DNA of 64,000 nucleotides from Amylolactobacillus amylophilus DSM 20533 = JCM 1125 (GTDB taxonomy: Bacteria > Bacillota > Bacilli > Lactobacillales > Lactobacillaceae): NCBI RefSeq assembly GCF_001936335.1, contig NZ_CP018888.1, positions 868,001 to 932,000 of the forward strand. Reading direction: 5' to 3'. Position 1 is the stretch's first letter. The number at the start of each line of letters is the position of its first letter. The position numbers and the translations under genes are program-made. A model generated the notes under the pieces. That model saw only the letters and a program-made list of their open reading frames with translations. It searched no databases and was not told the origin of the DNA. This document shows positions 1 to 64,000 of this stretch, piece after piece.

Positions 1-1
1 C

Positions 2-832
2 GATTTTCTACTCGATAGTAATGGCAATATTATCGCTTTAGCAACCAGTTTGACTGCTAAGAAAGAGGATAAGTACGTTGAGGACAGGATCATCAAGATT
101 TCTACGGCTACTGGTCAGGTGAGCGAGCTGGTTAACTTTAAGGACCTGTTACCGGATTTATACCAGAAGGCAACGGGGCTCGATCAGTCGACCAACAATA
201 AGGGCTACCACGATGTAATTCACGCCAATGCCCTCCAATTGATTGACGACAACACAGTTCTCATTAGTTCACGCGAGACCTCGTCGATTCTGAAAATCAG
301 TGCGTTAAACGATAAGCCAAAAATAGAATATGCGATTTCGGATGAATCCGTCTGGGATGATGTTGAGCTGGGTGCCGACGTATTGACCAAGGATGGCGAT
401 TTCACGGCGCAAGCTGGACAGCACTCCATCACGTATGTGCCAACGGACGAGGAAGGTGTGTATGAGGTTTACATGTTCAATAACAACTCTGGTTTGATGG
501 ACTCACGGAGCGACTTCGAGTTTAAGAACTACGACGGCATTGGCGGCTTAAGCGCCACATCGATGGACAATTCCTATTATTATCGCTATCGCGTGGACGA
601 GAACAAGGGCACATTCACTTTGATCGACCAAATTGCGGTGCCATATTCAACATTTATCAGTAGTGTACAGACTATCGGTGAACATGTGCTAATTGATTCT
701 GGTCAGAAGTCCCTCTTCACCGAGTACGATGCTGCTGGCAAGGCAATCAGGACGTTCACGGTCAAAGGAAAAACTAAGTTCATCTACCGTGTCTATAAGT
801 ACTATTTCAACGATTTCTACTTCGTCAATTAA
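2..832 (+). CDS. Aryl-sulfate sulfotransferase family protein (C-terminal part)
   Basis: The reading frame is open from base 2, so the 5' end of the gene lies outside the window; only about 276 residues are visible. The middle carries a segment typical of arylsulfotransferases (HANALQLIDDNTVLISSRE), where a histidine is followed by a beta-propeller blade reading LISSRxTSxILKI. Known members of the family transfer sulfuryl groups between phenolic compounds, and many are exported; the N-terminus that would show a signal peptide is not in the window. A strong terminator follows within 35 bases and the next gene faces the other way, so this is the last gene of its unit. The substrate cannot be deduced. 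Confidence 0.75.
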   Translation, partial: DFLLDSNGNIIALATSLTAKKEDKYVEDRIIKISTATGQVSELVNFKDLLPDLYQKATGLDQSTNNKGYHDVIHANALQLIDDNTVLISSRETSSILKISALNDKPKIEYAISDESVWDDVELGADVLTKDGDFTAQAGQHSITYVPTDEEGVYEVYMFNNNSGLMDSRSDFEFKNYDGIGGLSATSMDNSYYYRYRVDENKGTFTLIDQIAVPYSTFISSVQTIGEHVLIDSGQKSLFTEYDAAGKAIRTFTVKGKTKFIYRVYKYYFNDFYFVN

Positions 833-866
833 GCGTCCTAGATATTCGATATTTTCCTAAGTTAAC

Positions 867-897
867 AAAAGAACCGGCACATGGCCGGTTCTTTTTT
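867..897 (+). terminator. Rho-independent terminator after the sulfotransferase gene
   Basis: An inverted repeat AGAACCGGC/GCCGGTTCT with a short loop is followed by a run of six T. It closes the forward unit and also lies just past the 3' end of the reverse pyrE-like gene. Confidence 0.85.
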
Positions 898-940
898 CTG
901 GAATAGATTCTATTAAGCGATGCTAATTAATTTGTTCTTT

Positions 941-1588
941 TTACTCGCCAAATTTCTCCGGCCAAGTTGTGGGATTCTCGTGCCAGTACTTCAGTGTCAG
1001 ATTAAAATCTTCATCTACTAACCTGAAGAGGACGGCCTCCTCGATTAGGTGAGTATAGTCGGTTAATGTAAATAATTTAAGTTGAAGGCGTTCGAGTTGA
1101 CGCACCACATCAGGTAATTGGTAGCTGAAGATTGCGGCAATGCCTAGCACTGTCGCACCAGTCTCGCGCACCGCGGCAGCTGCATTAGTTGAACCAGCGC
1201 CACTCGCAATCAAATCGTCAATCAGGACAACCTTATCTTCGGCAGTCAATTTACCCTCTAGTTCGCGAATTAACCCATGATGATTTAGATCCGCATGGAC
1301 GTATATAAACGGCAGCTCCAGCCGGTCACTGACTAGTGCAGCGTAGGCAATGCCTGCCGTTGGCACGCCACAAATCACCGTCGCCTCTGGAAATTGTTCT
1401 CTGACAAGTTGGGCCAGATTCTTCGTGATGCGCTCTCTAATTCTCGGGTAGGCCATAGTTAAGCGATTATCCGTATAAATTGGCGCTGTGATCTCCTCAT
1501 TCCAAACAAATGGTGGGTTAGTGCTCAGCTGAACCGCACGAATATTCAACAAATCTTTGACTGTATCTGAAGCAACTTTATCATTCAT
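941..1588 (-). CDS. Orotate phosphoribosyltransferase-like protein (PyrE family, altered active site)
   Basis: The 215-residue protein has the length and fold signature of PyrE. The PRPP-binding loop VLIDDLIASGAGS is at residues 121-133, and the segment IYTDNRLTMAYP (37-48) resembles the OPRT N-terminus. In typical PyrE enzymes the stretch before the conserved HG contains an Arg and two Lys (pattern YVRSKxKxHG) that act in catalysis across the dimer. Here the collinear stretch reads YVHADLNHHG (96-105), so all three basic residues are replaced. It may be a PyrE paralogue with another substrate or a regulatory role rather than the housekeeping enzyme. It is monocistronic, with no other pyr gene adjacent, and a cre-like box lies about 41 bases upstream. 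The start has an AGGGAG ribosome binding site. Confidence 0.7.
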   Translation of the reverse strand: MNDKVASDTVKDLLNIRAVQLSTNPPFVWNEEITAPIYTDNRLTMAYPRIRERITKNLAQLVREQFPEATVICGVPTAGIAYAALVSDRLELPFIYVHADLNHHGLIRELEGKLTAEDKVVLIDDLIASGAGSTNAAAAVRETGATVLGIAAIFSYQLPDVVRQLERLQLKLFTLTDYTHLIEEAVLFRLVDEDFNLTLKYWHENPTTWPEKFGE

Positions 1589-1628
1589 TTCAACTTACTC
1601 CCTTTTTGCGATATTTACTTAAGCTTAA

Positions 1629-1642
1629 TCGAAGCGCTTACA
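1629..1642. promoter_or_regulatory. cre-like box (CcpA) upstream of the PyrE-like gene
   Basis: Read on the reverse strand this is TGTAAGCGCTTCGA, matching about 12 of 14 positions of the catabolite-responsive element consensus TGWAARCGYTWNCA, with a perfect palindromic core AAGCGCTT. It lies in the divergent promoter region between the pyrE-like gene and the gene at 1737. This predicts carbon catabolite control of at least one of them. Confidence 0.5.
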
Positions 1643-1704
1643 TGTGTCAATTGTATCCTGTTTTTCTGGTAAAAGGAGCGAAATAAATGTAGAATCGAGT
1701 TAAT

Positions 1705-1718
1705 TGAAAGCGGTTATA
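1705..1718 (+). promoter_or_regulatory. Second cre-like box in the same divergent region
   Basis: TGAAAGCGGTTATA matches the cre consensus except for one core base and one flank base. It sits 19 bases before the start of the gene at 1737 and overlaps its leader. It is weaker than the site at 1629. Confidence 0.3.
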
Positions 1719-1736
1719 TTTTAAAGGGGGAACAAT

Positions 1737-2165
1737 ATGAGTAAAAATTCTTTGGACTTGAGCATTCATCCACATGGGGATCGATCTGCCGAGGAGATCG
1801 CGCAACTGGTTGACAAACACATGGAGGCACGGCAACAAAGATTTGAGCATTTCAAAGATGCAAACGAGATGTTTCACCGGCACCTCTTAGAGACGACAGA
1901 TAAATTGAATGAATACGGTCATTCATTGGCACAAGAATGTCGTACTACTGTAGACCAATTACAGGGTAATTGCATGGAGTTTACCGATAAGGTGCAGGAC
2001 ATCCTAAACGATAATAAGGACCTGGCCATCCCGTTGGCTAAGGTTGCGGTTGCACCGGTGGTGGCAGGAATTCTCGGGCTGACTGCGATCGTGATCACGC
2101 GGCAATCTGGCTACAAGGAGAAAGTTAATCGGGTCACTGGGAAGACGAAGATTAGAATTAGATAG
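1737..2165 (+). CDS. Hypothetical protein with helical region and C-terminal membrane segment
   Basis: I do not recognise this 142-residue protein. Residues 15-95 are charged and look alpha-helical, possibly coiled coil, with several His and Cys (H11, H13, H28, H38, C68, C79). Residues 97-121 form one clear hydrophobic segment, followed by a basic tail ending KTKIRIR. The layout suggests a membrane-anchored helical protein with its N-terminus on one side of the membrane. The AAAGGGGG ribosome binding site just before the ATG is strong. It is divergent from the pyrE-like gene and ends before a terminator-like hairpin. No function is assigned. Confidence 0.6.
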   Translation: MSKNSLDLSIHPHGDRSAEEIAQLVDKHMEARQQRFEHFKDANEMFHRHLLETTDKLNEYGHSLAQECRTTVDQLQGNCMEFTDKVQDILNDNKDLAIPLAKVAVAPVVAGILGLTAIVITRQSGYKEKVNRVTGKTKIRIR

Positions 2166-2308
2166 GGTAGCTATACAACAAACGTCAGTACTTTGACCAA
2201 CCGATTACGGTTAGTTATTTGCTGGCGTTTTACTGTGCTGTTTATTTAGTTACCTTTACTATCGCCGCGAAAGATCGATTAAACTCATAATCAGCTGTTG
2301 AGTACAAC

Positions 2309-2343
2309 AAAAAATTCCCCAAATCTAATTGGAGAATTTTTTT
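2309..2343. terminator. Terminator-like hairpin, probably bidirectional
   Basis: AAAAATTCCCC and GGAGAATTTTTTT flank a short loop, with A-rich and T-rich arms so that both strands end in a T tract. It lies between the forward gene ending at 2165 and the reverse gene ending at 2407. Confidence 0.7.
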
Positions 2344-2406
2344 ACGGTGATTAACCATCGTATTTTAATACCTGTTTTCTTTAACTGAAGCGGTCACGCT
2401 TTGCTC

Positions 2407-3756
2407 TTACCAACCGACGTTCTCATCCACCAGCGCATCCGGGATTTTGTTATCCCGTAAATCCGTAAATACTTCATGAAGCGTATCGATTGCGCGATCT
2501 AACTCCGCACGGGTCATTGTGAGAGCTGGTTGGAATCTCAGCACACTTTTGGCAATTGTGATAATCGCGAGCCCCTTGGCAAAGGCCTGATAGATAATCT
2601 TGAGGCCAGCGGCCTGATCTTTCTCGTGGGTCACCTTGTCCTTCACAATCTCAATTCCGAGATTCAAGCCAATTCCGCGAACATCACCGATGAAATCAAA
2701 CTCTGACTGCATTGCTTGGAACCGCTGCTTCGCATATTCGCCATCAACACGCGACTTCTCGACAAGCTGTTCCTCCTCAATCACCTCAATGGTAGCTAGA
2801 GCTGCCGCGCAGCACACGGGATTGCCGGCGGTAGTGAACAGGTGTGCCGGTGCCTCCAGGCTATCCATGATTTTACTGCGACCGACAACCGCACTAATCG
2901 GCATGCCGGAGCCTAAGGACTTCGCCGTAGAGAGTAAATCTGGCTCGATGTCGAAGTGTTGGATGGCCCACCATTTACCGGTACGCCCCATCCCTTGTTG
3001 GACTTCATCCACCGCAAACAAAATTCCGTTCTCCTTACAAAGGGCGTAAAGTTCCTCGACATAGTCCTTTGGTGGCACGACAATCCCCGCATCACCAGCC
3101 ACGGGCTCCATGATGACGCAAGCAACTTCCTCGGCTGGCACGTAGGTGGCGAACAGGTCTTTAACGGCTTGGATACATTCTTCAACGACCTCCGCCGTAC
3201 TTTTATTTGCCCGATATACATCCGGGTAAGGGATATGGAAAATACCGGGGACTAACGGCGACATCTTACGGCGCATATTGAGACTTAGTGCCGAAAGTGA
3301 CATCGAACCATAAGTTGCACCGTGGTAAGAGTTCACAAAGGAGATGATGTACGGCCGTTTAGTGTATGCACGTGCCAACTTGATGATTGCATCATTGGCG
3401 TCCGAACCCGATAAGCCAAACGCTACTTTTTTGTCGAAATCACCCGGGGTAATCTCCGTCAGCTTCTTTGCCAGCTGCACAACCGGCTCGGTGTGGTAGT
3501 AGGCGGGGGTGTAGTGCAATAACTTGTCTTCTTGAGCGCGCATCGCGGCAACTACCTTGGGGTGTCGGTGACCAACATTGATGGCACTCGCACTCGTGAT
3601 GAGGTCGAGGTATTCCTTGCCGTCGATATCGACTAGCGTACTGCCTAGCGCATGGTCGATGACTAAATCGTAATAAGGAATCCGGGCAAAAGGTGCGAAA
3701 TAGCGCTTCTCGTCCTGAACGAACTGCTTGGCCTTACTTGTCTTTTGTTGCGTCAT
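2407..3756 (-). CDS. PLP-dependent class III aminotransferase, isoleucine 2-epimerase-like
   Basis: This is a 449-residue fold-type I enzyme of the GABA aminotransferase class. The cofactor aspartate is in FAVDEVQQGMGRTG and the Schiff-base lysine in STAKSLGSGMP. As I recall the Lactobacillus buchneri isoleucine 2-epimerase (a branched-chain amino-acid racemase), it shares distinctive segments with this protein: SASAINVGHRH, HYTPAYYH, HLFTTAGNPVC, AYAKQRF and a final GW. I therefore favour racemase over transaminase, without proof. The gene overlaps the 3' end of the upstream permease by 23 bases, so translation is probably coupled. The pair suggests uptake or export and interconversion of branched-chain amino acids. 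Confidence 0.75.
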   Translation of the reverse strand: MTQQKTSKAKQFVQDEKRYFAPFARIPYYDLVIDHALGSTLVDIDGKEYLDLITSASAINVGHRHPKVVAAMRAQEDKLLHYTPAYYHTEPVVQLAKKLTEITPGDFDKKVAFGLSGSDANDAIIKLARAYTKRPYIISFVNSYHGATYGSMSLSALSLNMRRKMSPLVPGIFHIPYPDVYRANKSTAEVVEECIQAVKDLFATYVPAEEVACVIMEPVAGDAGIVVPPKDYVEELYALCKENGILFAVDEVQQGMGRTGKWWAIQHFDIEPDLLSTAKSLGSGMPISAVVGRSKIMDSLEAPAHLFTTAGNPVCCAAALATIEVIEEEQLVEKSRVDGEYAKQRFQAMQSEFDFIGDVRGIGLNLGIEIVKDKVTHEKDQAAGLKIIYQAFAKGLAIITIAKSVLRFQPALTMTRAELDRAIDTLHEVFTDLRDNKIPDALVDENVGW

Positions 3757-4915
3757 TTGCTAAACCTACTTTCATGTTCTCGGCTAATTCTGCGCTGTTT
3801 TCAGTGGACCGATTGTGCTTCACGAAATCATAAATTTCACGACCAATAATCAGGAAGATTAAGATCACCCCAATATAACCGGTAATCGGGTAGATTACCG
3901 CCACTAATTGGCCGAACGGTACTTGGCTAATGACGAAGGTGATAATGGTCAGTGCAAGAATGATTAAGCGGTACTTATTCTTAGACGCGTTACGGCCAAC
4001 CAGCGAGTAGGCTACCGTCCAAGTCATTGGTGCTGCGGTACTGAATATTTCCTCCAGGAGGATCAGTGAGAAGAAGAAGCTGATGATTGTTGAGATGTTG
4101 CCAGCGAGGAGGAGTACAGGCACCTGAACCTTTAAAACCTGGCCAATCTCGCTCAACATCGCGAGATTTAAGAGGAGAGCAGAAGCCATCAGGGCGATTC
4201 CGGCGAATACACCGCCGAGAACCGCCTCTTTTTTGTTCTTAGCGGACTTACCGAGGACTGTGATGAATGGTACGCCAACCACAATATTATTGGCGACGAA
4301 TAAGAAAGCTGAGAGTACCCAAGAAAAACTCTGATTGCCGGCACCGTAGATAATCCCCTTGCTGCTTCTTAAAACATCGTCTGCAGTAGCGAGGCCACCA
4401 GGGTTTTTCAACAGTGAGATCCCAGCGATCACAATCGTGAAGAGGATGGTCAGCGGTCCCAGGTAGCTGATGATATCGATGAGACGATTGAACCCGAAGA
4501 GGGTGGTAATAAACACAATCACGGTCATCCCGACGGTACCAACAAGATTGGGCCAGCCGAAATACTCATTAACTGTGGCGCCGGCACCGGAAACCATGAT
4601 GACTCCAATGAGGAAACAGAAAAATGGCGTGTACCATTCCATGAATGTACCAAAGATTTTGCCACAATAATGTCTAATACCGTTACTAGCGAGCTCATTA
4701 CGGTGGTTAAAGCCGTAGCGCATGAGCACGGCGCCTAAGACTACGAATAATGTCATCGCCACGAATACACCTAGAATTCCCTTTAAACCGTAATTGGTGA
4801 AGAATTGGAGCACCTCTTGCCCGCTGGCGAAGCCGGAGCCAATGAGGAAGGCGATAATAGCACCCGCAAATTTAAAGACGTTCATTACACTGAGTTTGGT
4901 CGTTGTCTGTTCCAT
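3734..4915 (-). CDS. YkvI-type integral membrane transporter
   Basis: The protein has 10-11 hydrophobic segments. The first begins FKFAGAIIAFLIGSGFASGQE, with the glycine-rich unwound-helix motif seen in YkvI and aromatic/branched-chain amino-acid permeases of the APC superfamily. The start at 4915 (MEQTT) is preferred over the in-frame ATG at 4927: GGAG stands six bases before it, whereas the upstream ATG directly abuts its AAGGG. It is the first gene of a two-gene operon with the epimerase-like enzyme, so an amino acid is the likely cargo. The substrate is inferred from context only. Confidence 0.7.
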   Translation of the reverse strand: MEQTTTKLSVMNVFKFAGAIIAFLIGSGFASGQEVLQFFTNYGLKGILGVFVAMTLFVVLGAVLMRYGFNHRNELASNGIRHYCGKIFGTFMEWYTPFFCFLIGVIMVSGAGATVNEYFGWPNLVGTVGMTVIVFITTLFGFNRLIDIISYLGPLTILFTIVIAGISLLKNPGGLATADDVLRSSKGIIYGAGNQSFSWVLSAFLFVANNIVVGVPFITVLGKSAKNKKEAVLGGVFAGIALMASALLLNLAMLSEIGQVLKVQVPVLLLAGNISTIISFFFSLILLEEIFSTAAPMTWTVAYSLVGRNASKNKYRLIILALTIITFVISQVPFGQLVAVIYPITGYIGVILIFLIIGREIYDFVKHNRSTENSAELAENMKVGLANDATKDK

Positions 4916-5062
4916 ATTTGACTCCATTCCCTTATAAATTCTAGTTCAGTCGCAGATTTAAATAATAAAAAATAATGAATAAGGTGAGGTAATCTTAGGA
5001 TATAATTAAGAACTAGTCAAGAATTATTTTATCTTTTAATTTGTTGGCGAAAAAAACGCTAA

Positions 5063-5090
5063 AGAAAAAAGCCGTCGGCTGACGGCTTGT
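5063..5090 (-). terminator. Rho-independent terminator of the MFS gene at 5108
   Basis: On the reverse strand AAGCCGTC, a four-base loop and GACGGCTT are followed by TTTTTTC. It separates the MFS gene from the YkvI promoter region. Confidence 0.85.
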
Positions 5091-5107
5091 AGCGGTAGTA
5101 TTTCGGA

Positions 5108-6301
5108 TCAATTTTGCTTTGTAATGGCAGTCGTTTTTCTTTTGCTAACTACGTCGAAGATTAAAACGGAAAGTAGCACCAGGCCAGCGGCGACGATAAA
5201 TAATGACTGATAGGAGATAGCTTCAATCACCAGGGCGCCGATTAGGGGACCAAAGGCGCGTCCGGCGGATGCTGTCGCCATGACGAACCCCTGGTATTTC
5301 CCCTTCTCAAGTAGACTCGCACGATCGTTGACGAAGGTTGAAACTGCGGGGAAAGCCAGGATTTCACCGATTGTGAGCACCGCCATTGCAATCATGAACG
5401 CAGCGTAATGTGTCGCGGTAATCAAAAAGAGAAAGGCAACGGCAAACAGGATAAATCCTGTATACAGACGGCCGCGTAGGTGCTGGGTTAAGAAATCGTC
5501 AAAGTGGGTGAGAAGCGGTTGAAAGAAGACAATGAGAATGCCGTTTAGGGTCCAGAGTAGGCTGTAACTCCGGACACTCATCCCGAGGCTAATCATGTAA
5601 GTCGAGATGTTACTCTGCCATTGCTCGTAGGCAATCCAGGAGACAAAGAGGCAGACCAGGACCAAGATAATCCCTGTTCTGTCAAAAGTGGTGCCGGCTC
5701 CTGTGAGCTCGGTCTCACGGCCAGATTTGACGGCTTCTTTTGCATCATTCAATCCCTTGAACTCAAGGACAATGACCACGCTGAAACCGGCGAAGAGGAT
5801 GAAGGCGAGTAGGAAAATATACGTGATGCCAAGCGGCAAGATTAAGCCAACGATAAGCGAGCCAAAGACCAGACCGAGGTTGCTGGTGAAGTATAGTACG
5901 TTGAAAATATAGCTAGTTTGCTTGCTTTTGATGAGGGTTGCGGTTGAATTGACGCCCGTATTGACCATACCGTTACCTAAGCCGATGGTAATGAGCAGGA
6001 TGGCGTAGGTCGGCCAGCCGTGGAAGAAGATGAGTAGCCCGGCGGAAATTCCCGAAATGGAGATACCGAGAATCATCGTTTGGTAGGGATGCCACTTATC
6101 AAAGAGAAAGCCACCGAGGAAGTTTCCGAGCACGGTGAAACCTGAGTTGACGAGTAGTACCATCGCCGCTACGGTGAGCGGTTCGTGTAAATACTCGTGC
6201 ATGTAGATGGTGGTCAACGGCCAGATGAAGCTAATACCCGTGTTGACGATGAGTGAGCCGAGAAACAGCCAGATTAGCTTTACAGGATCCTTGCGTGTCA
6301 A
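5108..6301 (-). CDS. Major facilitator superfamily transporter
   Basis: The 397-residue protein has about 12 membrane helices with a central cytoplasmic loop near residues 185-205. The loop between helices 2 and 3 reads GGFLFDKWHPY, a variant of the MFS signature GxLaDrxGrk. The shape is that of a drug/H+ antiporter of the YttB or MDR type, but the substrate cannot be read from sequence. The start is a TTG codon with GGGGGGAG nine bases upstream. It is monocistronic, closed by its own terminator, and divergent from the TMEM175-like gene. Confidence 0.75.
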   Translation of the reverse strand: MTRKDPVKLIWLFLGSLIVNTGISFIWPLTTIYMHEYLHEPLTVAAMVLLVNSGFTVLGNFLGGFLFDKWHPYQTMILGISISGISAGLLIFFHGWPTYAILLITIGLGNGMVNTGVNSTATLIKSKQTSYIFNVLYFTSNLGLVFGSLIVGLILPLGITYIFLLAFILFAGFSVVIVLEFKGLNDAKEAVKSGRETELTGAGTTFDRTGIILVLVCLFVSWIAYEQWQSNISTYMISLGMSVRSYSLLWTLNGILIVFFQPLLTHFDDFLTQHLRGRLYTGFILFAVAFLFLITATHYAAFMIAMAVLTIGEILAFPAVSTFVNDRASLLEKGKYQGFVMATASAGRAFGPLIGALVIEAISYQSLFIVAAGLVLLSVLIFDVVSKRKTTAITKQN

Positions 6302-6480
6302 AATTGAAAACTCCCCCCAAGTGAAATTTAATAACCATTCTATTTTGGCTTATTTAGCATGGTTTGACAAGAGTTCAACCAAGATAAAACGCGATAAGCA
6401 CTTCGAACCAATATTAGCTGCCAAACGTGCTAGAATCAGGGTGAAGATGACAATTGTTTTTTAATGGAGAGGGTGTAGAT

Positions 6481-7158
6481 ATGAAAGAATTTGGGCGCTT
6501 CCACGCATTTAGTGATGGGGTCTTTGCAATTCTCATCACAATTCTGGTGTTGGAGTTTCGTATGCTGTCCTTTACCCATGGTCACCTGGCGTCTGCATTG
6601 CTGGCTCAATGGCCCATTTTTCTCTCATATGTGATGGCCTATTTGTACGTCGGCACTCTTTGGCTCTTTCATCATGATTATTTCAGTCACTTGACGAGGG
6701 TCAGTCGACAGCTAAATATGCTGAATTTACTCTTATTATTTAGCATCACGTTCGTCGATTATCCGTTATATATTCTGAGTGCGGCGCTGCAGTCAGGCAG
6801 AGTTGCTGATCTTCAGGTAGCCATGATTCTGTATGGCTTGGTAGCCATGTTTGTCTCGTTCACATTTCTCATCATGTACCAATACGTTGGGCGGCACAAT
6901 GAGCTTCACGATAACCAAATTAAGTTGGGCGTATTCGATGAGATTAAGCATGATCCAGCCAAAAGTGTTTCAATCTATGGTCTGGCAATCATCACGACCT
7001 TTTGGTCAGTCTATGTGAGTGCTGCGCTAATTGTTGCCGGCATTGTTTTCCATTTCATTGCGTACCTCCGGATGAGTTCGCGGTTAGAGAAAGCCGAGAA
7101 CGCTGCACGCAAGCTCAAAGAGAAGGGTGGAGGTAGTGCAAAAATACGCGAGAATTAA
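6481..7158 (+). CDS. TMEM175/DUF1211-family potassium channel-like membrane protein
   Basis: The first helix carries the family signature in the form RFHAFSDGVFAILITILVLE (conserved RxxxFSD). Five more hydrophobic segments follow and the tail is a basic, lysine-rich helix. Bacterial TMEM175 proteins are K+-selective channels, so a role in potassium leak or membrane potential is likely. The ATG at 6481 is chosen because GGAGAGGG lies seven bases before it; an in-frame ATG at 6454 lacks a ribosome binding site. The length, 225 residues, is normal for the family. Confidence 0.8.
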   Translation: MKEFGRFHAFSDGVFAILITILVLEFRMLSFTHGHLASALLAQWPIFLSYVMAYLYVGTLWLFHHDYFSHLTRVSRQLNMLNLLLLFSITFVDYPLYILSAALQSGRVADLQVAMILYGLVAMFVSFTFLIMYQYVGRHNELHDNQIKLGVFDEIKHDPAKSVSIYGLAIITTFWSVYVSAALIVAGIVFHFIAYLRMSSRLEKAENAARKLKEKGGGSAKIREN

Positions 7159-7223
7159 GGAAATGTTCATGGTATACTGGAGTTAATAAGTGACAGTAGC
7201 GTCACATAACTGGAGGTATAACC

Positions 7224-8240
7224 ATGGCCCTAGGCAAAGTGATTAAACAACTACGTGAGGAGCGACGGCTCACCCAACCAGAGCTTTACGATGGACTGAT
7301 TAGCAAAAGACAGGCCATTCGCTTCGAACAGGATGATGCTGATATCAAAGGAATGGTTCTCTTGGCAATACTGCAGCGCTTAAGGATCACTGCGGAGGAG
7401 CTAAATAGGCGCTTGAACATGCCAGTTACAGATTCTACTCCAAAAGATCAAGAGTTGATGGAAGTCGAGCACCAACTCTTGAACCAGCAATTTCCGCTAG
7501 CAAATAGCAGGACATTCTATAGTAAGAATCGTTTCTCAAGTGATAAGCACAGAGTGCGGCTAGCCATTTTAGCCATCCTCAATCTCCCTGAGGACCTGGC
7601 GGAACGAGACGTCGACTTCCTGATGGATGAACTAGACGCGACGAGCAAATTATCGCAGGCACAGGTTGAGCTATTCGTTCAGAATTTGGATAAGTTTCCA
7701 AAGTACGAGCAAGGGCTGATTCTGAAGCGCCTGACGAAGGAAGTAGAGCAACCAGTGATGTTGCAGAATCCGTGTTTGCAATCTATCTACTTTAATCAGG
7801 CATTAAACTTTCATCTGTTGGTGCAGGGGAATACTACGGCAGCCCAAAGGGTATTAGAGAACTATCAAGAGCAGCTGCAGTCACTCCCTGATGATAGCCA
7901 GATTAAGTATCGTAGTTGGCAGTTATTGCTAGATGTCGCCACCGGTCAGCCGGAGGCAGCAGTAGAAATTGGCAAGCGAGCTCAACTTCTGCTCCTACTC
8001 GGGCAAGCAACTGCTGCGGATAGATTAGTCGACCGCAGGAGACGGGTTCAGCTCCAATTTAAACTGAGCCATGCTTGGACGTCAGGAGAAATTGGCATGG
8101 TTGCGCGGAGGTTGAATAAGCGACCAAAGGGGTCTCTAGAATCAGCTAAGGACTTCTTGGGTCACTATGAGGGCTTGGCCGAAGCGGTCAAGCAAGGAAA
8201 TAAGCCGCTCAGCTATTATCTCAATAATTACGATTACTAA
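7224..8240 (+). CDS. Rgg/GadR/MutR-type helix-turn-helix regulator
   Basis: Residues 3-60 form an XRE-like helix-turn-helix (KVIKQLREERRLTQPELYDG). The spacing and the SKRQAIRFEQDDADI segment match Rgg proteins, and the remaining 270 residues are helical repeats as in the peptide-binding TPR-like domain of that class. Rgg regulators usually respond to short secreted peptides encoded next to them. I saw no convincing short peptide gene in the 65 bases upstream or before the terminator downstream, so the ligand, if any, is encoded elsewhere. AGGTATAACC precedes the ATG. A bidirectional terminator follows. Confidence 0.7.
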   Translation: MALGKVIKQLREERRLTQPELYDGLISKRQAIRFEQDDADIKGMVLLAILQRLRITAEELNRRLNMPVTDSTPKDQELMEVEHQLLNQQFPLANSRTFYSKNRFSSDKHRVRLAILAILNLPEDLAERDVDFLMDELDATSKLSQAQVELFVQNLDKFPKYEQGLILKRLTKEVEQPVMLQNPCLQSIYFNQALNFHLLVQGNTTAAQRVLENYQEQLQSLPDDSQIKYRSWQLLLDVATGQPEAAVEIGKRAQLLLLLGQATAADRLVDRRRRVQLQFKLSHAWTSGEIGMVARRLNKRPKGSLESAKDFLGHYEGLAEAVKQGNKPLSYYLNNYDY

Positions 8241-8254
8241 TAATTTCTAATCAT

Positions 8255-8281
8255 AAAAGCCACCCCAAAGGGGTGGCTTTT
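8255..8281. terminator. Bidirectional terminator
   Basis: A near-perfect palindrome, AAAAGCCACCCC / GGGGTGGCTTTT with a three-base loop, sits between two convergent genes and gives a T tract on both strands. Confidence 0.9.
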
Positions 8282-8287
8282 ATTTGT

Positions 8288-8977
8288 TTAAACTGCTTGA
8301 TCTGTATCTAACTGATCGTTGTGCCGGGCGAAATCTAAGACTCGGACATGTTGGTCTGTTAGTAATACTGTTGTGACACTGCCGTTTTCGGGTAAGTTGG
8401 TAGCGGCAAGTTGGGCCTTAGTGGCGTACTTCTCGCCGAGCATGCGGATGAATCCCCCGTGTGTAACAACCAGAATGGTGCTGCCGGTGGCGTTTTGCTC
8501 AAGTAAATCCTGAAAGCCGGCGGCCATGCGGTGATAGACGTCCGTAGAAGACTCGGCAAAGCCGCTAGAGTCAGCAATTTTGGTTGCATCTCTGACCTGG
8601 TTGATGCCTGCTTGTTTAATGAAATCGTTGAAGTTATCGAAACCGAATGGGTGGCCAACTTTTCGGCCAACAATCTGGTCGTCAATACCTTCGAAGATAC
8701 CAAAGCCCACCTCACGAAAGTTAGCATCAGTCTGTAATTGAAGGTCGGGATCACTAGCGGTATTTGCCTGCATGATAATCTCTGCCGTGTCCATCGCACG
8801 CTTTAGGTCAGAGCTATAGAATGCATCGAAGTGGATTTGCTTGAGCCCTTGCGCAGTTTTTCGTAAATCGGCAATTCCACGGTCGGTCAGTGGTGCGTCT
8901 GACCAGCCCTGCATCTTATGCATTAAGTTATAGAAGGTTTGGCCGTGCCGCACGAATTTCACTTGTAATTCTTTCAT
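8288..8977 (-). CDS. Histidine phosphatase family protein (phosphoglycerate mutase-like)
   Basis: The protein begins KFVRHGQTFYN, the RHG catalytic motif with the nucleophilic His at residue 11. The second catalytic His is in VVTHGGFIRM, and SSDLKRAMDTAEI carries the conserved arginine. The 229-residue length and an insertion between the motifs fit broad-specificity phosphatases of the dPGM superfamily rather than glycolytic mutase. The gene is a single unit running into the shared terminator at 8255. A second member of the superfamily lies at 53692. The substrate is unknown. Confidence 0.85.
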   Translation of the reverse strand: MKELQVKFVRHGQTFYNLMHKMQGWSDAPLTDRGIADLRKTAQGLKQIHFDAFYSSDLKRAMDTAEIIMQANTASDPDLQLQTDANFREVGFGIFEGIDDQIVGRKVGHPFGFDNFNDFIKQAGINQVRDATKIADSSGFAESSTDVYHRMAAGFQDLLEQNATGSTILVVTHGGFIRMLGEKYATKAQLAATNLPENGSVTTVLLTDQHVRVLDFARHNDQLDTDQAV

Positions 8978-9223
8978 GGATCATCCCACCTTTAGTCTGT
9001 TTAATGTCAGTATACCAGATAAGGAAATAAATGAAGCCAACCTTCTAAGACAACGGGATATTTACTACCTTCTCTTAGACAAGAATGATAGAATTCAGAC
9101 AAAGACATTATTTTGGTGAGTGAAAAAGTGCAACTTGGACACTCAGGACGACCGCTTAGACGAGAAGTATTTCCTTAGGCGGTAAAACATGGTCTACTAT
9201 AGTTACGGGAGGAGGTGATAGGG

Positions 9224-9673
9224 ATGCACGTGCGAGTCGAAATTGATTCTAATATTGTGGAGCCGGAAGTAGTGATTAAGGCGAAGGAATACAACAATCA
9301 GGTGCGACACCTGCAGCAGGTGATTGAAGAGAATGCGGCAGAGCAGAAGAAGCTGCTGTTCTTCAAGGACACAACGCAATATTACCTCCATCTGGATGAA
9401 ATTCTCTTCTTTGAAACGGAGGAGCGGGCAGTAGTTGCCCACGTTGCCGATGATGCGTATGAGGTGCACGAGCGTCTCTATCAACTGGAATCGGAACTCC
9501 CGCAACAATTTATTCGCATATCGAAGTCAACGATTGTGAACGTCACTAAGATTCTCTCACTTAATCGTTCACTCTCCAATTGCTTGATTCAATTCTATGA
9601 TTCGTATAAGCAAGTATATGCGTCGCGACGGTACTATAAAATGCTACAAGATCGTTTAGGAAAGTGGAGGTAA
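9224..9673 (+). CDS. LytTR DNA-binding domain regulator
   Basis: The 149-residue protein lacks a receiver domain. Residues 45-145 form a LytTR domain: YLHLDEILFFETE, then FIRISKSTIVNVTKI and a closing SRRYYKML. Residues 1-40 are helical and may dimerise. The ATG at 9224 is preferred because GGAGGAGGTGA ends about seven bases before it. The downstream LiaF-like gene starts five bases after the stop, so the two are co-transcribed. Such short LytTR proteins paired with a membrane protein are common in Firmicutes and often regulate their own operon. Confidence 0.85.
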   Translation: MHVRVEIDSNIVEPEVVIKAKEYNNQVRHLQQVIEENAAEQKKLLFFKDTTQYYLHLDEILFFETEERAVVAHVADDAYEVHERLYQLESELPQQFIRISKSTIVNVTKILSLNRSLSNCLIQFYDSYKQVYASRRYYKMLQDRLGKWR

Positions 9674-9678
9674 GGAAA

Positions 9679-10575
9679 ATGCGGAATCATCAAAGATGGT
9701 TTTGGGGAATTTTGTTTTTAATAGGGGCCGCACTTCTTGTTGCAAGTAAGATGGGACTAATTACATATGAGCTCGGTTTCTGGACGATTGTGGCGATTGG
9801 CTTTGCCGTAGTGATTTTTGTGAAAAGTCTGGTTTATGGCTCGTTTCCTGGAATGATTTTCCCAGTCGCGGTCGTAGCCATTATCTTTGCTAAGCCGCTC
9901 GGAATTGAGGCGCTGTCCCCGTGGACAATCCTTGGCGCTGCAACGCTGCTCTCAATCGGTCTCTCGTTAATTTTCCACAAAAACTCCTCGAATTGGGGGA
10001 CTCACGTGAATGTGACCCACGTTCACGATGACGATGAGAACGAGCGCGTGGTCTACTCTCGGCCGGACAAGAAACTTAAGAAGTCAGTCTCTGATTTCGT
10101 GGAAGATGTCGTTGATGGCGTTGTTGATGGTGAGTACACAGAAGTCCATCATGAGCCGGCACAAGATAACGTAAAAGACACCGAGGATGAGCAAGAACCC
10201 ACAGTCGGTGAATCTGAGGCGGAGGCACGCTATAAGAATACGGGCAAACGAAAGATTGTGATTAACAGTCAGCTGAATAGTACGGTCCGTTATCTGAAGT
10301 CGGATCGCTTGGAACAGGTGAATATTAATAACACGCTAGGTGAGACGACCGTTTACTTTGATCAAGTTCAAATTCCAACAGAGCTGAACATTATTGTGAC
10401 GAACAAGTTCGGCGACGTTGATCTCTATATGCCCAGAGAATGGGATGTGCGGATCACTGCCAATTCGACGTTTGGCTCACTTGATGAAAGGGGGGCGAAG
10501 CAGACCAAGCAGGGGCCAGTCGTGAATATTTCTGGTTCTAGTGCCTTTGGTGAATTAACCATTAAGTATATTTAA
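9679..10575 (+). CDS. LiaF-like membrane protein (cell-envelope stress sensor type)
   Basis: Four hydrophobic segments lie in residues 1-105 (first one WFWGILFLIGAALLVASKMG). An acidic, histidine-containing linker (THVHDDDENE, about residues 110-190) follows. The C-terminal domain has the repeated NNTLGETTVYFD / NKFGDVDLYMP / STFGSL pattern of the LiaF and cell wall-active antibiotic response domain, a right-handed beta structure. GGAGG stands before the ATG at 9679, five bases after the LytTR stop. The pair probably senses envelope stress with LytTR as output; no LiaRS-type kinase is adjacent. Confidence 0.75.
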   Translation: MRNHQRWFWGILFLIGAALLVASKMGLITYELGFWTIVAIGFAVVIFVKSLVYGSFPGMIFPVAVVAIIFAKPLGIEALSPWTILGAATLLSIGLSLIFHKNSSNWGTHVNVTHVHDDDENERVVYSRPDKKLKKSVSDFVEDVVDGVVDGEYTEVHHEPAQDNVKDTEDEQEPTVGESEAEARYKNTGKRKIVINSQLNSTVRYLKSDRLEQVNINNTLGETTVYFDQVQIPTELNIIVTNKFGDVDLYMPREWDVRITANSTFGSLDERGAKQTKQGPVVNISGSSAFGELTIKYI

Positions 10576-10624
10576 CTTTACTAAAACCAACTAAATTTAA
10601 GAAAACCAACTGTAAACCAACTGT

Positions 10625-10668
10625 AAAATCCGCCGCTGTTGAATTAATCAACTAACGACGGATTTTTT
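10625..10668. terminator. Bidirectional terminator between convergent genes
   Basis: AAAATCCG and CGGATTTTTT form the outer stem with an inner TTGA/TCAA pairing. It separates the liaF-like gene from the convergent pyrDB. Just before it, the motif AACCAACT occurs repeatedly between 10584 and 10625. Confidence 0.8.
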
Positions 10669-10672
10669 GCTG

Positions 10673-11740
<1,068 letters not shown>

Positions 11741-11817
11741 AAGGTTTGTACATTAAATTTTGTATTGTTGTCATTCTAGACGAAGAATCACGCAGTGTCA
11801 ATGGAGAATGAGTGGAC

Positions 11818-12507
11818 TTAACTAGCCGCGCCGGCCTTGTCTAACCTTTTGCTACGTGTCTGGTGGCGTTCTAGAATCATCTCCACAAATGCGTTTGCAA
11901 TGTTCCGATTCTTCAGAATTGGGCCGTGAGCATATGAACCAACAGTGTTCTTGTAGCGCATTCCTTCCTGCCCGTCCACTGGATTATTGCCGTAGCCTTC
12001 AATCATGGTGCCTAGGGGATGCAACTTATCGGGGTCATCGAAGAAGGTCTGACCCGAGTGATTCTCAAATGCCTGAACTTCACCCCATTCGGTCATGAAT
12101 TTCGTGTCGCCAATCATTCTTTTGTCGGATTTGAAAACGGTGTGAAGCGGCAGAATACCCAATCCCTGAATCGTCGTGCCATCGACCATCTTGTAATGCG
12201 TACCAAGGAGTTGATAGCCACCACAGATAGCAAGCATTGGCTGACCATTCTCAATGTAGTCCGCTAGTTCCTCTTTCATGCGAGGTAAATTCTGCGCCAC
12301 GACGGTCTGCTCATAGTCTTGGCCACCGCCAAAGAAGACGAAGTCGAACTGGTCAGTGTCAAACTCGTCGTCTAAGGAGATATTTTCCACCTCAACTTCA
12401 TAACCTTTTTTGTTCAATAAATATCGTAGAATCTTCACGTCACCCGAATCGCCATAGGTGTTCATTAGGTCTTCGTATAGATATGCAATTCTAATAGTCT
12501 CGCTCAA
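11818..12507 (-). CDS. gatD: Lipid II isoglutaminyl synthase glutaminase subunit GatD
   Basis: The protein is a class I, CobB/CobQ-like glutamine amidotransferase. The nucleophile is Cys95 in AICGGYQLLG, the catalytic His is 194 in SYAHGPIL, and the N-terminal YGDSGDVKIL is typical of GatD. With MurT it amidates the D-glutamate of peptidoglycan stem peptides. In most Gram-positive bacteria murT directly precedes gatD; here the upstream neighbour 45 bases away is pdxK and no murT is visible. The length of 229 residues is normal, with a basic C-terminal extension. GGAGG precedes the start. Confidence 0.85.
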   Translation of the reverse strand: MSETIRIAYLYEDLMNTYGDSGDVKILRYLLNKKGYEVEVENISLDDEFDTDQFDFVFFGGGQDYEQTVVAQNLPRMKEELADYIENGQPMLAICGGYQLLGTHYKMVDGTTIQGLGILPLHTVFKSDKRMIGDTKFMTEWGEVQAFENHSGQTFFDDPDKLHPLGTMIEGYGNNPVDGQEGMRYKNTVGSYAHGPILKNRNIANAFVEMILERHQTRSKRLDKAGAAS

Positions 12508-12552
12508 GGCTGTGCCTCCTGCAAATAATATCCTAGAATTATAGCATAAAAG

Positions 12553-13371
12553 TTACTGTTCGAAGTAATTCATGCCTGCCCAATGGTTGATTGGGCCAAA
12601 TTGGTGGCCGACGTTAATCTCGTTTGCGATTGCTTCATGAACGAATTTCTTTGCGATGGAGATGGCGTTAGCGACGTCGTTGCCTTTGGCTAGCTCGGCA
12701 GCGATGACGGCGGAGAGTGTGTCTCCGGTACCGTTGACGCGGTCGGTTTCCACGTAAGGCTCAGTGAACCACATGCCCGATCCGTCCGCTAAAAGCAGGT
12801 AGTCACTGACTTTCTCTTGGCTCCTCGAATCATGGCGCCCCTTAATCAGCACGTTTTTAGCCCCCAGAGATTGGAGCAACGTGGCACCAGCTTCGATTTC
12901 CTGTGGATTAGCCAACTCCATCTCCGTCAACTTCTGTGCCTCGTAAAAGTTCGGTGTGATGACCGTTGCTAAGGGGATTAGGCGTTTCTTAAAGGTCTCA
13001 TATGCCGCCTCTTCGAGGAGCATTGCACCGTGCTTCGTGATAATTACGGGATCAATCACAATCGCCCCGAAGTCGTATTTGTTGAGATTATCCGCGACCA
13101 CCTCAATTGTTCTACTGTCAGACAGCATGCCAGTCTTTGCCGCCTTAATGTGAAAGTCGGCAGCAAGCATTTCGAATTGTTTGGCGATGAAATCCGGTGG
13201 CATTACCTCTGCGGCAGCGATGCTGTGGGAATTACCAGCAACAGCGGCGGTGAGAATTCCCATACCATAGACATGTCGAGCGAAGAAAGCGTGGAGGTCT
13301 GCAGGCATCCCAGCACTGCCGTCGGAGTCGTTTCCGGCAATTGTTACGGCTTGAACTTGTTCATTTGTCAT
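12553..13371 (-). CDS. pdxK: Pyridoxine/hydroxymethylpyrimidine kinase (PdxK/ThiD family)
   Basis: The 272-residue ribokinase-fold enzyme starts VTIAGNDSDGSAGMPADLHAF, the ThiD/PdxK substrate loop, and has the anion hole VNGTGDTLSAVIAAELAKG near residues 210-228. Known homologues in Bacillus phosphorylate pyridoxal, pyridoxine or hydroxymethylpyrimidine, and sequence alone cannot separate these. No thiamine genes are adjacent, so a vitamin B6 salvage role is the better guess. It may be co-transcribed with gatD (45-base gap, no terminator seen). Confidence 0.75.
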   Translation of the reverse strand: MTNEQVQAVTIAGNDSDGSAGMPADLHAFFARHVYGMGILTAAVAGNSHSIAAAEVMPPDFIAKQFEMLAADFHIKAAKTGMLSDSRTIEVVADNLNKYDFGAIVIDPVIITKHGAMLLEEAAYETFKKRLIPLATVITPNFYEAQKLTEMELANPQEIEAGATLLQSLGAKNVLIKGRHDSRSQEKVSDYLLLADGSGMWFTEPYVETDRVNGTGDTLSAVIAAELAKGNDVANAISIAKKFVHEAIANEINVGHQFGPINHWAGMNYFEQ

Positions 13372-13470
13372 AATTAAGCCCTCGATTATTTTAGTTAACC
13401 TCTATTCTAGTCTATTTTCGCGCAAAATAAAAAGAATAATTGCGGATGTGAAAATGTTCTGCAAAAGTTC

Positions 13471-14397
13471 TTACTGTTGGCGGGCAATTGATGCTTCGAC
13501 CTCTTCTTTGGTCGGCATGGCAGGAAATGCACTTAACTGTTGGACAGCCAATGCGCTGGCGTGGCTTGCATACAGCAGTGCTTCCGCTAGATTGCTATAG
13601 TCTCTTTTGACGTGGGTGACGAGAGCACCGATGTAGGCATCGCCAGCTCCGGTGGGATCGATCTCGTGTGCTTTCACTGGGGGTACGGCGATTTCCTGAC
13701 CATCGTTAGAGGAGAAGGAGCCGCGTTCACCGAGTGTAATGATGACAACTTTGACACCTTGATTGTGGAAGAAGCGGGCCATTTCGGTTAAGGAAGCGGG
13801 ATCGGTCTCTTTAATACCGGTGATTCGCTTAACCTCTGGTTCGTTCATGATTACTAGATCAGTCAATTTGAGGAGTGCCGCAGAAAGTGGGCTTGCTGGT
13901 GAGGGGTTCAAGAGGGTACTTGCCCCGTGTTCCTTGGCCAGCTCAAACGCCTTAATCGTGGTTTTCTCCGGTGTCTCTAATTGTGCGAGGACGAAGTCGG
14001 CGTTTGTAATAAAATGCTCGTTTGCGGTAATCATTTTAGGTGAGAGTTGGGCATTGGCGCCACTATTCACAATGATAGAGTTCTCGCCGGCCTCTTGAAC
14101 GAGGACGAATGCTTGCCCCGTTGTCTCGTAGTCCATCTTGGTGATTCCAGCCGTGTTGATACCGTTTCGTCGCAGTTCTTGGAGCATGAACTTGCTCTCG
14201 GCATCTGTACCGACGGCCCCGATGAAGTTGGTGTTGCAGCCCATTCGGACGCTTGCCACAGCCTGGTTTGCCCCTTTACCGCCGGCTGCTAGCGAGATTT
14301 GGTTCGCTTTGATGGTTTCTCCTGGTTCCGGGTTATGTTCAATCTGCAAAATATGGTCGACATTGATGCTTCCAATTACTGTAATTGTTCTTGCCAT
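13471..14397 (-). CDS. rbsK: Ribokinase
   Basis: The protein phosphorylates ribose to ribose 5-phosphate. GSINVDHIL at the start and GGKGANQAVA (residues 39-48) are the ribokinase substrate motifs. DPTGAGDAYIGAL (about 246-258) is the PfkB signature with the catalytic Asp. The 308-residue length is standard. No rbs transporter genes are adjacent. Upstream on the same strand, beyond the mobile block, lie rpe and xpkA, which would carry the product into the phosphoketolase pathway. Confidence 0.9.
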   Translation of the reverse strand: MARTITVIGSINVDHILQIEHNPEPGETIKANQISLAAGGKGANQAVASVRMGCNTNFIGAVGTDAESKFMLQELRRNGINTAGITKMDYETTGQAFVLVQEAGENSIIVNSGANAQLSPKMITANEHFITNADFVLAQLETPEKTTIKAFELAKEHGASTLLNPSPASPLSAALLKLTDLVIMNEPEVKRITGIKETDPASLTEMARFFHNQGVKVVIITLGERGSFSSNDGQEIAVPPVKAHEIDPTGAGDAYIGALVTHVKRDYSNLAEALLYASHASALAVQQLSAFPAMPTKEEVEASIARQQ

Positions 14398-14487
14398 ACA
14401 AATACCTCACGTAATAATGTCTGTCACCTATAATTCTAGCATACTTTTGCACTGAATAATTAGCGCCAGCAGAAGGGATTATTCGAA

Positions 14488-14515
14488 TGAAAAATTGCCT
14501 GGTTAAACAACCAGG
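14488..14515 (-). terminator. Terminator-like hairpin abutting the IS6 remnant
   Basis: CCTGG-TTGTTTAA-CCAGG read on the reverse strand is followed by CAATTTTTC. The last two bases of the stem on the forward strand are the first GG of the IS6 terminal repeat. The element therefore sits exactly at the edge of an older transcription terminator upstream of rbsK. Confidence 0.55.
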
Positions 14516-14830
14516 TTCTGTTGCGAAGTTTGAAAATCAAACGCGCCCTCTCTGAACTCCAAATATCTTAGGCTGTTATTCCCATTAATACCTTGATTTC
14601 GGTAGACACCGAAAAGCCGAAGAGCGTTCCATTTCTTCGGTTCTTTTTATATATTCCTCGAATGGTCTCCATGCCCTTAATCGTGGAAGAGGCTGTACGG
14701 AGACTTTGATAAAATTTATTCCGTCGTTTAATAGGTCGATGGTCTTGTTCTATTAAATTGTTAAGATACTTCACAGTTCGGTGCTCTATCTTAGTATATA
14801 AACCCACACTCTGTAACTTTCTAAAGGCGG
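14514..14830 (-). mobile_element. IS6-family (IS1216-like) element remnant, one end only
   Basis: The forward strand starts GGTTCTGTTGCGAAGTTT, the terminal inverted repeat of IS6/IS1216-type elements. The next 316 bases are nearly identical to the copy at 23187, with a few substitutions. It is broken at 14830, where ISL3-family sequence begins; the other 490 or so bases of the element are not found beyond the ISL3 element. It has the same orientation as the copy at 23187. Confidence 0.9.
14568..14830 (-). pseudogene. IS6-family transposase, C-terminal fragment
   Basis: It encodes only the last 87 or so residues of the transposase (AFRKLQSVGLYTK ... STEIKVLMGITA). This includes the YLNNLIEQDHRPIKRR segment with the final catalytic-region Glu, but it lacks the HTH and the first two Asp residues. 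The reading frame runs on by chance into ISL3 sequence to 14882, giving a chimeric frame that I do not treat as a gene. Confidence 0.9.
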
Positions 14831-16206
14831 GGCTCTTTGTCAAATCCTGTTGATAGATAGCTTTTACAGAGTTGAAAGTCATGCGACTTTCAACTCTGCT
14901 TTTTTATCTGGTTTAGTCTTCATTTGGCGCAGTTTAATGCGTGAAATCATATGATGATAGTTACGGAATCCGAACGCAGTTCGTTGAATTTGCTTAATCA
15001 TTCTGTTCATGCCTTCTACCGGACCATTTGAATAGCCTGTTTCACTCGCATTCAAAATTACTTCCAGATTTTTTTTGAAGGTACGAAAAATTTCTTTCAT
15101 CTGTCGACTTGAGTTTTGAGTGTTGTACAAATAATTAACGATGCCATCTTTATCGTGATCTTTGAGACTTTTCATGATGTTTTGCATTGATTCGTATGAT
15201 GCCTTTAACTCAGGGCTAACCGCCAGCCCTTCTTCCACTCGTTCTAATTGTGTGAGTTGTTTTCGAAGATGGCGATCATAAAATAATTGTTTTTCGTCTA
15301 AATTTTTAGCGTATTTCAAATAAAGCCGCCATGAGAATTTTAACGTTCGATATTCGGCAGATTGTTTATTGTATTTTTTCATAGTTTGAACACGACTTTG
15401 ATTGAATGCACGGGTCATCTTAGCGATAATATGAAAGCGATCAATAACTATTTTGGCATTGGGAAACATTAATTTGGCAATGTCTTGATAATAACTATTC
15501 AGATCCACTGTAACTGTCTTCACCCGTGCTCGTACGCTTTCTGGAAATTGCTTGAAATACTCAATGATACTATTCTTGTATCGATCTGGAAGGATTTGTT
15601 GAATCTCATGCACGCCATTACCGTTAATACAAATGAAATGAAGTTTGCCGCCAACACCTCTAAATTCATCCATCGCAAGATGAACGGGTAGATAATTGAG
15701 ATTACGATGAAACAAATCATCATAGTTATCTAAATAGCGACAGATAGTGCTGGATGAAACTCCAGCGTCAATTGCGATACTAGTCTGAGTTCGATCATCC
15801 TTTAAATTCATCAATATCTTCTGTCGGGTCGCCTTAGAGATACAACAGTTTTTATCGACGATATCGGAATTCGCCATAAATGACCGGCCACAATTTTTAC
15901 AGATCAGCCGTTCTTTATGGAGTTCCAAGTAAACTGGTTCACTGGCATTAGCCGTTAAATAAGTTACTCGGGACACGTAGTGTCCGTTGTGACTAAAACT
16001 GGAGAAGCCACAGTAATCGCAGCTTTCCTGATGAATTTTAACGATTGTCGAGAACACTTTTGCATGTCTTGATTTAATTATTTGGTATTGGTATTTATAA
16101 AAAAATACATTTTTATCTTTAATACTGAGCGCAAATTTTATATTATTATCTATAGGGTTCAAAAGTTTTCACGTCCTTTAAAAATGATGCTGTAGTGGGT
16201 GGATTT
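14831..16206 (-). mobile_element. ISL3-family insertion sequence with a truncated distal end
   Basis: The left end begins GGCTCTTTGTCAAATCC (14831-14847), an ISL3-type terminal repeat, and the transposase gene is intact. The matching right end should read GGATTTGACAAAGAGCC. Only GGATTT is present at 16201-16206, after which the sequence diverges into the downstream region of the regulator gene. The element therefore appears to have lost its outer right terminus, probably in the event that joined it to the pst cassette. Confidence 0.75.
14879..16162 (-). CDS. ISL3-family transposase
   Basis: The 427-residue DDE transposase has an N-terminal zinc-binding motif (CDYCGF ... CKNCGRSF, residues about 49-94) and a helix-turn-helix around residues 120-150. 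Catalytic acidic residues lie in LAMDEFRGVGGK, in TVTVDLNSYYQ, and near the C-terminus in SNGPVEGMNRMIKQ. The length is full and no stop interrupts it, so the enzyme may be functional, although its element lacks one terminus. Confidence 0.95.
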   Translation of the reverse strand: MNPIDNNIKFALSIKDKNVFFYKYQYQIIKSRHAKVFSTIVKIHQESCDYCGFSSFSHNGHYVSRVTYLTANASEPVYLELHKERLICKNCGRSFMANSDIVDKNCCISKATRQKILMNLKDDRTQTSIAIDAGVSSSTICRYLDNYDDLFHRNLNYLPVHLAMDEFRGVGGKLHFICINGNGVHEIQQILPDRYKNSIIEYFKQFPESVRARVKTVTVDLNSYYQDIAKLMFPNAKIVIDRFHIIAKMTRAFNQSRVQTMKKYNKQSAEYRTLKFSWRLYLKYAKNLDEKQLFYDRHLRKQLTQLERVEEGLAVSPELKASYESMQNIMKSLKDHDKDGIVNYLYNTQNSSRQMKEIFRTFKKNLEVILNASETGYSNGPVEGMNRMIKQIQRTAFGFRNYHHMISRIKLRQMKTKPDKKAELKVA

Positions 16207-16234
16207 TTTAGGCAGAAAGCTTTTGGGCCTTTTT

Positions 16235-16966
16235 TTAGTTTTTAAGAACGTAACCGAAGCCACGGACGGTTTGAAGCCAGATTGGATTTTGAGGATCTGG
16301 CTCAATTTTATCGCGTAAATGACTGATGTGAATATCGACCATTCGTGAGTTACCTAAGATATAGTAATCCCAGACGCCCTGTAATAGTTGTTCCCGACTA
16401 AGAACTTGATTAGGATGTTGGATTAGGTAGTGGAGTAGTTTGAATTCTTTCGGGGTGAGTCCTAGATCCTGATCATCTCGCAATACCCGATAGTGCTGAA
16501 GATCAATGGTGAGGTTATTGAAGGTGAGTTGCTTGGGGGCTGACGGTTCAACCGTTTGGTGAGCAGTGTCAGTTGACTCAGTATTAGCATCAGTGATCTG
16601 ATCATATAACCAAAATCGTTGTTTGAGAATTGCAATGATCTCTGGGTAATCAAAGGGTTCAACTAGGTAGTCATCGACATGGTGGTGAAATAGTTGTTGT
16701 ATCTGTTCTGGGTTGCGCTCTTTAGCGAGCATAATAATGGGGATCATTACTTTTTCACGCATATGTGATATCGCCGTGAGTGTCTCATTAAAGTCAACCG
16801 ATGTCGTATCCCATAGCACAGCCGCCACAGTTTGCGTTTTTAGAATCGTTAACGCTTCGTCAGAACTGGTTGTGTTGTGAACGAACCAATTTTGTTCGTT
16901 GCAATAGGCATTGATTGGAATGAATAGTGGTAACTGTTTCGTCATTAATAATAAATGCTTAATCAA
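16235..16966 (-). CDS. PhoP/OmpR-type response regulator with degenerate receiver
   Basis: The C-terminal domain (residues about 147-243) is a clear OmpR/PhoB winged helix (LTPKEFKLLHYL, REQLLQGVWDY, VDIHISHLRDKIEPDP, TVRGFGYVL). The N-terminal receiver is degenerate. The usual acidic pair is absent (LLLMTKQ at 5-11), Asp53 is kept (VLWD), the conserved Thr is Ala81, and the conserved Lys is Glu103 (LVEPF). Such receivers usually do not follow normal phosphorylation control. No histidine kinase is nearby. It is divergent from phoU-pstSCABB, whose promoters carry TTTACA repeats, so it is the probable regulator of phosphate uptake. Confidence 0.85.
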   Translation of the reverse strand: MIKHLLLMTKQLPLFIPINAYCNEQNWFVHNTTSSDEALTILKTQTVAAVLWDTTSVDFNETLTAISHMREKVMIPIIMLAKERNPEQIQQLFHHHVDDYLVEPFDYPEIIAILKQRFWLYDQITDANTESTDTAHQTVEPSAPKQLTFNNLTIDLQHYRVLRDDQDLGLTPKEFKLLHYLIQHPNQVLSREQLLQGVWDYYILGNSRMVDIHISHLRDKIEPDPQNPIWLQTVRGFGYVLKN

Positions 16967-17069
16967 AGTGACTCCTCCAATAATGAGCCGAATTTCTAAT
17001 CACATAAACAAAACATTAAAACTAGTCTACCCATTATTAATGGCATAAAATTAAATTTATGTCCAGATA

Positions 17070-17102
17070 TTTACATAATCTTTACATTAGTATGGGTATA
17101 AT
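17070..17102 (+). promoter_or_regulatory. Pho-box-like direct repeat and -10 element before phoU
   Basis: TTTACA occurs at 17070-17075 and 17081-17086, 11 bases apart, one helical turn, as in PhoP-binding boxes of Gram-positive bacteria. A perfect TATAAT follows at 17097-17102 without a well-spaced -35. This is the layout of an activator-dependent promoter. The site lies in the divergent region between the regulator gene and phoU and could serve both. Confidence 0.65.
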
Positions 17103-17150
17103 AGCAGTAACGTTTAACTGGATCATACTGTAATAATGGAGGGTGTCTCA

Positions 17151-17870
17151 ATGGACGGATTATTTTCGGATGAATTAAAAAAGCTAAAGTGGCACTTTAT
17201 TGAAATGGGAATTAACGTCAGTGAACAGATCTATCAAGCAACAAAGGCGTTTATTGACCACGATAAGGAGCTCGCACAACATGTAATAGAACAAGATCAA
17301 ACTACTAATGAAGAAGAAACTGGGTTGGAAGTTCAGGCGTTGAATTTAATGGCGTTACAGCAGCCTGTGGCGGATGATTTTCGTTCAATTATTAGTATTT
17401 TAAAGGCCAGTTCAGATTTGGAACGAATCGGCGATCATGCCGTTAATATTGCACGCGAAACGATTCGCGCTAGTGGTAGTCAACGGGTTGTGGGAATTGA
17501 AAATGCCATTGCCGAGATGACGGCTTCAGTTCGGAGCATGCTAGAAAAAGTATTGGATGCGTATGCCCAAGCAGATGAAAAAGTCGCGCGTGAAGGGGCT
17601 GCCGCTGATTTGGAAGTCGATAAACAGTATATTTTAGTACGCGACAGCATCACCGCCGCAATGCGGCAGGATGCTAAAACGATTACGGCCAGTTCTAGTT
17701 ACCTCATGGTATCACGGTTATTAGAGCGGGTTGGTGATCACATTGTTAACTTGTCAGAATGGATCGTTTATAGTCGAACTGGGGAATTAGTTGAGCTTAA
17801 CCCAGGTAAATCAGATCTAGAAATGTTGCATACATTATTGAATAACTCGGAACAAGAGCTGAATCAATAG
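17151..17870 (+). CDS. phoU: Phosphate uptake regulator PhoU (first copy)
   Basis: The 239-residue protein has two PhoU helical-bundle domains, each with the ELERIGDHxVNI metal-binding signature: residues about 90-102 (DLERIGDHAVNI) and 195-207 (LLERVGDHIVNL). PhoU restrains the Pst transporter and links it to signalling. The ATG at 17151 is chosen because GGAGGG precedes it at 17138-17143; an upstream in-frame ATG at 17136 overlaps that site. The gene has its own terminator and is thus separate from pstS. A second, divergent phoU closes the pst operon. Confidence 0.9.
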   Translation: MDGLFSDELKKLKWHFIEMGINVSEQIYQATKAFIDHDKELAQHVIEQDQTTNEEETGLEVQALNLMALQQPVADDFRSIISILKASSDLERIGDHAVNIARETIRASGSQRVVGIENAIAEMTASVRSMLEKVLDAYAQADEKVAREGAAADLEVDKQYILVRDSITAAMRQDAKTITASSSYLMVSRLLERVGDHIVNLSEWIVYSRTGELVELNPGKSDLEMLHTLLNNSEQELNQ

Positions 17871-17927
17871 GTTACAAAGAACTACTCAGATGATCTCAAG
17901 TGGTGTGGTATCAATAGATGAAAGTTT

Positions 17928-17967
17928 AGGGACCGAACAGAAATTTACTTTTTGTTCAGTCCCTTTT
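17928..17967 (+). terminator. Rho-independent terminator after phoU
   Basis: AGGGACcgAACA pairs with TGTTcaGTCCCT around a T-rich loop and is followed by TTTTT. It separates phoU from the pstS promoter. Confidence 0.85.
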
Positions 17968-18014
17968 TGTGTGGATGCACGGTCAAAATCGTGGGCTTGG
18001 TGGTAGAAAAATGA

Positions 18015-18068
18015 TTTACATCTTTTTTACATAAATATGACTAGATATTTACGTTCGTTGTTTATATT
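18015..18068 (+). promoter_or_regulatory. Pho-box-like repeats and -10 before pstS
   Basis: TTTACA is found at 18015-18020 and 18026-18031, again 11 bases apart, and TTTACG at 18048-18053, 22 bases further. TATATT at 18063-18068 is a possible -10. The same repeat and period as upstream of phoU argue for one shared regulator, most simply the one encoded at 16235. Confidence 0.65.
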
Positions 18069-18119
18069 AAGAATGTACCAAGTTCAGACAACCAGTAATC
18101 ATTTGAAAGGGAGATCAGA

Positions 18120-19016
18120 ATGATGAATAAGAAGAGATTTTTTGCAACAGTTGCAGCGTTGGGAGTCGTAACGATTGGTTTATCGGCATGTGGTAATGGT
18201 GGTGGGAGTGATAGTAGTAGTTCCTCATCGTCAGCCAAGATCACGGCGGTTGGCTCAACCGCACTACAACCATTAGTTGAAAAGGCTGCATCTAATTATC
18301 AATCTCAGAACAAAGGCGTTAACATTTCCGTTCAAGGAGGCGGATCGGGGACGGGATTAAGTCAAGTCCAAGAGGGATCCGTTCAAATTGGTAATTCTGA
18401 TATTTTTGCTTCACAACAAAGTGGTATTAAAGCAAGCAAGTTAGTTGACCACAAAGTTGCCGTTGTTGGAATGACCCCGGTCGTTAACAAGGACGTTGGT
18501 GTTAAGAATGTGTCGATGGACCAGCTAAAACAAATTTTTACAGGCAAGATTACCAACTGGAAACAATTAGGTGGTAAAAACGAAAAAATTACGGTCGTTA
18601 ACCGGGCTAAAGGTAGTGGAACCCGTGCCACGTTTGAAGCAGCCGTTTTGAACGGTGAAACGGCCGTCAAATCTCAAGAACAAGATTCTAGCGGAACGGT
18701 TCAAAAAATTGTCTCAACAACCCCAGGCGTAATTAGTTACTTAGCTTTCTCATACGTTAACGATTCGCTTCAAGCACTTTCAATTGACAATGTGAAACCA
18801 ACCGATGCGAATGTAGAAACAAATGACTGGAAAATTTGGTCATATGAACATATGTATACTAAGGGTCAACCAAATAAAGCAACCAAAGAATTTCTAGACT
18901 ATATTGTCGCGAAGAAACAGCAAAAGGGGTTAGTGAAAAAAATGGGTTATATTAGCATTCACGATATGAAGGTATCTAAGGATGCGAACAACAATGTTAC
19001 CGATAATAAGAATTAA
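18120..19016 (+). CDS. pstS: Phosphate ABC transporter substrate-binding lipoprotein PstS
   Basis: A signal peptide with lipobox LSAC puts the lipidated Cys at residue 24, followed by a serine-rich linker. The binding domain shows AVGSTALQPLVEKAA, GGGSGTGLSQV and RAKGSGTRATFE, the loops that coordinate phosphate through Ser, Thr, Asp and Arg. The protein is anchored on the outer face of the membrane and hands phosphate to PstC/PstA. GGGAG lies six bases before the ATG. It is first in the operon pstS-C-A-B-B-phoU. Confidence 0.95.
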   Translation: MMNKKRFFATVAALGVVTIGLSACGNGGGSDSSSSSSSAKITAVGSTALQPLVEKAASNYQSQNKGVNISVQGGGSGTGLSQVQEGSVQIGNSDIFASQQSGIKASKLVDHKVAVVGMTPVVNKDVGVKNVSMDQLKQIFTGKITNWKQLGGKNEKITVVNRAKGSGTRATFEAAVLNGETAVKSQEQDSSGTVQKIVSTTPGVISYLAFSYVNDSLQALSIDNVKPTDANVETNDWKIWSYEHMYTKGQPNKATKEFLDYIVAKKQQKGLVKKMGYISIHDMKVSKDANNNVTDNKN

Positions 19017-19062
19017 GAAATAGCTGCAATACCCCAAAACGGCAAGCTCTAGGAGGGTTACG

Positions 19063-19998
19063 ATGGATAAAGATAATATTCAAGTGCATTTGATGAAATC
19101 ATCTAAAGCGACACGCGAAGATTATTTCGGAAAAACAATTTGTTACTTATGTATTGGCCTTATCACAGTATTGGTCGGCTGCATTTTGTACTTTATTACT
19201 TCACGTGGAATTGCCACTTTTACACAGAACCATGTTAAGCTGGGGCAATTTTTATCGGGTACAAATTGGAATCCGGGGGTGCTTGATAGTCACGGAAATC
19301 CAGAAGTCGGCGCGTTACCAATGATTGTCACATCATTTGGTGTCACAATTTTAGCAGCGCTTGTAGCCACACCGTTCGCGATCGGCATGGCCGTCTTCAT
19401 GACCGAAATCTCACCTAAACGAGGGACCAAGTTACTTCAATCTGTAACAGAGTTGCTAGTTGGTATTCCATCTGTCGTCTATGGGTTTGTCGGATTATCA
19501 GTGATTGTACCAACAGTACGCCATATTTTCGGCGGCACTGGGTTTGGGATTTTATCTGGCACATTGGTATTGTTTGTCATTATTTTACCAACGGTGACCT
19601 CGTTATCTGTTGATAGCTTACGAGCAGTGCCCGTTCATTACCGGCAGGCCTCATTAGCATTAGGGGCGACCCGTTGGCAAACAATTCGAAAAGTGGTTCT
19701 GAAAACGGCGACTCCTGGAATTTTAACGGCAATCATCTTTGGCATGGCGCGGGCATTCGGCGAAGCGCTAGCTGTACAAATGGTGATTGGTAATGCGGTG
19801 TTAATGCCAACGAGCTTAGTCTCACCGTCGTCAACGCTGACAAGTCAGTTAACAACTCAAATTGGCAATACAGTCATGGGGACGATGCAAAATAATGCGC
19901 TCTGGTCATTAGCGTTGATCTTGTTACTCATGTCGTTAGTCTTTAACCTTGTTGTTAGAGTTATTGGTAATTGGGGGAAGCATAAGTATGAATCCTAA
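19063..19998 (+). CDS. pstC: Phosphate ABC transporter permease PstC
   Basis: The 311-residue membrane protein has six helices and the EAA loop SLALGATRWQTIRKVVLKTA (about 201-220) that docks the ATPase. It carries a short N-terminal cytoplasmic stretch and a large first extracellular loop. CTAGGAGGG precedes the ATG. The last 11 bases overlap the start of pstA, indicating coupled translation. Confidence 0.95.
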   Translation: MDKDNIQVHLMKSSKATREDYFGKTICYLCIGLITVLVGCILYFITSRGIATFTQNHVKLGQFLSGTNWNPGVLDSHGNPEVGALPMIVTSFGVTILAALVATPFAIGMAVFMTEISPKRGTKLLQSVTELLVGIPSVVYGFVGLSVIVPTVRHIFGGTGFGILSGTLVLFVIILPTVTSLSVDSLRAVPVHYRQASLALGATRWQTIRKVVLKTATPGILTAIIFGMARAFGEALAVQMVIGNAVLMPTSLVSPSSTLTSQLTTQIGNTVMGTMQNNALWSLALILLLMSLVFNLVVRVIGNWGKHKYES

Positions 19999-20875
19999 AC
20001 GATCAAATCAGATTGCAACTGGTACAATATTTGGACTCGTTGCGATTGTGGTATTAATTTTAATCGGCCTGATTGGGTACATTCTATTTAATGGCGTACC
20101 GAATATTTCTTGGCACTTTATCACAGCGGAAGCACAAGCATTTAGTGCGGGTGGTGGTATTCGGGATCAATTATTTAATTCGCTGTACCTGTTAATTTTG
20201 ACATTGTTGATTTCTTTCCCAATCGCATTGGGTGCGGGAATTTATTTATCCGAGTATGCGAGTGATAACTGGATTACTAATGTTATCAGAACAATGATTG
20301 AAGTGTTAAGCTCACTGCCATCAGTGGTCGTTGGTCTGTTTGGCTACCTCCTGTTCGTCATTAAATTCGGGTTTGGGTTCTCTATCTTGGCTGGTGCGAT
20401 TGCACTAACTTTTTTCAACTTACCGCTGCTAACTCGTCAAATTGAAGAGTCCTTGCGGACGGTACCAAATCTACAGCGTGAAGCTGGAATGTCATTAGGA
20501 CTATCGAGTTGGAAAACCGTGACAGGAATTATACTACCAGCGGCAGTACCAGGAATCATCACGGGAATTATTTTGTGTGCTGGCCGGGTCTTCGGCGAGG
20601 CGGCTGCTTTGATCTATACCTCTGGGCAAAGTGCCCCGGTAGTGGACTATTTGAACTTTAATCCGCTCAGCCCGACGAGCTTTTTGAACCCTATGAGACC
20701 GGCAGAAACGTTAGCGGTGCATATTTGGAAATTGAATACTGAAGGGGTGACACCAGATGCCCACCAAATTTCAAGTGGAGCCTCAGCGGTTCTAATTATT
20801 GTCATTTTGATCTTTAATTTAGGTGCTCGGGCACTCGGAAGTTATACGTATCGTAAAATGACGGCCACAAAATAA
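19988..20875 (+). CDS. pstA: Phosphate ABC transporter permease PstA
   Basis: The protein of 295 residues has six helices and an EAA-type loop near residues 175-195 (EAGMSLGLSSWKTVTGIILP). The start at 19988 (MNPKRSNQ) is preferred to an upstream TTG at 19949 because GGGGG lies about ten bases before it. It overlaps pstC by 11 bases and pairs with it to form the phosphate channel. Confidence 0.95.
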   Translation: MNPKRSNQIATGTIFGLVAIVVLILIGLIGYILFNGVPNISWHFITAEAQAFSAGGGIRDQLFNSLYLLILTLLISFPIALGAGIYLSEYASDNWITNVIRTMIEVLSSLPSVVVGLFGYLLFVIKFGFGFSILAGAIALTFFNLPLLTRQIEESLRTVPNLQREAGMSLGLSSWKTVTGIILPAAVPGIITGIILCAGRVFGEAAALIYTSGQSAPVVDYLNFNPLSPTSFLNPMRPAETLAVHIWKLNTEGVTPDAHQISSGASAVLIIVILIFNLGARALGSYTYRKMTATK

Positions 20876-20885
20876 AGGTGAGAGA

Positions 20886-21680
20886 ATGAAAAATTATAAT
20901 TTAGATGAAACCTATATTATTAATCCACAGAAAGAATCCACACTTTCGGCGAAACAGGTAACAGTCTCGTATGGAACGAATCATGTGATTCATGCTGCTG
21001 ATTTAAATTTCCCCCGGTATAAAATCACCTCACTGATTGGCGCATCCGGTTCCGGAAAATCGACGTATCTGAGGTGCTTTAATCGGATGAACGATAAAAT
21101 TGCCACGGTCGGCGGTCAAATTATGTACCGCGATACGGATATTAATAACCCCAAAATCAACGTTTATGAGCTTCGCCGACATATTGGAATGGTATTTCAA
21201 AGACCAAATCCGTTTGCCAAGTCCATTCGAGAGAACTTGACGTTTGCCCTGAAAAAAAACGGCATGACGGATAAAAATGAACTGGAAATGCGACTAGAAA
21301 CGAGTCTTAAAGGTGTTGCCTTGTGGGACGAAGTCAAGGATAAGCTAGATCAAAGTGCACTGGCATTATCAGGTGGGCAGGCTCAGCGGCTTTGTGTTGC
21401 ACGCTCAATTGCAATGAAGCCAGATATTTTACTGCTGGATGAACCGGCAAGCGCGCTGGATCCAATTTCAACGGCTAAGTTAGAAGAGACACTAAAAACA
21501 CTGAGCAATCAGTTCAGCATTATTATTGTGACGCATAATATGCAACAAGCGTCCCGAATTAGTGACTATACCGCGTTTTTGCATATGGGCCATGTTATTG
21601 AGTATGATGAAACGGAAAATGTGTTTACGAATCCCCATGTGCGGGCCACTGAAGATTATATTTCTGGGAATTTTGGTTAG
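20886..21680 (+). CDS. pstB: Phosphate ABC transporter ATPase PstB (first copy)
   Basis: Walker A is GASGSGKST (52-60), the signature motif LSGGQAQRL lies near residue 160, and Walker B is [13 protein letters not shown]. The protein is 264 residues, with a 20-residue N-terminal extension before the ABC core that the second copy lacks. It is 10 bases after pstA and 11 before the second pstB. Two adjacent PstB ATPases are common in lactobacilli and streptococci. Confidence 0.95.
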
Positions 21681-21691
21681 GAGGACTGGCA

Positions 21692-22447
21692 ATGAGCAGG
21701 GTGATTACTACTGAAGATGTCCATTTGTATTACGGCGAAACTGAGGCACTCCATGGGATTAATTTGAATTTTGAAAAAAACGAAATTACTGCCCTGATTG
21801 GACCATCGGGGTGTGGTAAGTCAACGTACCTCAGGTGTTTAAATCGAATGAACGATCTGATTCCTAATACAACAGTGACTGGGAGTCTGAAGTTGAACGG
21901 GCAAGATATCTATTCGCCTAACACGGATGTCGTTAATCTACGTAAACGAGTCGGCATGCTGTTTCAGCAACCCAACCCATTTCCGTTATCGGTTTATGAA
22001 AATGTCGTTTATGGCCTGCGTTTAGAGGGTGTGAAAGATAAGCGGCGTCTTGATGAACGGGTGGAAACAACCCTCAAACAAGCTGCAATTTGGGATGAGG
22101 TTAAAGATTCGTTGCATAAAAGTGCGCTGGCCTTTTCAGGTGGTCAGCAACAGCGAATTTGTGTGGCACGTGTGCTAGCGGTCGAACCAGATATTATTTT
22201 AATGGATGAGCCAACTAGCGCATTGGATCCGATCTCAAGCGCTAAAATTGAGGATACACTAGCCGCAATTCGGAGTGACTATACCATCATCATTGTGACC
22301 CATAATATGCAACAGGCTTCTCGCATTTCTGATAAAACGGCTTTTCTTCTAAACGGTAATTTAATTGAATTTGATAATACAGAAAAAATATTCATACGAC
22401 CAGACCGGCAAGAAACTAGTGATTATTTAAATGGGAAATTTGGGTAG
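21692..22447 (+). CDS. pstB: Phosphate ABC transporter ATPase PstB (second copy)
   Basis: The 251-residue ATPase has Walker [10 protein letters not shown] (37-45), signature FSGGQQQRI and Walker [14 protein letters not shown]. It is closely related to the preceding PstB, and both share [12 protein letters not shown] after the switch His. GGAGG precedes the start. The two may form a heterodimer or serve as alternatives on the PstCA channel. Confidence 0.95.
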
Positions 22448-22458
22448 GGGGAAATGAG

Positions 22459-23145
22459 ATGAGAGAATTATTTTCAGATGAGCTCAAAAAATTGCACGGG
22501 CGATTTATGGAGATGGGGATTAACATTAGCGAACAAATTTATCAGGCGACCTCAGCCTTTACTCAGTATGATAAAAAATTGGCCCAGCAGGTCATCGATG
22601 ACGACCAGCGGACAAACAGTGAGGAAATTTTTCTTGAAAAAGAAGCCCTTAAATTAATCGCCCTTCAACAACCGGTGGCGTCTGATTTTCGAGAAATTAT
22701 TAGTATTCTAAAGGCCAGTTCAGATTTAGAGCGCATTGGGGATCATGCTGTCAACATTGCCCGCGAAACGCTGAACACGAGCGATCAAAAAAACGATGTC
22801 AAGATTGAAAAACAAATTGGTAAAATGGCCGGTGACATTCGAAAGATGTTAGAGCAAGTCATGGATGCCTATGTTAATCGTGATGAACGGCAGGCTCGTA
22901 AAGGTGCTGAAAAAGATTTAAACATCGATCAACAGTATATCGATATTCGGAAGGCTGTGACCAGTGCGATTGAATCCCAAGAGACAACCGCTGAACGGGG
23001 GTCCAGTTATTTGATGATTGATCGTTTATTAGAACGGATCGGGGACCATATCGTCAACCTATGCGAGTGGGTTGTTTATAATCAATCGGGAAAAATTGTT
23101 GAATTAAATGCTGGGAAAATTTCACCGGAGTTATTGCAGAATTAA
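22459..23145 (+). CDS. phoU: Phosphate uptake regulator PhoU (second copy)
   Basis: The 228-residue two-domain PhoU has DLERIGDHAVNI and LLERIGDHIVNL, and shares the opening LFSDELKKL with the first copy at 17151. It ends the pst operon, as in most Firmicutes. Its stop is 41 bases from the IS6 terminus at 23187, so any natural terminator has been lost or lies within that short stretch; none is evident. Confidence 0.9.
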   Translation: MRELFSDELKKLHGRFMEMGINISEQIYQATSAFTQYDKKLAQQVIDDDQRTNSEEIFLEKEALKLIALQQPVASDFREIISILKASSDLERIGDHAVNIARETLNTSDQKNDVKIEKQIGKMAGDIRKMLEQVMDAYVNRDERQARKGAEKDLNIDQQYIDIRKAVTSAIESQETTAERGSSYLMIDRLLERIGDHIVNLCEWVVYNQSGKIVELNAGKISPELLQN

Positions 23146-23186
23146 TTTTTTGAAAGTGATTAAAAATAGTTCGTGATAGTTAAAAT

Positions 23187-23995
23187 GGTTCTGTTGCGAA
23201 GTTTGAAAATCAAACGCGCCCTCTCTGAACTCCAAATATCTTAGGCTGTTATTCCCATTAATACCTTGATTTCAGTAGACACCGAAAAGCCGAAGAGCGT
23301 TCCATTTCTTCGGTTCTTTTTATATATTCCTCGAATGGTCTCCATGCCCTTAATCGTGGAAGAGGCTGTACGGAGACTTTGATAAAATTTATTTCGTCGT
23401 TTAATAGGTCGATGGTCTTGTTCTATTAAATTGTTGAGATACTTCATAGTTCGGTGCTCTGTCTTAGTATATAAACCCACACTCTGTAACTTTCTAAAGG
23501 CGGAGCCAAGAGAAGGTGCTTTATCGGTCACAATTGCTTTCGGCTCACCAAACTGTTTATGGAGTCGTTTTAAGAAAGCATAGGCTGCTTGCGTATCCCG
23601 TTTCTTTCGTAACCAGATATCTAAGGTTAAGCCGTCCGCATCAATTGCACGATAAAGATAATGCCAACGTCCCTTAATTTTGATATAGGTTTCGTCCATT
23701 TTCCATGAATAGAAGGATTGTCTATTGTTCTTCTTCCAAAGATAATAGAGGACTTTGCTGTACTCTTGCACCCAACGATAAATCGTAGTATGACAAACAT
23801 TTATTCCACGATCATATAACAATTACTGAACTTCACGATAGCTTAGATTGTAACGCAGGTAGTAACCAACAGCGACAATAATGACGTCTTTTTTGAATTG
23901 TTTGCCTTTAAAATGATTCGTTACTCTGTCCTCTCTGTCTTTTTTCTCAATCTTTACACTAAAATAGATTTTTTGGAAAACTTTGCAACAGAACC
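23187..23995 (-). mobile_element. IS6-family (IS1216-like) insertion sequence, complete ends
   Basis: The ends are GGTTCTGTTGCGAAGTTT at 23187 and AAACTTTGCAACAGAACC ending at 23995, an imperfect terminal inverted repeat. The span of 809 bp equals the size known for IS1216. The eight bases outside each end do not match each other, so there is no simple target duplication. The copy is in direct orientation with the remnant at 14514, the arrangement of IS6-type pseudo-compound transposons. Confidence 0.95.
23241..23921 (-). pseudogene. IS6-family transposase, start codon lost and nonsense codon
   Basis: The full frame corresponds to a 226-residue IS1216-type transposase with catalytic Asp in WKMDETYIKIKG, Asp in AIVTDKAPS and Glu in NLIEQDHRP. 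The expected ATG before NHFKGKQFKK is ACG (23919-23921), and a TAA (23823-23825) replaces the expected Glu codon in REVQELLYD. The remaining open frame from a TTG at 23822 lacks the N-terminal HTH helices. The element is probably immobile unless helped in trans. Confidence 0.9.
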
Positions 23996-24255
23996 TTGAG
24001 ACCTTTGGAGGCTTTGATTTAGAGAGTTGCTTAGCTCTTTCTACTGGCGATAAACGCCAAGCCTTACGTGATATGTTGGCTTTTATTTCTGAAAATGAAA
24101 TTATGCATTTAAAAGACTTTGCAGATTATTGCATGTCTGAGGAAGCACCAGCTGGCTGGTTCGAACTTCTAACTGAAAGGAATACGCTTTTTATTAAAGA
24201 ATATATCAAGTCAAATTGGCAGAAACAACAAAATCTTAGAGGTTCGGAGAAATGA
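23996..24255 (+). pseudogene. Rolling-circle plasmid Rep protein, C-terminal remnant
   Basis: The frame emerges directly from the IS6 terminus and encodes about 85 residues. The stretch FDLESCLALSTGDKRQAL, followed by RDMLAFISENEIMHLKDF, resembles in order and spacing the C-terminal region of pMV158/pWV01-type replication initiators (there FDIDRYITLDESQKREL and NLVNTKDLMAFI). The N-terminal catalytic domain is missing, cut off by the IS. The oriT 280 bases downstream supports a plasmid origin. A chance ATG-less start inside the IS end gives no functional protein. Confidence 0.6.
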
Positions 24256-24257
24256 TT

Positions 24258-24365
24258 ATGAAAACGTTAGATAAGGTTATTGTTGATATGAGTGACCCTG
24301 CTTTCCCTTATATTCTTCAGCCTATTGCTGAAGATCGATTGAAAAAAATGCATTCTAATAGTTGA
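24258..24365 (+). CDS. Small plasmid-type ORF after the rep remnant
   Basis: The 35-residue frame (MKTLDKVIVDMSDPAFPYIL...) overlaps or abuts the rep stop, with GGAG eight bases before the ATG at 24258; an alternative ATG is at 24252. I do not recognise it. Tight coupling to rep suggests a small plasmid gene carried along. Whether it is still expressed is unknown. Confidence 0.35.
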   Translation: MKTLDKVIVDMSDPAFPYILQPIAEDRLKKMHSNS

Positions 24366-24389
24366 ATTCATTTTTTTGTGGTTAAGCTA

Positions 24390-24525
24390 ACACTAGCTTG
24401 CCCCTCTCGGGTAGAGTTCTGCATGAGATGCGCTCGCTATGCAATAGCCCGTCGGAGGTTTTTCTAGCCGGATAATAGGCGCAGAAAAATAGCAGTTCTC
24501 CCAGTAGGAAGGGAGAACGCTACTA
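24390..24525 (+). other. Structured plasmid region, candidate single-strand origin
   Basis: The region is GC-rich compared with its surroundings and rich in inverted repeats. The clearest is GTTCTCCC (24495-24502) with GGGAGAAC (24511-24518), flanked by TAGC and GCTA. It lies between the rep remnant and the oriT, a place where rolling-circle plasmids carry their single-strand origin. This function is inferred from structure and position only; no conserved sso core was recognised. Confidence 0.35.
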
Positions 24526-24535
24526 CCTCGTAGAG

Positions 24536-24576
24536 CCCACACTTTATCTTGTAAAGTATAGTGGGTTATACTTTAC
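24536..24576 (+). other. oriT: MOBV (pMV158-type) origin of transfer
   Basis: Two overlapping inverted repeats match the pMV158/pUB110 oriT layout. The first is CCCAC-ACTTTA (24536-24546) with TAAAGT-ATA-GTGGG (24552-24565). The second is GTAAAGTATA (24551-24560) with TATACTTTAC (24567-24576). The known nic dinucleotide of pMV158 lies in TAGTGTG/TTA; here it reads TAGTGGG/TTA, predicting nicking after 24565. The change from GTGTG to GTGGG is matched by CCCAC in the left arm, so the stem is preserved. No relaxase gene is present. Confidence 0.75.
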
Positions 24577-24640
24577 TTGGAAGTAATCACCGAATTCCAG
24601 TTAGAAACTATTTTGTAACTATGTTTTGAGGAGGGGTAAA

Positions 24641-24715
24641 ATGCTTTCTTACGTCCGGCATTACCCACTAGCGATAGCTAAATTAATGTGTCTGTGCTCC
24701 CCTAAAATCTGCTGA
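24641..24715 (+). pseudogene. Probable relic of the mob (relaxase) gene start
   Basis: A 24-codon frame starts 76 bases after the predicted nic site, with a very strong GAGGAGGGG ribosome binding site. In pMV158-type plasmids the relaxase gene starts at about this distance from nic with MSYxV; here the first residues are MLSYVR and then the sequence is unrelated. I infer that the mob gene was deleted just after its start and joined to the cadD upstream region. It might act as a short leader peptide. Confidence 0.35.
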
Positions 24716-24746
24716 TTTATTACTGACTAATACAGGAGGTTTTTTT

Positions 24747-25367
24747 ATGGGACAGACAATCATATCTGCTATTGGTGTTTATATTTCCACCAGTATAGAT
24801 TATTTAATTGTTTTGATTATTTTATTTGCACAGCTATCACAGAATAAACAGAAATGGCATATTTATGCTGGGCAATATCTAGGCACGGGCTTACTTGTAG
24901 GGGTGAGTTTAGTTGCTGCTTATGTCGTCAATTTCGTGCCTGAAGCATGGATGGTTGGATTGCTTGGTTTAATCCCTATCTATTTAGGGATTCGCTTTGC
25001 AATTGTTGGAGAAGGTGAGGAAGAAGAAGAGGAAGAAATTATTGAAAGATTAGAACAAAGTAAGGCAAATCAACTGTTTTGGACAGTTACATTGCTGACA
25101 ATTGCGTCTGGCGGAGATAATTTAGGTATCTATATACCTTATTTTGCTTCGTTAGATTGGGCACAGACCCTCGTGGCGTTGCTTATGTTTGCAATCGGCA
25201 TAATTATCTTTTGCGAGCTTAGTCGGGTGCTATCCTCTATTCCGTTAATATCCGAAACAATTGAAAAATACAAGCGAATCATTGTGCCCTTAGTATTCAT
25301 TCCACTTGGACTATACATCATGTATGAAAGTGGCACGATAGAGACTTTTCTAAACTTTATTTTATAG
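24747..25367 (+). CDS. cadD: CadD-type cadmium resistance transporter
   Basis: The 206-residue membrane protein has five to six hydrophobic segments and the family hallmark SGGDNLGIYIPYFASL (about 122-137). An acidic run of eight Glu/Asp-type residues (GEGEEEEEEE) near residue 90 lies in the central loop and could bind metal. CadD proteins give cadmium, and in some cases zinc, tolerance by export or sequestration at the membrane. The ribosome binding site AGGAGG is strong. The usual ArsR-type partner cadC is absent. It is carried on the plasmid relic. Confidence 0.9.
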   Translation: MGQTIISAIGVYISTSIDYLIVLIILFAQLSQNKQKWHIYAGQYLGTGLLVGVSLVAAYVVNFVPEAWMVGLLGLIPIYLGIRFAIVGEGEEEEEEEIIERLEQSKANQLFWTVTLLTIASGGDNLGIYIPYFASLDWAQTLVALLMFAIGIIIFCELSRVLSSIPLISETIEKYKRIIVPLVFIPLGLYIMYESGTIETFLNFIL

Positions 25368-25372
25368 ATAAA

Positions 25373-25394
25373 AAAGCCCCTTAAATGGGGCTTT
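25373..25394. terminator. Terminator after cadD
   Basis: AAAGCCCC and GGGGCTTT flank a six-base loop. The T tract is short on the forward strand and longer on the reverse strand (GGGGCTTTTTTATC), so it may also block transcription entering from the IS3 element. Confidence 0.65.
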
Positions 25395-25400
25395 GGATAT

Positions 25401-25457
25401 ACTCCTAGTTAGTTGGACACGGAAATAATTAAAATTCCGGTCTCACGAACTAGGAGT
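25401..25457 (+). promoter_or_regulatory. Hairpin at the IS3 end that includes the orfA ribosome binding site
   Basis: ACTCCTAGTT (25401-25410) is perfectly complementary to AACTAGGAGT (25448-25457). The right arm contains AGGAG, the ribosome binding site of the orfA TTG start at 25465. A transcript entering from outside would fold this stem and hide the site, whereas one starting inside the element would lack the left arm. This is a known protective design in other insertion sequences; here it is inferred from sequence. Confidence 0.5.
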
Positions 25458-25464
25458 ATTTATT

Positions 25465-26172
25465 TTGGCTAAACATTATAGTTTTGAGGAAAAGATTGAG
25501 ATATTGTCCTTCTTAGATAAAGGCTGGGGTATAACTGAGGTTGCCCAATACCATTCTTTATCTACAAGTACCGTCAAACGTTGGAGACATCAGTATCAGC
25601 TTAAAGGTATTGGTGGGCTTAAACAAAGGAAATACACCCACTTTTCTCAAGAATTTAAACAGAAAGTCGTCCTTGAATATCTCAGTACGGATACTTCTCT
25701 ACCGTTTCTACGTGACAAGTACAATATATCAAATGAATCTGTCATCTATCAGTGGGTAAAACTGTATACTAGTGGTAATAAATTAGAGGCCACTGGGAGA
25801 TCTGAGATGAATAAAGGAAGATCAACCACTCTCAAAGAGCGGATAGAAATCACAAATTGGGTTATTGCACATGATTACGATTATAGTGGTGCCATGCGTA
25901 AGTTCACCGTTTCATATGGTCAGGTATACAGTTGGACTAAGAAGTTGAAGAAATACGGTCCCGATGGACTCATTGATCGCCGCGGTAAGGGAAAATCTGA
26001 AAATGATTTACTCACTACGGCCGAAAAGCAGGCACTGGAAGTTAAGCGACTAAAGGAGCAGGTAACTTACTTGTCCACAGAAAATAATCTTTTAAAAAAA
26101 TTACAGGAGATAGAAAGAAGGGATTCCAAGAGAACAAATATCGTGCAATTAAAGAATTATCACAGAAAGTAG
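25465..26172 (+). CDS. IS3-family transposase OrfA
   Basis: The 235-residue DNA-binding subunit has helix-turn-helix motifs near residues 20-40 (ITEVAQYHSLSTSTVKRW) and 130-150 (GAMRKFTVSYGQVYSWTKK), and a C-terminal leucine-zipper-like helix (KRLKEQVTYLSTENNLLKKL). A TTG start follows AGGAG. The heptamer A-AAA-AAA at 26094-26100, in the orfA frame, is a suitable slippery site for -1 frameshifting into orfB. Confidence 0.9.
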   Translation: MAKHYSFEEKIEILSFLDKGWGITEVAQYHSLSTSTVKRWRHQYQLKGIGGLKQRKYTHFSQEFKQKVVLEYLSTDTSLPFLRDKYNISNESVIYQWVKLYTSGNKLEATGRSEMNKGRSTTLKERIEITNWVIAHDYDYSGAMRKFTVSYGQVYSWTKKLKKYGPDGLIDRRGKGKSENDLLTTAEKQALEVKRLKEQVTYLSTENNLLKKLQEIERRDSKRTNIVQLKNYHRK

Positions 26173-27047
26173 ATGAAAGAAGTGGAAAAGGCTTCAGTGT
26201 AGCTCTTAGTTGCCAAATTATGCAAGTTGCACGTTCATCTTACTATGCCTGGTTAAACCATGTTCCATCAAAAAGGAATATCGATGATCAAGGCATCCTA
26301 GATTACGTAATTCAATTAGAAGAAACACACAACTATATCTTTGGGGTAAAGCGCCTAGTGATGCATGTAAATGACGATACACAATATCATGTATCCAATA
26401 GTAAAATGCGACGAATCATGAGAGAAAATAATATAGTAGCTTCAATTAAGACCAAACGTAAACCAAGAAAAAAACGTAAAGAAGAAATTATCAGTAAAAA
26501 TTTACTACTGAACGAAGACTATACGCACAACTTTAAGCCCGGGTACGCTAATAAATATTGGGTTACAGACTGTACCGAGTTACTCTATGGCATAAATAAT
26601 CAGTGTAAACTTCGGCTCAGTGCGATAAAGGATCTGTATGACCATTCGATAATTGCGTAGATGGTAGATGATACAGAAACCGCAAAATTGGTAACAGAGA
26701 CATTTAAGTTAGCGATTGAGAATGAATATGGTGCAGTACCAGAAATACTGCACAGCGATCGTGGTAGCGGCTATGTGTCAGGGCTGTTTAACACTACCTT
26801 ATCAGCTGAAGGAGTCTTGCATAGTATGTCGCGACCGGGAGAACCAGGTGATAATAGTTCAATTGAGAGCTTCTGGAGCCACATGAAAGAAGAGTACTTT
26901 AGGTTCTACACTTCAAATACAAAGCAAGAATTGATAGACAACATAGCGGAATTTATGAGCTGGTATAACAATGAACGCCGACAAAGCACACTAAAAGGCA
27001 TGACTCCGAAAGAATTTCGAAATCATGCCTCAAAAAATATTGCCTGA
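26103..27047 (+). pseudogene. IS3-family transposase OrfB, interrupted by an amber codon
   Basis: The frame is -1 to orfA and open from the slippery site, as expected for an OrfAB fusion. The DDE residues are all present: YWVTDCTEL, ILHSDRGSGY and SSIESFWSHMKEE. A TAG at 26658-26660 (between SIIA and MVDD) cuts the protein between the first and second Asp; a Trp codon TGG is the likely ancestor. Without suppression the transposase is not made in full. Confidence 0.85.
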
Positions 27048-27081
27048 TTTTAATTATTTATCTGTCCACTTGACACGGAGT

Positions 27082-27267
27082 AGCTCCAACATAGCTATTT
27101 TCTTCGAGGTAGCAAAAGAAACAAAATAGAAATATTGCTCTACTTGAGGATGTTGTAAGTAAATTAATGCAGAAGATTACGTTACCCAAACAAAATAAAG
27201 ATCATCCGCTGGGTGGTGATTATACCTGTTTCTAGCGAGAATTGGATCGCATTGTGAATTGTTTTGA
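27082..27267 (+). other. Short degenerate stretch between IS3 and rpe, possible gene remnant
   Basis: No complete gene is visible. A stop-to-stop frame from 27122 to 27235 reads LLEDVVSKLMQKITLPKQ and ends DYTCF, which looks protein-like but is too short to place. It may be the tail of a chromosomal or plasmid gene truncated when the mosaic formed. Confidence 0.3.
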
Positions 27268-27301
27268 AAAAAACTATGTCCTCGTAAAGCGGGACATGGT
27301 T
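27268..27301 (-). terminator. Rho-independent terminator of rpe
   Basis: On the reverse strand ACCATGTCC and GGACATAGT form the stem, followed by TTTTTTTC, eleven bases after the rpe stop. Confidence 0.85.
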
Positions 27302-27311
27302 TTAATTTGTA

Positions 27312-27950
27312 TTATTTTAGCTGCGCAATATTTTCTTTAATTGAGCCAGCGAAGACGTATGAACCGGCGACTAGGACGTTTGCACCAGATTTTTTGCACT
27401 GACTACCCGTCTTATCGTTGATACCACCATCAACCTCGATATCGTAGCCATAATAGTTCTGGGCCTTTAATTCGGTGACTTCCTGGACCTTCTCGAGCAT
27501 ATCGGGAATGAATTTTTGTCCGCCAAAGCCAGGGGTGACGGTCATAATTAAAACCTGATCGGCGAGCGGGAGCAGGTCACGGTAAGCGGCGATCGCTACG
27601 CTTGGGTCAAACGCGATTCCGGCTTTCTTGCCTTGCTCATGGATATGCTCAATTAAGCGATAAGCATGCCGGGTCGTCTCGGGATGGAAGGTGATAATAT
27701 CGGCGCCTGCCTCCATCAATGAGTCGATAATCGCCTCTGGTTGCTCCGCCATCACGTGGCAGTCCAGGGTGAGGTCTGTATGCGGGCGTAAATCTTTGAC
27801 GTACTTTGGTCCGAAGTTGATATTGCTAACGTAATGGCCGTCCATAACGTCAACGTGGAGATAGTTCGCACCAGCAGATTTAATTTCTTGCAGCTGTTTT
27901 TCGAGTTGAAAGGTATCAGAACTTAGTAGGGAAGGTGCAATGATTGTCAT
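27312..27950 (-). CDS. rpe: Ribulose-phosphate 3-epimerase
   Basis: The 212-residue TIM-barrel enzyme interconverts ribulose 5-phosphate and xylulose 5-phosphate. LHVDVMDGHYV holds the first metal ligands and catalytic Asp, CHVMAEQP the next, MTVTPGFGGQ the phosphate loop and EVDGGI the second Asp. It follows xpkA on the same strand and supplies its substrate. The start has AGGAGG upstream. A terminator-like hairpin in the 155-base gap to xpkA may give it a partly separate transcript. Confidence 0.95.
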   Translation of the reverse strand: MTIIAPSLLSSDTFQLEKQLQEIKSAGANYLHVDVMDGHYVSNINFGPKYVKDLRPHTDLTLDCHVMAEQPEAIIDSLMEAGADIITFHPETTRHAYRLIEHIHEQGKKAGIAFDPSVAIAAYRDLLPLADQVLIMTVTPGFGGQKFIPDMLEKVQEVTELKAQNYYGYDIEVDGGINDKTGSQCKKSGANVLVAGSYVFAGSIKENIAQLK

Positions 27951-27965
27951 AATTATTCCTCCTGA

Positions 27966-28012
27966 TGAAAAAAGAGAGCGATTGGCCTGTAGACAAGCTT
28001 GCTCTCTTTTAT
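27966..28012 (-). terminator. Terminator-like hairpin between xpkA and rpe
   Basis: On the reverse strand AAAAGAGAGC and GCTCTCTTTTTT flank a loop of about 21 bases. It ends the xpkA transcript or attenuates read-through into rpe, whose ribosome binding site is a few bases downstream. Confidence 0.7.
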
Positions 28013-28057
28013 TGTAGCTATTTATGGTATAAATGTAATTAACTTTACTAATTTTTT

Positions 28058-28103
28058 TCTCCTAAGTCGCTAGTACTCAGAAGCTAACCGTGGTGCGTCA
28101 CAC
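28058..28103 (-). repeat. Partial copy of the dispersed dyad repeat, 3' of xpkA
   Basis: CTAGTACTCAGAAGCTAACC at 28070-28089 closely matches units of the tandem array at 48310-48775 (there CTAGTACTCGAAAGCTAACC). Only about one half of a unit is present. Relative to xpkA, whose stop is two bases away, its orientation is the same as that of the other two copies relative to their upstream genes. Confidence 0.7.
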
Positions 28104-28104
28104 T

Positions 28105-30471
28105 CTAATCTAATTGTTTCCACTGCCAGCCCTCAACCTCAGGCAGATCAGTACCTTCCTCGTGGATGAAGTCCTTGTGGTGTGCCAACTTGGCATCCAT
28201 TGCAGAGCTGAATTCACCAGCCGCTGCTCCATAAACCATGTCGGCCGCATCTTGTGCTAAGTGGAAACGGTCGAGTTCATTCATGACCCGGATATCGAAC
28301 GGCGTAGTGATATCGCCGTCTTCACGGTAGCCGTGGACGTGTACATTTCTGTTGTGGCGGCTGAAGAAAATATCGCGGATTAAGCCTTCGTAACCGTGGA
28401 ATGCAAAGATGACTGGCTTGTCCTTTGTAAAGTATTCGTCAAATTCCTCGTCACTCAGACCACGTGGATTGAGTGATGGGTGTTGCAACTTCAACAAGTC
28501 GACCACGTTTATGAAGCGAATCTTCAAGTCGGGGAATTGTTCGTGCAGAATACTTATGGCTGCCAAACTCTCAAGGTTAGGCTCGGTCCCGGCTGCTGCG
28601 ATGACGAGGTCTGGTTCCGAATTGCCGTCGGTACTTGCCCAGTCAATAATCTTCAGACCCTTGTCGACCAAGACTTCAGCCTCTTCAACTGAGTAGAATT
28701 GTGGCCGTGGGTGTTTTGAAGTGACAATCAAGTTGACCTTTTGTTCGCTTGCAAATGCCTTATTAGCCACTGCCAAAAGGGTGTTGGTGTCTGCCGGTAG
28801 GTATTCCCTAATGTATTCTGGCTTCTTGTCCGCTAAGTGACCAAGTACGCCCGGATCCTGGTGGGTGTAGCCGTTATGGTCTTGTTGGAATGAAGTTGAT
28901 GTATCCACAATATTGAGTGACGGATACTTCTTGCGCCAGCTTTGTTCGTCTGCTTTCCTAATCCACTTGAAGTGTTGGGTAAGCATTGAGTCAACCACAC
29001 GCAGGAAGGCTTCATAACTTGAGAAGAAGCCATGACGCCCAGTGAGGACGTAGCCCTCGAGCCAACCCTCGGCCTGATGCTCTGACAGTTGCGAATCGAT
29101 TACCCGACCTGCAGGTGCCATAAACTCATCATTGGGTGTTTTAATTTCCTCGAGCCATTGCCGATTTGTTGCATCAAACAAATGATTTAGTCTGTTGGAC
29201 ATCGTCTCATCTGGTCCGAACACCCGGAAGTTATCTGGGTTCAGCTTGATGACATCACGGGCCCATTTACCGAACTCAATCATATCTTGGCCTTCGACTT
29301 TACCAGGCGTGCTGTTGCCGAAAGTATAATCTTTCCAGTCTGGCAACTTTAATGCACGTGGGTTAACGCCACCGTTGACGATGGGGTTCATTGCCATTCT
29401 CTTGGTACCGGTTGGTGCAATAGCCTTAATTTCTGGCTTGACTGTGCCGTTCTCATCGAAGAGTTCTTCTGGGCCGTAAGACTTCAGCCAATCTAGCAGT
29501 GCATCAACGTGTGTCATGTCTGTTTGGTCGACTGGAATTGGTACCTGATGAGCTCTAAATGATTTCTCAATTGGCTTGTTGGCCCATTCGGTTGGTCCAG
29601 TCCAGCCTTTTGGTGCACGGAAAACGATCATTGGCCAAATTGGGCGTGTTGGATCATTCTCTGTTCGTGCATGTTCTTGAATGGCTTTAATCTTCTCAAC
29701 CGCTTCATCCATTGCCTGAGCCATGACGGGATGCAATGCTTGAGGGTCATCTCCAGTAACAAAGATAGGCTCCCAGCCCATTCCTTCGAAGTACTTGCGT
29801 AATTCCTCATCCGTTTTTCTAGACAAAATAGTTGGGTTCGAGATCTTAAATCCGTTAAGATCAAGTATAGGGAGTACGGCACCGTCATTGATTGGGTTGA
29901 TGAAAGTGGTTGACTGCCATGACGTTGCCAGTGGACCTGTTTCGGCCTCACCGTCACCAACGACAACCGCAGCAATTTCGTCTGGGTTATCGAAGATGGC
30001 ACCAACACCATGTGAAAGAGAGTAGCCGAGTTCGCCGCCCTCGTGCATTGAACCTGGCGTCTCTGCAGCAGCATGGGATGCTACACCACCTGGGAATGAG
30101 AATTGTTTGAAGAGTTTCTGCATCCCTGGTGCATCTTCCGTAATATCGGGGTAGATTTCAGTGTACGAACCATCAAGGTAGGAGTTTGAGACCATGACTT
30201 GGCCACCGTGACCCGGACCTTCGATATAGAACATGTTCAAATCGTATTTGTTAATTACGCGGTTTAGGTGGGCATAAATAAAGTTCTGCCCAGCAATAGT
30301 ACCCCAGTGGCCAAGTGGGTGAATTTTCAAATCGCTGGCCTCAACTGGCCGCCGTAATAATGGGTTATCTTTCAGGTAAAGTTGCCCAACAGAAAGGTAG
30401 TTGGCTGCGCGGAAATATTTGTTCAACCGCTCAAAGTATTCCGGTGATGAATAATCAGTTGTTGCTGTCAT
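28105..30471 (-). CDS. xpkA: Xylulose 5-phosphate/fructose 6-phosphate phosphoketolase
   Basis: The 788-residue thiamine diphosphate enzyme is the key step of heterolactic fermentation, splitting xylulose 5-phosphate with phosphate to acetyl phosphate and glyceraldehyde 3-phosphate. Seen motifs are GPGHGG (85-90), [11 protein letters not shown] (141-151), the TPP/Mg motif GDGEAETGP (172-180) and the C-terminal domain [14 protein letters not shown]. Full length and uninterrupted. It lies upstream of rpe on the same strand. Its presence is the main evidence for an obligately or facultatively heterofermentative lactobacillus. Confidence 0.97.
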
Positions 30472-30682
30472 TAATTGACCTCCACAAAGTTAAATCACTT
30501 TTTATTATGTTTACTATTTCAGTATATTAGGCTTTAAAATAAAATGCAACCATTTTGAAAATTGGTTCGTCCCAATTTAATTTTGGGTGCAAAAAAATAA
30601 TATGATAAAGGATAAACTTTAGTTAGCTATCTTGAAAATATACTTAGAATAAGTAAGCAAATTGGCTTATAAATGTAGATGA

Positions 30683-30970
30683 ATGATTATGACAAAAAGA
30701 ATTGAAAAAATTGCAAAGATTTACAGATGGGTGAATCCAATTTGGGTATTCTTGATGATTATTTTAAGAAATAAAATTTTTACTATTTCTTCCCTGGTAA
30801 TACAATTCTTGCTTTTAGTAGTTCTATTTTTCTTCTATAGAAGATACAAGTCAACTAATCAAGAAGATAATCACTACACCAGGAAACCAGTTGATGGTTT
30901 GGTTTCCGGAATAGTTGTCTTCATAGTACTATTTACTATTGGTGCTATTAGCTTGCTAAGATGGGTCTAA
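30683..30970 (+). CDS. Small hypothetical membrane protein
   Basis: The protein of 93-95 residues has a basic N-terminus and three hydrophobic stretches (about 18-30, 35-52 and 72-92), separated by a charged loop RRYKSTNQEDNHYTRKP. I do not recognise the family. The ribosome binding site is weak (GATGA), and the start could be the ATG at 30683 or 30689. It is monocistronic and ends before a terminator. Confidence 0.5.
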   Translation: MIMTKRIEKIAKIYRWVNPIWVFLMIILRNKIFTISSLVIQFLLLVVLFFFYRRYKSTNQEDNHYTRKPVDGLVSGIVVFIVLFTIGAISLLRWV

Positions 30971-31020
30971 CAAGATAGTTTTGTATATCAAATAAGACCC
31001 TTTAAATATATCTAACTATT

Positions 31021-31054
31021 AAGATCTCTTGGGCTACCATAAGAGGTCTTTTTT
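31021..31054 (+). terminator. Terminator between convergent genes
   Basis: AAGAtCTCTT and AAGAGgTCTT flank a loop of about 11 bases, followed by TTTTTT. It closes the small membrane protein gene. Confidence 0.75.
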
Positions 31055-31066
31055 GATTGCAGGTTA

Positions 31067-31795
31067 TTATTCCTCGGTAGCCACAAACGTATTGTATTTC
31101 ATGTATTTGTAATGGAGCCGCATCTTAGAGTATTCAAACGGTGTACCGTCATCCAGGAAGAAGATACCGGCCATCGTGCCCACTGGTTCGGTAGGTGCAA
31201 GCGCCAATAGCTCCCGATCCTCTGTCGTCGATGGCTCGGCCGCGATGGTGAGGTAGGCTTTTGACACTAACTTATTCTCTGTCGTCTCCATGTAATTAAA
31301 GATGGAGTTTGAGACGACGTTCGGTCCGATATTTGGCGCCAGCTTGATTGGAATATAGCCTGTTTCGATCATGAAGGCCACGTCGTCAAATAGGCGGAGG
31401 CGCTTAATCTCGTAGACAAAGTCGTCCGCATTTAAGAAGAGATTCCGAGCCAGCTCTGGGTCAGGGTGGACCACGTTAAAGCTGAGCAGCTTAATCCGTG
31501 GCACTTTACCGGAAATTTGAAAGCTATCCGTGACACCGAGATTGCGCCCGGTGTTGTAGTGGAAGATAGAATCATTCTTCAAGTAAAGCGGGTTAATGAA
31601 GGTTCCAGATCCCCGCTTTTTGAAGATGGCGCCTTCGTCAGCCAGGATATTCAGCGCCCGCTTAACACTGGAGCGGCTGACCCCATAGGATTCACTCAAT
31701 GCACGTTCCGTTGGCAGCTTTAAGTTCTGATACTGGCCCGCTTTGATATTCTTCTTTAGTTGTTGGAGCAATTGTCGATACACGAGATCTGCCAC
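31067..31795 (-). CDS. GntR-family regulator with UTRA effector domain (HutC type)
   Basis: Residues 5-70 form the GntR winged helix (LKLPTERALSESYGVSRSSVKRALN). Residues 90-240 form a chorismate-lyase-like UTRA domain, whose ligands are usually small sugars, sugar phosphates or amino-acid derivatives. It is divergent from the glycerol operon glpK-glpO-glpF with a 245-base gap that contains a HutC-like dyad, so control of itself and possibly of glycerol genes is likely. That link is positional inference. Confidence 0.85.
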   Translation of the reverse strand: MADLVYRQLLQQLKKNIKAGQYQNLKLPTERALSESYGVSRSSVKRALNILADEGAIFKKRGSGTFINPLYLKNDSIFHYNTGRNLGVTDSFQISGKVPRIKLLSFNVVHPDPELARNLFLNADDFVYEIKRLRLFDDVAFMIETGYIPIKLAPNIGPNVVSNSIFNYMETTENKLVSKAYLTIAAEPSTTEDRELLALAPTEPVGTMAGIFFLDDGTPFEYSKMRLHYKYMKYNTFVATEE

Positions 31796-31861
31796 AGATG
31801 TTGCCTCTTTTCATTAATAAGCACAATATACTGTAATTTGAAATTATTTGCAAAAAATCAA

Positions 31862-31898
31862 TTGGTCTAGATTGGCCCACCTGATTGACCTGTGGTCA
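31862..31898. promoter_or_regulatory. Candidate GntR/HutC operators in the gntR-glpK gap
   Basis: TTGGTCTAGATTGG (31862-31875) matches 9 of 12 positions of the TGGTCTAGACCA dyad recognised by several HutC-type regulators. TGACCTGTGGTCA (31886-31898) is a second dyad with perfect five-base arms. Both lie 67-103 bases upstream of the regulator start. Confidence 0.4.
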
Positions 31899-32000
31899 GA
31901 GTAGCGCCTCGGGTATGAAATTAGCTCAGAACATCACATGCGTTTTGCGGAACAAATCTTTGTCCAAAATGGGTCTGGTATAGTAATATTTCAGTATGGA

Positions 32001-32014
32001 TGAAAACGTTTACC
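32001..32014 (+). promoter_or_regulatory. cre box (CcpA) in the glpK leader
   Basis: TGAAAACGTTTACC matches the cre consensus TGWAARCGYTWNCA at 13 of 14 positions. It lies 27 bases before the glpK start and downstream of the probable -10 near 31978-31990, a roadblock position. This predicts glucose repression of the glycerol operon. Confidence 0.75.
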
Positions 32015-32037
32015 GTGTTGTAACTAAAAAGGAGTAA

Positions 32038-33555
<1,518 letters not shown>

Positions 33556-33612
33556 TTAACAGAAGAAGTGGCAATGAATTTGGATTGAAAGCTTTTAAAC
33601 GGGGTAAAAATC

Positions 33613-35451
33613 ATGAAATTTTCAAGCGAAACACGGACAGCAACAATCGAGAAATTGAAGAAGACAGAGCTAGATTTATTGATTATTGGTGGTGGAATTA
33701 CTGGTGCTGGGGTAGCGATTCAGGCTGCCGCATCTGGCATGAATACCGGATTGGTAGAGATGCAAGACTTTGCCGAGGGCACAAGCTCACGCTCGACCAA
33801 ATTGGTTCACGGTGGAATTCGTTATCTCAAGACGTTTGATGTAGGTGTCGTGAGCGACACCGTCAAGGAGCGGGCAGTTGTGCAGGGCGTTGCGCCCCAC
33901 ATCCCGAAGCCGTTCCCAATGCTCCTGCCCATCTATGATGAACCAGATTCAACCTTTGATATGTTCAGCGTTAAGGTAGCGATGGACTTGTATGATCAAC
34001 TGGCTGGTGTCACGGGAACCCAATATGCTAACTACATCATTGATAAGAAGGAAGTCCTTCAACGTGAGCCGAACTTGAAGACTGAGCACCTAGAGGGTGC
34101 GGGCGTCTACCTGGACTACGTCAATAATGATGCCAGACTTGTAATTGAGAATATCAAAGAGGCTGCGGAGCTTGGTGGACTGATGGTGAGTCACGTTGAA
34201 GCGATTGGCGTGGAACATGCGGGCGGCAAGATTAGTGGCCTAAAGGTACGAGACAACCTGACGAATGAGGAGTTTGTAATTCGTGCAAAGTTCTTCATCA
34301 ATACAACAGGACCTTGGGCTGAAGAGTTCCTCAAGTTAGACGACCGAGATGGTGCCGGCTTGAAGTTGCGTCCAACTAAGGGTGTGCACCTAGTGGTTGA
34401 CGAGGCGAAGCTGAAGGTGCCACAACCGACATACTTCGATACGGGGATGCAAGACGGGCGGATGGTATTCGTTGTTCCGCGAGAAGGTAAGACCTACTTT
34501 GGTACGACAGATACAGACTTTAACGGCGACTTTAAGCATCCAAGAGTAGAACAGGAAGATGTTGATTACTTATTAGGCGTTTTGAATAACCGTTACCCAG
34601 ATGCACATATTAGGCAAGAGGATATTGAGGCCAGCTGGGTTGGCTTGCGGCCGCTGATTGCGTCAAATAGTGGATCCGATTATAACGGTGGCGGGGCCAA
34701 TGTTGGTAAGGTTTCTGATGCCAGTTTCCAGAATCTGGTGAATATTGTCCAAAAGTATGAGGCACAGGAAGCATCGAGAGATGACGTCGAACATGCAATT
34801 AGTAGGCTGAAGACTGCACGGGCAGAAAGAACTGTGACCGCATCGCAGGTATCGCGCGGTTCGGAGCTTAAGGTAGGCGATGACGGATTGATTACCCTTG
34901 CGGGAGGGAAAATAACGGATTACAGGAAGATGGCTGCTGGAGCACTCGCGTTATTGCGGCGGGAATTCAAAGTCCAGTTCAATGAAGATTTCAAGGAAAT
35001 TGACTCAACGAAGCTCCAGGTATCCGGAGGGCATTTCGATCCAAATAATGTTGAGCAGACCCTTGATTTCTACACTAAAATTGGTATGGACAAAGGATTA
35101 AGTGAGCCTGCTGCCCGTGAATTAGCTAATCGTTACGGTTCAAATACTGGACGTGTAATTTCTTACATTAGTGAGCTGGAAGCTGCACCGGGGTTGAGCA
35201 TGGCGGAGACCGCTAGTTTACACTATTCTGTGAATGAGGAGATGACATTGACACCGGTGGACTACTTACTCCGCAGGACGAATCACTTACTATTCCATGC
35301 TGATCAACTGGATGAAATTGTAGAGCCTATCGTAAATGAGATGGCCAGATTATTGGGGTGGTCTGATGCGGAAAAGGCCCAGAGACAAGCTCAAACGGCA
35401 GAGACGATTGCTGAATCAAGACTTGAGCATCTCAACAGATTTGGTGAGTAA
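33613..35451 (+). CDS. glpO: Alpha-glycerophosphate oxidase
   Basis: The 612-residue FAD enzyme oxidises glycerol 3-phosphate to dihydroxyacetone phosphate. The FAD site IGGGITGAGVA is at 25-35, and SSRSTKLVHGGIRYL is the conserved second motif. The extra segment around residues 355-400 (NNGGGANVGKVSDASFQNL onward) is typical of the soluble oxidase GlpO of streptococci and lactobacilli, which uses oxygen and makes hydrogen peroxide, rather than of the quinone-linked GlpD. It lies between glpK and glpF. Confidence 0.93.
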   Translation: MKFSSETRTATIEKLKKTELDLLIIGGGITGAGVAIQAAASGMNTGLVEMQDFAEGTSSRSTKLVHGGIRYLKTFDVGVVSDTVKERAVVQGVAPHIPKPFPMLLPIYDEPDSTFDMFSVKVAMDLYDQLAGVTGTQYANYIIDKKEVLQREPNLKTEHLEGAGVYLDYVNNDARLVIENIKEAAELGGLMVSHVEAIGVEHAGGKISGLKVRDNLTNEEFVIRAKFFINTTGPWAEEFLKLDDRDGAGLKLRPTKGVHLVVDEAKLKVPQPTYFDTGMQDGRMVFVVPREGKTYFGTTDTDFNGDFKHPRVEQEDVDYLLGVLNNRYPDAHIRQEDIEASWVGLRPLIASNSGSDYNGGGANVGKVSDASFQNLVNIVQKYEAQEASRDDVEHAISRLKTARAERTVTASQVSRGSELKVGDDGLITLAGGKITDYRKMAAGALALLRREFKVQFNEDFKEIDSTKLQVSGGHFDPNNVEQTLDFYTKIGMDKGLSEPAARELANRYGSNTGRVISYISELEAAPGLSMAETASLHYSVNEEMTLTPVDYLLRRTNHLLFHADQLDEIVEPIVNEMARLLGWSDAEKAQRQAQTAETIAESRLEHLNRFGE

Positions 35452-35489
35452 CGCATACATGTGTGATTGTTTTAAGAAGGAGAAGAACA

Positions 35490-36206
35490 ATGGGAGATAT
35501 TTTTGTACAGAGCATCGGCGAATTTATTGGGACACTGGTACTCGTTTTGCTCGGTGATGGTGTTGTGGCTGGCGTAAGCTTGAAGAAGTCGAAGAGTGAG
35601 GGTGCAGGTTGGATAGCAATTTCACTTGGCTGGGGATTTGCGGTGATTATGGGGGTGTACGTGTCTGGCTTTCTCGGACCCGCCCACTTGAATCCCGCTG
35701 TCACGATAGGGATGGCTGCCGCCGGTAAATTTGGCTGGAGTGGAGTAATACCATTCATTATTGCCCAAGTTGCTGGTGCATTCCTTGGCGCAGTGTTGGT
35801 CTGGATTCACTACTATCCACATTGGCAGGAGACTAAGGATCAGGCTGCCATTCTCGGTACCTTTGCAACAGGGCCAGCAATTCGTAACTACGCAGCAAAC
35901 TTCGTTAGTGAGGTTATTGGGACGTTCATGTTGGTATTTGCATTGATGGCCTTTACCCGTGGCCGTTTTACCGATGGCTTGAACCCACTTGTCGTTGGTG
36001 CACTAATCACGTCAATTGGTCTGTCACTTGGAGGAACCACTGGTTATGCAATTAATCCGGCGCGTGACTTTGGCCCCAGGTTGGCTCATGCAGTGTTACC
36101 AATCGCTAATAAGGGTGGGTCTGACTGGTCATATAGTTGGGTTCCAATTGTTGGCGATGTAGTGGGCGGTCTGCTTGCTGCAGGTGCATTTTTGCTGTTA
36201 CCTTAA
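35490..36206 (+). CDS. glpF: Glycerol uptake facilitator (aquaglyceroporin)
   Basis: The 238-residue MIP-family channel has six helices and two NPA half-helices: HLNPAVTIG (about 61-69) and AINPARDFGPR (about 186-196). The Asp after the second NPAR is the mark of glycerol-permeable channels. The ATG at 35490 is chosen because AAGGAG lies eight bases before it. It completes the glycerol import and oxidation operon. Confidence 0.95.
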   Translation: MGDIFVQSIGEFIGTLVLVLLGDGVVAGVSLKKSKSEGAGWIAISLGWGFAVIMGVYVSGFLGPAHLNPAVTIGMAAAGKFGWSGVIPFIIAQVAGAFLGAVLVWIHYYPHWQETKDQAAILGTFATGPAIRNYAANFVSEVIGTFMLVFALMAFTRGRFTDGLNPLVVGALITSIGLSLGGTTGYAINPARDFGPRLAHAVLPIANKGGSDWSYSWVPIVGDVVGGLLAAGAFLLLP

Positions 36207-36230
36207 TTAAACTTAATTCCTAAATTAAGC

Positions 36231-36270
36231 AAGAAGTTGTATTCGTTAAGCTGGATATGGCTTCTTTCTT
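36231..36270 (+). terminator. Possible terminator of the glycerol operon
   Basis: AAGAAG and CTTCTT flank a long loop, followed by TCTTATTT. An A/T-rich dyad CTTAATTcctAAATTAAG at 36212-36229 precedes it. Neither is a strong terminator. Confidence 0.4.
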
Positions 36271-36297
36271 ATTTAAAGACCTTTATTTAGGGACATA

Positions 36298-36323
36298 CAA
36301 AAAACCCACCTCGATGAGGTGAG
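36298..36323 (-). terminator. Terminator of the GlsB-like gene
   Basis: On the reverse strand CACCTC-atc-GAGGTG is followed by GGTTTTTTG, about 105 bases after the stop of the gene at 36429. Confidence 0.7.
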
Positions 36324-36428
36324 TTAAAGAGAAAAAGCGATATTCTACTATCTGTTCGAATGTAAATATCTAAAGGGGAATAATGTTAATGAGGAGTATG
36401 AATTTTTACGGGGGATGAAAATTTTCAA

Positions 36429-36692
36429 CTACGCCTTTTCTTTTTTGCTGGTGCCACGGAAGATTAGCGAAACCACTAATACAACGATAATGGCACCAAT
36501 AATCGAAGGGATGATTGCCATACCAGCTAATTGTGGACCCCATTCACCAAGGAGGGATTGCCCCACCCAGGCTCCGACGATACCGCCAATAATATTACCG
36601 ATCCAGCTGAATGGCATACTGCGATTAGTGATTGCGCCAGCAATGGCACCAATAATCGCACCAACGATTAATACCCAGATCCAATGTAGCAT
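36429..36692 (-). CDS. GlsB/YeaQ/YmgE-family stress-response membrane protein
   Basis: The 87-residue protein has three glycine-rich membrane helices, with the family pattern WIGNIIGGIVGAWVGQSLLG in the middle and GAIIGAIAGAI in the first. Members are induced by general stress and accompany Asp23-type proteins in some Gram-positive bacteria; their activity is unknown. The ATG at 36692 has AAAGGA nine bases before it, better spacing than the in-frame ATGs at 36698 and 36710. Confidence 0.8.
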   Translation of the reverse strand: MLHWIWVLIVGAIIGAIAGAITNRSMPFSWIGNIIGGIVGAWVGQSLLGEWGPQLAGMAIIPSIIGAIIVVLVVSLIFRGTSKKEKA

Positions 36693-36800
36693 AGGCATCA
36701 ATCCTTTCAATTTTATTTGTAGAGAAGATCTCTTCTACACTTATAGTCTATATTAGTCTTATGTATTGGGCAAATGATAGCTCTTAAAACGTGGTTATTT

Positions 36801-36838
36801 AAAAAAACTCGCTACAGCAAGGTATGTAGCGCGTTTTT
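36801..36838. terminator. Isolated bidirectional terminator-like hairpin
   Basis: AAAACtCGCTAC and GTAGCGcGTTTTT flank a ten-base loop and give a T tract on both strands. It lies between the divergent GlsB-like gene and oleate hydratase gene, where no transcript is expected to end, so it may shield the ohyA promoter or mark a lost gene. Confidence 0.6.
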
Positions 36839-36971
36839 GCTGGCTAGTTGAGACAGAATTGTAAAATATTTGTAACGTTTTTAAAAATCGCGTTGTTATC
36901 TATTTACAGGATACTTAAAAAGGAATACTATTAACGTATAGATAAAGAATTTTTCTTTGGAGGTGCTTTAA

Positions 36972-38645
36972 ATGTCACAAAAAGCTTACATGATTGGTAC
37001 AGGAATCGGTAATTTAGCTGCAGCACTCTACCTTATTCGGGATGGTCACTGGCGGGGTGAGCAGATTACCCTTTTTGGCTTGGAGCAACATGGTGCAAAT
37101 GATGGTGCGAAGGTCAGTGACTATGAGGATGAATACAGTAATCAGACTTTGAGTAATAACGCAGGCTACATGGCAAAGGGCGGTCGGATGCTCAACGAAG
37201 AGACATACGAGAATCTCTGGGATTTAATGAGTTATGTACCGTCCTTGGATCATCCTGGTCAAAGTGTGACTGAGGAAATTCTGGAATTTGACCATGCACA
37301 TCCAACACATGACGTGGCCCGCTTGATGGATAGCAAGGGTATCAGAAATCGTGGCGACAAGAACGACTACTCGCATATGCAATTCAATAACCTGGATCGG
37401 TACTGGCTGACGCGGCTCATGATGTTGCCGGAGTCAAAGGAAGAGGAGTTGAACGACATCACCATAGCGGAGTGGTTCAAGAAGACCCCGCATATTTTCA
37501 AGACCAACTTCTGGTACATGTGGGAAACTACCTTTGCGTTCAAAAAAGAGAGTTCTGCGATGGAACTTAGACGGTACATGAATAGGATGATTCTTGAATT
37601 TAGCCGAATCAACACACTGGCGGGCGTGACGCGGACACCATTTAATCAGTACGAAAGCTTAATTCTCCCGATGCGTAGTCTACTTGAGGATAAGGGTGTT
37701 AAATTCGTAAACAATATGAAGATTGTTGATTGGGAATTTCAAGATACGTTGCTGCGAGACGAAATTATTGTAAAGGGCTTGAAGTACGAGAATGTGGAAA
37801 CCGGTGAGACTGGCGTAATTCCGGTTGAGGATACAGATTTAGTCTTTGACACGAACGGTGCGATTACTGATAGTAGCTCGTTCGGCGATCTGGATACACC
37901 AATTGTTGAAAATATGGAATATGCCCCGAGTGCAGCATTATGGAAGAAGGCTACCGAACACTTCTTCGACCTCGGACATCCGGATAAGTTCTTCAACGAC
38001 CGGGCAGCAAGTGAGTGGATGAGCTTCAATGTTACGACCAATAATCACTACTTATTGAATCAAATTACACGCATTACACAGCAACAGCCCGGAAATGCCC
38101 TGAATACATGGATTGAGAGTAATAATCTATTATCAATTGTGGTACACCATCAGCCTCATTTCCACGAGCAAAGGGAGAATGAAACGGTCTTCTGGGGTTA
38201 TGCGATGTTCCCAAGAAAAGTTGGGGATTACGTAAAGAAACCATTCATCGAGATGAATGGTCGCGAGATTTTGGAAGAATTGTTGGGTCACTTGTCAGCT
38301 GTGGATACATCTGAGGACAATATTGCCAACCATTATGACGAAATTTGGGAATCGATTGTGAACGTTGTGCCAGTCTTCATGCCTTATGCAAGTGCGTTGT
38401 TCAACAAACGTGCGGTAGGAGATCGTCCACTTGTCGTACCAAAGCACTCGAAGAATTTGGCATTTATCAGCCAATTCGCTGAGATGCCATTTGATATGGT
38501 ATTCACGGAACAGTATTCGTATAGATGCGCACAAACTGCTGTCTACCACTTCCTTGGTTTAGATAAGAGCAAACTCACGAAGATGCATCACTATGAAAAG
38601 GATCCAAAAGTGATGGCGAGAGCGACAAAGACGATGTTTAGATAG
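36972..38645 (+). CDS. ohyA: Oleate hydratase (MCRA family, FAD-dependent)
   Basis: The 557-residue enzyme hydrates the cis-9 double bond of oleic and related fatty acids to 10-hydroxy acids, a membrane and host fatty-acid detoxification step in lactobacilli. GTGIGNLAAALYLIRDG (9-25) is the FAD-binding start and AKGGRMLNEETYENLWDLMS the active-site loop with its conserved Glu. The C-terminal HHYEKDPKVMARATKTMFR may contact the membrane. TTTGGAGG precedes the ATG. It is monocistronic with its own terminator. Confidence 0.95.
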   Translation: MSQKAYMIGTGIGNLAAALYLIRDGHWRGEQITLFGLEQHGANDGAKVSDYEDEYSNQTLSNNAGYMAKGGRMLNEETYENLWDLMSYVPSLDHPGQSVTEEILEFDHAHPTHDVARLMDSKGIRNRGDKNDYSHMQFNNLDRYWLTRLMMLPESKEEELNDITIAEWFKKTPHIFKTNFWYMWETTFAFKKESSAMELRRYMNRMILEFSRINTLAGVTRTPFNQYESLILPMRSLLEDKGVKFVNNMKIVDWEFQDTLLRDEIIVKGLKYENVETGETGVIPVEDTDLVFDTNGAITDSSSFGDLDTPIVENMEYAPSAALWKKATEHFFDLGHPDKFFNDRAASEWMSFNVTTNNHYLLNQITRITQQQPGNALNTWIESNNLLSIVVHHQPHFHEQRENETVFWGYAMFPRKVGDYVKKPFIEMNGREILEELLGHLSAVDTSEDNIANHYDEIWESIVNVVPVFMPYASALFNKRAVGDRPLVVPKHSKNLAFISQFAEMPFDMVFTEQYSYRCAQTAVYHFLGLDKSKLTKMHHYEKDPKVMARATKTMFR

Positions 38646-38663
38646 AAATGAAATTTATTCAGA

Positions 38664-38690
38664 GGAATAGCCTTAGGCTATTCTTTTTTT
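38664..38690 (+). terminator. Rho-independent terminator of ohyA
   Basis: GAATAGCC-tta-GGCTATTC is followed by seven T, about 20 bases after the ohyA stop. Confidence 0.9.
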
Positions 38691-38768
38691 ATCCGATATA
38701 ATTAATTGAAGAATGTCGAGTTGAGAATTTCCGCACTTGCTATACTGATTTTCGAAAGGAGCGAGACG

Positions 38769-39635
38769 ATGCTAAAGGAATTGAACACGGTGGTCAACTA
38801 TATTGAGAGCCACTTGGGCGACACGCTGACTGTTAAACAGCTTGCTGCAGAAGCTAACATGTCAGAGTTTCAGTTGCACCAAGTTTTCTACTATTTGGCA
38901 GGCATGACCTTGACGGAATACATCAAACGCCGTCGGCTATCAGAGGCCAATTTGGCGTTGTTAGCTGGGCAAAAGGTGACTGATGTGGCCTATGATTTTG
39001 GCTACGATTCCGTGGATGGTTTCTCGCGTGCTTTCAAGCGATGGACAGGATTTTTACCTTCTGATGTGACCAAAAGCGGGCTCACCAAGGTTTTGCCAGT
39101 CCTAAACTTTTCGATACAAGTAAATGGAGGACAACCTATGACATATCAAATTAAAGAATTACCAGCTTTCAACCTTGTTGGTGCTGCCAAAAGTGTGCCA
39201 ATGCAGTTTGAGGGTGTGAACGAAGAAATCGTGAAACTGGCGCAATCAATCACTCCAGAACAACGAGACCAGATGCATGAATTGCAGAATCTCGATCCAA
39301 AAGAAGTGGTGAATGCATCTTATAATGCGGACGCAAACTTCATGAAGGAAGAGGGAATGTTGATACACATGATCGGTGTTTTGACGACAAATGCTGTTAG
39401 TGATATCCCAGCAGGACTTGAAGTTTTGGAAGTGCCTGCAAGTACATGGGCAGTGTTCCCAAGTGACGGACCATTTCCAGAAACACTACAACAAACGTAC
39501 GCACAAATTTATGCACAATGGTTGGGCTCCGTCGATTATGAGCTAGCACCATTACCAAACTTCTCGTTCACGAAGATGCACGAGGATGGCAAATCTGCAT
39601 ACAGCGAAGTATGGATGGCAGTTAATAAGAAATAA
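38769..39635 (+). CDS. AraC-family regulator with GyrI-like effector domain
   Basis: Residues 1-105 carry the two helix-turn-helix units of AraC/XylS proteins (LTVKQLAAEANMSEFQLHQVF and VTDVAYDFGYDSVDGFSRAFKR). From about residue 128 a GyrI-like ligand domain follows (YQIKELPAFNLVGAAKSVPM ... YSEVWMAVNKK), the arrangement of Rob/BmrR-type regulators that sense hydrophobic compounds. The ATG at 38769 has AAAGGAG nine bases before it. It lies after ohyA with a terminator between, so a link to fatty acids is only positional. Confidence 0.85.
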   Translation: MLKELNTVVNYIESHLGDTLTVKQLAAEANMSEFQLHQVFYYLAGMTLTEYIKRRRLSEANLALLAGQKVTDVAYDFGYDSVDGFSRAFKRWTGFLPSDVTKSGLTKVLPVLNFSIQVNGGQPMTYQIKELPAFNLVGAAKSVPMQFEGVNEEIVKLAQSITPEQRDQMHELQNLDPKEVVNASYNADANFMKEEGMLIHMIGVLTTNAVSDIPAGLEVLEVPASTWAVFPSDGPFPETLQQTYAQIYAQWLGSVDYELAPLPNFSFTKMHEDGKSAYSEVWMAVNKK

Positions 39636-39700
39636 ATTGGACTGAAAAATTGTGTTAACGGGAATCAAAGAACATACTGATTGTTAATAGGAGGTATGTG

Positions 39701-39907
39701 ATGTTAATTGTAAAAGCCACTGTTAAAGATGATATGAGAATTATTTCATTACCATTTGAGTACGGAAGTAAGTTGAAGGATAATCAAGAATATGTTGTGG
39801 ATTATAAGGACAATGGAACAATAATTCTTAGTCCTAGAATAGAGAATCCATTTCTTGTTAAAAGTGAAGGTTCACTTTCTGAGCCTGATTTTTGGGAACA
39901 AAACTAG
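39701..39907 (+). CDS. MazE/PemI-like antitoxin-type protein
   Basis: The 68-residue protein resembles the antitoxins of PemIK/MazEF modules of lactobacilli: an N-terminal AbrB-like swapped-hairpin region (ATVKDDMRIISLPFEYGSKL) and a short acidic tail (SLSEPDFWEQN) of the kind that wraps the toxin. No PemK/MazF toxin gene follows. Its last four bases overlap the 3' end of the convergent macrodomain gene. AGGAGG precedes the ATG at 39701. Confidence 0.5.
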   Translation: MLIVKATVKDDMRIISLPFEYGSKLKDNQEYVVDYKDNGTIILSPRIENPFLVKSEGSLSEPDFWEQN

Positions 39908-40440
39908 TCAAGTTTCATTGCAAAATATTTTTCATAGACCACGTTTGTCTTTGAATCAAAGTTTACTAGATTGATAACTTGAACTGTACCGGGATTTTGA
40001 CTGAATTCTGTTAGTGTTTCAAAAACAATCTTCACTGCCAAATCGAGCGGAAAATGGTAAACGCCTGTGCTGATTGCCGGAAATGAAATAGAAGTCAGCT
40101 TGTGTTCTTTAGCTAGGTTTAAACTGTTCAGGTAAGAAGCCGCCAATTCATGTTCCTCATCATTTGCACCATCATGCCATATAGGTCCTGCTGTATGGAT
40201 GACGTATTTAGCTGGGAGTGCAAAACCGGCAGTAATAACTGCTTCACCAGTTTCGATGGGACCAAGCTTTCTCTGTGCAGATCCAAGATCAGGTCCGGCA
40301 GCTCGATTAATTGCACCATCGACTCCGCCGCCAGGAATCATTTCCTTGTTGGCTGCATTAACGATAGCGTCAGTTGTTTCCTTAGTGATGTCTGATTGCT
40401 TAATGTTGATTTCAAGTGAGTTTAGCAAAAGTGTTTTCAT
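39904..40440 (-). CDS. Macrodomain protein (ADP-ribosyl/O-acetyl-ADP-ribose hydrolase type)
   Basis: The 178-residue protein is a single macrodomain of the MacroD class. DAIVNAANKEMIPGGGVDGA gives the catalytic-loop Asn, GGG and Asp, and SISFPAISTGVYHFP gives the phosphate-binding loop. Such enzymes remove ADP-ribose from proteins, nucleic acids or acetylated ADP-ribose. The ATG at 40440 is chosen over 40470 because GGAG lies seven bases before it. It converges on and overlaps the antitoxin-like gene by four bases. No ADP-ribosyltransferase gene is nearby. Confidence 0.9.
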   Translation of the reverse strand: MKTLLLNSLEINIKQSDITKETTDAIVNAANKEMIPGGGVDGAINRAAGPDLGSAQRKLGPIETGEAVITAGFALPAKYVIHTAGPIWHDGANDEEHELAASYLNSLNLAKEHKLTSISFPAISTGVYHFPLDLAVKIVFETLTEFSQNPGTVQVINLVNFDSKTNVVYEKYFAMKLD

Positions 40441-40456
40441 AAATTTTCTCCAAAAT

Positions 40457-40496
40457 AATAGCTCTAACACCTTTATTGTACAGTGTTAGGGCTATT
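40457..40496 (-). terminator. Hairpin between the P-type ATPase and macrodomain genes
   Basis: AATAGCtCTAACAC and GTGTTAGgGCTATT form a 14-position stem with one mismatch. The T tract is modest (TTATTTT on the reverse strand). It probably terminates the ATPase transcript just before the macrodomain ribosome binding site. Confidence 0.65.
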
Positions 40497-40521
40497 TTGC
40501 TATGCTTTTAAAGTCTATAAA

Positions 40522-43281
40522 CTAATATAATTCTGGATGTGATCTTCTTGCAATAAGCTTGCGCAACTCCTCAATCAGGAACAATGGAATTGGGATGGCA
40601 AAGAGGAATGCCCAATCAACCCATTGAATAGCGGTTGTGTTGAATACGCCCTGCAGTACAGGTGTGTAGATGAGGACTGCTAATAACAAAATCTCGAAGA
40701 TGATGCCGTACCAGACCAATCTATTTTTGAACAATCCGATTGAGAAAACCGAGGAGTTCTGCGTCCGACAGTTAAGCACGTTAGCAACCTGGCAGAAGAC
40801 GATAGCCGCCAAAGTCATCGTGGTGGCCTCCATGTAAAGCGATCCGCTACCCGCGAGCGACACGCTAGGCCAACCATTTTCGTAGTTGGTGAAGAAGTAT
40901 GCGCCGGTCGAGATCAGGGATGCAATTAGGCCATACCAGCCAAAAGCCTTCCAGATCACGCGCTTGTTTAGTAAATGTGCGTTCCTTGAACGAGGTGGCT
41001 GCTTCATAATTCCTGGTTCCGCCTTTTCAGAACCTAAGCCAAGTGCTGGTAAGAGATCGGTACCCAAATCGACGGTCAGGATTTGCATGACGGTTAAAGG
41101 CAACGGAATCAATCCGCGACTGAATAGGAACAGGATCGAAGGAAATGCCTCAGGAACATTCGAGCAGAGAATATAAATCAGGAACTTTTGGATGTTGCTG
41201 TAAACCGCACGACCTTCTTCGATAGCCGCAACGATTGAAGCAAAATTGTCATCGGTTAGAATTATGTCTGCAGCATCTTTTGCGACATCCGTGCCCATCT
41301 TACCCATGGCCACGCCGATGTCAGCTTTCTTCAGTGCGGGAGCATCATTTACGCCATCGCCGGTCGAGGCAACGACTTCGCCCATCTCTTGCAGTGTCGA
41401 GACGATTTTGTACTTCTGCTCTGGCGCAACTCTAGCAAAAACAACTTCGTCAGCTAGGGCAATCTTTAGCTCTTGCTTGCTCATTTTTTCGAGCGCGCTA
41501 CCGGTGATAACGCGGGCATTCTCACCAACAATCCCGATTTGAACAGCGATTGATTTAGCCGTTAATGAGCTGTCGCCTGTCACCATGATAATCTTGATTT
41601 TGGCCTCGTGACATTCATTGACAGCTGCGAAAACCTCTGGACGTGGTGGGTCTGACATGACTGCTAAGCCGACGAATGTCAGATGCTTCTCAGCTTCGGT
41701 GAACTCGATTGCGTTCAGCTCATCTTCGTCAAGTTGACCCAAATCGCGATAAGCGATGACCATGGAACGTAAACCTGATGAGGCATATTCTTTGTTTGCT
41801 GCGTCAATTCGTTCGTGGTCAGCAACCGTGAGTGGGCGCAGCGTGTCACCATCCTGAATCTGGTCGCATAGGTTAATTGTGTCACTTAGTGAGCCCTTCA
41901 AACAGAGGCGATAGCTGTCTTTTTCAATTTGATGGATAGTCGACATTCTTTTTCGTTCTGAATCGAATGTGAACTCCTTAACTCGTGGTGTATCAAGCTT
42001 AGCTTGCTTGATATCAAAACCCGCCTTTTGGGCCAGGATGATCAATGCGGCTTCCGTTGGTGTTCCCATGATTTTGGGTTCACCATCAGCTTGTTCAACT
42101 TGCGTATCGTTATCGAGTGCGGCAACTTGAACGAGCATACCAAGATTTGGATAATCGGCGACGTTAATCGACTTACCGTTTAAGGTAATTTCTCCGTTGT
42201 TGACGTATCCTTGACCTGTCACGTCAAACTCGTTTTTGGGAAGCCAGAGATGGTTGATAGTCATCTGATTCTGCGTCAATGTTCCCGTTTTATCCGAACA
42301 GATAACAGTAGTTTCACCGAGGGTCTCGATGCTGCTGAGCTCCTTAACAAGCGCGTGCTTCTTAGCCATGCGTTTGACACCCTGCGCTAGGGAAAGTGTG
42401 ACGGTTGGTAGAAGTCCTTCAGGAATGAAGGCGACAATCATCCCAAGTGCAAAAACGAAGGATTTAGCGAATGGATAATGGACGAAGAAAATCGCGGCAA
42501 CGAGGAAAACCAGGCCAATCGAGAAGGCAATAATGGAAATCTGCTTGGTCAGACGGTTGAGCTCAAGCTGAAGTGGACTTGCCGTCTTTTTCTGTTCGTG
42601 CGTCAATGCGGCAATGTGACCAAACTCTGTGGCCATACCTGTTGTTAGCGTTACGGCTTTTGCAGTGCCACTAACGGCAGTTGTGCCGGCATAGATGATG
42701 TTACTCTCCGCAAAACGACCTTCGCCTTCCTCAAAACCAACCTTCTTCGATTCGGGGACCGATTCACCTGTGAGGGCGGATTCGTCGACCTGCAGTGAGG
42801 TGGCCTCGATTAGGCGGGCATCAACTGGAATTGCGTCGCCGGCCTGGAGGACAAAAATATCGCCAGGGACAACTTGAGATGACTCCAGATTAACTACTTC
42901 TCCGTCGCGATAGACCTTGGTGAACTGTGGCAGCATGCCTAGCAGCGAATCCGTTGCTTTTTTGGCGGCGTGTTCTTGGTAATAACTGAAGACCCCATTA
43001 ATGATGGTGACTGCCCAAATTGCAATCCCAAGTTCGGGCGTACCGGTGAAAATTGCGATGAAACCTGAGATCCAAAGTAGGATTGCCATGAGACTCAGGA
43101 AGTTCTTGATGAAGGTTTTAAATTCGGATTCGCGTTGCGCCTTTTTGATGGTGTTTGGACCGAAATGCTCTAGACGGGTTTCCGCAGCCTCCTTAGTGAG
43201 ACCATTCTCTGAAGTTCCGAGCTCTTTATAAACTTTTGTGAGCTCCTCTTGCGCATACATGCGCGTAGACTTCTCTTGCAT
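40522..43281 (-). CDS. P2-type cation-transporting ATPase
   Basis: The 919-residue P-type ATPase has the phosphorylation motif CSDKTGTLTQNQMT, the actuator loop LTGESVPESKK and the hinge GDGVNDAPALKKAD. Helix 4 reads IVAFIPEGLLPTVTLSLAQG. The PEGLL form is nearer to Na+/K+-type pumps than to the PEGLP of calcium pumps, so the ion (Na+, K+ or Ca2+) is uncertain. The ATG at 43281 is chosen because GGGGGA lies six bases before it; the longer frame to 43446 has no such site and would add a non-conserved extension. It is divergent from the two-component system. Confidence 0.88.
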   Translation of the reverse strand: MQEKSTRMYAQEELTKVYKELGTSENGLTKEAAETRLEHFGPNTIKKAQRESEFKTFIKNFLSLMAILLWISGFIAIFTGTPELGIAIWAVTIINGVFSYYQEHAAKKATDSLLGMLPQFTKVYRDGEVVNLESSQVVPGDIFVLQAGDAIPVDARLIEATSLQVDESALTGESVPESKKVGFEEGEGRFAESNIIYAGTTAVSGTAKAVTLTTGMATEFGHIAALTHEQKKTASPLQLELNRLTKQISIIAFSIGLVFLVAAIFFVHYPFAKSFVFALGMIVAFIPEGLLPTVTLSLAQGVKRMAKKHALVKELSSIETLGETTVICSDKTGTLTQNQMTINHLWLPKNEFDVTGQGYVNNGEITLNGKSINVADYPNLGMLVQVAALDNDTQVEQADGEPKIMGTPTEAALIILAQKAGFDIKQAKLDTPRVKEFTFDSERKRMSTIHQIEKDSYRLCLKGSLSDTINLCDQIQDGDTLRPLTVADHERIDAANKEYASSGLRSMVIAYRDLGQLDEDELNAIEFTEAEKHLTFVGLAVMSDPPRPEVFAAVNECHEAKIKIIMVTGDSSLTAKSIAVQIGIVGENARVITGSALEKMSKQELKIALADEVVFARVAPEQKYKIVSTLQEMGEVVASTGDGVNDAPALKKADIGVAMGKMGTDVAKDAADIILTDDNFASIVAAIEEGRAVYSNIQKFLIYILCSNVPEAFPSILFLFSRGLIPLPLTVMQILTVDLGTDLLPALGLGSEKAEPGIMKQPPRSRNAHLLNKRVIWKAFGWYGLIASLISTGAYFFTNYENGWPSVSLAGSGSLYMEATTMTLAAIVFCQVANVLNCRTQNSSVFSIGLFKNRLVWYGIIFEILLLAVLIYTPVLQGVFNTTAIQWVDWAFLFAIPIPLFLIEELRKLIARRSHPELY

Positions 43282-43464
43282 AATTATTCCCCCAAAGATT
43301 AATAATCTTACAAGCGTATGATAGTCTTTTTGCCGCCCAAAAACACACCTTTTCGGGAAAATTTTACCTATAAAAGTAATGACACTATTTTTGATTTCGA
43401 AAGGCATCGGGTATACTGAGACTACATTTCGACATACACAGAACAAAGACGGGGAGGCTGACCG

Positions 43465-44124
43465 ATGAAATTACTAATTGTCGAGGACGAGCAGGCGCTA
43501 GCGAACAGCATGGCCGAGTATTTTACGGGAAAATACCAAGTTAATATTGCTCAAAACTTGAGCATGGCTGAAGCACTTATCCAAAATGAAACACCTGACA
43601 TTATCATTCTCGATCTTGGATTGCCCGATGGTGACGGCTTAGCGTGGCTTAAAAGCTGGCACGAACTTTTGTCTAGCAAGATATTGATTCTAACAGCCAA
43701 CGACGAAGAAAATAGGATTATCACAGGATTAGGTCTGGCCGAAGATTACGTGCTAAAACCGGTCAGTTTACATGTGCTAGAGGCAAGAATGAACAAGCTA
43801 ATCCCACAAGCACAATTAGTAATAGGAGCGCTAACTTTTGACTTCGGCAAGCAGATTTTGCTACGTGATGGCGTTCCCGTGTCATTGACAGTCCTAGAGT
43901 GGCGCCTTTTACGCTTCTTGGTCGAGAATCACAATCAGATTCTACAACGCGAACAGTTGATGCAAGTCATCTGGGACGTGCAGGGGAAATACGTCAGTGA
44001 CAATACGTTGACGGTTACAATTAAGCGTCTGCGAGAGAAAATTGAGTTGCAACCAAATCAGCCAACCATGATTCGCACGATTAGGGGAATGGGGTACTTT
44101 TTCGATGAACAAAATAATGCATGA
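43465..44124 (+). CDS. OmpR-family response regulator
   Basis: The receiver is canonical: acidic residues 7-9 (VEDE), phospho-acceptor Asp50 (ILDLGLPDGDG), Thr77 and Lys98 (DYVLKPV). A winged-helix domain (residues about 130-217, TVLEWRLLRFLVENHN, TVTIKRLREKIE) follows. It overlaps the kinase gene by 20 bases and heads the operon with an ABC exporter, so it probably responds to envelope-active compounds. GGGGAGG precedes the ATG. Confidence 0.93.
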   Translation: MKLLIVEDEQALANSMAEYFTGKYQVNIAQNLSMAEALIQNETPDIIILDLGLPDGDGLAWLKSWHELLSSKILILTANDEENRIITGLGLAEDYVLKPVSLHVLEARMNKLIPQAQLVIGALTFDFGKQILLRDGVPVSLTVLEWRLLRFLVENHNQILQREQLMQVIWDVQGKYVSDNTLTVTIKRLREKIELQPNQPTMIRTIRGMGYFFDEQNNA

Positions 44125-45112
44125 TTCGCCCGAAATTCGTTTGGTGGTGAAGTTAGGCAGCGTATTAATCGTTATTCTCAGTGGTGTATTCGCTCTGGCT
44201 ATCGTTTTATTGCCGGAGCAATTTTTACTGTTGTTAGCCGTATACCTAGTTGCTGTTTCTTTGGTTGTATTTACCTTATATAGGTGGTTAAAGCTGGTTA
44301 ACGAGAAGCTAGCTGCGATTCATGAACTGCTTAAGGCGACAGGAACGGGTCAGAGTGAATACTCGCTGGTGCAAAATGACGAAGGATTGTTCTCGAAGAT
44401 TCACAATGAACTGTATCGCTACCGCAGGCAGAGCGAGGTCCAGGCGGTTAATCTGAAGCAGGATCGTCAGCAATTGACCTACGCAATTACCAATATTGCG
44501 CACCAGTTACGTACGCCGATTGCGACGAGTGGTAATATGATTGATTTGCTGACACCTGAGAATCTGGCAGAGAGCAAAAAGGGGCTACAGCAGCAAAATG
44601 AACGTTTAGCCGGTCTGGTTGAGCAGATGGTGCTGCTTGCCAAAGTCGACACCCACACATTGAGTAATATCAAGGAGCCTGTTAACTTAAATCAGTTGCT
44701 CACGGAGAGTTTGAACTTTCTTTTGCCTGCGATTACTACCGCGGATTTGTCATTCGACTACGCTGTGCCGCAGGATATTGTGGTCGCCGTGAACCGTAAG
44801 CTGATGCAGGAAGCTCTAATAAATATTTTCAAAAACAACTTTGAACACGCACCAAAACATAGTCTGATTAAAGTGAAAGCTGTGCAGACACCACTTTCCG
44901 TAATTTTGACAATTGAAAACGCGGGAGAAGCAATCGCTGAAACTGACCTGCCGCATCTGTTTGATCGATTCTATCGTGGAAGTCAGAGTGCACCGAACAA
45001 CATGGGGATTGGCCTCGCCATCGCCAAGGGAATAATTACTGCTACTGGTGGCAATGTTTCGGTGCAAAATATTGCGGCTGGCGTAAGCTACCGCGTTGAT
45101 TTGTTTCGTTAG
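44105..45112 (+). CDS. Sensor histidine kinase
   Basis: The 335-residue kinase has two membrane helices close together (about 12-33 and 38-58) with almost no external loop, the intramembrane-sensing layout seen in bacitracin-type systems. A linker follows, then the H-box TNIAHQLRTPIAT with phospho-acceptor His133, the N-box EALINIFKNNFEHA and the G-box GIGLAIAKGI. It overlaps the regulator gene. Sensing probably depends on the ABC transporter encoded downstream, as in BceS-like systems, although the kinase is not a close BceS relative by eye. Confidence 0.92.
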   Translation: MNKIMHDSPEIRLVVKLGSVLIVILSGVFALAIVLLPEQFLLLLAVYLVAVSLVVFTLYRWLKLVNEKLAAIHELLKATGTGQSEYSLVQNDEGLFSKIHNELYRYRRQSEVQAVNLKQDRQQLTYAITNIAHQLRTPIATSGNMIDLLTPENLAESKKGLQQQNERLAGLVEQMVLLAKVDTHTLSNIKEPVNLNQLLTESLNFLLPAITTADLSFDYAVPQDIVVAVNRKLMQEALINIFKNNFEHAPKHSLIKVKAVQTPLSVILTIENAGEAIAETDLPHLFDRFYRGSQSAPNNMGIGLAIAKGIITATGGNVSVQNIAAGVSYRVDLFR

Positions 45113-45121
45113 TTTGGTTGT

Positions 45122-45154
45122 TGTCACCTAGCTGTCACTTTCGCCAACTATACT
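45122..45154 (+). promoter_or_regulatory. Direct-repeat operator and promoter of the ABC exporter
   Basis: TGTCAC occurs at 45122-45127 and 45133-45138, 11 bases apart, the spacing of OmpR-family regulator half-sites, followed by TATACT at 45149-45154 as -10. This puts the exporter genes under probable direct control of the regulator at 43465. Confidence 0.6.
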
Positions 45155-45182
45155 GAATTTAAATAAAGATGGAGGAAGTCAG

Positions 45183-45845
45183 ATGGCTATTTTGACAGCA
45201 AAAAATTTAACCAAGCAATATCCTGGTGAGGAACGACCTGCATTGAACCAGGCTAACTTATCGATTGAAGAAGGAGAATTTCTCGCAATCGTCGGCTCCA
45301 GTGGCTCGGGCAAGTCAACGTTGCTCCACCTCTTGGGTGGGGTTGACCGACCAACCAGTGGTTCAGTGCAGCTGTATGACACGGATATCTACGACCTGAA
45401 TGAGACTCAACTCGCGATTTTTCGTCGCCGTCAGGTCGGCTTAATCTACCAATTCTATAACCTACTGCCTAATCTGACGGTACGTGAGAACATTACCTTG
45501 CCAGCGGAATTGGATGGCAAGAACGTTCCCGATGAGCAGTTAGCTGAATTATTTAACACGTTGGGGTTACGCGGGAAGGAGGATGCCCTTCCTGCAGCAC
45601 TTTCCGGTGGACAACAGCAAAGAGTAGCAATCGGGCGGGCGTTGATTAATAAGCCAGCAATTGTACTGGCCGATGAGCCCACGGGTAACTTGGATCAGAG
45701 AAACTCCCAGGAAATCATGGAATTATTGCATTACGCCAACGTTAAAGAGGGACAGACTGTGGTTTTAATCACACACGATCCACTCATTGCACAACAGGCC
45801 AGTCGAATCATCACGATTGAAGACGGCTTGCTGAATGAGGGGTAA
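45183..45845 (+). CDS. ABC transporter ATPase (MacB/BceA type)
   Basis: The 220-residue ATPase has Walker [10 protein letters not shown] (37-45), the MacB-family stretch [22 protein letters not shown], signature [15 protein letters not shown] and Walker [13 protein letters not shown]. It is five bases upstream of the permease gene. The pair belongs to the mechanotransmission group that handles antimicrobial peptides, lipoproteins or signals at the envelope. Confidence 0.93.
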
Positions 45846-45850
45846 GCGCG

Positions 45851-48247
45851 ATGAAAACAACTTGGAAATTAAGTCTACGCCTGCTAAAAACGGATATTAA
45901 ACGTACTATCATGACGATTATCGCAATGGCAATTGCCGCAACACTTGCGGTTGCTGTGCTTGTTGGATTGCGCAGCGGTCAAAGAACGATGTTCGATATT
46001 CAGACCAAAGATTCCGGCGGTTACGTCATGCAATTTAATAATGTTCCTGTAAGTGGACAGAAAGAAATACTGAATAATTCAGCATTCAAATTGACGGCTA
46101 TCTCACAAACAAAGGGTACATTTGAGGTCGATGACAGTAACTATTATGTAAATATTGATTTCAAAACGATGCCTAGAAAGTCCTTGTATGATCTAGCCAA
46201 ACCGATTTTGACGAGTGGGAGATTACCAAACGCTAAAAATGAAGTCTTGGTCCCGGACGGCTATGACGATATCGTGGATGGTAAAGTCACCTTCACGATT
46301 GCGGGAAAGAAACAGACCTTTAATGTAGTTGGTCGAATGATGAATTTCACGGGCAGCCTGGTTAATACGGGCTCGATACTGGGCTATTCAGATGATTTTA
46401 GCGGACCAATTAACATCGCTGTGATTCCGAAAAGATACACCAATTTCTATGCAGAAATGGATAAGATTGCGGCAAAAGCAAAGGTAAAGAAAAAGGATTT
46501 ACAGTTTTTGAATTCTGCCCTTCAAACCATGGGTCAATCGCGTGGTATCGGTGCCGCTGCAGTTACAACGACGGTTGTGCTAGTAATTCTGGCGATTATT
46601 GGAGTTGTCGCCTTGATTCTAATCTACACGAGTATCAACCTTTCGGTGATGGCGCAGAGAAAACGCTATGGGTTATTGCGCTCCATCGGGACTACACCTA
46701 GGCAGATTCGTCAAATTGTGTATCAGCAAGCTTTGATTCTAGTTGTGCCATCAATGGTGCTTGGCTATGGCTTTGGTGTCGTTGGGATGAGCGGTGTGAT
46801 TAAGCTAATCAACCAAATTCTGGCAAAAGGGGATGCAGGTTTGGTGATTAAGACGGTCATCGATTGGCCACCTCTGCTTGTTGCACTTTTCTTCATGGTC
46901 TTGATGGCTATAATTGCGTCATTTAGGCCAGCACGACGTGCGGCAAAGGTCACACCGATTAATGCGATTAAGCAGCTAGATCCTAGTCCTAAGCTCACGA
47001 AACGTCATCTGAAAAACACGTGGTTAATCAGACATGTTAAACAGCCCACGGCTAGATTGGCAATGAGAAATTACCGCCGCTCGGCGCAGAAACGCACGAT
47101 GATGGCTACATTGATTTTTACATTAATGCTATTTGTTGGTTTAACAGCTTTTGTTAGCTCATTTATTCAAGAAATAAACTACAGGGAATCAGCCGATATC
47201 GTTTTCTGGGATAGGGATAAAAAAACCGATGAAGCTGAACTGCAAAGCGTATTTAGAGAGGCTGATAAGCTAAAAAATTATCAATCTGGTTCATTTATGC
47301 ATGCAATAGCTGAATATCCCAAAACCTATACCAAAAGTGGGGAAGCTGTTGATGAAAAGAGGGATGGCGATATTTATGTTTTGGGAATCAATCAACAGGA
47401 TTTCCAAAACGATTTTAATGGTAAGCCAACCTTGATTTCGATTCAGATGACCTACGATCTGGGTGGAGGTCGGTCAGAAGTGATTTCAGATTTCCCGGTG
47501 CAGGATAATTTTGTACTTAAGCTAGCTGACTGGTCACAGAATGGAGCAAATAAGACTAAGTACAGTTATACACTCACGAGCCGGGTCGTTGTCGATACTT
47601 ATAATGTCGCAACCAAAATGATTTCTAATTTCAATCTGGATAATACGCTGGTCGTAAGTCAACAGCAATTTAAGGAAATAGCTGCAAAAGTGGGAAAGGG
47701 CTCCGATGATGTTGGGATTGCTGCTGCAGCAAAATTAGCAAATTCTAAAAATCATCAACGTGTGAATGATGCTTTAAGGGCACAATTTCCTAACGCTTAC
47801 ACCACGGATAATATCGCTGAACAGAATAAGCAAAGAAGTTTGATGCTGGGAGTAAGAATTCTGATATATGGCTTCATTGCATTACTCTCACTTGTGAGTC
47901 TGGCAACGATTGTCAGTCATATTTTCTCCACATTGCTCACTTCAAAACGCAGTCTTGCAATGTTCCAATCTGTTGGAATGACAGCGAAGCAGGTTACAGG
48001 GATGCTGGGAATTCAAAACGCAATTTTGTTGATTACCGGTGGAGTTATTGGAACGGGATTAGGCGTGGGAGTTTCCTACGGACTATTTAAGATGATGAAC
48101 GATTACTATCTAAATCATTACCTATTCCCAACCACACAAATTATCGTTGTGGGTCTAATGCTGTTAGTTGTTTGGGCAGTTTTCCAAATCTTTATTTATC
48201 GGACTGTGAAAGCACAGGATATTAACGAATTGATTAGAGCAGAATAG
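45851..48247 (+). CDS. FtsX-like ABC transporter permease
   Basis: The 798-residue protein has one N-terminal helix, an external domain of about 180 residues, three helices (about 237-360), a second external domain (about 440-660) and a final set of three helices. It carries two FtsX domains, each with the SIG/SVGMT coupling motif (LLRSIGTTPRQIRQIV, MFQSVGMTAKQVTGML). This is the permease of peptide-resistance or export systems. The absence of a very large BceB-type external loop makes an export or efflux role as likely as bacitracin detoxification. Confidence 0.9.
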   Translation: MKTTWKLSLRLLKTDIKRTIMTIIAMAIAATLAVAVLVGLRSGQRTMFDIQTKDSGGYVMQFNNVPVSGQKEILNNSAFKLTAISQTKGTFEVDDSNYYVNIDFKTMPRKSLYDLAKPILTSGRLPNAKNEVLVPDGYDDIVDGKVTFTIAGKKQTFNVVGRMMNFTGSLVNTGSILGYSDDFSGPINIAVIPKRYTNFYAEMDKIAAKAKVKKKDLQFLNSALQTMGQSRGIGAAAVTTTVVLVILAIIGVVALILIYTSINLSVMAQRKRYGLLRSIGTTPRQIRQIVYQQALILVVPSMVLGYGFGVVGMSGVIKLINQILAKGDAGLVIKTVIDWPPLLVALFFMVLMAIIASFRPARRAAKVTPINAIKQLDPSPKLTKRHLKNTWLIRHVKQPTARLAMRNYRRSAQKRTMMATLIFTLMLFVGLTAFVSSFIQEINYRESADIVFWDRDKKTDEAELQSVFREADKLKNYQSGSFMHAIAEYPKTYTKSGEAVDEKRDGDIYVLGINQQDFQNDFNGKPTLISIQMTYDLGGGRSEVISDFPVQDNFVLKLADWSQNGANKTKYSYTLTSRVVVDTYNVATKMISNFNLDNTLVVSQQQFKEIAAKVGKGSDDVGIAAAAKLANSKNHQRVNDALRAQFPNAYTTDNIAEQNKQRSLMLGVRILIYGFIALLSLVSLATIVSHIFSTLLTSKRSLAMFQSVGMTAKQVTGMLGIQNAILLITGGVIGTGLGVGVSYGLFKMMNDYYLNHYLFPTTQIIVVGLMLLVVWAVFQIFIYRTVKAQDINELIRAE

Positions 48248-48253
48248 TATAAA

Positions 48254-48281
48254 AAAAGACAGCCGTGAGGCTGCCTTTTTT
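48254..48281 (+). terminator. Rho-independent terminator of the exporter operon
   Basis: AAAGaCAGCC-gtga-GGCTGcCTTTTTT, seven bases after the permease stop. Confidence 0.85.
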
Positions 48282-48309
48282 GGTGGAAATGGTTATGTTG
48301 TGTTGGGAT

Positions 48310-48775
48310 TTGTAAATGTGCTCCACCTCGCAACTTCCTCCGCCTAACTTCTTGTTTTACCAATTACGTTGTAATTGATAGCCAAGTTCGTTAGTGCTCA
48401 GAAGCTGGGCGCTCGGTGTCGCAACTTGTAATTGTGCTCCTGGACATAACTTTCTCCGTCTAGTTTCTTGCACTTCAAACTACTGCGTAGTTTTTGAGCA
48501 AGTTCACTAGTACTCGAAAGCTAACCATGTCCTGTCGCAACTTGTAATTGTGCTCCACCTCGCAACTTCCTCCGCCTAACTTCTTGTCTTACCAATTACG
48601 ATGTAATTGATAGCCAAGTTCGTTAGTGCTCAGAAGCTGGGCGCTCGGTGTCGCAACTTGTAAATGTGCTCCAGGACATAACTTTCTCCGTCTAGTTTCT
48701 TGCACTTCAAACTGCTGCGTAGTTTTTGAGCAAGTTCACTAGTACTCGAAAGCTAACCATGTCCTGTCGCAACAT
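48310..48775 (-). repeat. Tandem array of four dyad-symmetric repeat units (A-B-A-B)
   Basis: Two units of about 116 bases alternate: A (48310-48425), B (48426-48541), A (48542-48656) and B (48657-48773). The 232-base A-B pair is repeated almost perfectly. Each unit folds as nested stems. In A: CTAAC/GTTAG, CTTG/CAAG, AATTAC/GTAATT. In B: CTAGT/ACTAG, CTTGC/GCAAG, AAACTAC/GTAGTTT. The bases differ but the architecture is the same. The array is 30 bases beyond the stop of the reverse asp23 gene. No protein frame is conserved. Confidence 0.9.
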
Positions 48776-48803
48776 TCTATTCTACCCTTGGTTCCTCATT
48801 ATT

Positions 48804-49457
48804 CTAGCGAATCTGTTCCGCACGGCTTCTGCTCTTATCAACGGCACGCTTTGTTGCCTCAGTTGCTTGTTCAGTCTTGTCTGAGATGAACTCGCCAGTC
48901 TTTTCTGTTGCGCGACTCAATTTATCCTGCACTGTGTCGCTTTGCTTCTCGTGTTCTTCTCTAGTCATCACATCGACCACATTTACATTTAGTTCCACCA
49001 CATCCAGGTTCGTCATTTGGTGAACCTCTCTTTGAATAATGTCCTTCATCTTATCATAGATTTCTGGAATCCGTTTCTGGTACTCTGCAACGATTTCTAG
49101 GTCAACGGCAACTTGTTTCTTGCCAACTTCCACATCGATACCGCTTGTCGTTTGATCCGTGTTTACCAGTTTGCTAGTAATATTAGAGAAGAAGCCGCCA
49201 TCAACACTAAGCAGACCATCAACTTTATCGAGTGCAATACCAACAATCTTCTGGATTACTTGATCATCAAAAGTTAAATCACCCCGAATCTGGCTCTTTG
49301 AGCTATCTTTAGTCTGATTTACATCCTGTGTGCTCAAACTTCCTGAATCTTTCTTGCCCGTTTGCGTGGAATCGATTTGGCCAGTCTCTGTTCGCACCTG
49401 CTCGTTGATATCTTTTGATGTTAATTGGTCCTTGCTTTTTGACATTGTTTTATCCAT
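48804..49457 (-). CDS. asp23: Asp23/Gls24-family envelope stress protein
   Basis: The 217-residue protein has a polar, low-complexity N-terminal 60 residues, then the Asp23 domain: FDDQVIQKIVGIALDKVDGLLSV and, later, VAVDLEIVAEYQKRIPEIYD. The C-terminus is a charged helix with repeated Glu/Lys (SRATEKTGEFISDKTEQAT). Asp23 coats the inner membrane face when anchored by AmaP and rises in alkaline and cell-wall stress. Its start overlaps the stop of the DUF2273 gene. Confidence 0.9.
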   Translation of the reverse strand: MDKTMSKSKDQLTSKDINEQVRTETGQIDSTQTGKKDSGSLSTQDVNQTKDSSKSQIRGDLTFDDQVIQKIVGIALDKVDGLLSVDGGFFSNITSKLVNTDQTTSGIDVEVGKKQVAVDLEIVAEYQKRIPEIYDKMKDIIQREVHQMTNLDVVELNVNVVDVMTREEHEKQSDTVQDKLSRATEKTGEFISDKTEQATEATKRAVDKSRSRAEQIR

Positions 49458-49669
49458 TAATTTGATCCTCTTTTCTTTGTTGAATTCTGTTTGATTTTCT
49501 GTAAAATTCCAGACTGCTGTAACTTAAAGGCTAAATAAGCACCAAGCACAGTCAATATGAGCACTAGGATGGTTTTCCAAAAACCGATTGTGAAGATTAA
49601 CGTTGCCAGAATCAAGCCGACAACCGCACCGATGATGGGAAACCGGTATGTTCTAATCATCTCTTCCAT
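49457..49669 (-). CDS. DUF2273 small membrane protein of the asp23 operon
   Basis: The 70-residue protein has two adjacent hydrophobic segments (about 8-24 and 27-46) and a basic tail. It stands between amaP and asp23, the position and size of DUF2273 proteins in staphylococci and lactobacilli. AGGAGG precedes the ATG. Its function is not known beyond the association with the Asp23 complex. Confidence 0.8.
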   Translation of the reverse strand: MEEMIRTYRFPIIGAVVGLILATLIFTIGFWKTILVLILTVLGAYLAFKLQQSGILQKIKQNSTKKRGSN

Positions 49670-49680
49670 AGCTGATCCTC

Positions 49681-50241
49681 CTAAACTACACGGGGTGCAT
49701 TGCGCTTGTTACCAGACTTGAAGTCCTTCAGCTCAATCTGAATCTTCTTCTTATCCTCAATTCCAAGTAGGCTATGCAACTCCGTCTCGATTCGATTAAT
49801 CAACCGACTACTTTTCTCGCGTGCATTGAAAATTGGGCGGAGCGTCCCATTCACCGAAACCTTGATTTTGTTCCTGGTGAGGCGGGTCTTGACCGAGTGG
49901 TCTACAATCCAGTGCTCCTGCTCAAGGATCGAGTTCACGAAGCCATCGATGGCCTTCTTATCAATCGTCAGCTGTCCGGCGTCTTTCTTCACCAAACGAG
50001 TTTGCGCATCAATTGGCCAGAAGATGATGATGAGCGCCAGGATTAGCAATATGATTAGCGCGACCAGGCTCCCCCAGAAAAGGTAGTTGACTATTGGTGC
50101 TGAGAATAGGGGATATCTCACCGGGAGAACTAGTGAGAACGGTAAAGACACTGCCCGTTGATTAGCAATGATGTTTGCTAACAACAGGGAGAAAAGTATC
50201 AGAATAATGAATAGAAACACAATTTTTTTCGTTCTTGTCAT
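49681..50241 (-). CDS. amaP: AmaP, membrane anchor of Asp23
   Basis: The 186-residue protein has two membrane helices (about 5-25 and 55-80) and a cytoplasmic domain with the AmaP pattern (LTIDKKAIDGFVNSILEQ, RLTRNKIKVSVNGTLRP). It recruits Asp23 to the membrane. The ATG at 50241 is selected by GAGAGGG eight bases upstream; the frame extends further but has no ribosome binding site. First gene of the operon amaP-DUF2273-asp23. Confidence 0.85.
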   Translation of the reverse strand: MTRTKKIVFLFIILILFSLLLANIIANQRAVSLPFSLVLPVRYPLFSAPIVNYLFWGSLVALIILLILALIIIFWPIDAQTRLVKKDAGQLTIDKKAIDGFVNSILEQEHWIVDHSVKTRLTRNKIKVSVNGTLRPIFNAREKSSRLINRIETELHSLLGIEDKKKIQIELKDFKSGNKRNAPRVV

Positions 50242-50614
50242 AGGCTCACCCTCTCTGTTGTTCTGGTGTTTCGTATCCAATTCCATTATAGCGAGAATCG
50301 AGGACCTAAATAAAGAAAAACGAATTATAATCATCAGTAAAATATAATAACAATGTTTTATAAATTGTGCAGGTAAAGAAAAAGTGTCGGAGGAAATAAT
50401 GGAACTTTCCCGTGGCACTATAATTGAGTATTACTTACATTTATTTATTGTAGCTTAGTTGTGAGATATTTGAGCTGTAGGAAGTGATTGATTCTAGTTA
50501 ATTACCTCCCATGAGGCCCTTCAAACCTGATATTGTACGGTCAGTATCATACACAGGGTTGTAACCTCCGCGATTGTTGCTGTTTGGCAATTTTATAATA
50601 CCTACAGTGAATTC
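50242..50614. other. Intergenic region upstream of amaP without a complete gene
   Basis: The part near 50242-50460 should hold the amaP promoter, but no clear sigma-B or housekeeping consensus stands out. The rest is non-coding apart from a frame that continues into the remnant at 50615. Confidence 0.4.
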
Positions 50615-50743
50615 ATGCGGATTAAAACTCATGGGAATAAGAATACATCCGCATTCGCGGGTTATGGTATCTGGTATAGCGCATTCTTTGGTGTAATCAT
50701 GTTATCTCTCAGTATTGCCGCATTCACGGGTGCCTTTAAGTAA
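50615..50743 (+). pseudogene. Possible membrane-protein gene remnant
   Basis: A 42-residue frame (MRIKTHGNKNTSAF... IMLSLSIAAFTGAFK) contains one hydrophobic segment. The same frame is open upstream to about 50530 without a start (reading VVTSAIVAVWQFYNTYSEF), as if it were the tail of a longer membrane protein. There is no ribosome binding site. I take it for a decayed gene end. Confidence 0.3.
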
Positions 50744-50841
50744 GCAATCAAGTAGTTTAGTAGTTTATCAAATATTCCTAGTCACAAATGTAAACTGGTG
50801 CTAGGCTATTTATTTTGCCCAGATGAGTCGTTAGACGGTGG

Positions 50842-51381
50842 TTACGCTAATATCAGCTCCTGAATTGGGATATCGAATGGCTCAATCTGCCACTCCGCGG
50901 TGGCAAATTGCATTGCAGTTGGAACCAGTGCTACAGTCTGACCTGGGTAGTGGGCCAGAAAGCGGTCGTAATAGCCGCCACCAAAGCCAATTCTGTAATG
51001 ACTGTCTGTTGCAAAGCCGATTCCGGGCACGATCATGAGGTCAACCTCATTGTTGACGCGTCGTTCTTCGTAGCGTGGTTCCGGGACACCAAATGAGCTT
51101 AGCACCAGCTCGTCTTTTGCAGTGTGTTCAATAAAGGCCATCTGCCGGTTAGGCAGCGTCTTCGGGAGGTATACGCGTTTCCCTTTCCGCCAGGCTGCTT
51201 GAATGATTAAACTGGTCTCGACCTCGAGCGCGCCGGAGTATGTGATGCCAATGCTTTTGGCAGACTTGAATGTTGGGTGAGCGAGTAGCAGTTGCGTGAG
51301 GGCTAAACTCTCTTTTTTCGTGGTGAATTGAGCCTGTTTGAGGCGATATAGTTGGGTGGTTCTAAATTCTTTTTTAGTCAA
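50842..51381 (-). CDS. 5-formyltetrahydrofolate cyclo-ligase
   Basis: The 179-residue enzyme converts 5-formyl-THF to 5,10-methenyl-THF with ATP. The N-terminal KKEFRTTQLYRLK is the basic nucleotide-binding region, FGVPEP the folate loop and VPGIGFATDSHYRIGFGGGY the P-loop-like motif followed by YDR. Start: a TTG at 51381 has GGAGG seven bases before it; the upstream in-frame ATG lies on the other side of that site. It is monocistronic. Confidence 0.9.
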   Translation of the reverse strand: MTKKEFRTTQLYRLKQAQFTTKKESLALTQLLLAHPTFKSAKSIGITYSGALEVETSLIIQAAWRKGKRVYLPKTLPNRQMAFIEHTAKDELVLSSFGVPEPRYEERRVNNEVDLMIVPGIGFATDSHYRIGFGGGYYDRFLAHYPGQTVALVPTAMQFATAEWQIEPFDIPIQELILA

Positions 51382-51492
51382 ATGTATTCCTCCGAGTGAC
51401 AAGATTGTTAGCTAGCTGTAAGTTAAATGCATTTCTCCTACTGCTGGTTCTTGCTAAATTATTGGCAGACAAAAGGTTATAGGAGGTAGAAC

Positions 51493-51876
51493 ATGAAGAA
51501 GTTAGTAAAGTTAGTAATTATGGTGGCAGGCGTCCTGGTGTTATTGGGTAGTGCGGCATTTATGGTCACGTCAAACAGCTCGGGTGTGGTTGCTCAAATA
51601 ATCGATAAGTTAAACCCCTTGGTTAATGAAAGTAGTGCGTATGTCAAAACGGGAGTGGAACCAATCAGTCGTGATGATCATGACATGCCAACTTACCGTT
51701 TCGAGACGATTGATCATACTGGTGACAGTCTAACGTTAGACGTCATGGGAATGAAGGATTTTCTGCCAGACCACTACCTGAAGATTACACATAAGGGCCG
51801 CTTCGTGGTGACGTACGAGGAAGTTTCGCTGAGTGAGATTCCCACTAGTTTGCGGACTAGGGTAGCTCAAATGTAA
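51493..51876 (+). CDS. YxeA-family secreted protein (DUF1093)
   Basis: The 127-residue protein has an N-terminal hydrophobic helix (LVKLVIMVAGVLVLLGSAAF) that can be a signal peptide or anchor. A small beta-rich domain follows (YRFETIDHTGDSLTLDVMG ... YLKITHKGRFVVTYEEVS), the YxeA/DUF1093 pattern. Function unknown; members are common as extracytoplasmic small proteins in lactobacilli. ATAGGAGG precedes the ATG. Confidence 0.7.
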   Translation: MKKLVKLVIMVAGVLVLLGSAAFMVTSNSSGVVAQIIDKLNPLVNESSAYVKTGVEPISRDDHDMPTYRFETIDHTGDSLTLDVMGMKDFLPDHYLKITHKGRFVVTYEEVSLSEIPTSLRTRVAQM

Positions 51877-51997
51877 TATTCATAATCTACTGCACTAGTA
51901 TAGCATGTGAATAATTAAGTCCAAGCCTTTATTTTGCCGAGTTCATTGGTACAATTAGACTGAAAGCGAAAACATAAGAGGTCGAACAGGATTAATG

Positions 51998-53158
51998 ATG
52001 AATGATGAGCTAACGAGTGAAGAGCGGGCGAGCTTCTAACAGTTATATTTGCAGGCATTTCAAAAGGTTGATGACGTGTGGACAAGAGCCGCTTTTTGGG
52101 CCAGATTTAACCATGCGGCGGTTTATCGTACAACCGTAGGAGAGCGGGTAATCGCCGGGTTGTACGCCATTAATTTACCTGTTTCTTTCGTTGGGCGCCA
52201 GTTGGCCATGCGGGGGATTGGTGTTGTCATGAGTGACCCAGTGTTTCGCGGCCAAGGTGGCCCTAGCAAACTGATGCGTCAGGCATTGGTGGAGATGGAT
52301 GCCGCGCAGGTGGAACTGTCTTATCTCGCTCCGTTTTCTTATACTTTCTACCGACGCTTTGGCTATGAGCAAGTATTTAACCGGACTACGACGACATTTA
52401 AGCGGCAGGAGTTAGTGGCCCCGGATCTGAGTTCGGATGTACAATTTAGCACTGCATCTTTCGCCGCAGTTGTAGAGAAATTACAGGCGTTCTATGCTGC
52501 CAGAGTCCAGGATCTACGTGGCGGTTTGGTGCGGGATGACTGGTGGTGGGATTATCTGGTGACCCGTTATAATGAGCGTCAAGTACTGTTGTGTCAGGGT
52601 GCTGACGGTGGATTATTAGGCTATACCCTGTACGTTGAAACGCCTAACGAGATTCAGGTAGTTGAACGCGTGGCCGTGAATGCTCAAGTTAGCAATACGC
52701 TGCTCGTTTATCTGAACAATCAGTTAGATGAAGGGCAGCAATTAAGCGTGGTGACTCCAAATTCTATGTATTTTGGGCTTGAGCTGCCAGAACCGGACCT
52801 AGCTACCACCGCTGTTACTCCATACATGATGGCGCGAATTGTGAATATTCAGAGTTTCGTCAGACAATATCCTTTTAGCGCAGATTTCGCTGAAATTAAT
52901 ATCAAATTAACCGATCCCGTAATCGAGCGCAATAACGGTGTCGGGCGGTTTACGCCGGGAAGCCTAACCAAAGCTCCCGCTCAACAACGTCCTGATTTAG
53001 AAATTTCGATCACCCGCTTTAGTCAGCTGATGCTCGGTGCTGTCACATTACAGCAGCTAATAGACTGGCAGCAGGTAATTGTTAACGATGACAAGCGGGC
53101 GCAGCAATTCGCTTTGACCCTAGTACAGACAGAACCTGAGCTCGTTGACTACTTCTAA
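51998..53158 (+). pseudogene. Eis-like GNAT acetyltransferase, interrupted by a nonsense codon
   Basis: The frame starts at ATG 51998 (MNDELTSEERASF), then TAA at 52037-52039, then continues QLYLQAFQKVDDV with no other lesion to 53158. The rest is a 370-residue Eis-type protein: GNAT core with MRGIGVVMSDPVFRGQGGPS (acetyl-CoA loop) and PFSYTFYRRFGYE, plus a C-terminal sterol-carrier-like domain. Restart at the TTG at 52049 has no ribosome binding site. Either the gene is dead or a shortened protein is made at a low level. Confidence 0.75.
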
Positions 53159-53246
53159 TTCGTGGCTTTTTACACCTAAAATAAAGCGCTTTTTTGATAC
53201 TTAATATGTTAAGATGGATGAGTATTGAACAGGATGGAGTAGAAGA

Positions 53247-53618
53247 ATGGGATTTATACTACAGATACTTTCATATGTTTTCTTTGGGGCGTTATTTCTC
53301 TTCGGACTACTGGCGTATTTCAAGGACCGGAAGATGTACCCACAATATCTGGTATTGTTCCGGTTAAGTATCAGCTGCATGATCGTTGTCGTGACTTTGC
53401 AAATCTTCTTGGCCATCAAATTTCCATTGTCACTGATCCTGTGGTTCTTCTTCCTAGATGTACTCCTGAGCATTCGACACGTCATCAAGCTCGTCGGTGC
53501 CAAGAACGCACAATCTGCCCGTAACCACCGGTTGCTAGCCGTAATCTTTGGTGTGGTTGCTCTAGTAGTCTTGATTGTATTGGGCGTAGTGAGCTATTTG
53601 CTTAGCGCAGTACTGTGA
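53247..53618 (+). CDS. Hypothetical membrane protein
   Basis: The 123-residue protein has four hydrophobic segments (about 3-24, 30-55, 60-75 and 97-122) and short charged loops (YFKDRKMYPQ, AKNAQSARNHR). It resembles small DUF3397-type proteins of lactobacilli in length and topology, without a diagnostic motif, so no family is assigned. GGATGGAG precedes the ATG. Confidence 0.6.
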   Translation: MGFILQILSYVFFGALFLFGLLAYFKDRKMYPQYLVLFRLSISCMIVVVTLQIFLAIKFPLSLILWFFFLDVLLSIRHVIKLVGAKNAQSARNHRLLAVIFGVVALVVLIVLGVVSYLLSAVL

Positions 53619-53691
53619 GGCTTATTTGCTGGCAAATTAACGTCTGCTTTCATTTCTCGATAAAATTCAGCTTAACGGAGGTCATTTTCCC

Positions 53692-54321
53692 ATGGACTTA
53701 ACCCTTATTCGACACAGTAGGAGTACTACTAATGCGCAGAACCTGATTTCTGGTGCCGGCTTTGATGCGCCCTTATCTCCTGATGGCGTCGCCTATGCGC
53801 GAGCGGTCAGTGAAGTATTTGACGAACAAAAATTCGATGCTGTCTTTGCTAGTCCCTTACAGCGGGCGCTAGAAACAGCTGAAATTTTGACAAAAGGCAA
53901 GTGGGAAATTGCGACCGATCCCCGGGTGGAGGAGATGCACTTTGGCCAGTGGGAGTCACAAGATCCTGATCCATTGCGCTTACAGTATCCCGATGCCTTT
54001 GATTACATGGGGATGCTCAATAAGAACTTCTCACAGTATGCCCATGAGGCTGAGAGCTATGACGATCTAGTACACCGAGTTGCTGATTTCGTAGCAGATT
54101 TGAAGCAAGATTATCCAGACAAAAAAGTGCTGGTAGTCTGCCACGGCTTGACTATTCGTGGCTTCTTCGCCGCGATTTTCCACGCTGAGATGGATTCGTT
54201 CGTGAACGTGGGCAACGTGACAGTTAATGAAGTACATCTGGATGAGAACGAAGGGTTTAGCCCACGACTCTACTCATTTAACCGCGAGCTGGTGTCCGCG
54301 GATGATTTCTTCAACAGATAA
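53692..54321 (+). CDS. Histidine phosphatase family protein
   Basis: The 209-residue member of the phosphoglycerate mutase superfamily starts LTLIRHSRSTTNAQN with RHS in place of the usual RHG; the catalytic His is kept. SPLQRALETAEIL carries the conserved Arg, MHFGQWESQDP the Glu region and VVCHGLTIRG the second His. It is related to, but clearly distinct from, the protein at 8288. The substrate is unknown. Confidence 0.85.
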   Translation: MDLTLIRHSRSTTNAQNLISGAGFDAPLSPDGVAYARAVSEVFDEQKFDAVFASPLQRALETAEILTKGKWEIATDPRVEEMHFGQWESQDPDPLRLQYPDAFDYMGMLNKNFSQYAHEAESYDDLVHRVADFVADLKQDYPDKKVLVVCHGLTIRGFFAAIFHAEMDSFVNVGNVTVNEVHLDENEGFSPRLYSFNRELVSADDFFNR

Positions 54322-54401
54322 ATAGCGGTTGTTTTTCTTTACCGGCTAGCTCATAGTAGTAATATGTCAATATACATTAAGAGACGAAATGGAGCGCGAC
54401 G

Positions 54402-54638
54402 ATGGAAGATAAACAAGTAAAAATCAAGACAGATTATCAAAGACAACAAATTGGAATTGAATTTTCAAAAAATTTAGCGGACTCAAACGAGCGTGGCTAT
54501 ATTTTATCTGCCGCGTTAATGTCCTACTGCGCAGGCATCAAGATGGACAAACAAGAACTGATCGAATTAATCGATACCCACTACGATGCCTACACCAAGC
54601 CGAAAGACGACTCTTTGTTCGGTAAGCTAAGTGATTAA
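54402..54638 (+). CDS. Small hypothetical soluble protein
   Basis: The 78-residue protein is polar and probably helical (IGIEFSKNLADSNERGYILSA, KQELIELIDTHYDAYTK). I do not recognise it. A purine-rich GGAGCGCGACG precedes the ATG and a terminator follows, which supports a real gene. Confidence 0.55.
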   Translation: MEDKQVKIKTDYQRQQIGIEFSKNLADSNERGYILSAALMSYCAGIKMDKQELIELIDTHYDAYTKPKDDSLFGKLSD

Positions 54639-54659
54639 ATAAAGAACGAAGTTATATAA

Positions 54660-54718
54660 AAACAACCAAGCCAATCCAGTAATCTCTGAAAAATTGGTAG
54701 CAGGGGGTTGTTTTTTTT
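54660..54718 (+). terminator. Terminator after the small protein gene
   Basis: AACAACC with GGTTGTT and an inner CCAAT/ATTGG form a long interrupted stem, followed by eight T. Confidence 0.75.
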
Positions 54719-54719
54719 A

Positions 54720-55160
54720 TTTTGCCTGTTATATTTAGTGACTGTGGTAATAAAATTACCTTTCAGGTTTAAAAAATGTTATTTTTTGAGCAATTTAGTT
54801 CTTTTTGAAAAATTTATTTTGTGAAGAATTGCGCAATTATTAAAGTGGTTATTCTGCAAAAACGGTTCCCCGCCTACCCTTGAGCGAGAACGGCTGAGAG
54901 TAATCGCCTTGGTAACTTTTCTTCGCAAAATAAAACCCTCGTTATTAAAACGATATTTAAATAACACTGATATGTTTAAGGACTGTTTCATATTTAAAGG
55001 TTTCTAATGGACACCAAAATAAATTGTTGATAGTATTAAATTACAGCTTGATATTATCGAATTTTGAGCTGCTCCTTAAACAACGTTGTGTTATTAAAAA
55101 GACTATTATTTGGAAAAATAACAGATATAATGAAAGTATACAGATATAGGAGAAAGAAAA
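54720..55160. other. A/T-rich intergenic region before the TetR gene
   Basis: No gene can be supported here. A short GC-richer island at 54860-54920 is open in more than one reverse frame but has no start or ribosome binding site. The TetR promoter probably lies near 55090-55140, where AATGAAAGTATACAG contains a possible -10. Confidence 0.4.
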
Positions 55161-55784
55161 ATGGCTAGAAAAAAAGAAATATTCAAACAGCAAATTTTGG
55201 ACGTTGCATACAAGATGGCAATTGAAAATGGTGTTGATTCCCTTACAGCCAGAAAAGTTGCCGAGGCAGCAGATTGCTCTACTCAACCAATCTACCTTGA
55301 ATTCAAGAACATGAACGATTTACGTCAACAAGTGCTCGCAATGATTCAAGATAAGTTGCAGAGTAAAGTGTTTGAAGAATCGTTTACCGGCGACCCCCTT
55401 ATCGACCTCGAACTTTCTTACATCCACTTCGCTGCGAAACACCCACAATTATTCCGTGCAATGTATGTCGAAGGTAAATTTGGTAGTGCAAACATTTCTG
55501 ATTTCTCAATGGAAATTGGCTTGAAGAAACTCGAGGAATCATACCCAGAGAATGGCTTCAGTGATGAGAAAAAGAGAAATATCGTTACTGGTAGCTGGAT
55601 TATTGCGACCGGTATCGGTGCATTGGTTGCAACTGGCATGATTGAAATTAATCAGGAACAAATGGTTGAAATCTTGACGGCACAAGTGAACGACTTCATC
55701 TTGAATGATCGTTTCTCAGAGAGTCAAGAAGAGAGCACGTTCGAAGAGAAAGAAAAACGTTCAATCTCAGATATGCTTGGCTAA
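55161..55784 (+). CDS. TetR-family transcriptional regulator
   Basis: The 207-residue protein has an N-terminal TetR helix-turn-helix (DSLTARKVAEAADCSTQPIYLEFKNMNDL, residues about 25-53) and an all-helical ligand domain (FAAKHPQLFRAMYVEG onward). An acidic tail of 20 residues follows. AGGAGAAAG precedes the ATG. No obvious target gene adjoins; the next gene mgtC has its own promoter region after a terminator. Confidence 0.88.
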   Translation: MARKKEIFKQQILDVAYKMAIENGVDSLTARKVAEAADCSTQPIYLEFKNMNDLRQQVLAMIQDKLQSKVFEESFTGDPLIDLELSYIHFAAKHPQLFRAMYVEGKFGSANISDFSMEIGLKKLEESYPENGFSDEKKRNIVTGSWIIATGIGALVATGMIEINQEQMVEILTAQVNDFILNDRFSESQEESTFEEKEKRSISDMLG

Positions 55785-55809
55785 GCAATCGCCAATCGTC
55801 TAGTTTCAC

Positions 55810-55846
55810 GAGGTGTGGACAGAATTATCTGTCAGCACCTTTTTTA
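55810..55846 (+). terminator. Terminator of the TetR gene
   Basis: AGGTGtgGACAG-aattat-CTGTCagCACCT is followed by TTTTTT. Confidence 0.85.
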
Positions 55847-55934
55847 CTTGGCTAAATTAATCAATCACAAAAGAACGATGTAGACGTTAATTATTGCTAT
55901 AATTTAAGTATGATAATAGTTGATTGGAGAGGCT

Positions 55935-56642
55935 ATGCTAAACCTACATATAGAAATTGAACAAATTATTATTCGTATCCTGCTTGCGGCCCTGATTGCG
56001 GGCGCCATCGGGTGGGATCGGCAGAAGAAGAATCGTCCGGCGGGAGTCCAAGTACACGTGCTCGTGGCTATCGGAGCCGCGGTTGTGGCGATGATTCAAC
56101 AGGAGCTGACCCTTCAGGCGATTAGGATGGCTACCGAGAATGCTGATGTCTCGAATTTCGTGGCAAACGACGCTGCAAGGATGATTGCGGCTGTTGTGAG
56201 TGGGATTGGTTTTCTAGGCGCAGGTACGATCGTGGTGACCAAGCGGGTTGTGCGGGGCCTATCAACCGCTGCGTCGCTTTGGGCTACCGCAGCACTCGGG
56301 ATTGCTGTGGGGATGGGGTATTATCCCATTGCAATTATCGGTGGCGTGGCACTCTTTTCTGCGCTGCTATTCCTTGAACGTATCTTACGCGTGGATATGG
56401 GTACGGATATCGAGATTAGACTGATTGGTACAGCGGGAACAGAGGCCGTGGTGGAGCGCTTCTTCACCGAGCACAAGATTCGCTTCATCCCGAAGGACTT
56501 TCAGGTAGAGGAAGTGGAAGCTGGTAAGAGTTTCGTAGTTAGCTATGCGATTAAGCGCCCCCAGAGCTTGACGTACCCTAAGCTAGCGGAACAACTGTTA
56601 ACGGTACCAGAAGTCAGTGCGGTGAACTTGACGAGTTACTAA
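55935..56642 (+). CDS. mgtC: MgtC/SapB-family membrane protein
   Basis: The 235-residue protein has the MgtC core of four to five helices with GAIGWDRQKKNRPAGVQVHVLV and GIGFLGAGTIVVTKRVVRGL (loop with LGAGTI). A C-terminal ACT-like cytosolic domain lies at about residues 150-235. Homologues modulate ATP synthase or magnesium and acid stress in other bacteria; the role in lactobacilli is not settled. The ATG at 55935 has GGAGAGG just upstream and is preferred to the TTG at 55920. Confidence 0.85.
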   Translation: MLNLHIEIEQIIIRILLAALIAGAIGWDRQKKNRPAGVQVHVLVAIGAAVVAMIQQELTLQAIRMATENADVSNFVANDAARMIAAVVSGIGFLGAGTIVVTKRVVRGLSTAASLWATAALGIAVGMGYYPIAIIGGVALFSALLFLERILRVDMGTDIEIRLIGTAGTEAVVERFFTEHKIRFIPKDFQVEEVEAGKSFVVSYAIKRPQSLTYPKLAEQLLTVPEVSAVNLTSY

Positions 56643-56688
56643 AGACGATGCTGCATAATTAAATTGTCTACGAAATAATTTTTACGGC

Positions 56689-56728
56689 GAAAACGTTATC
56701 TAATGCTTGGCTAGATAGCGTTTTTTCG
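56689..56728 (+). terminator. Terminator of mgtC
   Basis: AACGtTATCTA and TAGATAgCGTT flank an eight-base loop, followed by TTTTTT. Confidence 0.85.
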
Positions 56729-56754
56729 TACGCTGAACAGGATAATATTAATAA

Positions 56755-56768
56755 TGTAAGCGTTGACA
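56755..56768 (+). promoter_or_regulatory. cre box overlapping the nox promoter
   Basis: TGTAAGCGTTGACA fits the cre consensus at 13 of 14 positions. Its last six bases are a perfect -35 hexamer TTGACA (56763-56768), so CcpA bound here would block RNA polymerase. Confidence 0.6.
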
Positions 56769-56841
56769 AGTTTGTGAGTTAGTTTTCAATAGGGGGTGTA
56801 ATTTAAAAATCCTAGCGGATGAAAATTGGGGGGCATTATTC

Positions 56842-58173
56842 ATGAAAGTTGCAGTAATTGGTTGTACACATGCAGGCGTATTTTCAGCACAGACTATTTT
56901 ACAAGAGCAACCGGACTGGGAAGTTACGGTGTATGAACGAAATGATAACCTCTCATTCCTTTCTTGTGGGATCGCGCTTTGGGTAGGCGACCACGTATCA
57001 GACCCGAAGAAGATGTTCTATTCAAGTCCTGAATCATTGGCGAGCCTTGGCGCAAATATGAAGATGGAACACGATGTTTTGAGTGTGGATGTTGATGCAA
57101 AGAGCCTGGTAGTCAAGGATCTGAAGACCGGCGTAGAGACAAAAGACACATTTGATAAGTTAGTAGTCACAACGGGATCGGCACCCGTAATTCCGCCTAT
57201 TGAGGGAATTGATAATAAGAACGTAATGCTTTGCAAGAACTACGCGCACGCAAAGGCATTAAAGGATATCGCACCAAGCATTAAATCGGCTGTAGTCATT
57301 GGTTCTGGCTACATTGGAGTAGAGATTGCCGAACAATTTGCTGTGACAGGTAAAGATGTAACGTTGTTCGATGCATTGCCAAGGGTGCTGGCAAAGAACT
57401 TTGACAAAACAATAACCGACCGGGTACAAAAGGACTATGAGGACCACGGCGTCAAAGTACAGCTAGGCGAAAAAGTAGTTGGTTTTAGCGGTGATAATGA
57501 AGTCACGGTGAAGACGGATAAAGGTAGCTATACTGCTGATATCGCTGTTTTGGCAGTAGGTTTCAAGCCAAACACTGGCCTGTTGAAAGGCCAATTGGAT
57601 ATGGAACCAAACGGCGCAATCATCACGAACGAGTACATGCAGACGAGCAATCCTGATGTCTTTGCAGCCGGAGATGCGTCGGTTGTATAATATAACCCAA
57701 CCGGCAAGGATGACTACATTCCGCTGGCAACAAATGCTGTACGACAGGGAATCTTAGTTGGTAAGAACATCGAGAAACCGACCGTGAAATATCTGGGCAC
57801 GCAGGCAACTAGTGCTGTTGCACTGTTCGATAAGACATTAGCGGCATCTGGTTGAACCGTTGATGGTGGTAAGGCAAGAGGAATCGAGTTGGTGAGTGTT
57901 ACTCTAGAGCAGGATTACCGCCCAGAATTCATGTTGAGTACTGAGCCAATTCTGATGATTTTAACCTGGGATAAAGAGACCAGGGAAGTTAAGGGAGCAC
58001 AGTTCTATAGTAAATATGATTGCGCCCAATCTGCTAATGTGATCTCGTTAGCGATTCAGAAACACATGATGATTGATGAGTTGTCGATGGTTAACATGTT
58101 CTTCCAGCCAAATTACGACCAGCCAGTGAACTACGTTAACGCATTAGCAATGGAAGCAGCTGCCAGAGCGTAG
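56842..58173 (+). pseudogene. nox: NADH oxidase (Nox, FAD flavoprotein) with two nonsense codons
   Basis: One frame of 444 codons encodes a complete water-forming-type NADH oxidase. The FAD site is VIGCTHAGVF, the redox-active Cys42 lies in FLSCGIAL, the NAD site is VVIGSGYIGVEIAEQF, and AAGDASVV lies near 282. It is broken by TAA at codon 283 (57688-57690) and TGA at codon 338 (57853-57855). The three pieces stay in frame and remain well conserved, so the damage is recent. The truncated 282-residue product would lack the dimer domain and part of the FAD site. Confidence 0.85.
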
Positions 58174-58201
58174 TTGAGCATCGGTTATCACAAAATAATA
58201 T

Positions 58202-58248
58202 AACCGTTCTGCTGAGGGTTGAGTCACTCAGAGAACGGTTTTTTTTGA
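58202..58248 (+). terminator. Terminator of the nox pseudogene
   Basis: AACCGTTCT and AGAACGGTT with an inner CTGAG/CTCAG pairing are followed by eight T. Confidence 0.85.
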
Positions 58249-58269
58249 CGAAAAAATTTGGTGAGAGGC

Positions 58270-58304
58270 AATAAAAATCCTACCAATCAGCGAAATTGGT
58301 AGGA
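58270..58304 (-). terminator. Terminator of the small gene at 58336
   Basis: ATCCTACCAAT and ATTGGTAGGAT are perfectly complementary around a seven-base loop, and the reverse strand continues TTTTTATT. Confidence 0.85.
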
Positions 58305-58335
58305 TCTGGCTTAGGGAGAGAATTTCTGAAGGGAT

Positions 58336-58443
58336 TTATTTATTCTTACGTTTAATGATTAAAAATATTGTGGTTGCAACTGTTGCCGCGCTTGCGGCAG
58401 CGACGCCATAGTGTAATTTTCTTCTTTGCTTAGTTTCTGTCAT
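58336..58443 (-). CDS. Very small membrane protein (35 residues)
   Basis: The frame encodes MTETKQRRKLHYGV followed by a hydrophobic helix (about 13-31) and a basic end IIKRKNK. It was judged real because AGGAGG stands seven bases before the ATG and a strong terminator follows 32 bases after the stop. The single basic-flanked helix suggests an inner-membrane microprotein. The family is not recognised. Confidence 0.6.
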   Translation of the reverse strand: MTETKQRRKLHYGVAAASAATVATTIFLIIKRKNK

Positions 58444-58613
58444 CTATGTGCCTCCTATTTGGCTAATCATAACCATCTGTTCTAGGTATGATTACATCAT
58501 AGCGGACAAACATAAAGAAAAATGCAACTTTGTGTAAAGTAAACGTTCAGAAAGTATGAAGAATCCCCATATTAGTTTATGAAATAGTAAAGGGGGAGCA
58601 GGGGCAGTCTGAA

Positions 58614-58973
58614 CTAGACAATCGTGGCGCCAAATGGGCGTAATGACAGGCCCGCAAGCTTTAATGATTGTTTGGCGAAAGGAATACCAATGATGGTGAT
58701 AGTTAACAGAAGAGCGCTAGCCAGATGGGTTAAAGCGAGTGGCAGCCCTGAAATCAGTAACCAGATCACATTAACGACAAAGTTAGTGGTCGTTGTGTGG
58801 TAGACCACCTCCTTGTTGAATGGTGCAAGTGAGAGCCGGGCAAACTTGAAGCACTGCACGCCAATGGGGAGCCCAACGATTGTAATGGACCAGAGCAAGC
58901 CCGCCCCAAACCAAGCCAGAGCCCCACCTAGGCCACCGAAAATAAACCAAATAATATTACCGATTAATTTCAT
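58614..58973 (-). CDS. YccF domain membrane protein
   Basis: The 119-residue protein has two copies of the YccF half-repeat: NIIWFIFGGLGGALAWFGAG with IVGLPIGVQCFKFARLSLAPF, and NVIWLLISGLPLALTHLASA with IIGIPFAKQSLKLAGLSLRPF. Each half has two helices. The function of the family is unknown. It lies 50 bases downstream of the dehydrogenase gene at 59024 on the same strand and may share its transcript. Confidence 0.85.
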   Translation of the reverse strand: MKLIGNIIWFIFGGLGGALAWFGAGLLWSITIVGLPIGVQCFKFARLSLAPFNKEVVYHTTTTNFVVNVIWLLISGLPLALTHLASALLLTITIIGIPFAKQSLKLAGLSLRPFGATIV

Positions 58974-59023
58974 AACGGAACTCCCATCTAAGCTGACCCA
59001 AATTCACTAGAGATTACGGGCGA

Positions 59024-59887
59024 CTAGCCCTCGTAATACTTGATTAATGCCTGTGTGCCCAAATCACCGAGGCCATCTTCATCCTGTAACTTCTCGTATA
59101 ATTTCTTCGCGAGTTCAAGCATCGGCAAGCTAATCTCCATCTGCTCCGCTTCCTCAATTGCTAGGCGCAGATCCTTGATGAAGTGCTTGATGTAGAATCC
59201 GGGGGCGTAGTCGCCGGCGAGCACGCGTGGTCCGTAATTCTGGAGGCTCCAGTTAGCAGCAGAACCGCCAGAGAGGGTGTCAATCACTGCTTGTTCGTCC
59301 AAGCCAGCTTTCTTGGCGAAGGCCAAGGTTTCGCTCATACCAAGCATGGTTCCGGCAATCATGATCTGGTTGGCCAGCTTTGTTCTTTGGCCACTACCTG
59401 ATCCGCCGAAGAGGTGCATTGACTTGCCCATCGCCTGAAAAATTGGGAGCATGGACTCGTAGGTCTCAACTGGGCCACCAACCATGATAGTTAACGCGCC
59501 TGTTTTGGCACCCAAGTCCCCACCGGATACTGGGGCATCTAAAGCCGCAATGCCCAACTCCTGTGCAGTTTGGCTAATTCGTTCGGCTAGGCGTGGGCTG
59601 CTAGTGGTCATGTCAATAACTGTGAGGCCGGCATGTGTACCGGCGAAAACACCGGTGTCACCGTAGTAGACTTCTTGAACGTCTTTTGGAAAGCCAACAA
59701 TGGAGATGATGACATCGACCTGAGTTGTGAGTACCTTTGGCGTATCCGCCCATTGTGCGCCTAAATCTAGTGCTCTTTGTGCATGTGCCTTGGTGCGATT
59801 ATAGACAGTCACATCAAAGCCATTCTTGATTAAGTTGGCAATCATGCCCGTCCCCATCACACCTGTACCGATAAATCCAATTTTCAT
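59024..59887 (-). CDS. Beta-hydroxyacid dehydrogenase (3-hydroxyisobutyrate/tartronate semialdehyde reductase family)
   Basis: The 287-residue NAD(P) enzyme has the Rossmann motif GFIGTGVMGTGM (4-15), the substrate loop DAPVSGGDLGAKTG (about 117-130) and the catalytic Lys in GQRTKLANQIMIA. Members act on 3-hydroxyisobutyrate, tartronate semialdehyde or succinic semialdehyde, and sequence alone does not decide between them. AGGAGGAAG precedes the ATG. It follows cvpA on the same strand, 26 bases away. Confidence 0.88.
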   Translation of the reverse strand: MKIGFIGTGVMGTGMIANLIKNGFDVTVYNRTKAHAQRALDLGAQWADTPKVLTTQVDVIISIVGFPKDVQEVYYGDTGVFAGTHAGLTVIDMTTSSPRLAERISQTAQELGIAALDAPVSGGDLGAKTGALTIMVGGPVETYESMLPIFQAMGKSMHLFGGSGSGQRTKLANQIMIAGTMLGMSETLAFAKKAGLDEQAVIDTLSGGSAANWSLQNYGPRVLAGDYAPGFYIKHFIKDLRLAIEEAEQMEISLPMLELAKKLYEKLQDEDGLGDLGTQALIKYYEG

Positions 59888-59913
59888 TATTCTTCCTCCT
59901 CGTTACGCCTAAA

Positions 59914-60456
59914 TTAAAGTAGTGATAATTGTAAACCGCTTGCGTCAATACCAAAGATACTATTAAAGATGTTCTGTGACAAACCGGGGGTCTCATAAAG
60001 CATGAACCGCAAGAATTGTGAGTCAACTGTTTGTTGGATGAACCAATCAATCTGGAGTGCATTGAGCATCGATAAGACCAGATAGCTGACGAAGTAGGTG
60101 ATGATAAATGAGACAACTGCGCCGGCGACGCCGTCGATCCAGGAAATGAGGCCACGCTTTTTCGCGGAGGTGGGCACGAGCCGGGTGATGAAGCGGACGA
60201 CGATTTTGCCGAGCAGCATGATCAGTAAGAATGCAATGAAGTGGTAGAGCATCTTATCGATTTCCGTCGCTTCAACCAGTGGCTTCTGCATGATGTTGAC
60301 CATGATCCACGTACCAAAGTCTGTGTTGAACATGCTAGCGGCGACCACGGTAAAGAAAAAGCCGATCAGGCTAACGATGCGCTTGGTGAAACCAAGGCGA
60401 TAGCCGGCTGTTGCCGAGAAGATAAGCAGTAGAATAACAATAATGCTGATAATCAT
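59914..60456 (-). CDS. CvpA family membrane protein
   Basis: The 180-residue protein has four helices. The N-terminal pattern IISIIVILLLIFSATAGYRL then GFTKRIVSLIGFFF, and the later GLISWIDGVAGAVVSFI, are typical of CvpA. Colicin V production proteins of this family have roles in envelope homeostasis that are still poorly defined. AGGAGG precedes the ATG. It is the first gene of a probable unit with the dehydrogenase and perhaps yccF. Confidence 0.85.
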   Translation of the reverse strand: MIISIIVILLLIFSATAGYRLGFTKRIVSLIGFFFTVVAASMFNTDFGTWIMVNIMQKPLVEATEIDKMLYHFIAFLLIMLLGKIVVRFITRLVPTSAKKRGLISWIDGVAGAVVSFIITYFVSYLVLSMLNALQIDWFIQQTVDSQFLRFMLYETPGLSQNIFNSIFGIDASGLQLSLL

Positions 60457-60507
60457 AAAAAATCCTCCTGCTGATATTATACTGGAAAGTAGTTTAATAA
60501 CCCTAGT

Positions 60508-60595
60508 TTGTGTTAATCTTTTAAAAAAGATATAATTCTTTATTGCTGAAGCGATGTTTGACTGAGATTAGCAACAACCATCTCAGCCTTTTTTG
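60508..60595 (+). promoter_or_regulatory. Promoter and attenuator-like leader of the MFS gene
   Basis: TTGTGT (60508-60513), 17 bases and TATAAT (60531-60536) make a good promoter. About 25 bases after the likely start site, CTGAGAT (60562-60568) pairs with ATCTCAG (60580-60586) and CCTTTTTTG follows, a terminator placed 18 bases before the MFS start codon. A minimal frame ATG-TTT-GAC-TGA (60554-60565) runs into the hairpin. The layout is that of inducible attenuation of a drug-efflux gene. Confidence 0.55.
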
Positions 60596-60613
60596 TTGAC
60601 CGGAGTACAAATA

Positions 60614-61834
60614 ATGATTAACAGAGATTGGCGCACACAAATTACCACGATGATGACGAGCCAGGCGATTACCATGCTGGGCTCGTCAATCTCGGGCTTT
60701 GCTATCGTGTGGTATATTGCCTTACAAACAGAGAGCGGCGTTTGGATGACGTATGCGACGCTAGCTAACCTGATACCCGGAGCAATCGTCTCCTTATTCG
60801 GTGGCGTCTTTGCCGATCGTTATAATAGGAAATTTCTGGCGATTTTCTCGGATATGGGAATCGCCCTAATCACACTGGTCATGGCACTGCTCTATCAGAT
60901 GGGCTACCAGAGCCTCTGGTTATTGCTAATCCTGTTGGCGGCTCGTTCCGTTGGGACGGGAGTCCAGACGCCGGCGGCCAGTGCATTAGTCCCCCAAATT
61001 GTACCAGGGGAGCATCTCCCCCGCGTTAACGGACTAAATCAGACCATTAATGCTATATCACAATTGGCGGGGCCGGCCCTCGGCGGGGTGGTGTTTGGCT
61101 CGCTTGGTTTACTAGGAAGCTTCTGGATTGACGTGATTACCGCGACGATTGGTATCTCGATCTTCAGCTTCGTGAAGGTCCAGAATATCAATAAGGAGCG
61201 TGAGCTCGAGTCCGTCTTCAAGGAGATGAAAATCGGGATAAACTATGTGAGACGGAGTAGGCTATTAACGTACTTGTTTGCCAGCTTCTTCGCCTTCTGG
61301 ATTTTAATTACACCATCAGCGTTTCTAGCGCAAATCTTTATCGAGCGGACCTATCCGGGAAACGGGGTCTTCAACTTAACGGTGATGGAGATCGCCTGGT
61401 CCGTAGGTTCGCTACTCGGAGGTATTGCGGTGTCGTGGCACGGTGTCATTCAGAATAAGATTCGCATGATCTTCTTAGTGATGGCGGTTGACGGCTTTGC
61501 CTTTGGGCTAATGGTGTTCATGCCAAATAACTGGCTCTTCTCGCTTGTTATGATGTTTGGTGGCCTCTTCATGCCATGGCTGAGCACCGCACACACGACG
61601 CTGTTGCAGGAGACTGTTGAGCCAACGATGATGGGCCGAGTCTTCTCGGTCGTGAATATTATCAGTATGACGGCGATGCCGTTAGGAATGGTGGTCTTTG
61701 GTCCCTTAGGTGACGTGATTGATTTGAAGATAATCTTTGCTGTGACAGGCTTACTCTCGATTGTACTGGCTGCCTGGTTTTATGCACGAATGCACCATTT
61801 TAAAATCGAGAAGCATACCGAGAACTCATTATAA
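60614..61834 (+). CDS. MFS transporter, MefA-like (MFS_3) exporter
   Basis: The 406-residue protein has about 12 helices. The A-motif reads GGVFADRYNRKFLAI, and the segment ARSVGTGVQTPAASALVPQIVP is characteristic of the MefA/enterobactin-exporter group. These pumps export macrolides, siderophores or unknown compounds. The ATG at 60614 has GGAG eight bases before it and is preferred to an upstream in-frame TTG. The attenuator-like leader suggests induction by a translation-inhibiting drug, which is inference. Confidence 0.8.
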   Translation: MINRDWRTQITTMMTSQAITMLGSSISGFAIVWYIALQTESGVWMTYATLANLIPGAIVSLFGGVFADRYNRKFLAIFSDMGIALITLVMALLYQMGYQSLWLLLILLAARSVGTGVQTPAASALVPQIVPGEHLPRVNGLNQTINAISQLAGPALGGVVFGSLGLLGSFWIDVITATIGISIFSFVKVQNINKERELESVFKEMKIGINYVRRSRLLTYLFASFFAFWILITPSAFLAQIFIERTYPGNGVFNLTVMEIAWSVGSLLGGIAVSWHGVIQNKIRMIFLVMAVDGFAFGLMVFMPNNWLFSLVMMFGGLFMPWLSTAHTTLLQETVEPTMMGRVFSVVNIISMTAMPLGMVVFGPLGDVIDLKIIFAVTGLLSIVLAAWFYARMHHFKIEKHTENSL

Positions 61835-61973
61835 TAATATTTTGCAGAAGTGCTTTGACTCAGTGGCAAAAGTAACTCATAATTGAGACTGTGAAATCAC
61901 CGAAATGGCATTGCTTGCCTGTCTTAAATGGAGTACATTATTAGTTGTGAAACACAAGTTTCACGGGAGAAAA

Positions 61974-62693
61974 ATGAAACCTGAAGAATTCAAACAATAT
62001 CTAGCAGATCGGGGAGTTGAGCTGACAGACCAAAAGGTCACTCAATTCCAGCAATACTTTAAATTCCTGGTAGAGACGAACGAACACGTCAATCTCACCG
62101 CCATTACAGCTGAAGAGGACGTGTACTTGAAGCACTTTCTTGACTCGATTCTACCTCTATTGGAACTACCAGCAGCATTTGTGCAAAACGCACGGGTAAT
62201 CGACATTGGTGCTGGGGCTGGCTTTCCATCGCTACCAATCAAGATTCTCCGTCCGGACTTAACCGTGACAATCGTGGACTCACTCAACAAAAGAATTAAG
62301 TTCTTAGGTGATCTAGTGATTATGCTCAGCCTGGACAACGTGGAACTCGTCCACGGACGTGCCGAGGATGTGGGGCAGGATCGTCGCTACCGGGAGAAAT
62401 ACGACTTAGTGACGGCGCGCGCAGTTGCGCGGCTGAATACGCTCAGTGAATATTGCCTGCCGTTTGCTAAAGTTGGTGGTGCGTTCGTGGCCCTAAAGGG
62501 GCCACGTGGTGAGTCTGAGTTACAGGATTCAGCAACGGCGATTGCTAAATTGGGTGGTAAGTTGCGCACCAATCAGGTTGTGACTTTACCAGAGACCGCT
62601 GAACAGAGAATGTTGACGGTAATCGATAAGGTCAAGGCGACACCAAAGAAATATCCCCGCCAAGCAGGGATGCCTAACAAGAAACCATTATAA
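61974..62693 (+). CDS. rsmG: 16S rRNA (guanine527-N7)-methyltransferase
   Basis: The 239-residue enzyme (GidB) methylates G527 of 16S rRNA in the decoding region. The SAM motif is VIDIGAGAGFPSLPIKI (about 77-93), and the family features HFLDSILPLL and DLVTARAVARLNTL are present. The ATG at 61974 has GGGAG six bases before it. The position before noc and parA is the usual origin-proximal order. Its stop codon overlaps the first base of the repeat array at 62692. Confidence 0.96.
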   Translation: MKPEEFKQYLADRGVELTDQKVTQFQQYFKFLVETNEHVNLTAITAEEDVYLKHFLDSILPLLELPAAFVQNARVIDIGAGAGFPSLPIKILRPDLTVTIVDSLNKRIKFLGDLVIMLSLDNVELVHGRAEDVGQDRRYREKYDLVTARAVARLNTLSEYCLPFAKVGGAFVALKGPRGESELQDSATAIAKLGGKLRTNQVVTLPETAEQRMLTVIDKVKATPKKYPRQAGMPNKKPL

Positions 62694-62979
62694 ACAAGTA
62701 GCGCCACAAGCTGGTAAGGCCCTGAGCACTTACGAAGGCAATAAAGCGTGAAACGCTGCGATTGGCCAGTAAGGTGAAGGGGACTAGCTTGTGAAACACA
62801 ATTAAACAAGTAGCGCCACAAGCTGGTAAGGCCCTGAGCACTTACGAAGGCAATAAAGCGTGAAACGCTGCGATTGGCCAGTAAGGTGGAGGGGACTAGC
62901 TTGTGAAACACAATTAAACAAGTAGCGCCACAAGCTGGTAAGGCCCTGAGCACTTACGAAGACAATGAAGCGTGAAACT
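62692..62979 (+). repeat. Tandem dyad-symmetric repeat units 3' of rsmG
   Basis: Two full units of 112 bases (from 62692 and 62804) and a partial third (from 62916) are nearly identical. Each has an outer pair CACAAGCT/AGCTTGTG, then CTTAC/GTAAG, GGCAAT/ATTGGCC and a central AGCG-tgaaa-CGCT. CTGAGCACTTACGAA matches the complement of the A unit at 48.3 kb (there CTGAGCACTAACGAA), so this is the same family in the opposite map orientation. Open reverse frames inside it are not genes. Confidence 0.9.
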
Positions 62980-63015
62980 AGAATAACAATGGATTTAGAG
63001 GAGTAATTGATAAAT

Positions 63016-64000
<985 letters not shown>

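Follow-up and report, generated by a model that had tools for sequence, protein, structure and literature searches.

The window analysed here is a stretch of 64,000 nucleotides from the genome of Amylolactobacillus amylophilus. On its minus strand, the Asp23 gene is followed by four repeat units that abut one another at 116-nt spacing. The original prediction described four units of about 116 bases alternating in two forms, A-B-A-B. Each unit is exactly 116 nt long, and together they fill positions 48310–48773; in the direction of transcription, the order of the forms is B-A-B-A. The array lies on the same strand as asp23, as had been read from the sequence, and the stop codon of asp23 ends 30 nt before the first unit. 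Beyond the array, and ahead of a convergent ABC permease ORF, lies a hairpin with T-runs on both strands, which is likely the shared terminator of asp23 and the permease gene. With a stop codon on one side and this hairpin on the other, the array sits between the end of the asp23 reading frame and a likely terminator; judged by this position, it would be transcribed together with asp23. Promoter-like sites around the window array occur at chance level (1 found, 1.2 expected). Since the units have no spacers, the array is not a CRISPR in that sense, in line with the first reading of the locus. A second array in the window, behind rsmG, has units that match the same covariance model (see below); the unit at 62.7 kb, which had been proposed as a relative of A and B, is therefore a member of the same repeat family.

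Table 1. Genes, repeat units and other features of the two arrays in the 64-kb window (transcript order within each array; CM, covariance model).
Feature	Position	Strand	Evidence
asp23	48804..49457	-	ORF; Pfam PF03780 (Asp23) E 2.4e-29
Unit 1, form B	48658..48773	-	CM R1 120.2 bits, full length; fold z -4.5
Unit 2, form A	48542..48657	-	CM R1 113.1 bits; fold z -5.3
Unit 3, form B	48426..48541	-	CM R1 118.7 bits; fold z -5.1
Unit 4, form A	48310..48425	-	CM R1 113.1 bits; fold z -5.3
Hairpin with T-runs on both strands	48250..48281	.	+ form from scan; - form from sequence reading
rsmG (gidB), upstream of second array	61905..62693	+	ORF; Pfam GidB E 4.8e-49
Second array, unit 1, 112 nt, 4 nt after rsmG stop codon	62698..62809	+	CM R1 match; tandem repeat
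Second array, unit 2	62810..62921	+	CM R1 match; tandem repeat
Second array, third copy, truncated, 5' part only	62922..62983	+	sequence; tandem repeat called to 62978

The two A units differ from each other at 3 positions, as do the two B units, while A and B differ in 39–40 alignment columns. When these differences were placed on the 34 consensus pairs of the predicted structure, 20 pairs were identical in both forms, 9 had changed on both sides with pairing kept, and 1 had changed on one side; the remaining 4 are not standard pairs in one form or in both. Compensatory change between A and B, which had been proposed from a few stems (AATTAC/GTAATT and CTAAC/GTTAG in A, AAACTAC/GTAGTTT and CTAGT/ACTAG in B, all present on the minus strand), is thus real at nine pairs and does not extend to all 34. 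Folding of the reverse-strand transcript, suggested as a check, returned a single long rod for each unit, with minimum free energies of −39.3 to −43 kcal/mol (z values in Table 1). The plus strands of the two units that were also folded gave about −29 and −28 kcal/mol (z −1.9 and −2.8).

A covariance model built from 15 units of this genome (R1) was used for a genome-wide search, and found 40 matches in the 1.61-Mb genome, the second window array included. R1 matches were present in 18 of 60 genomes searched, counting the genome itself, with up to 60 matches in one relative. A broader model (R2) matched 210 of 397 genomes of the same family, in 23 of 40 genera, again with the own genome included; as nine candidates were scored per genome, these match numbers are a minimum and misses are possible. 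Far fewer carriers were found in wider samples: 8 of 299 genomes of the class (own included) and 1 of 299 of the phylum, this being the own genome. Matches outside the lactobacillus family score lower with R2 (30–65 bits), and their membership is held less firmly. The array is one of many dispersed copies of a repeat family with a unit of about 115 nt, and the possibility that the repeat is confined to this strain is set aside by the 210 carriers.

Carriers could be named for 80 loci, of 119 in all, from a pattern scan whose pattern favours one stem sequence; they include at least species of Levilactobacillus, Lacticaseibacillus, Lapidilactobacillus, Liquorilactobacillus, Secundilactobacillus and Lactiplantibacillus. 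After two contigs (L072 and L094) of a metagenome-assembled genome that seems to be genome G001 had been left out, R2 confirmed 76 of the 78 loci taken on. The two loci with a pattern hit and no R2 match were one in Lapidilactobacillus (L118) and one in Yokenella (L121); the Yokenella hit was taken as chance.

A search of the window against Rfam 15 gave no match at the gathering threshold, and at a lax threshold the array drew four sub-threshold matches, the best with an E value of 1.7. Among 20 loci with family members, the threshold was reached by rRNAs alone, in one locus. Nothing was found in viral contigs searched with an exact pattern, nor in plasmids and phages searched by blastn with one Levilactobacillus unit; with a family so variable, a single unit or pattern is a weak probe for such sequences. 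Searches of the open-access PubMed Central literature brought up no publication recognised as describing this repeat family. We conclude that this is a new family of structured interspersed repeats, larger than first noted, and that the kind itself is already known.

Several known systems resemble it in part, as far as the published descriptions consulted go. BOX elements of Streptococcus pneumoniae are likewise small interspersed repeats with a predicted RNA structure and modular repeated parts; they are over-represented between convergent genes, and some have been shown to be transcribed (PMC3049150). By that description they consist of A, B and C modules, whereas the family here is one rod repeated whole, mostly starting at a stop codon. 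The repeats bcr1–bcr18 of the Bacillus cereus group are 100–400 bp long and interspersed; about half of the copies lie in transcripts, UTRs included, some have a conserved RNA structure, and they show features of mobile elements (PMC3446304, PMC6542083). In these accounts bcr1 is restricted to the B. cereus group, unlike the present family, which is found mainly in the lactobacillus family, and mobility of bcr elements is tied to a TTTAT motif, while the 5' junctions inspected here show no conspicuous motif of this kind. GTAG REPs, associated with RAYT transposases, are also extragenic palindromes, whose ends are reported to supply often the TAG stop codon of the preceding gene (PMC3733652), and in this they offer a precedent. 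Their stems are given as 5–13 bp, compared with 34 consensus pairs in a unit of about 115 nt here, where GTAG occurs in some copies only. A survey of 40 bacterial genomes for repeated sequences able to fold defined stem-loop families (PMC2267715), which are the same kind of object as the family here. From its descriptions, Lac-1 of L. johnsonii (231 nt), the sole Lactobacillus family in its table, is genic, and Efa-1 of E. faecalis is a double hairpin; both are thereby set apart.

The element is predicted to fold as one long rod; its internal loops are conserved, and its pairing is kept through compensatory change. In 142 distinct copies, aligned to a model that holds this structure and so biased towards it, 95.1% of the 4806 cells in the 34 pairs were standard pairs, against 64.8% in shuffles and 36.6–45.1% when partners were slid. 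The same copies held 1518 two-sided changes, against 389 in shuffles and 205–343 with the partner slid, and since the copies are related, shuffle and binomial values overstate the significance. Two smaller sets, aligned in the same biased manner, behaved alike: 68 distinct copies had 94.2% standard pairs and 705 two-sided changes (64.3% and 188 in shuffles), and 90 distinct copies from named records had 94.2% and 733 (70.6% and 190 in shuffles). A structure-free MAFFT alignment (A1) already contained two-sided change at 25 of the 34 pairs. A lack of covariation among many copies, the outcome that would count against the proposed stems, was checked for and did not appear; covariation is strong, and selection on structure, first suggested by four units, is supported well beyond them.

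The paired columns also carry information about the strand. With three special pairs excluded, G-U occupied 233 cells and A-C 67. Pair 13 is kept as G.U in 217 of 236 copies, with G-A in 16 and A-U in 2. Both findings favour the sense strand as the one that folds, and its fold was the lower in 156 of 161 single elements. G-T is better tolerated than A-C in single-stranded DNA as well, so the excess of G-U indicates the strand more firmly than it indicates RNA. The internal loops are conserved: among 68 copies, A29 and A131 are present in all 68, G27 in 66 and the bulged A33 in 67.

Next, the elements were mapped relative to genes. A total of 244 matches (the best 150 of 167 and 94 of 95) resolved into 194 distinct elements or arrays; one odd match (L076:4785-5021) was left out. 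Gene calls were mechanical ORFs, and an upstream ORF was counted if it had at least 80 aa and lay on the 5' side of the element. The upstream ORF was in the sense direction for 155 of 189 elements and antisense for 34 (p 1e-19). In 91 of the 146 sense cases with both flanks known, the element starts within 15 nt of the stop codon; if elements were spread evenly over these spacers, 16.1 would be expected, and the maximum in 20000 simulations was 30. When similar upstream genes were grouped and one element was kept for each group, 130 of 164 were in sense and 81 of 124 started within 15 nt of the stop codon, against 15.1 expected. At the other end, 6 of 148 elements stop within 15 nt of the next gene, in a count that still includes duplicate elements. 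Placement behind a stop codon is a family-wide property.

In most genomes the copies begin with AGAGYG. The stop codon overlaps the first bases of the element in 23 copies that read TAG-A-G, where the element's own AG completes the stop codon, and in 7 that read TAA-GA-G; some copies begin with GTAG and supply a TAG stop (L016, L021). Where a stop codon lies no more than 15 nt from an element, it is TAG in 46 cases, TAA in 42 and TGA in 2, while the long open frames of the same loci end in TAA 415 times, TAG 224 times and TGA 104 times. The excess of TAG is due to the overlap between stop codon and element start. TGA is nearly absent near elements (2/90 against 104/743 in long open frames), and it is also rare at distances of 3–15 nt, where stop codon and element do not overlap (1/57).

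A total of 103 elements start no more than 40 nt behind a stop codon. None of them has a terminator between stop codon and element, and 53 have one within 250 nt downstream (8 in shuffled sequences); for the other 50, no downstream terminator was found under the same rule. Among 48 elements farther off, a terminator lies between stop codon and element in 29 (3 in shuffled) and downstream in 8 (2 in shuffled). The element thus lies mostly in sense and directly behind stop codons, and otherwise often behind a predicted intrinsic terminator; some copies lie hundreds of bases from any stop codon. At one locus (L241), the element starts 11 nt behind a tRNA-Arg gene. A weak match was also seen between 23S and 5S rRNA, 6 nt behind the 3' end of the 23S (L280:1501-1621), in a genome from another family of Bacilli. 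The 14 upstream genes scanned in the present genome are unrelated: they encode Asp23, a multicopper oxidase, a DUF956 protein, an ABC ATPase, two oxidoreductases, RsmG, an S1-domain protein, an RNA methyltransferase, MurT, two PTS subunits, an ABC permease and a sulfatase-family enzyme. Because the target genes examined are unrelated, insertion fits better than a regulon.

Comparison of orthologous gene ends shows that the element is present at some and absent from others. A permease gene was found in all 35 Levilactobacillus genomes, and among the 30 loci fetched, the element signature occurs within 900 nt behind the permease stop codon in 4 and is absent in 26. Three of the four elements begin as TAG-A-GTG; the fourth starts 11 nt on, behind an apparent partial copy. 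The stop codon is at the same protein position (265 codons) in all 4 loci with the element and in 23 of the 26 without. No precise empty site was found among these loci, as the Levilactobacillus spacers are too diverged.

Arrays are rearranged as well. Among the permease loci, two pairs from sister species (L246/L248 and L247/L248) have segments of the array in exchanged order, with downstream sequence 96–97% identical, so the shuffling of unlike units seen as A-B-A-B is not peculiar to this window. Truncated copies collect at the 3' side of arrays. In a scan that took in 189 of 197 elements, with duplicates still counted, 24 of 189 arrays had a truncated 5' part of a unit in the 100 nt downstream (1 in shuffled sequences) and 3 had a 3' part upstream (0 in shuffled), so decayed copies lie on the side far from the stop codon.

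In two Levilactobacillus loci (L082:7117-7600 and L132:1842-2110), the array continues with further copies whose 3' arm and end are retained (GGTTAAGCGCA...GGAGCACGTTT or similar) and whose 5' half is different; no partner for the 3' arm was seen in that half. Other Levilactobacillus loci (e.g. L141, L089 and L074) have a second similar tail just 3' of the rod, about GGCYGCCAGNNCCGGGATA...GGCGAGAGCAAGT, which may be an additional domain that the element has in this genus. In two other genomes (L040, L057 and L228–L231; L045, L207, L212 and L213), a similar tail with a terminator-like hairpin follows many of the copies inspected.

How the element moves and what maintains its structure can be explained in more than one way. 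It could be purely selfish DNA of the MITE type, with covariation produced by template-switch repair that matches the arms of a palindrome rather than by selection on RNA. The two unit ends pair with each other, as terminal inverted repeats of a MITE do, the arms evolve fast and in step, array segments have been swapped, and the dispersal and the presence or absence at gene ends are element-like. In a check for target-site duplication, the 3' end of the element proved ill-defined in most of the lineages inspected, and no exact empty site turned up. Correction of one arm by the other should, however, erase mismatches, yet the G.U of pair 13, A29, A131 and the bulged A33 are kept, which argues against palindrome repair alone, and an excess of G-U over A-C is not predicted by correction at the DNA level. 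We therefore regard this explanation as unlikely. A further possibility is that each copy is an independent small RNA gene, driven by its own promoter and located near a gene end by chance. The 34 elements behind an antisense gene and the copies far from any stop codon would fit such genes, but the chance level of promoter-like sites around the window array does not favour them, and the strong tie to stop codons and terminators is not expected of independent genes, which makes this account quite improbable.

One candidate for a mobilising enzyme is the Y1 (HUH) transposase proposed to cut single-stranded hairpins of GTAG REPs (PMC3733652). Copies that begin with GTAG, and the 23 in which the element's AG completes the stop codon, are what a REP-type element would show; most copies, however, begin with AGAGYG, and the unit is far longer than a REP. 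No Y1_Tnp domain (PF01797) was found in the present genome, and across the 60 genomes, with carriage called by R1, it occurs in 6 of the 18 carriers and in 15 of the 42 genomes without the element, or in 8 of 20 and 13 of 40 once two carriers detected by R2 only (G040 and G046, both with the gene) are added. A REP-type origin is accordingly very improbable. A resident reverse transcriptase (RVT_1) is likewise absent from this genome, and reverse transcriptases occur in 3 of 18 carriers against 17 of 42 others. Both enzymes were rejected as drivers, being absent here and not associated with carriage, so that the REP-type route and the resident reverse transcriptase route are both unsupported.

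The explanation we favour, and consider probable, is that the array is a tandem expansion of a dispersed non-coding element of about 115 nt that spreads at the 3' ends of genes and perhaps serves there as a cis-acting 3'-UTR module. The element would spread by insertion or copying at gene 3' ends with the help of an enzyme, and tandem copies would then arise through slippage or unequal exchange. In the asp23 mRNA, the rods between stop codon and terminator may, more tentatively, act in cis as a 3'-UTR module, either by way of a protein that recognises the conserved loops or by blocking decay in the 3'-to-5' direction. A role of the 3' UTR in mRNA stability or protein binding is our best guess from the sequences; the elements behind antisense genes are unexplained by a pure 3'-UTR role. 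A more far-reaching idea, decidedly unlikely at present, is that the element is a bacterial analogue of a SINE: a structured RNA that some host machinery, of a sort not yet known for such use, would insert at RNA 3' ends in the same orientation as the host transcript. The sites would then be the stop codon at the terminating ribosome, the U-tract of a terminator and, in single cases, the 3' ends of a tRNA and of 23S rRNA.

The placement at stop codons raises the question of how the element reaches, or is retained at, the point where a reading frame ends. As many as 60 matches occur in a single genome, and over half of the genomes sampled from the lactobacillus family have matches; a structured repeat on this scale, missing from Rfam 15, would amount to an extensive unannotated component of lactobacillus 3' UTRs.
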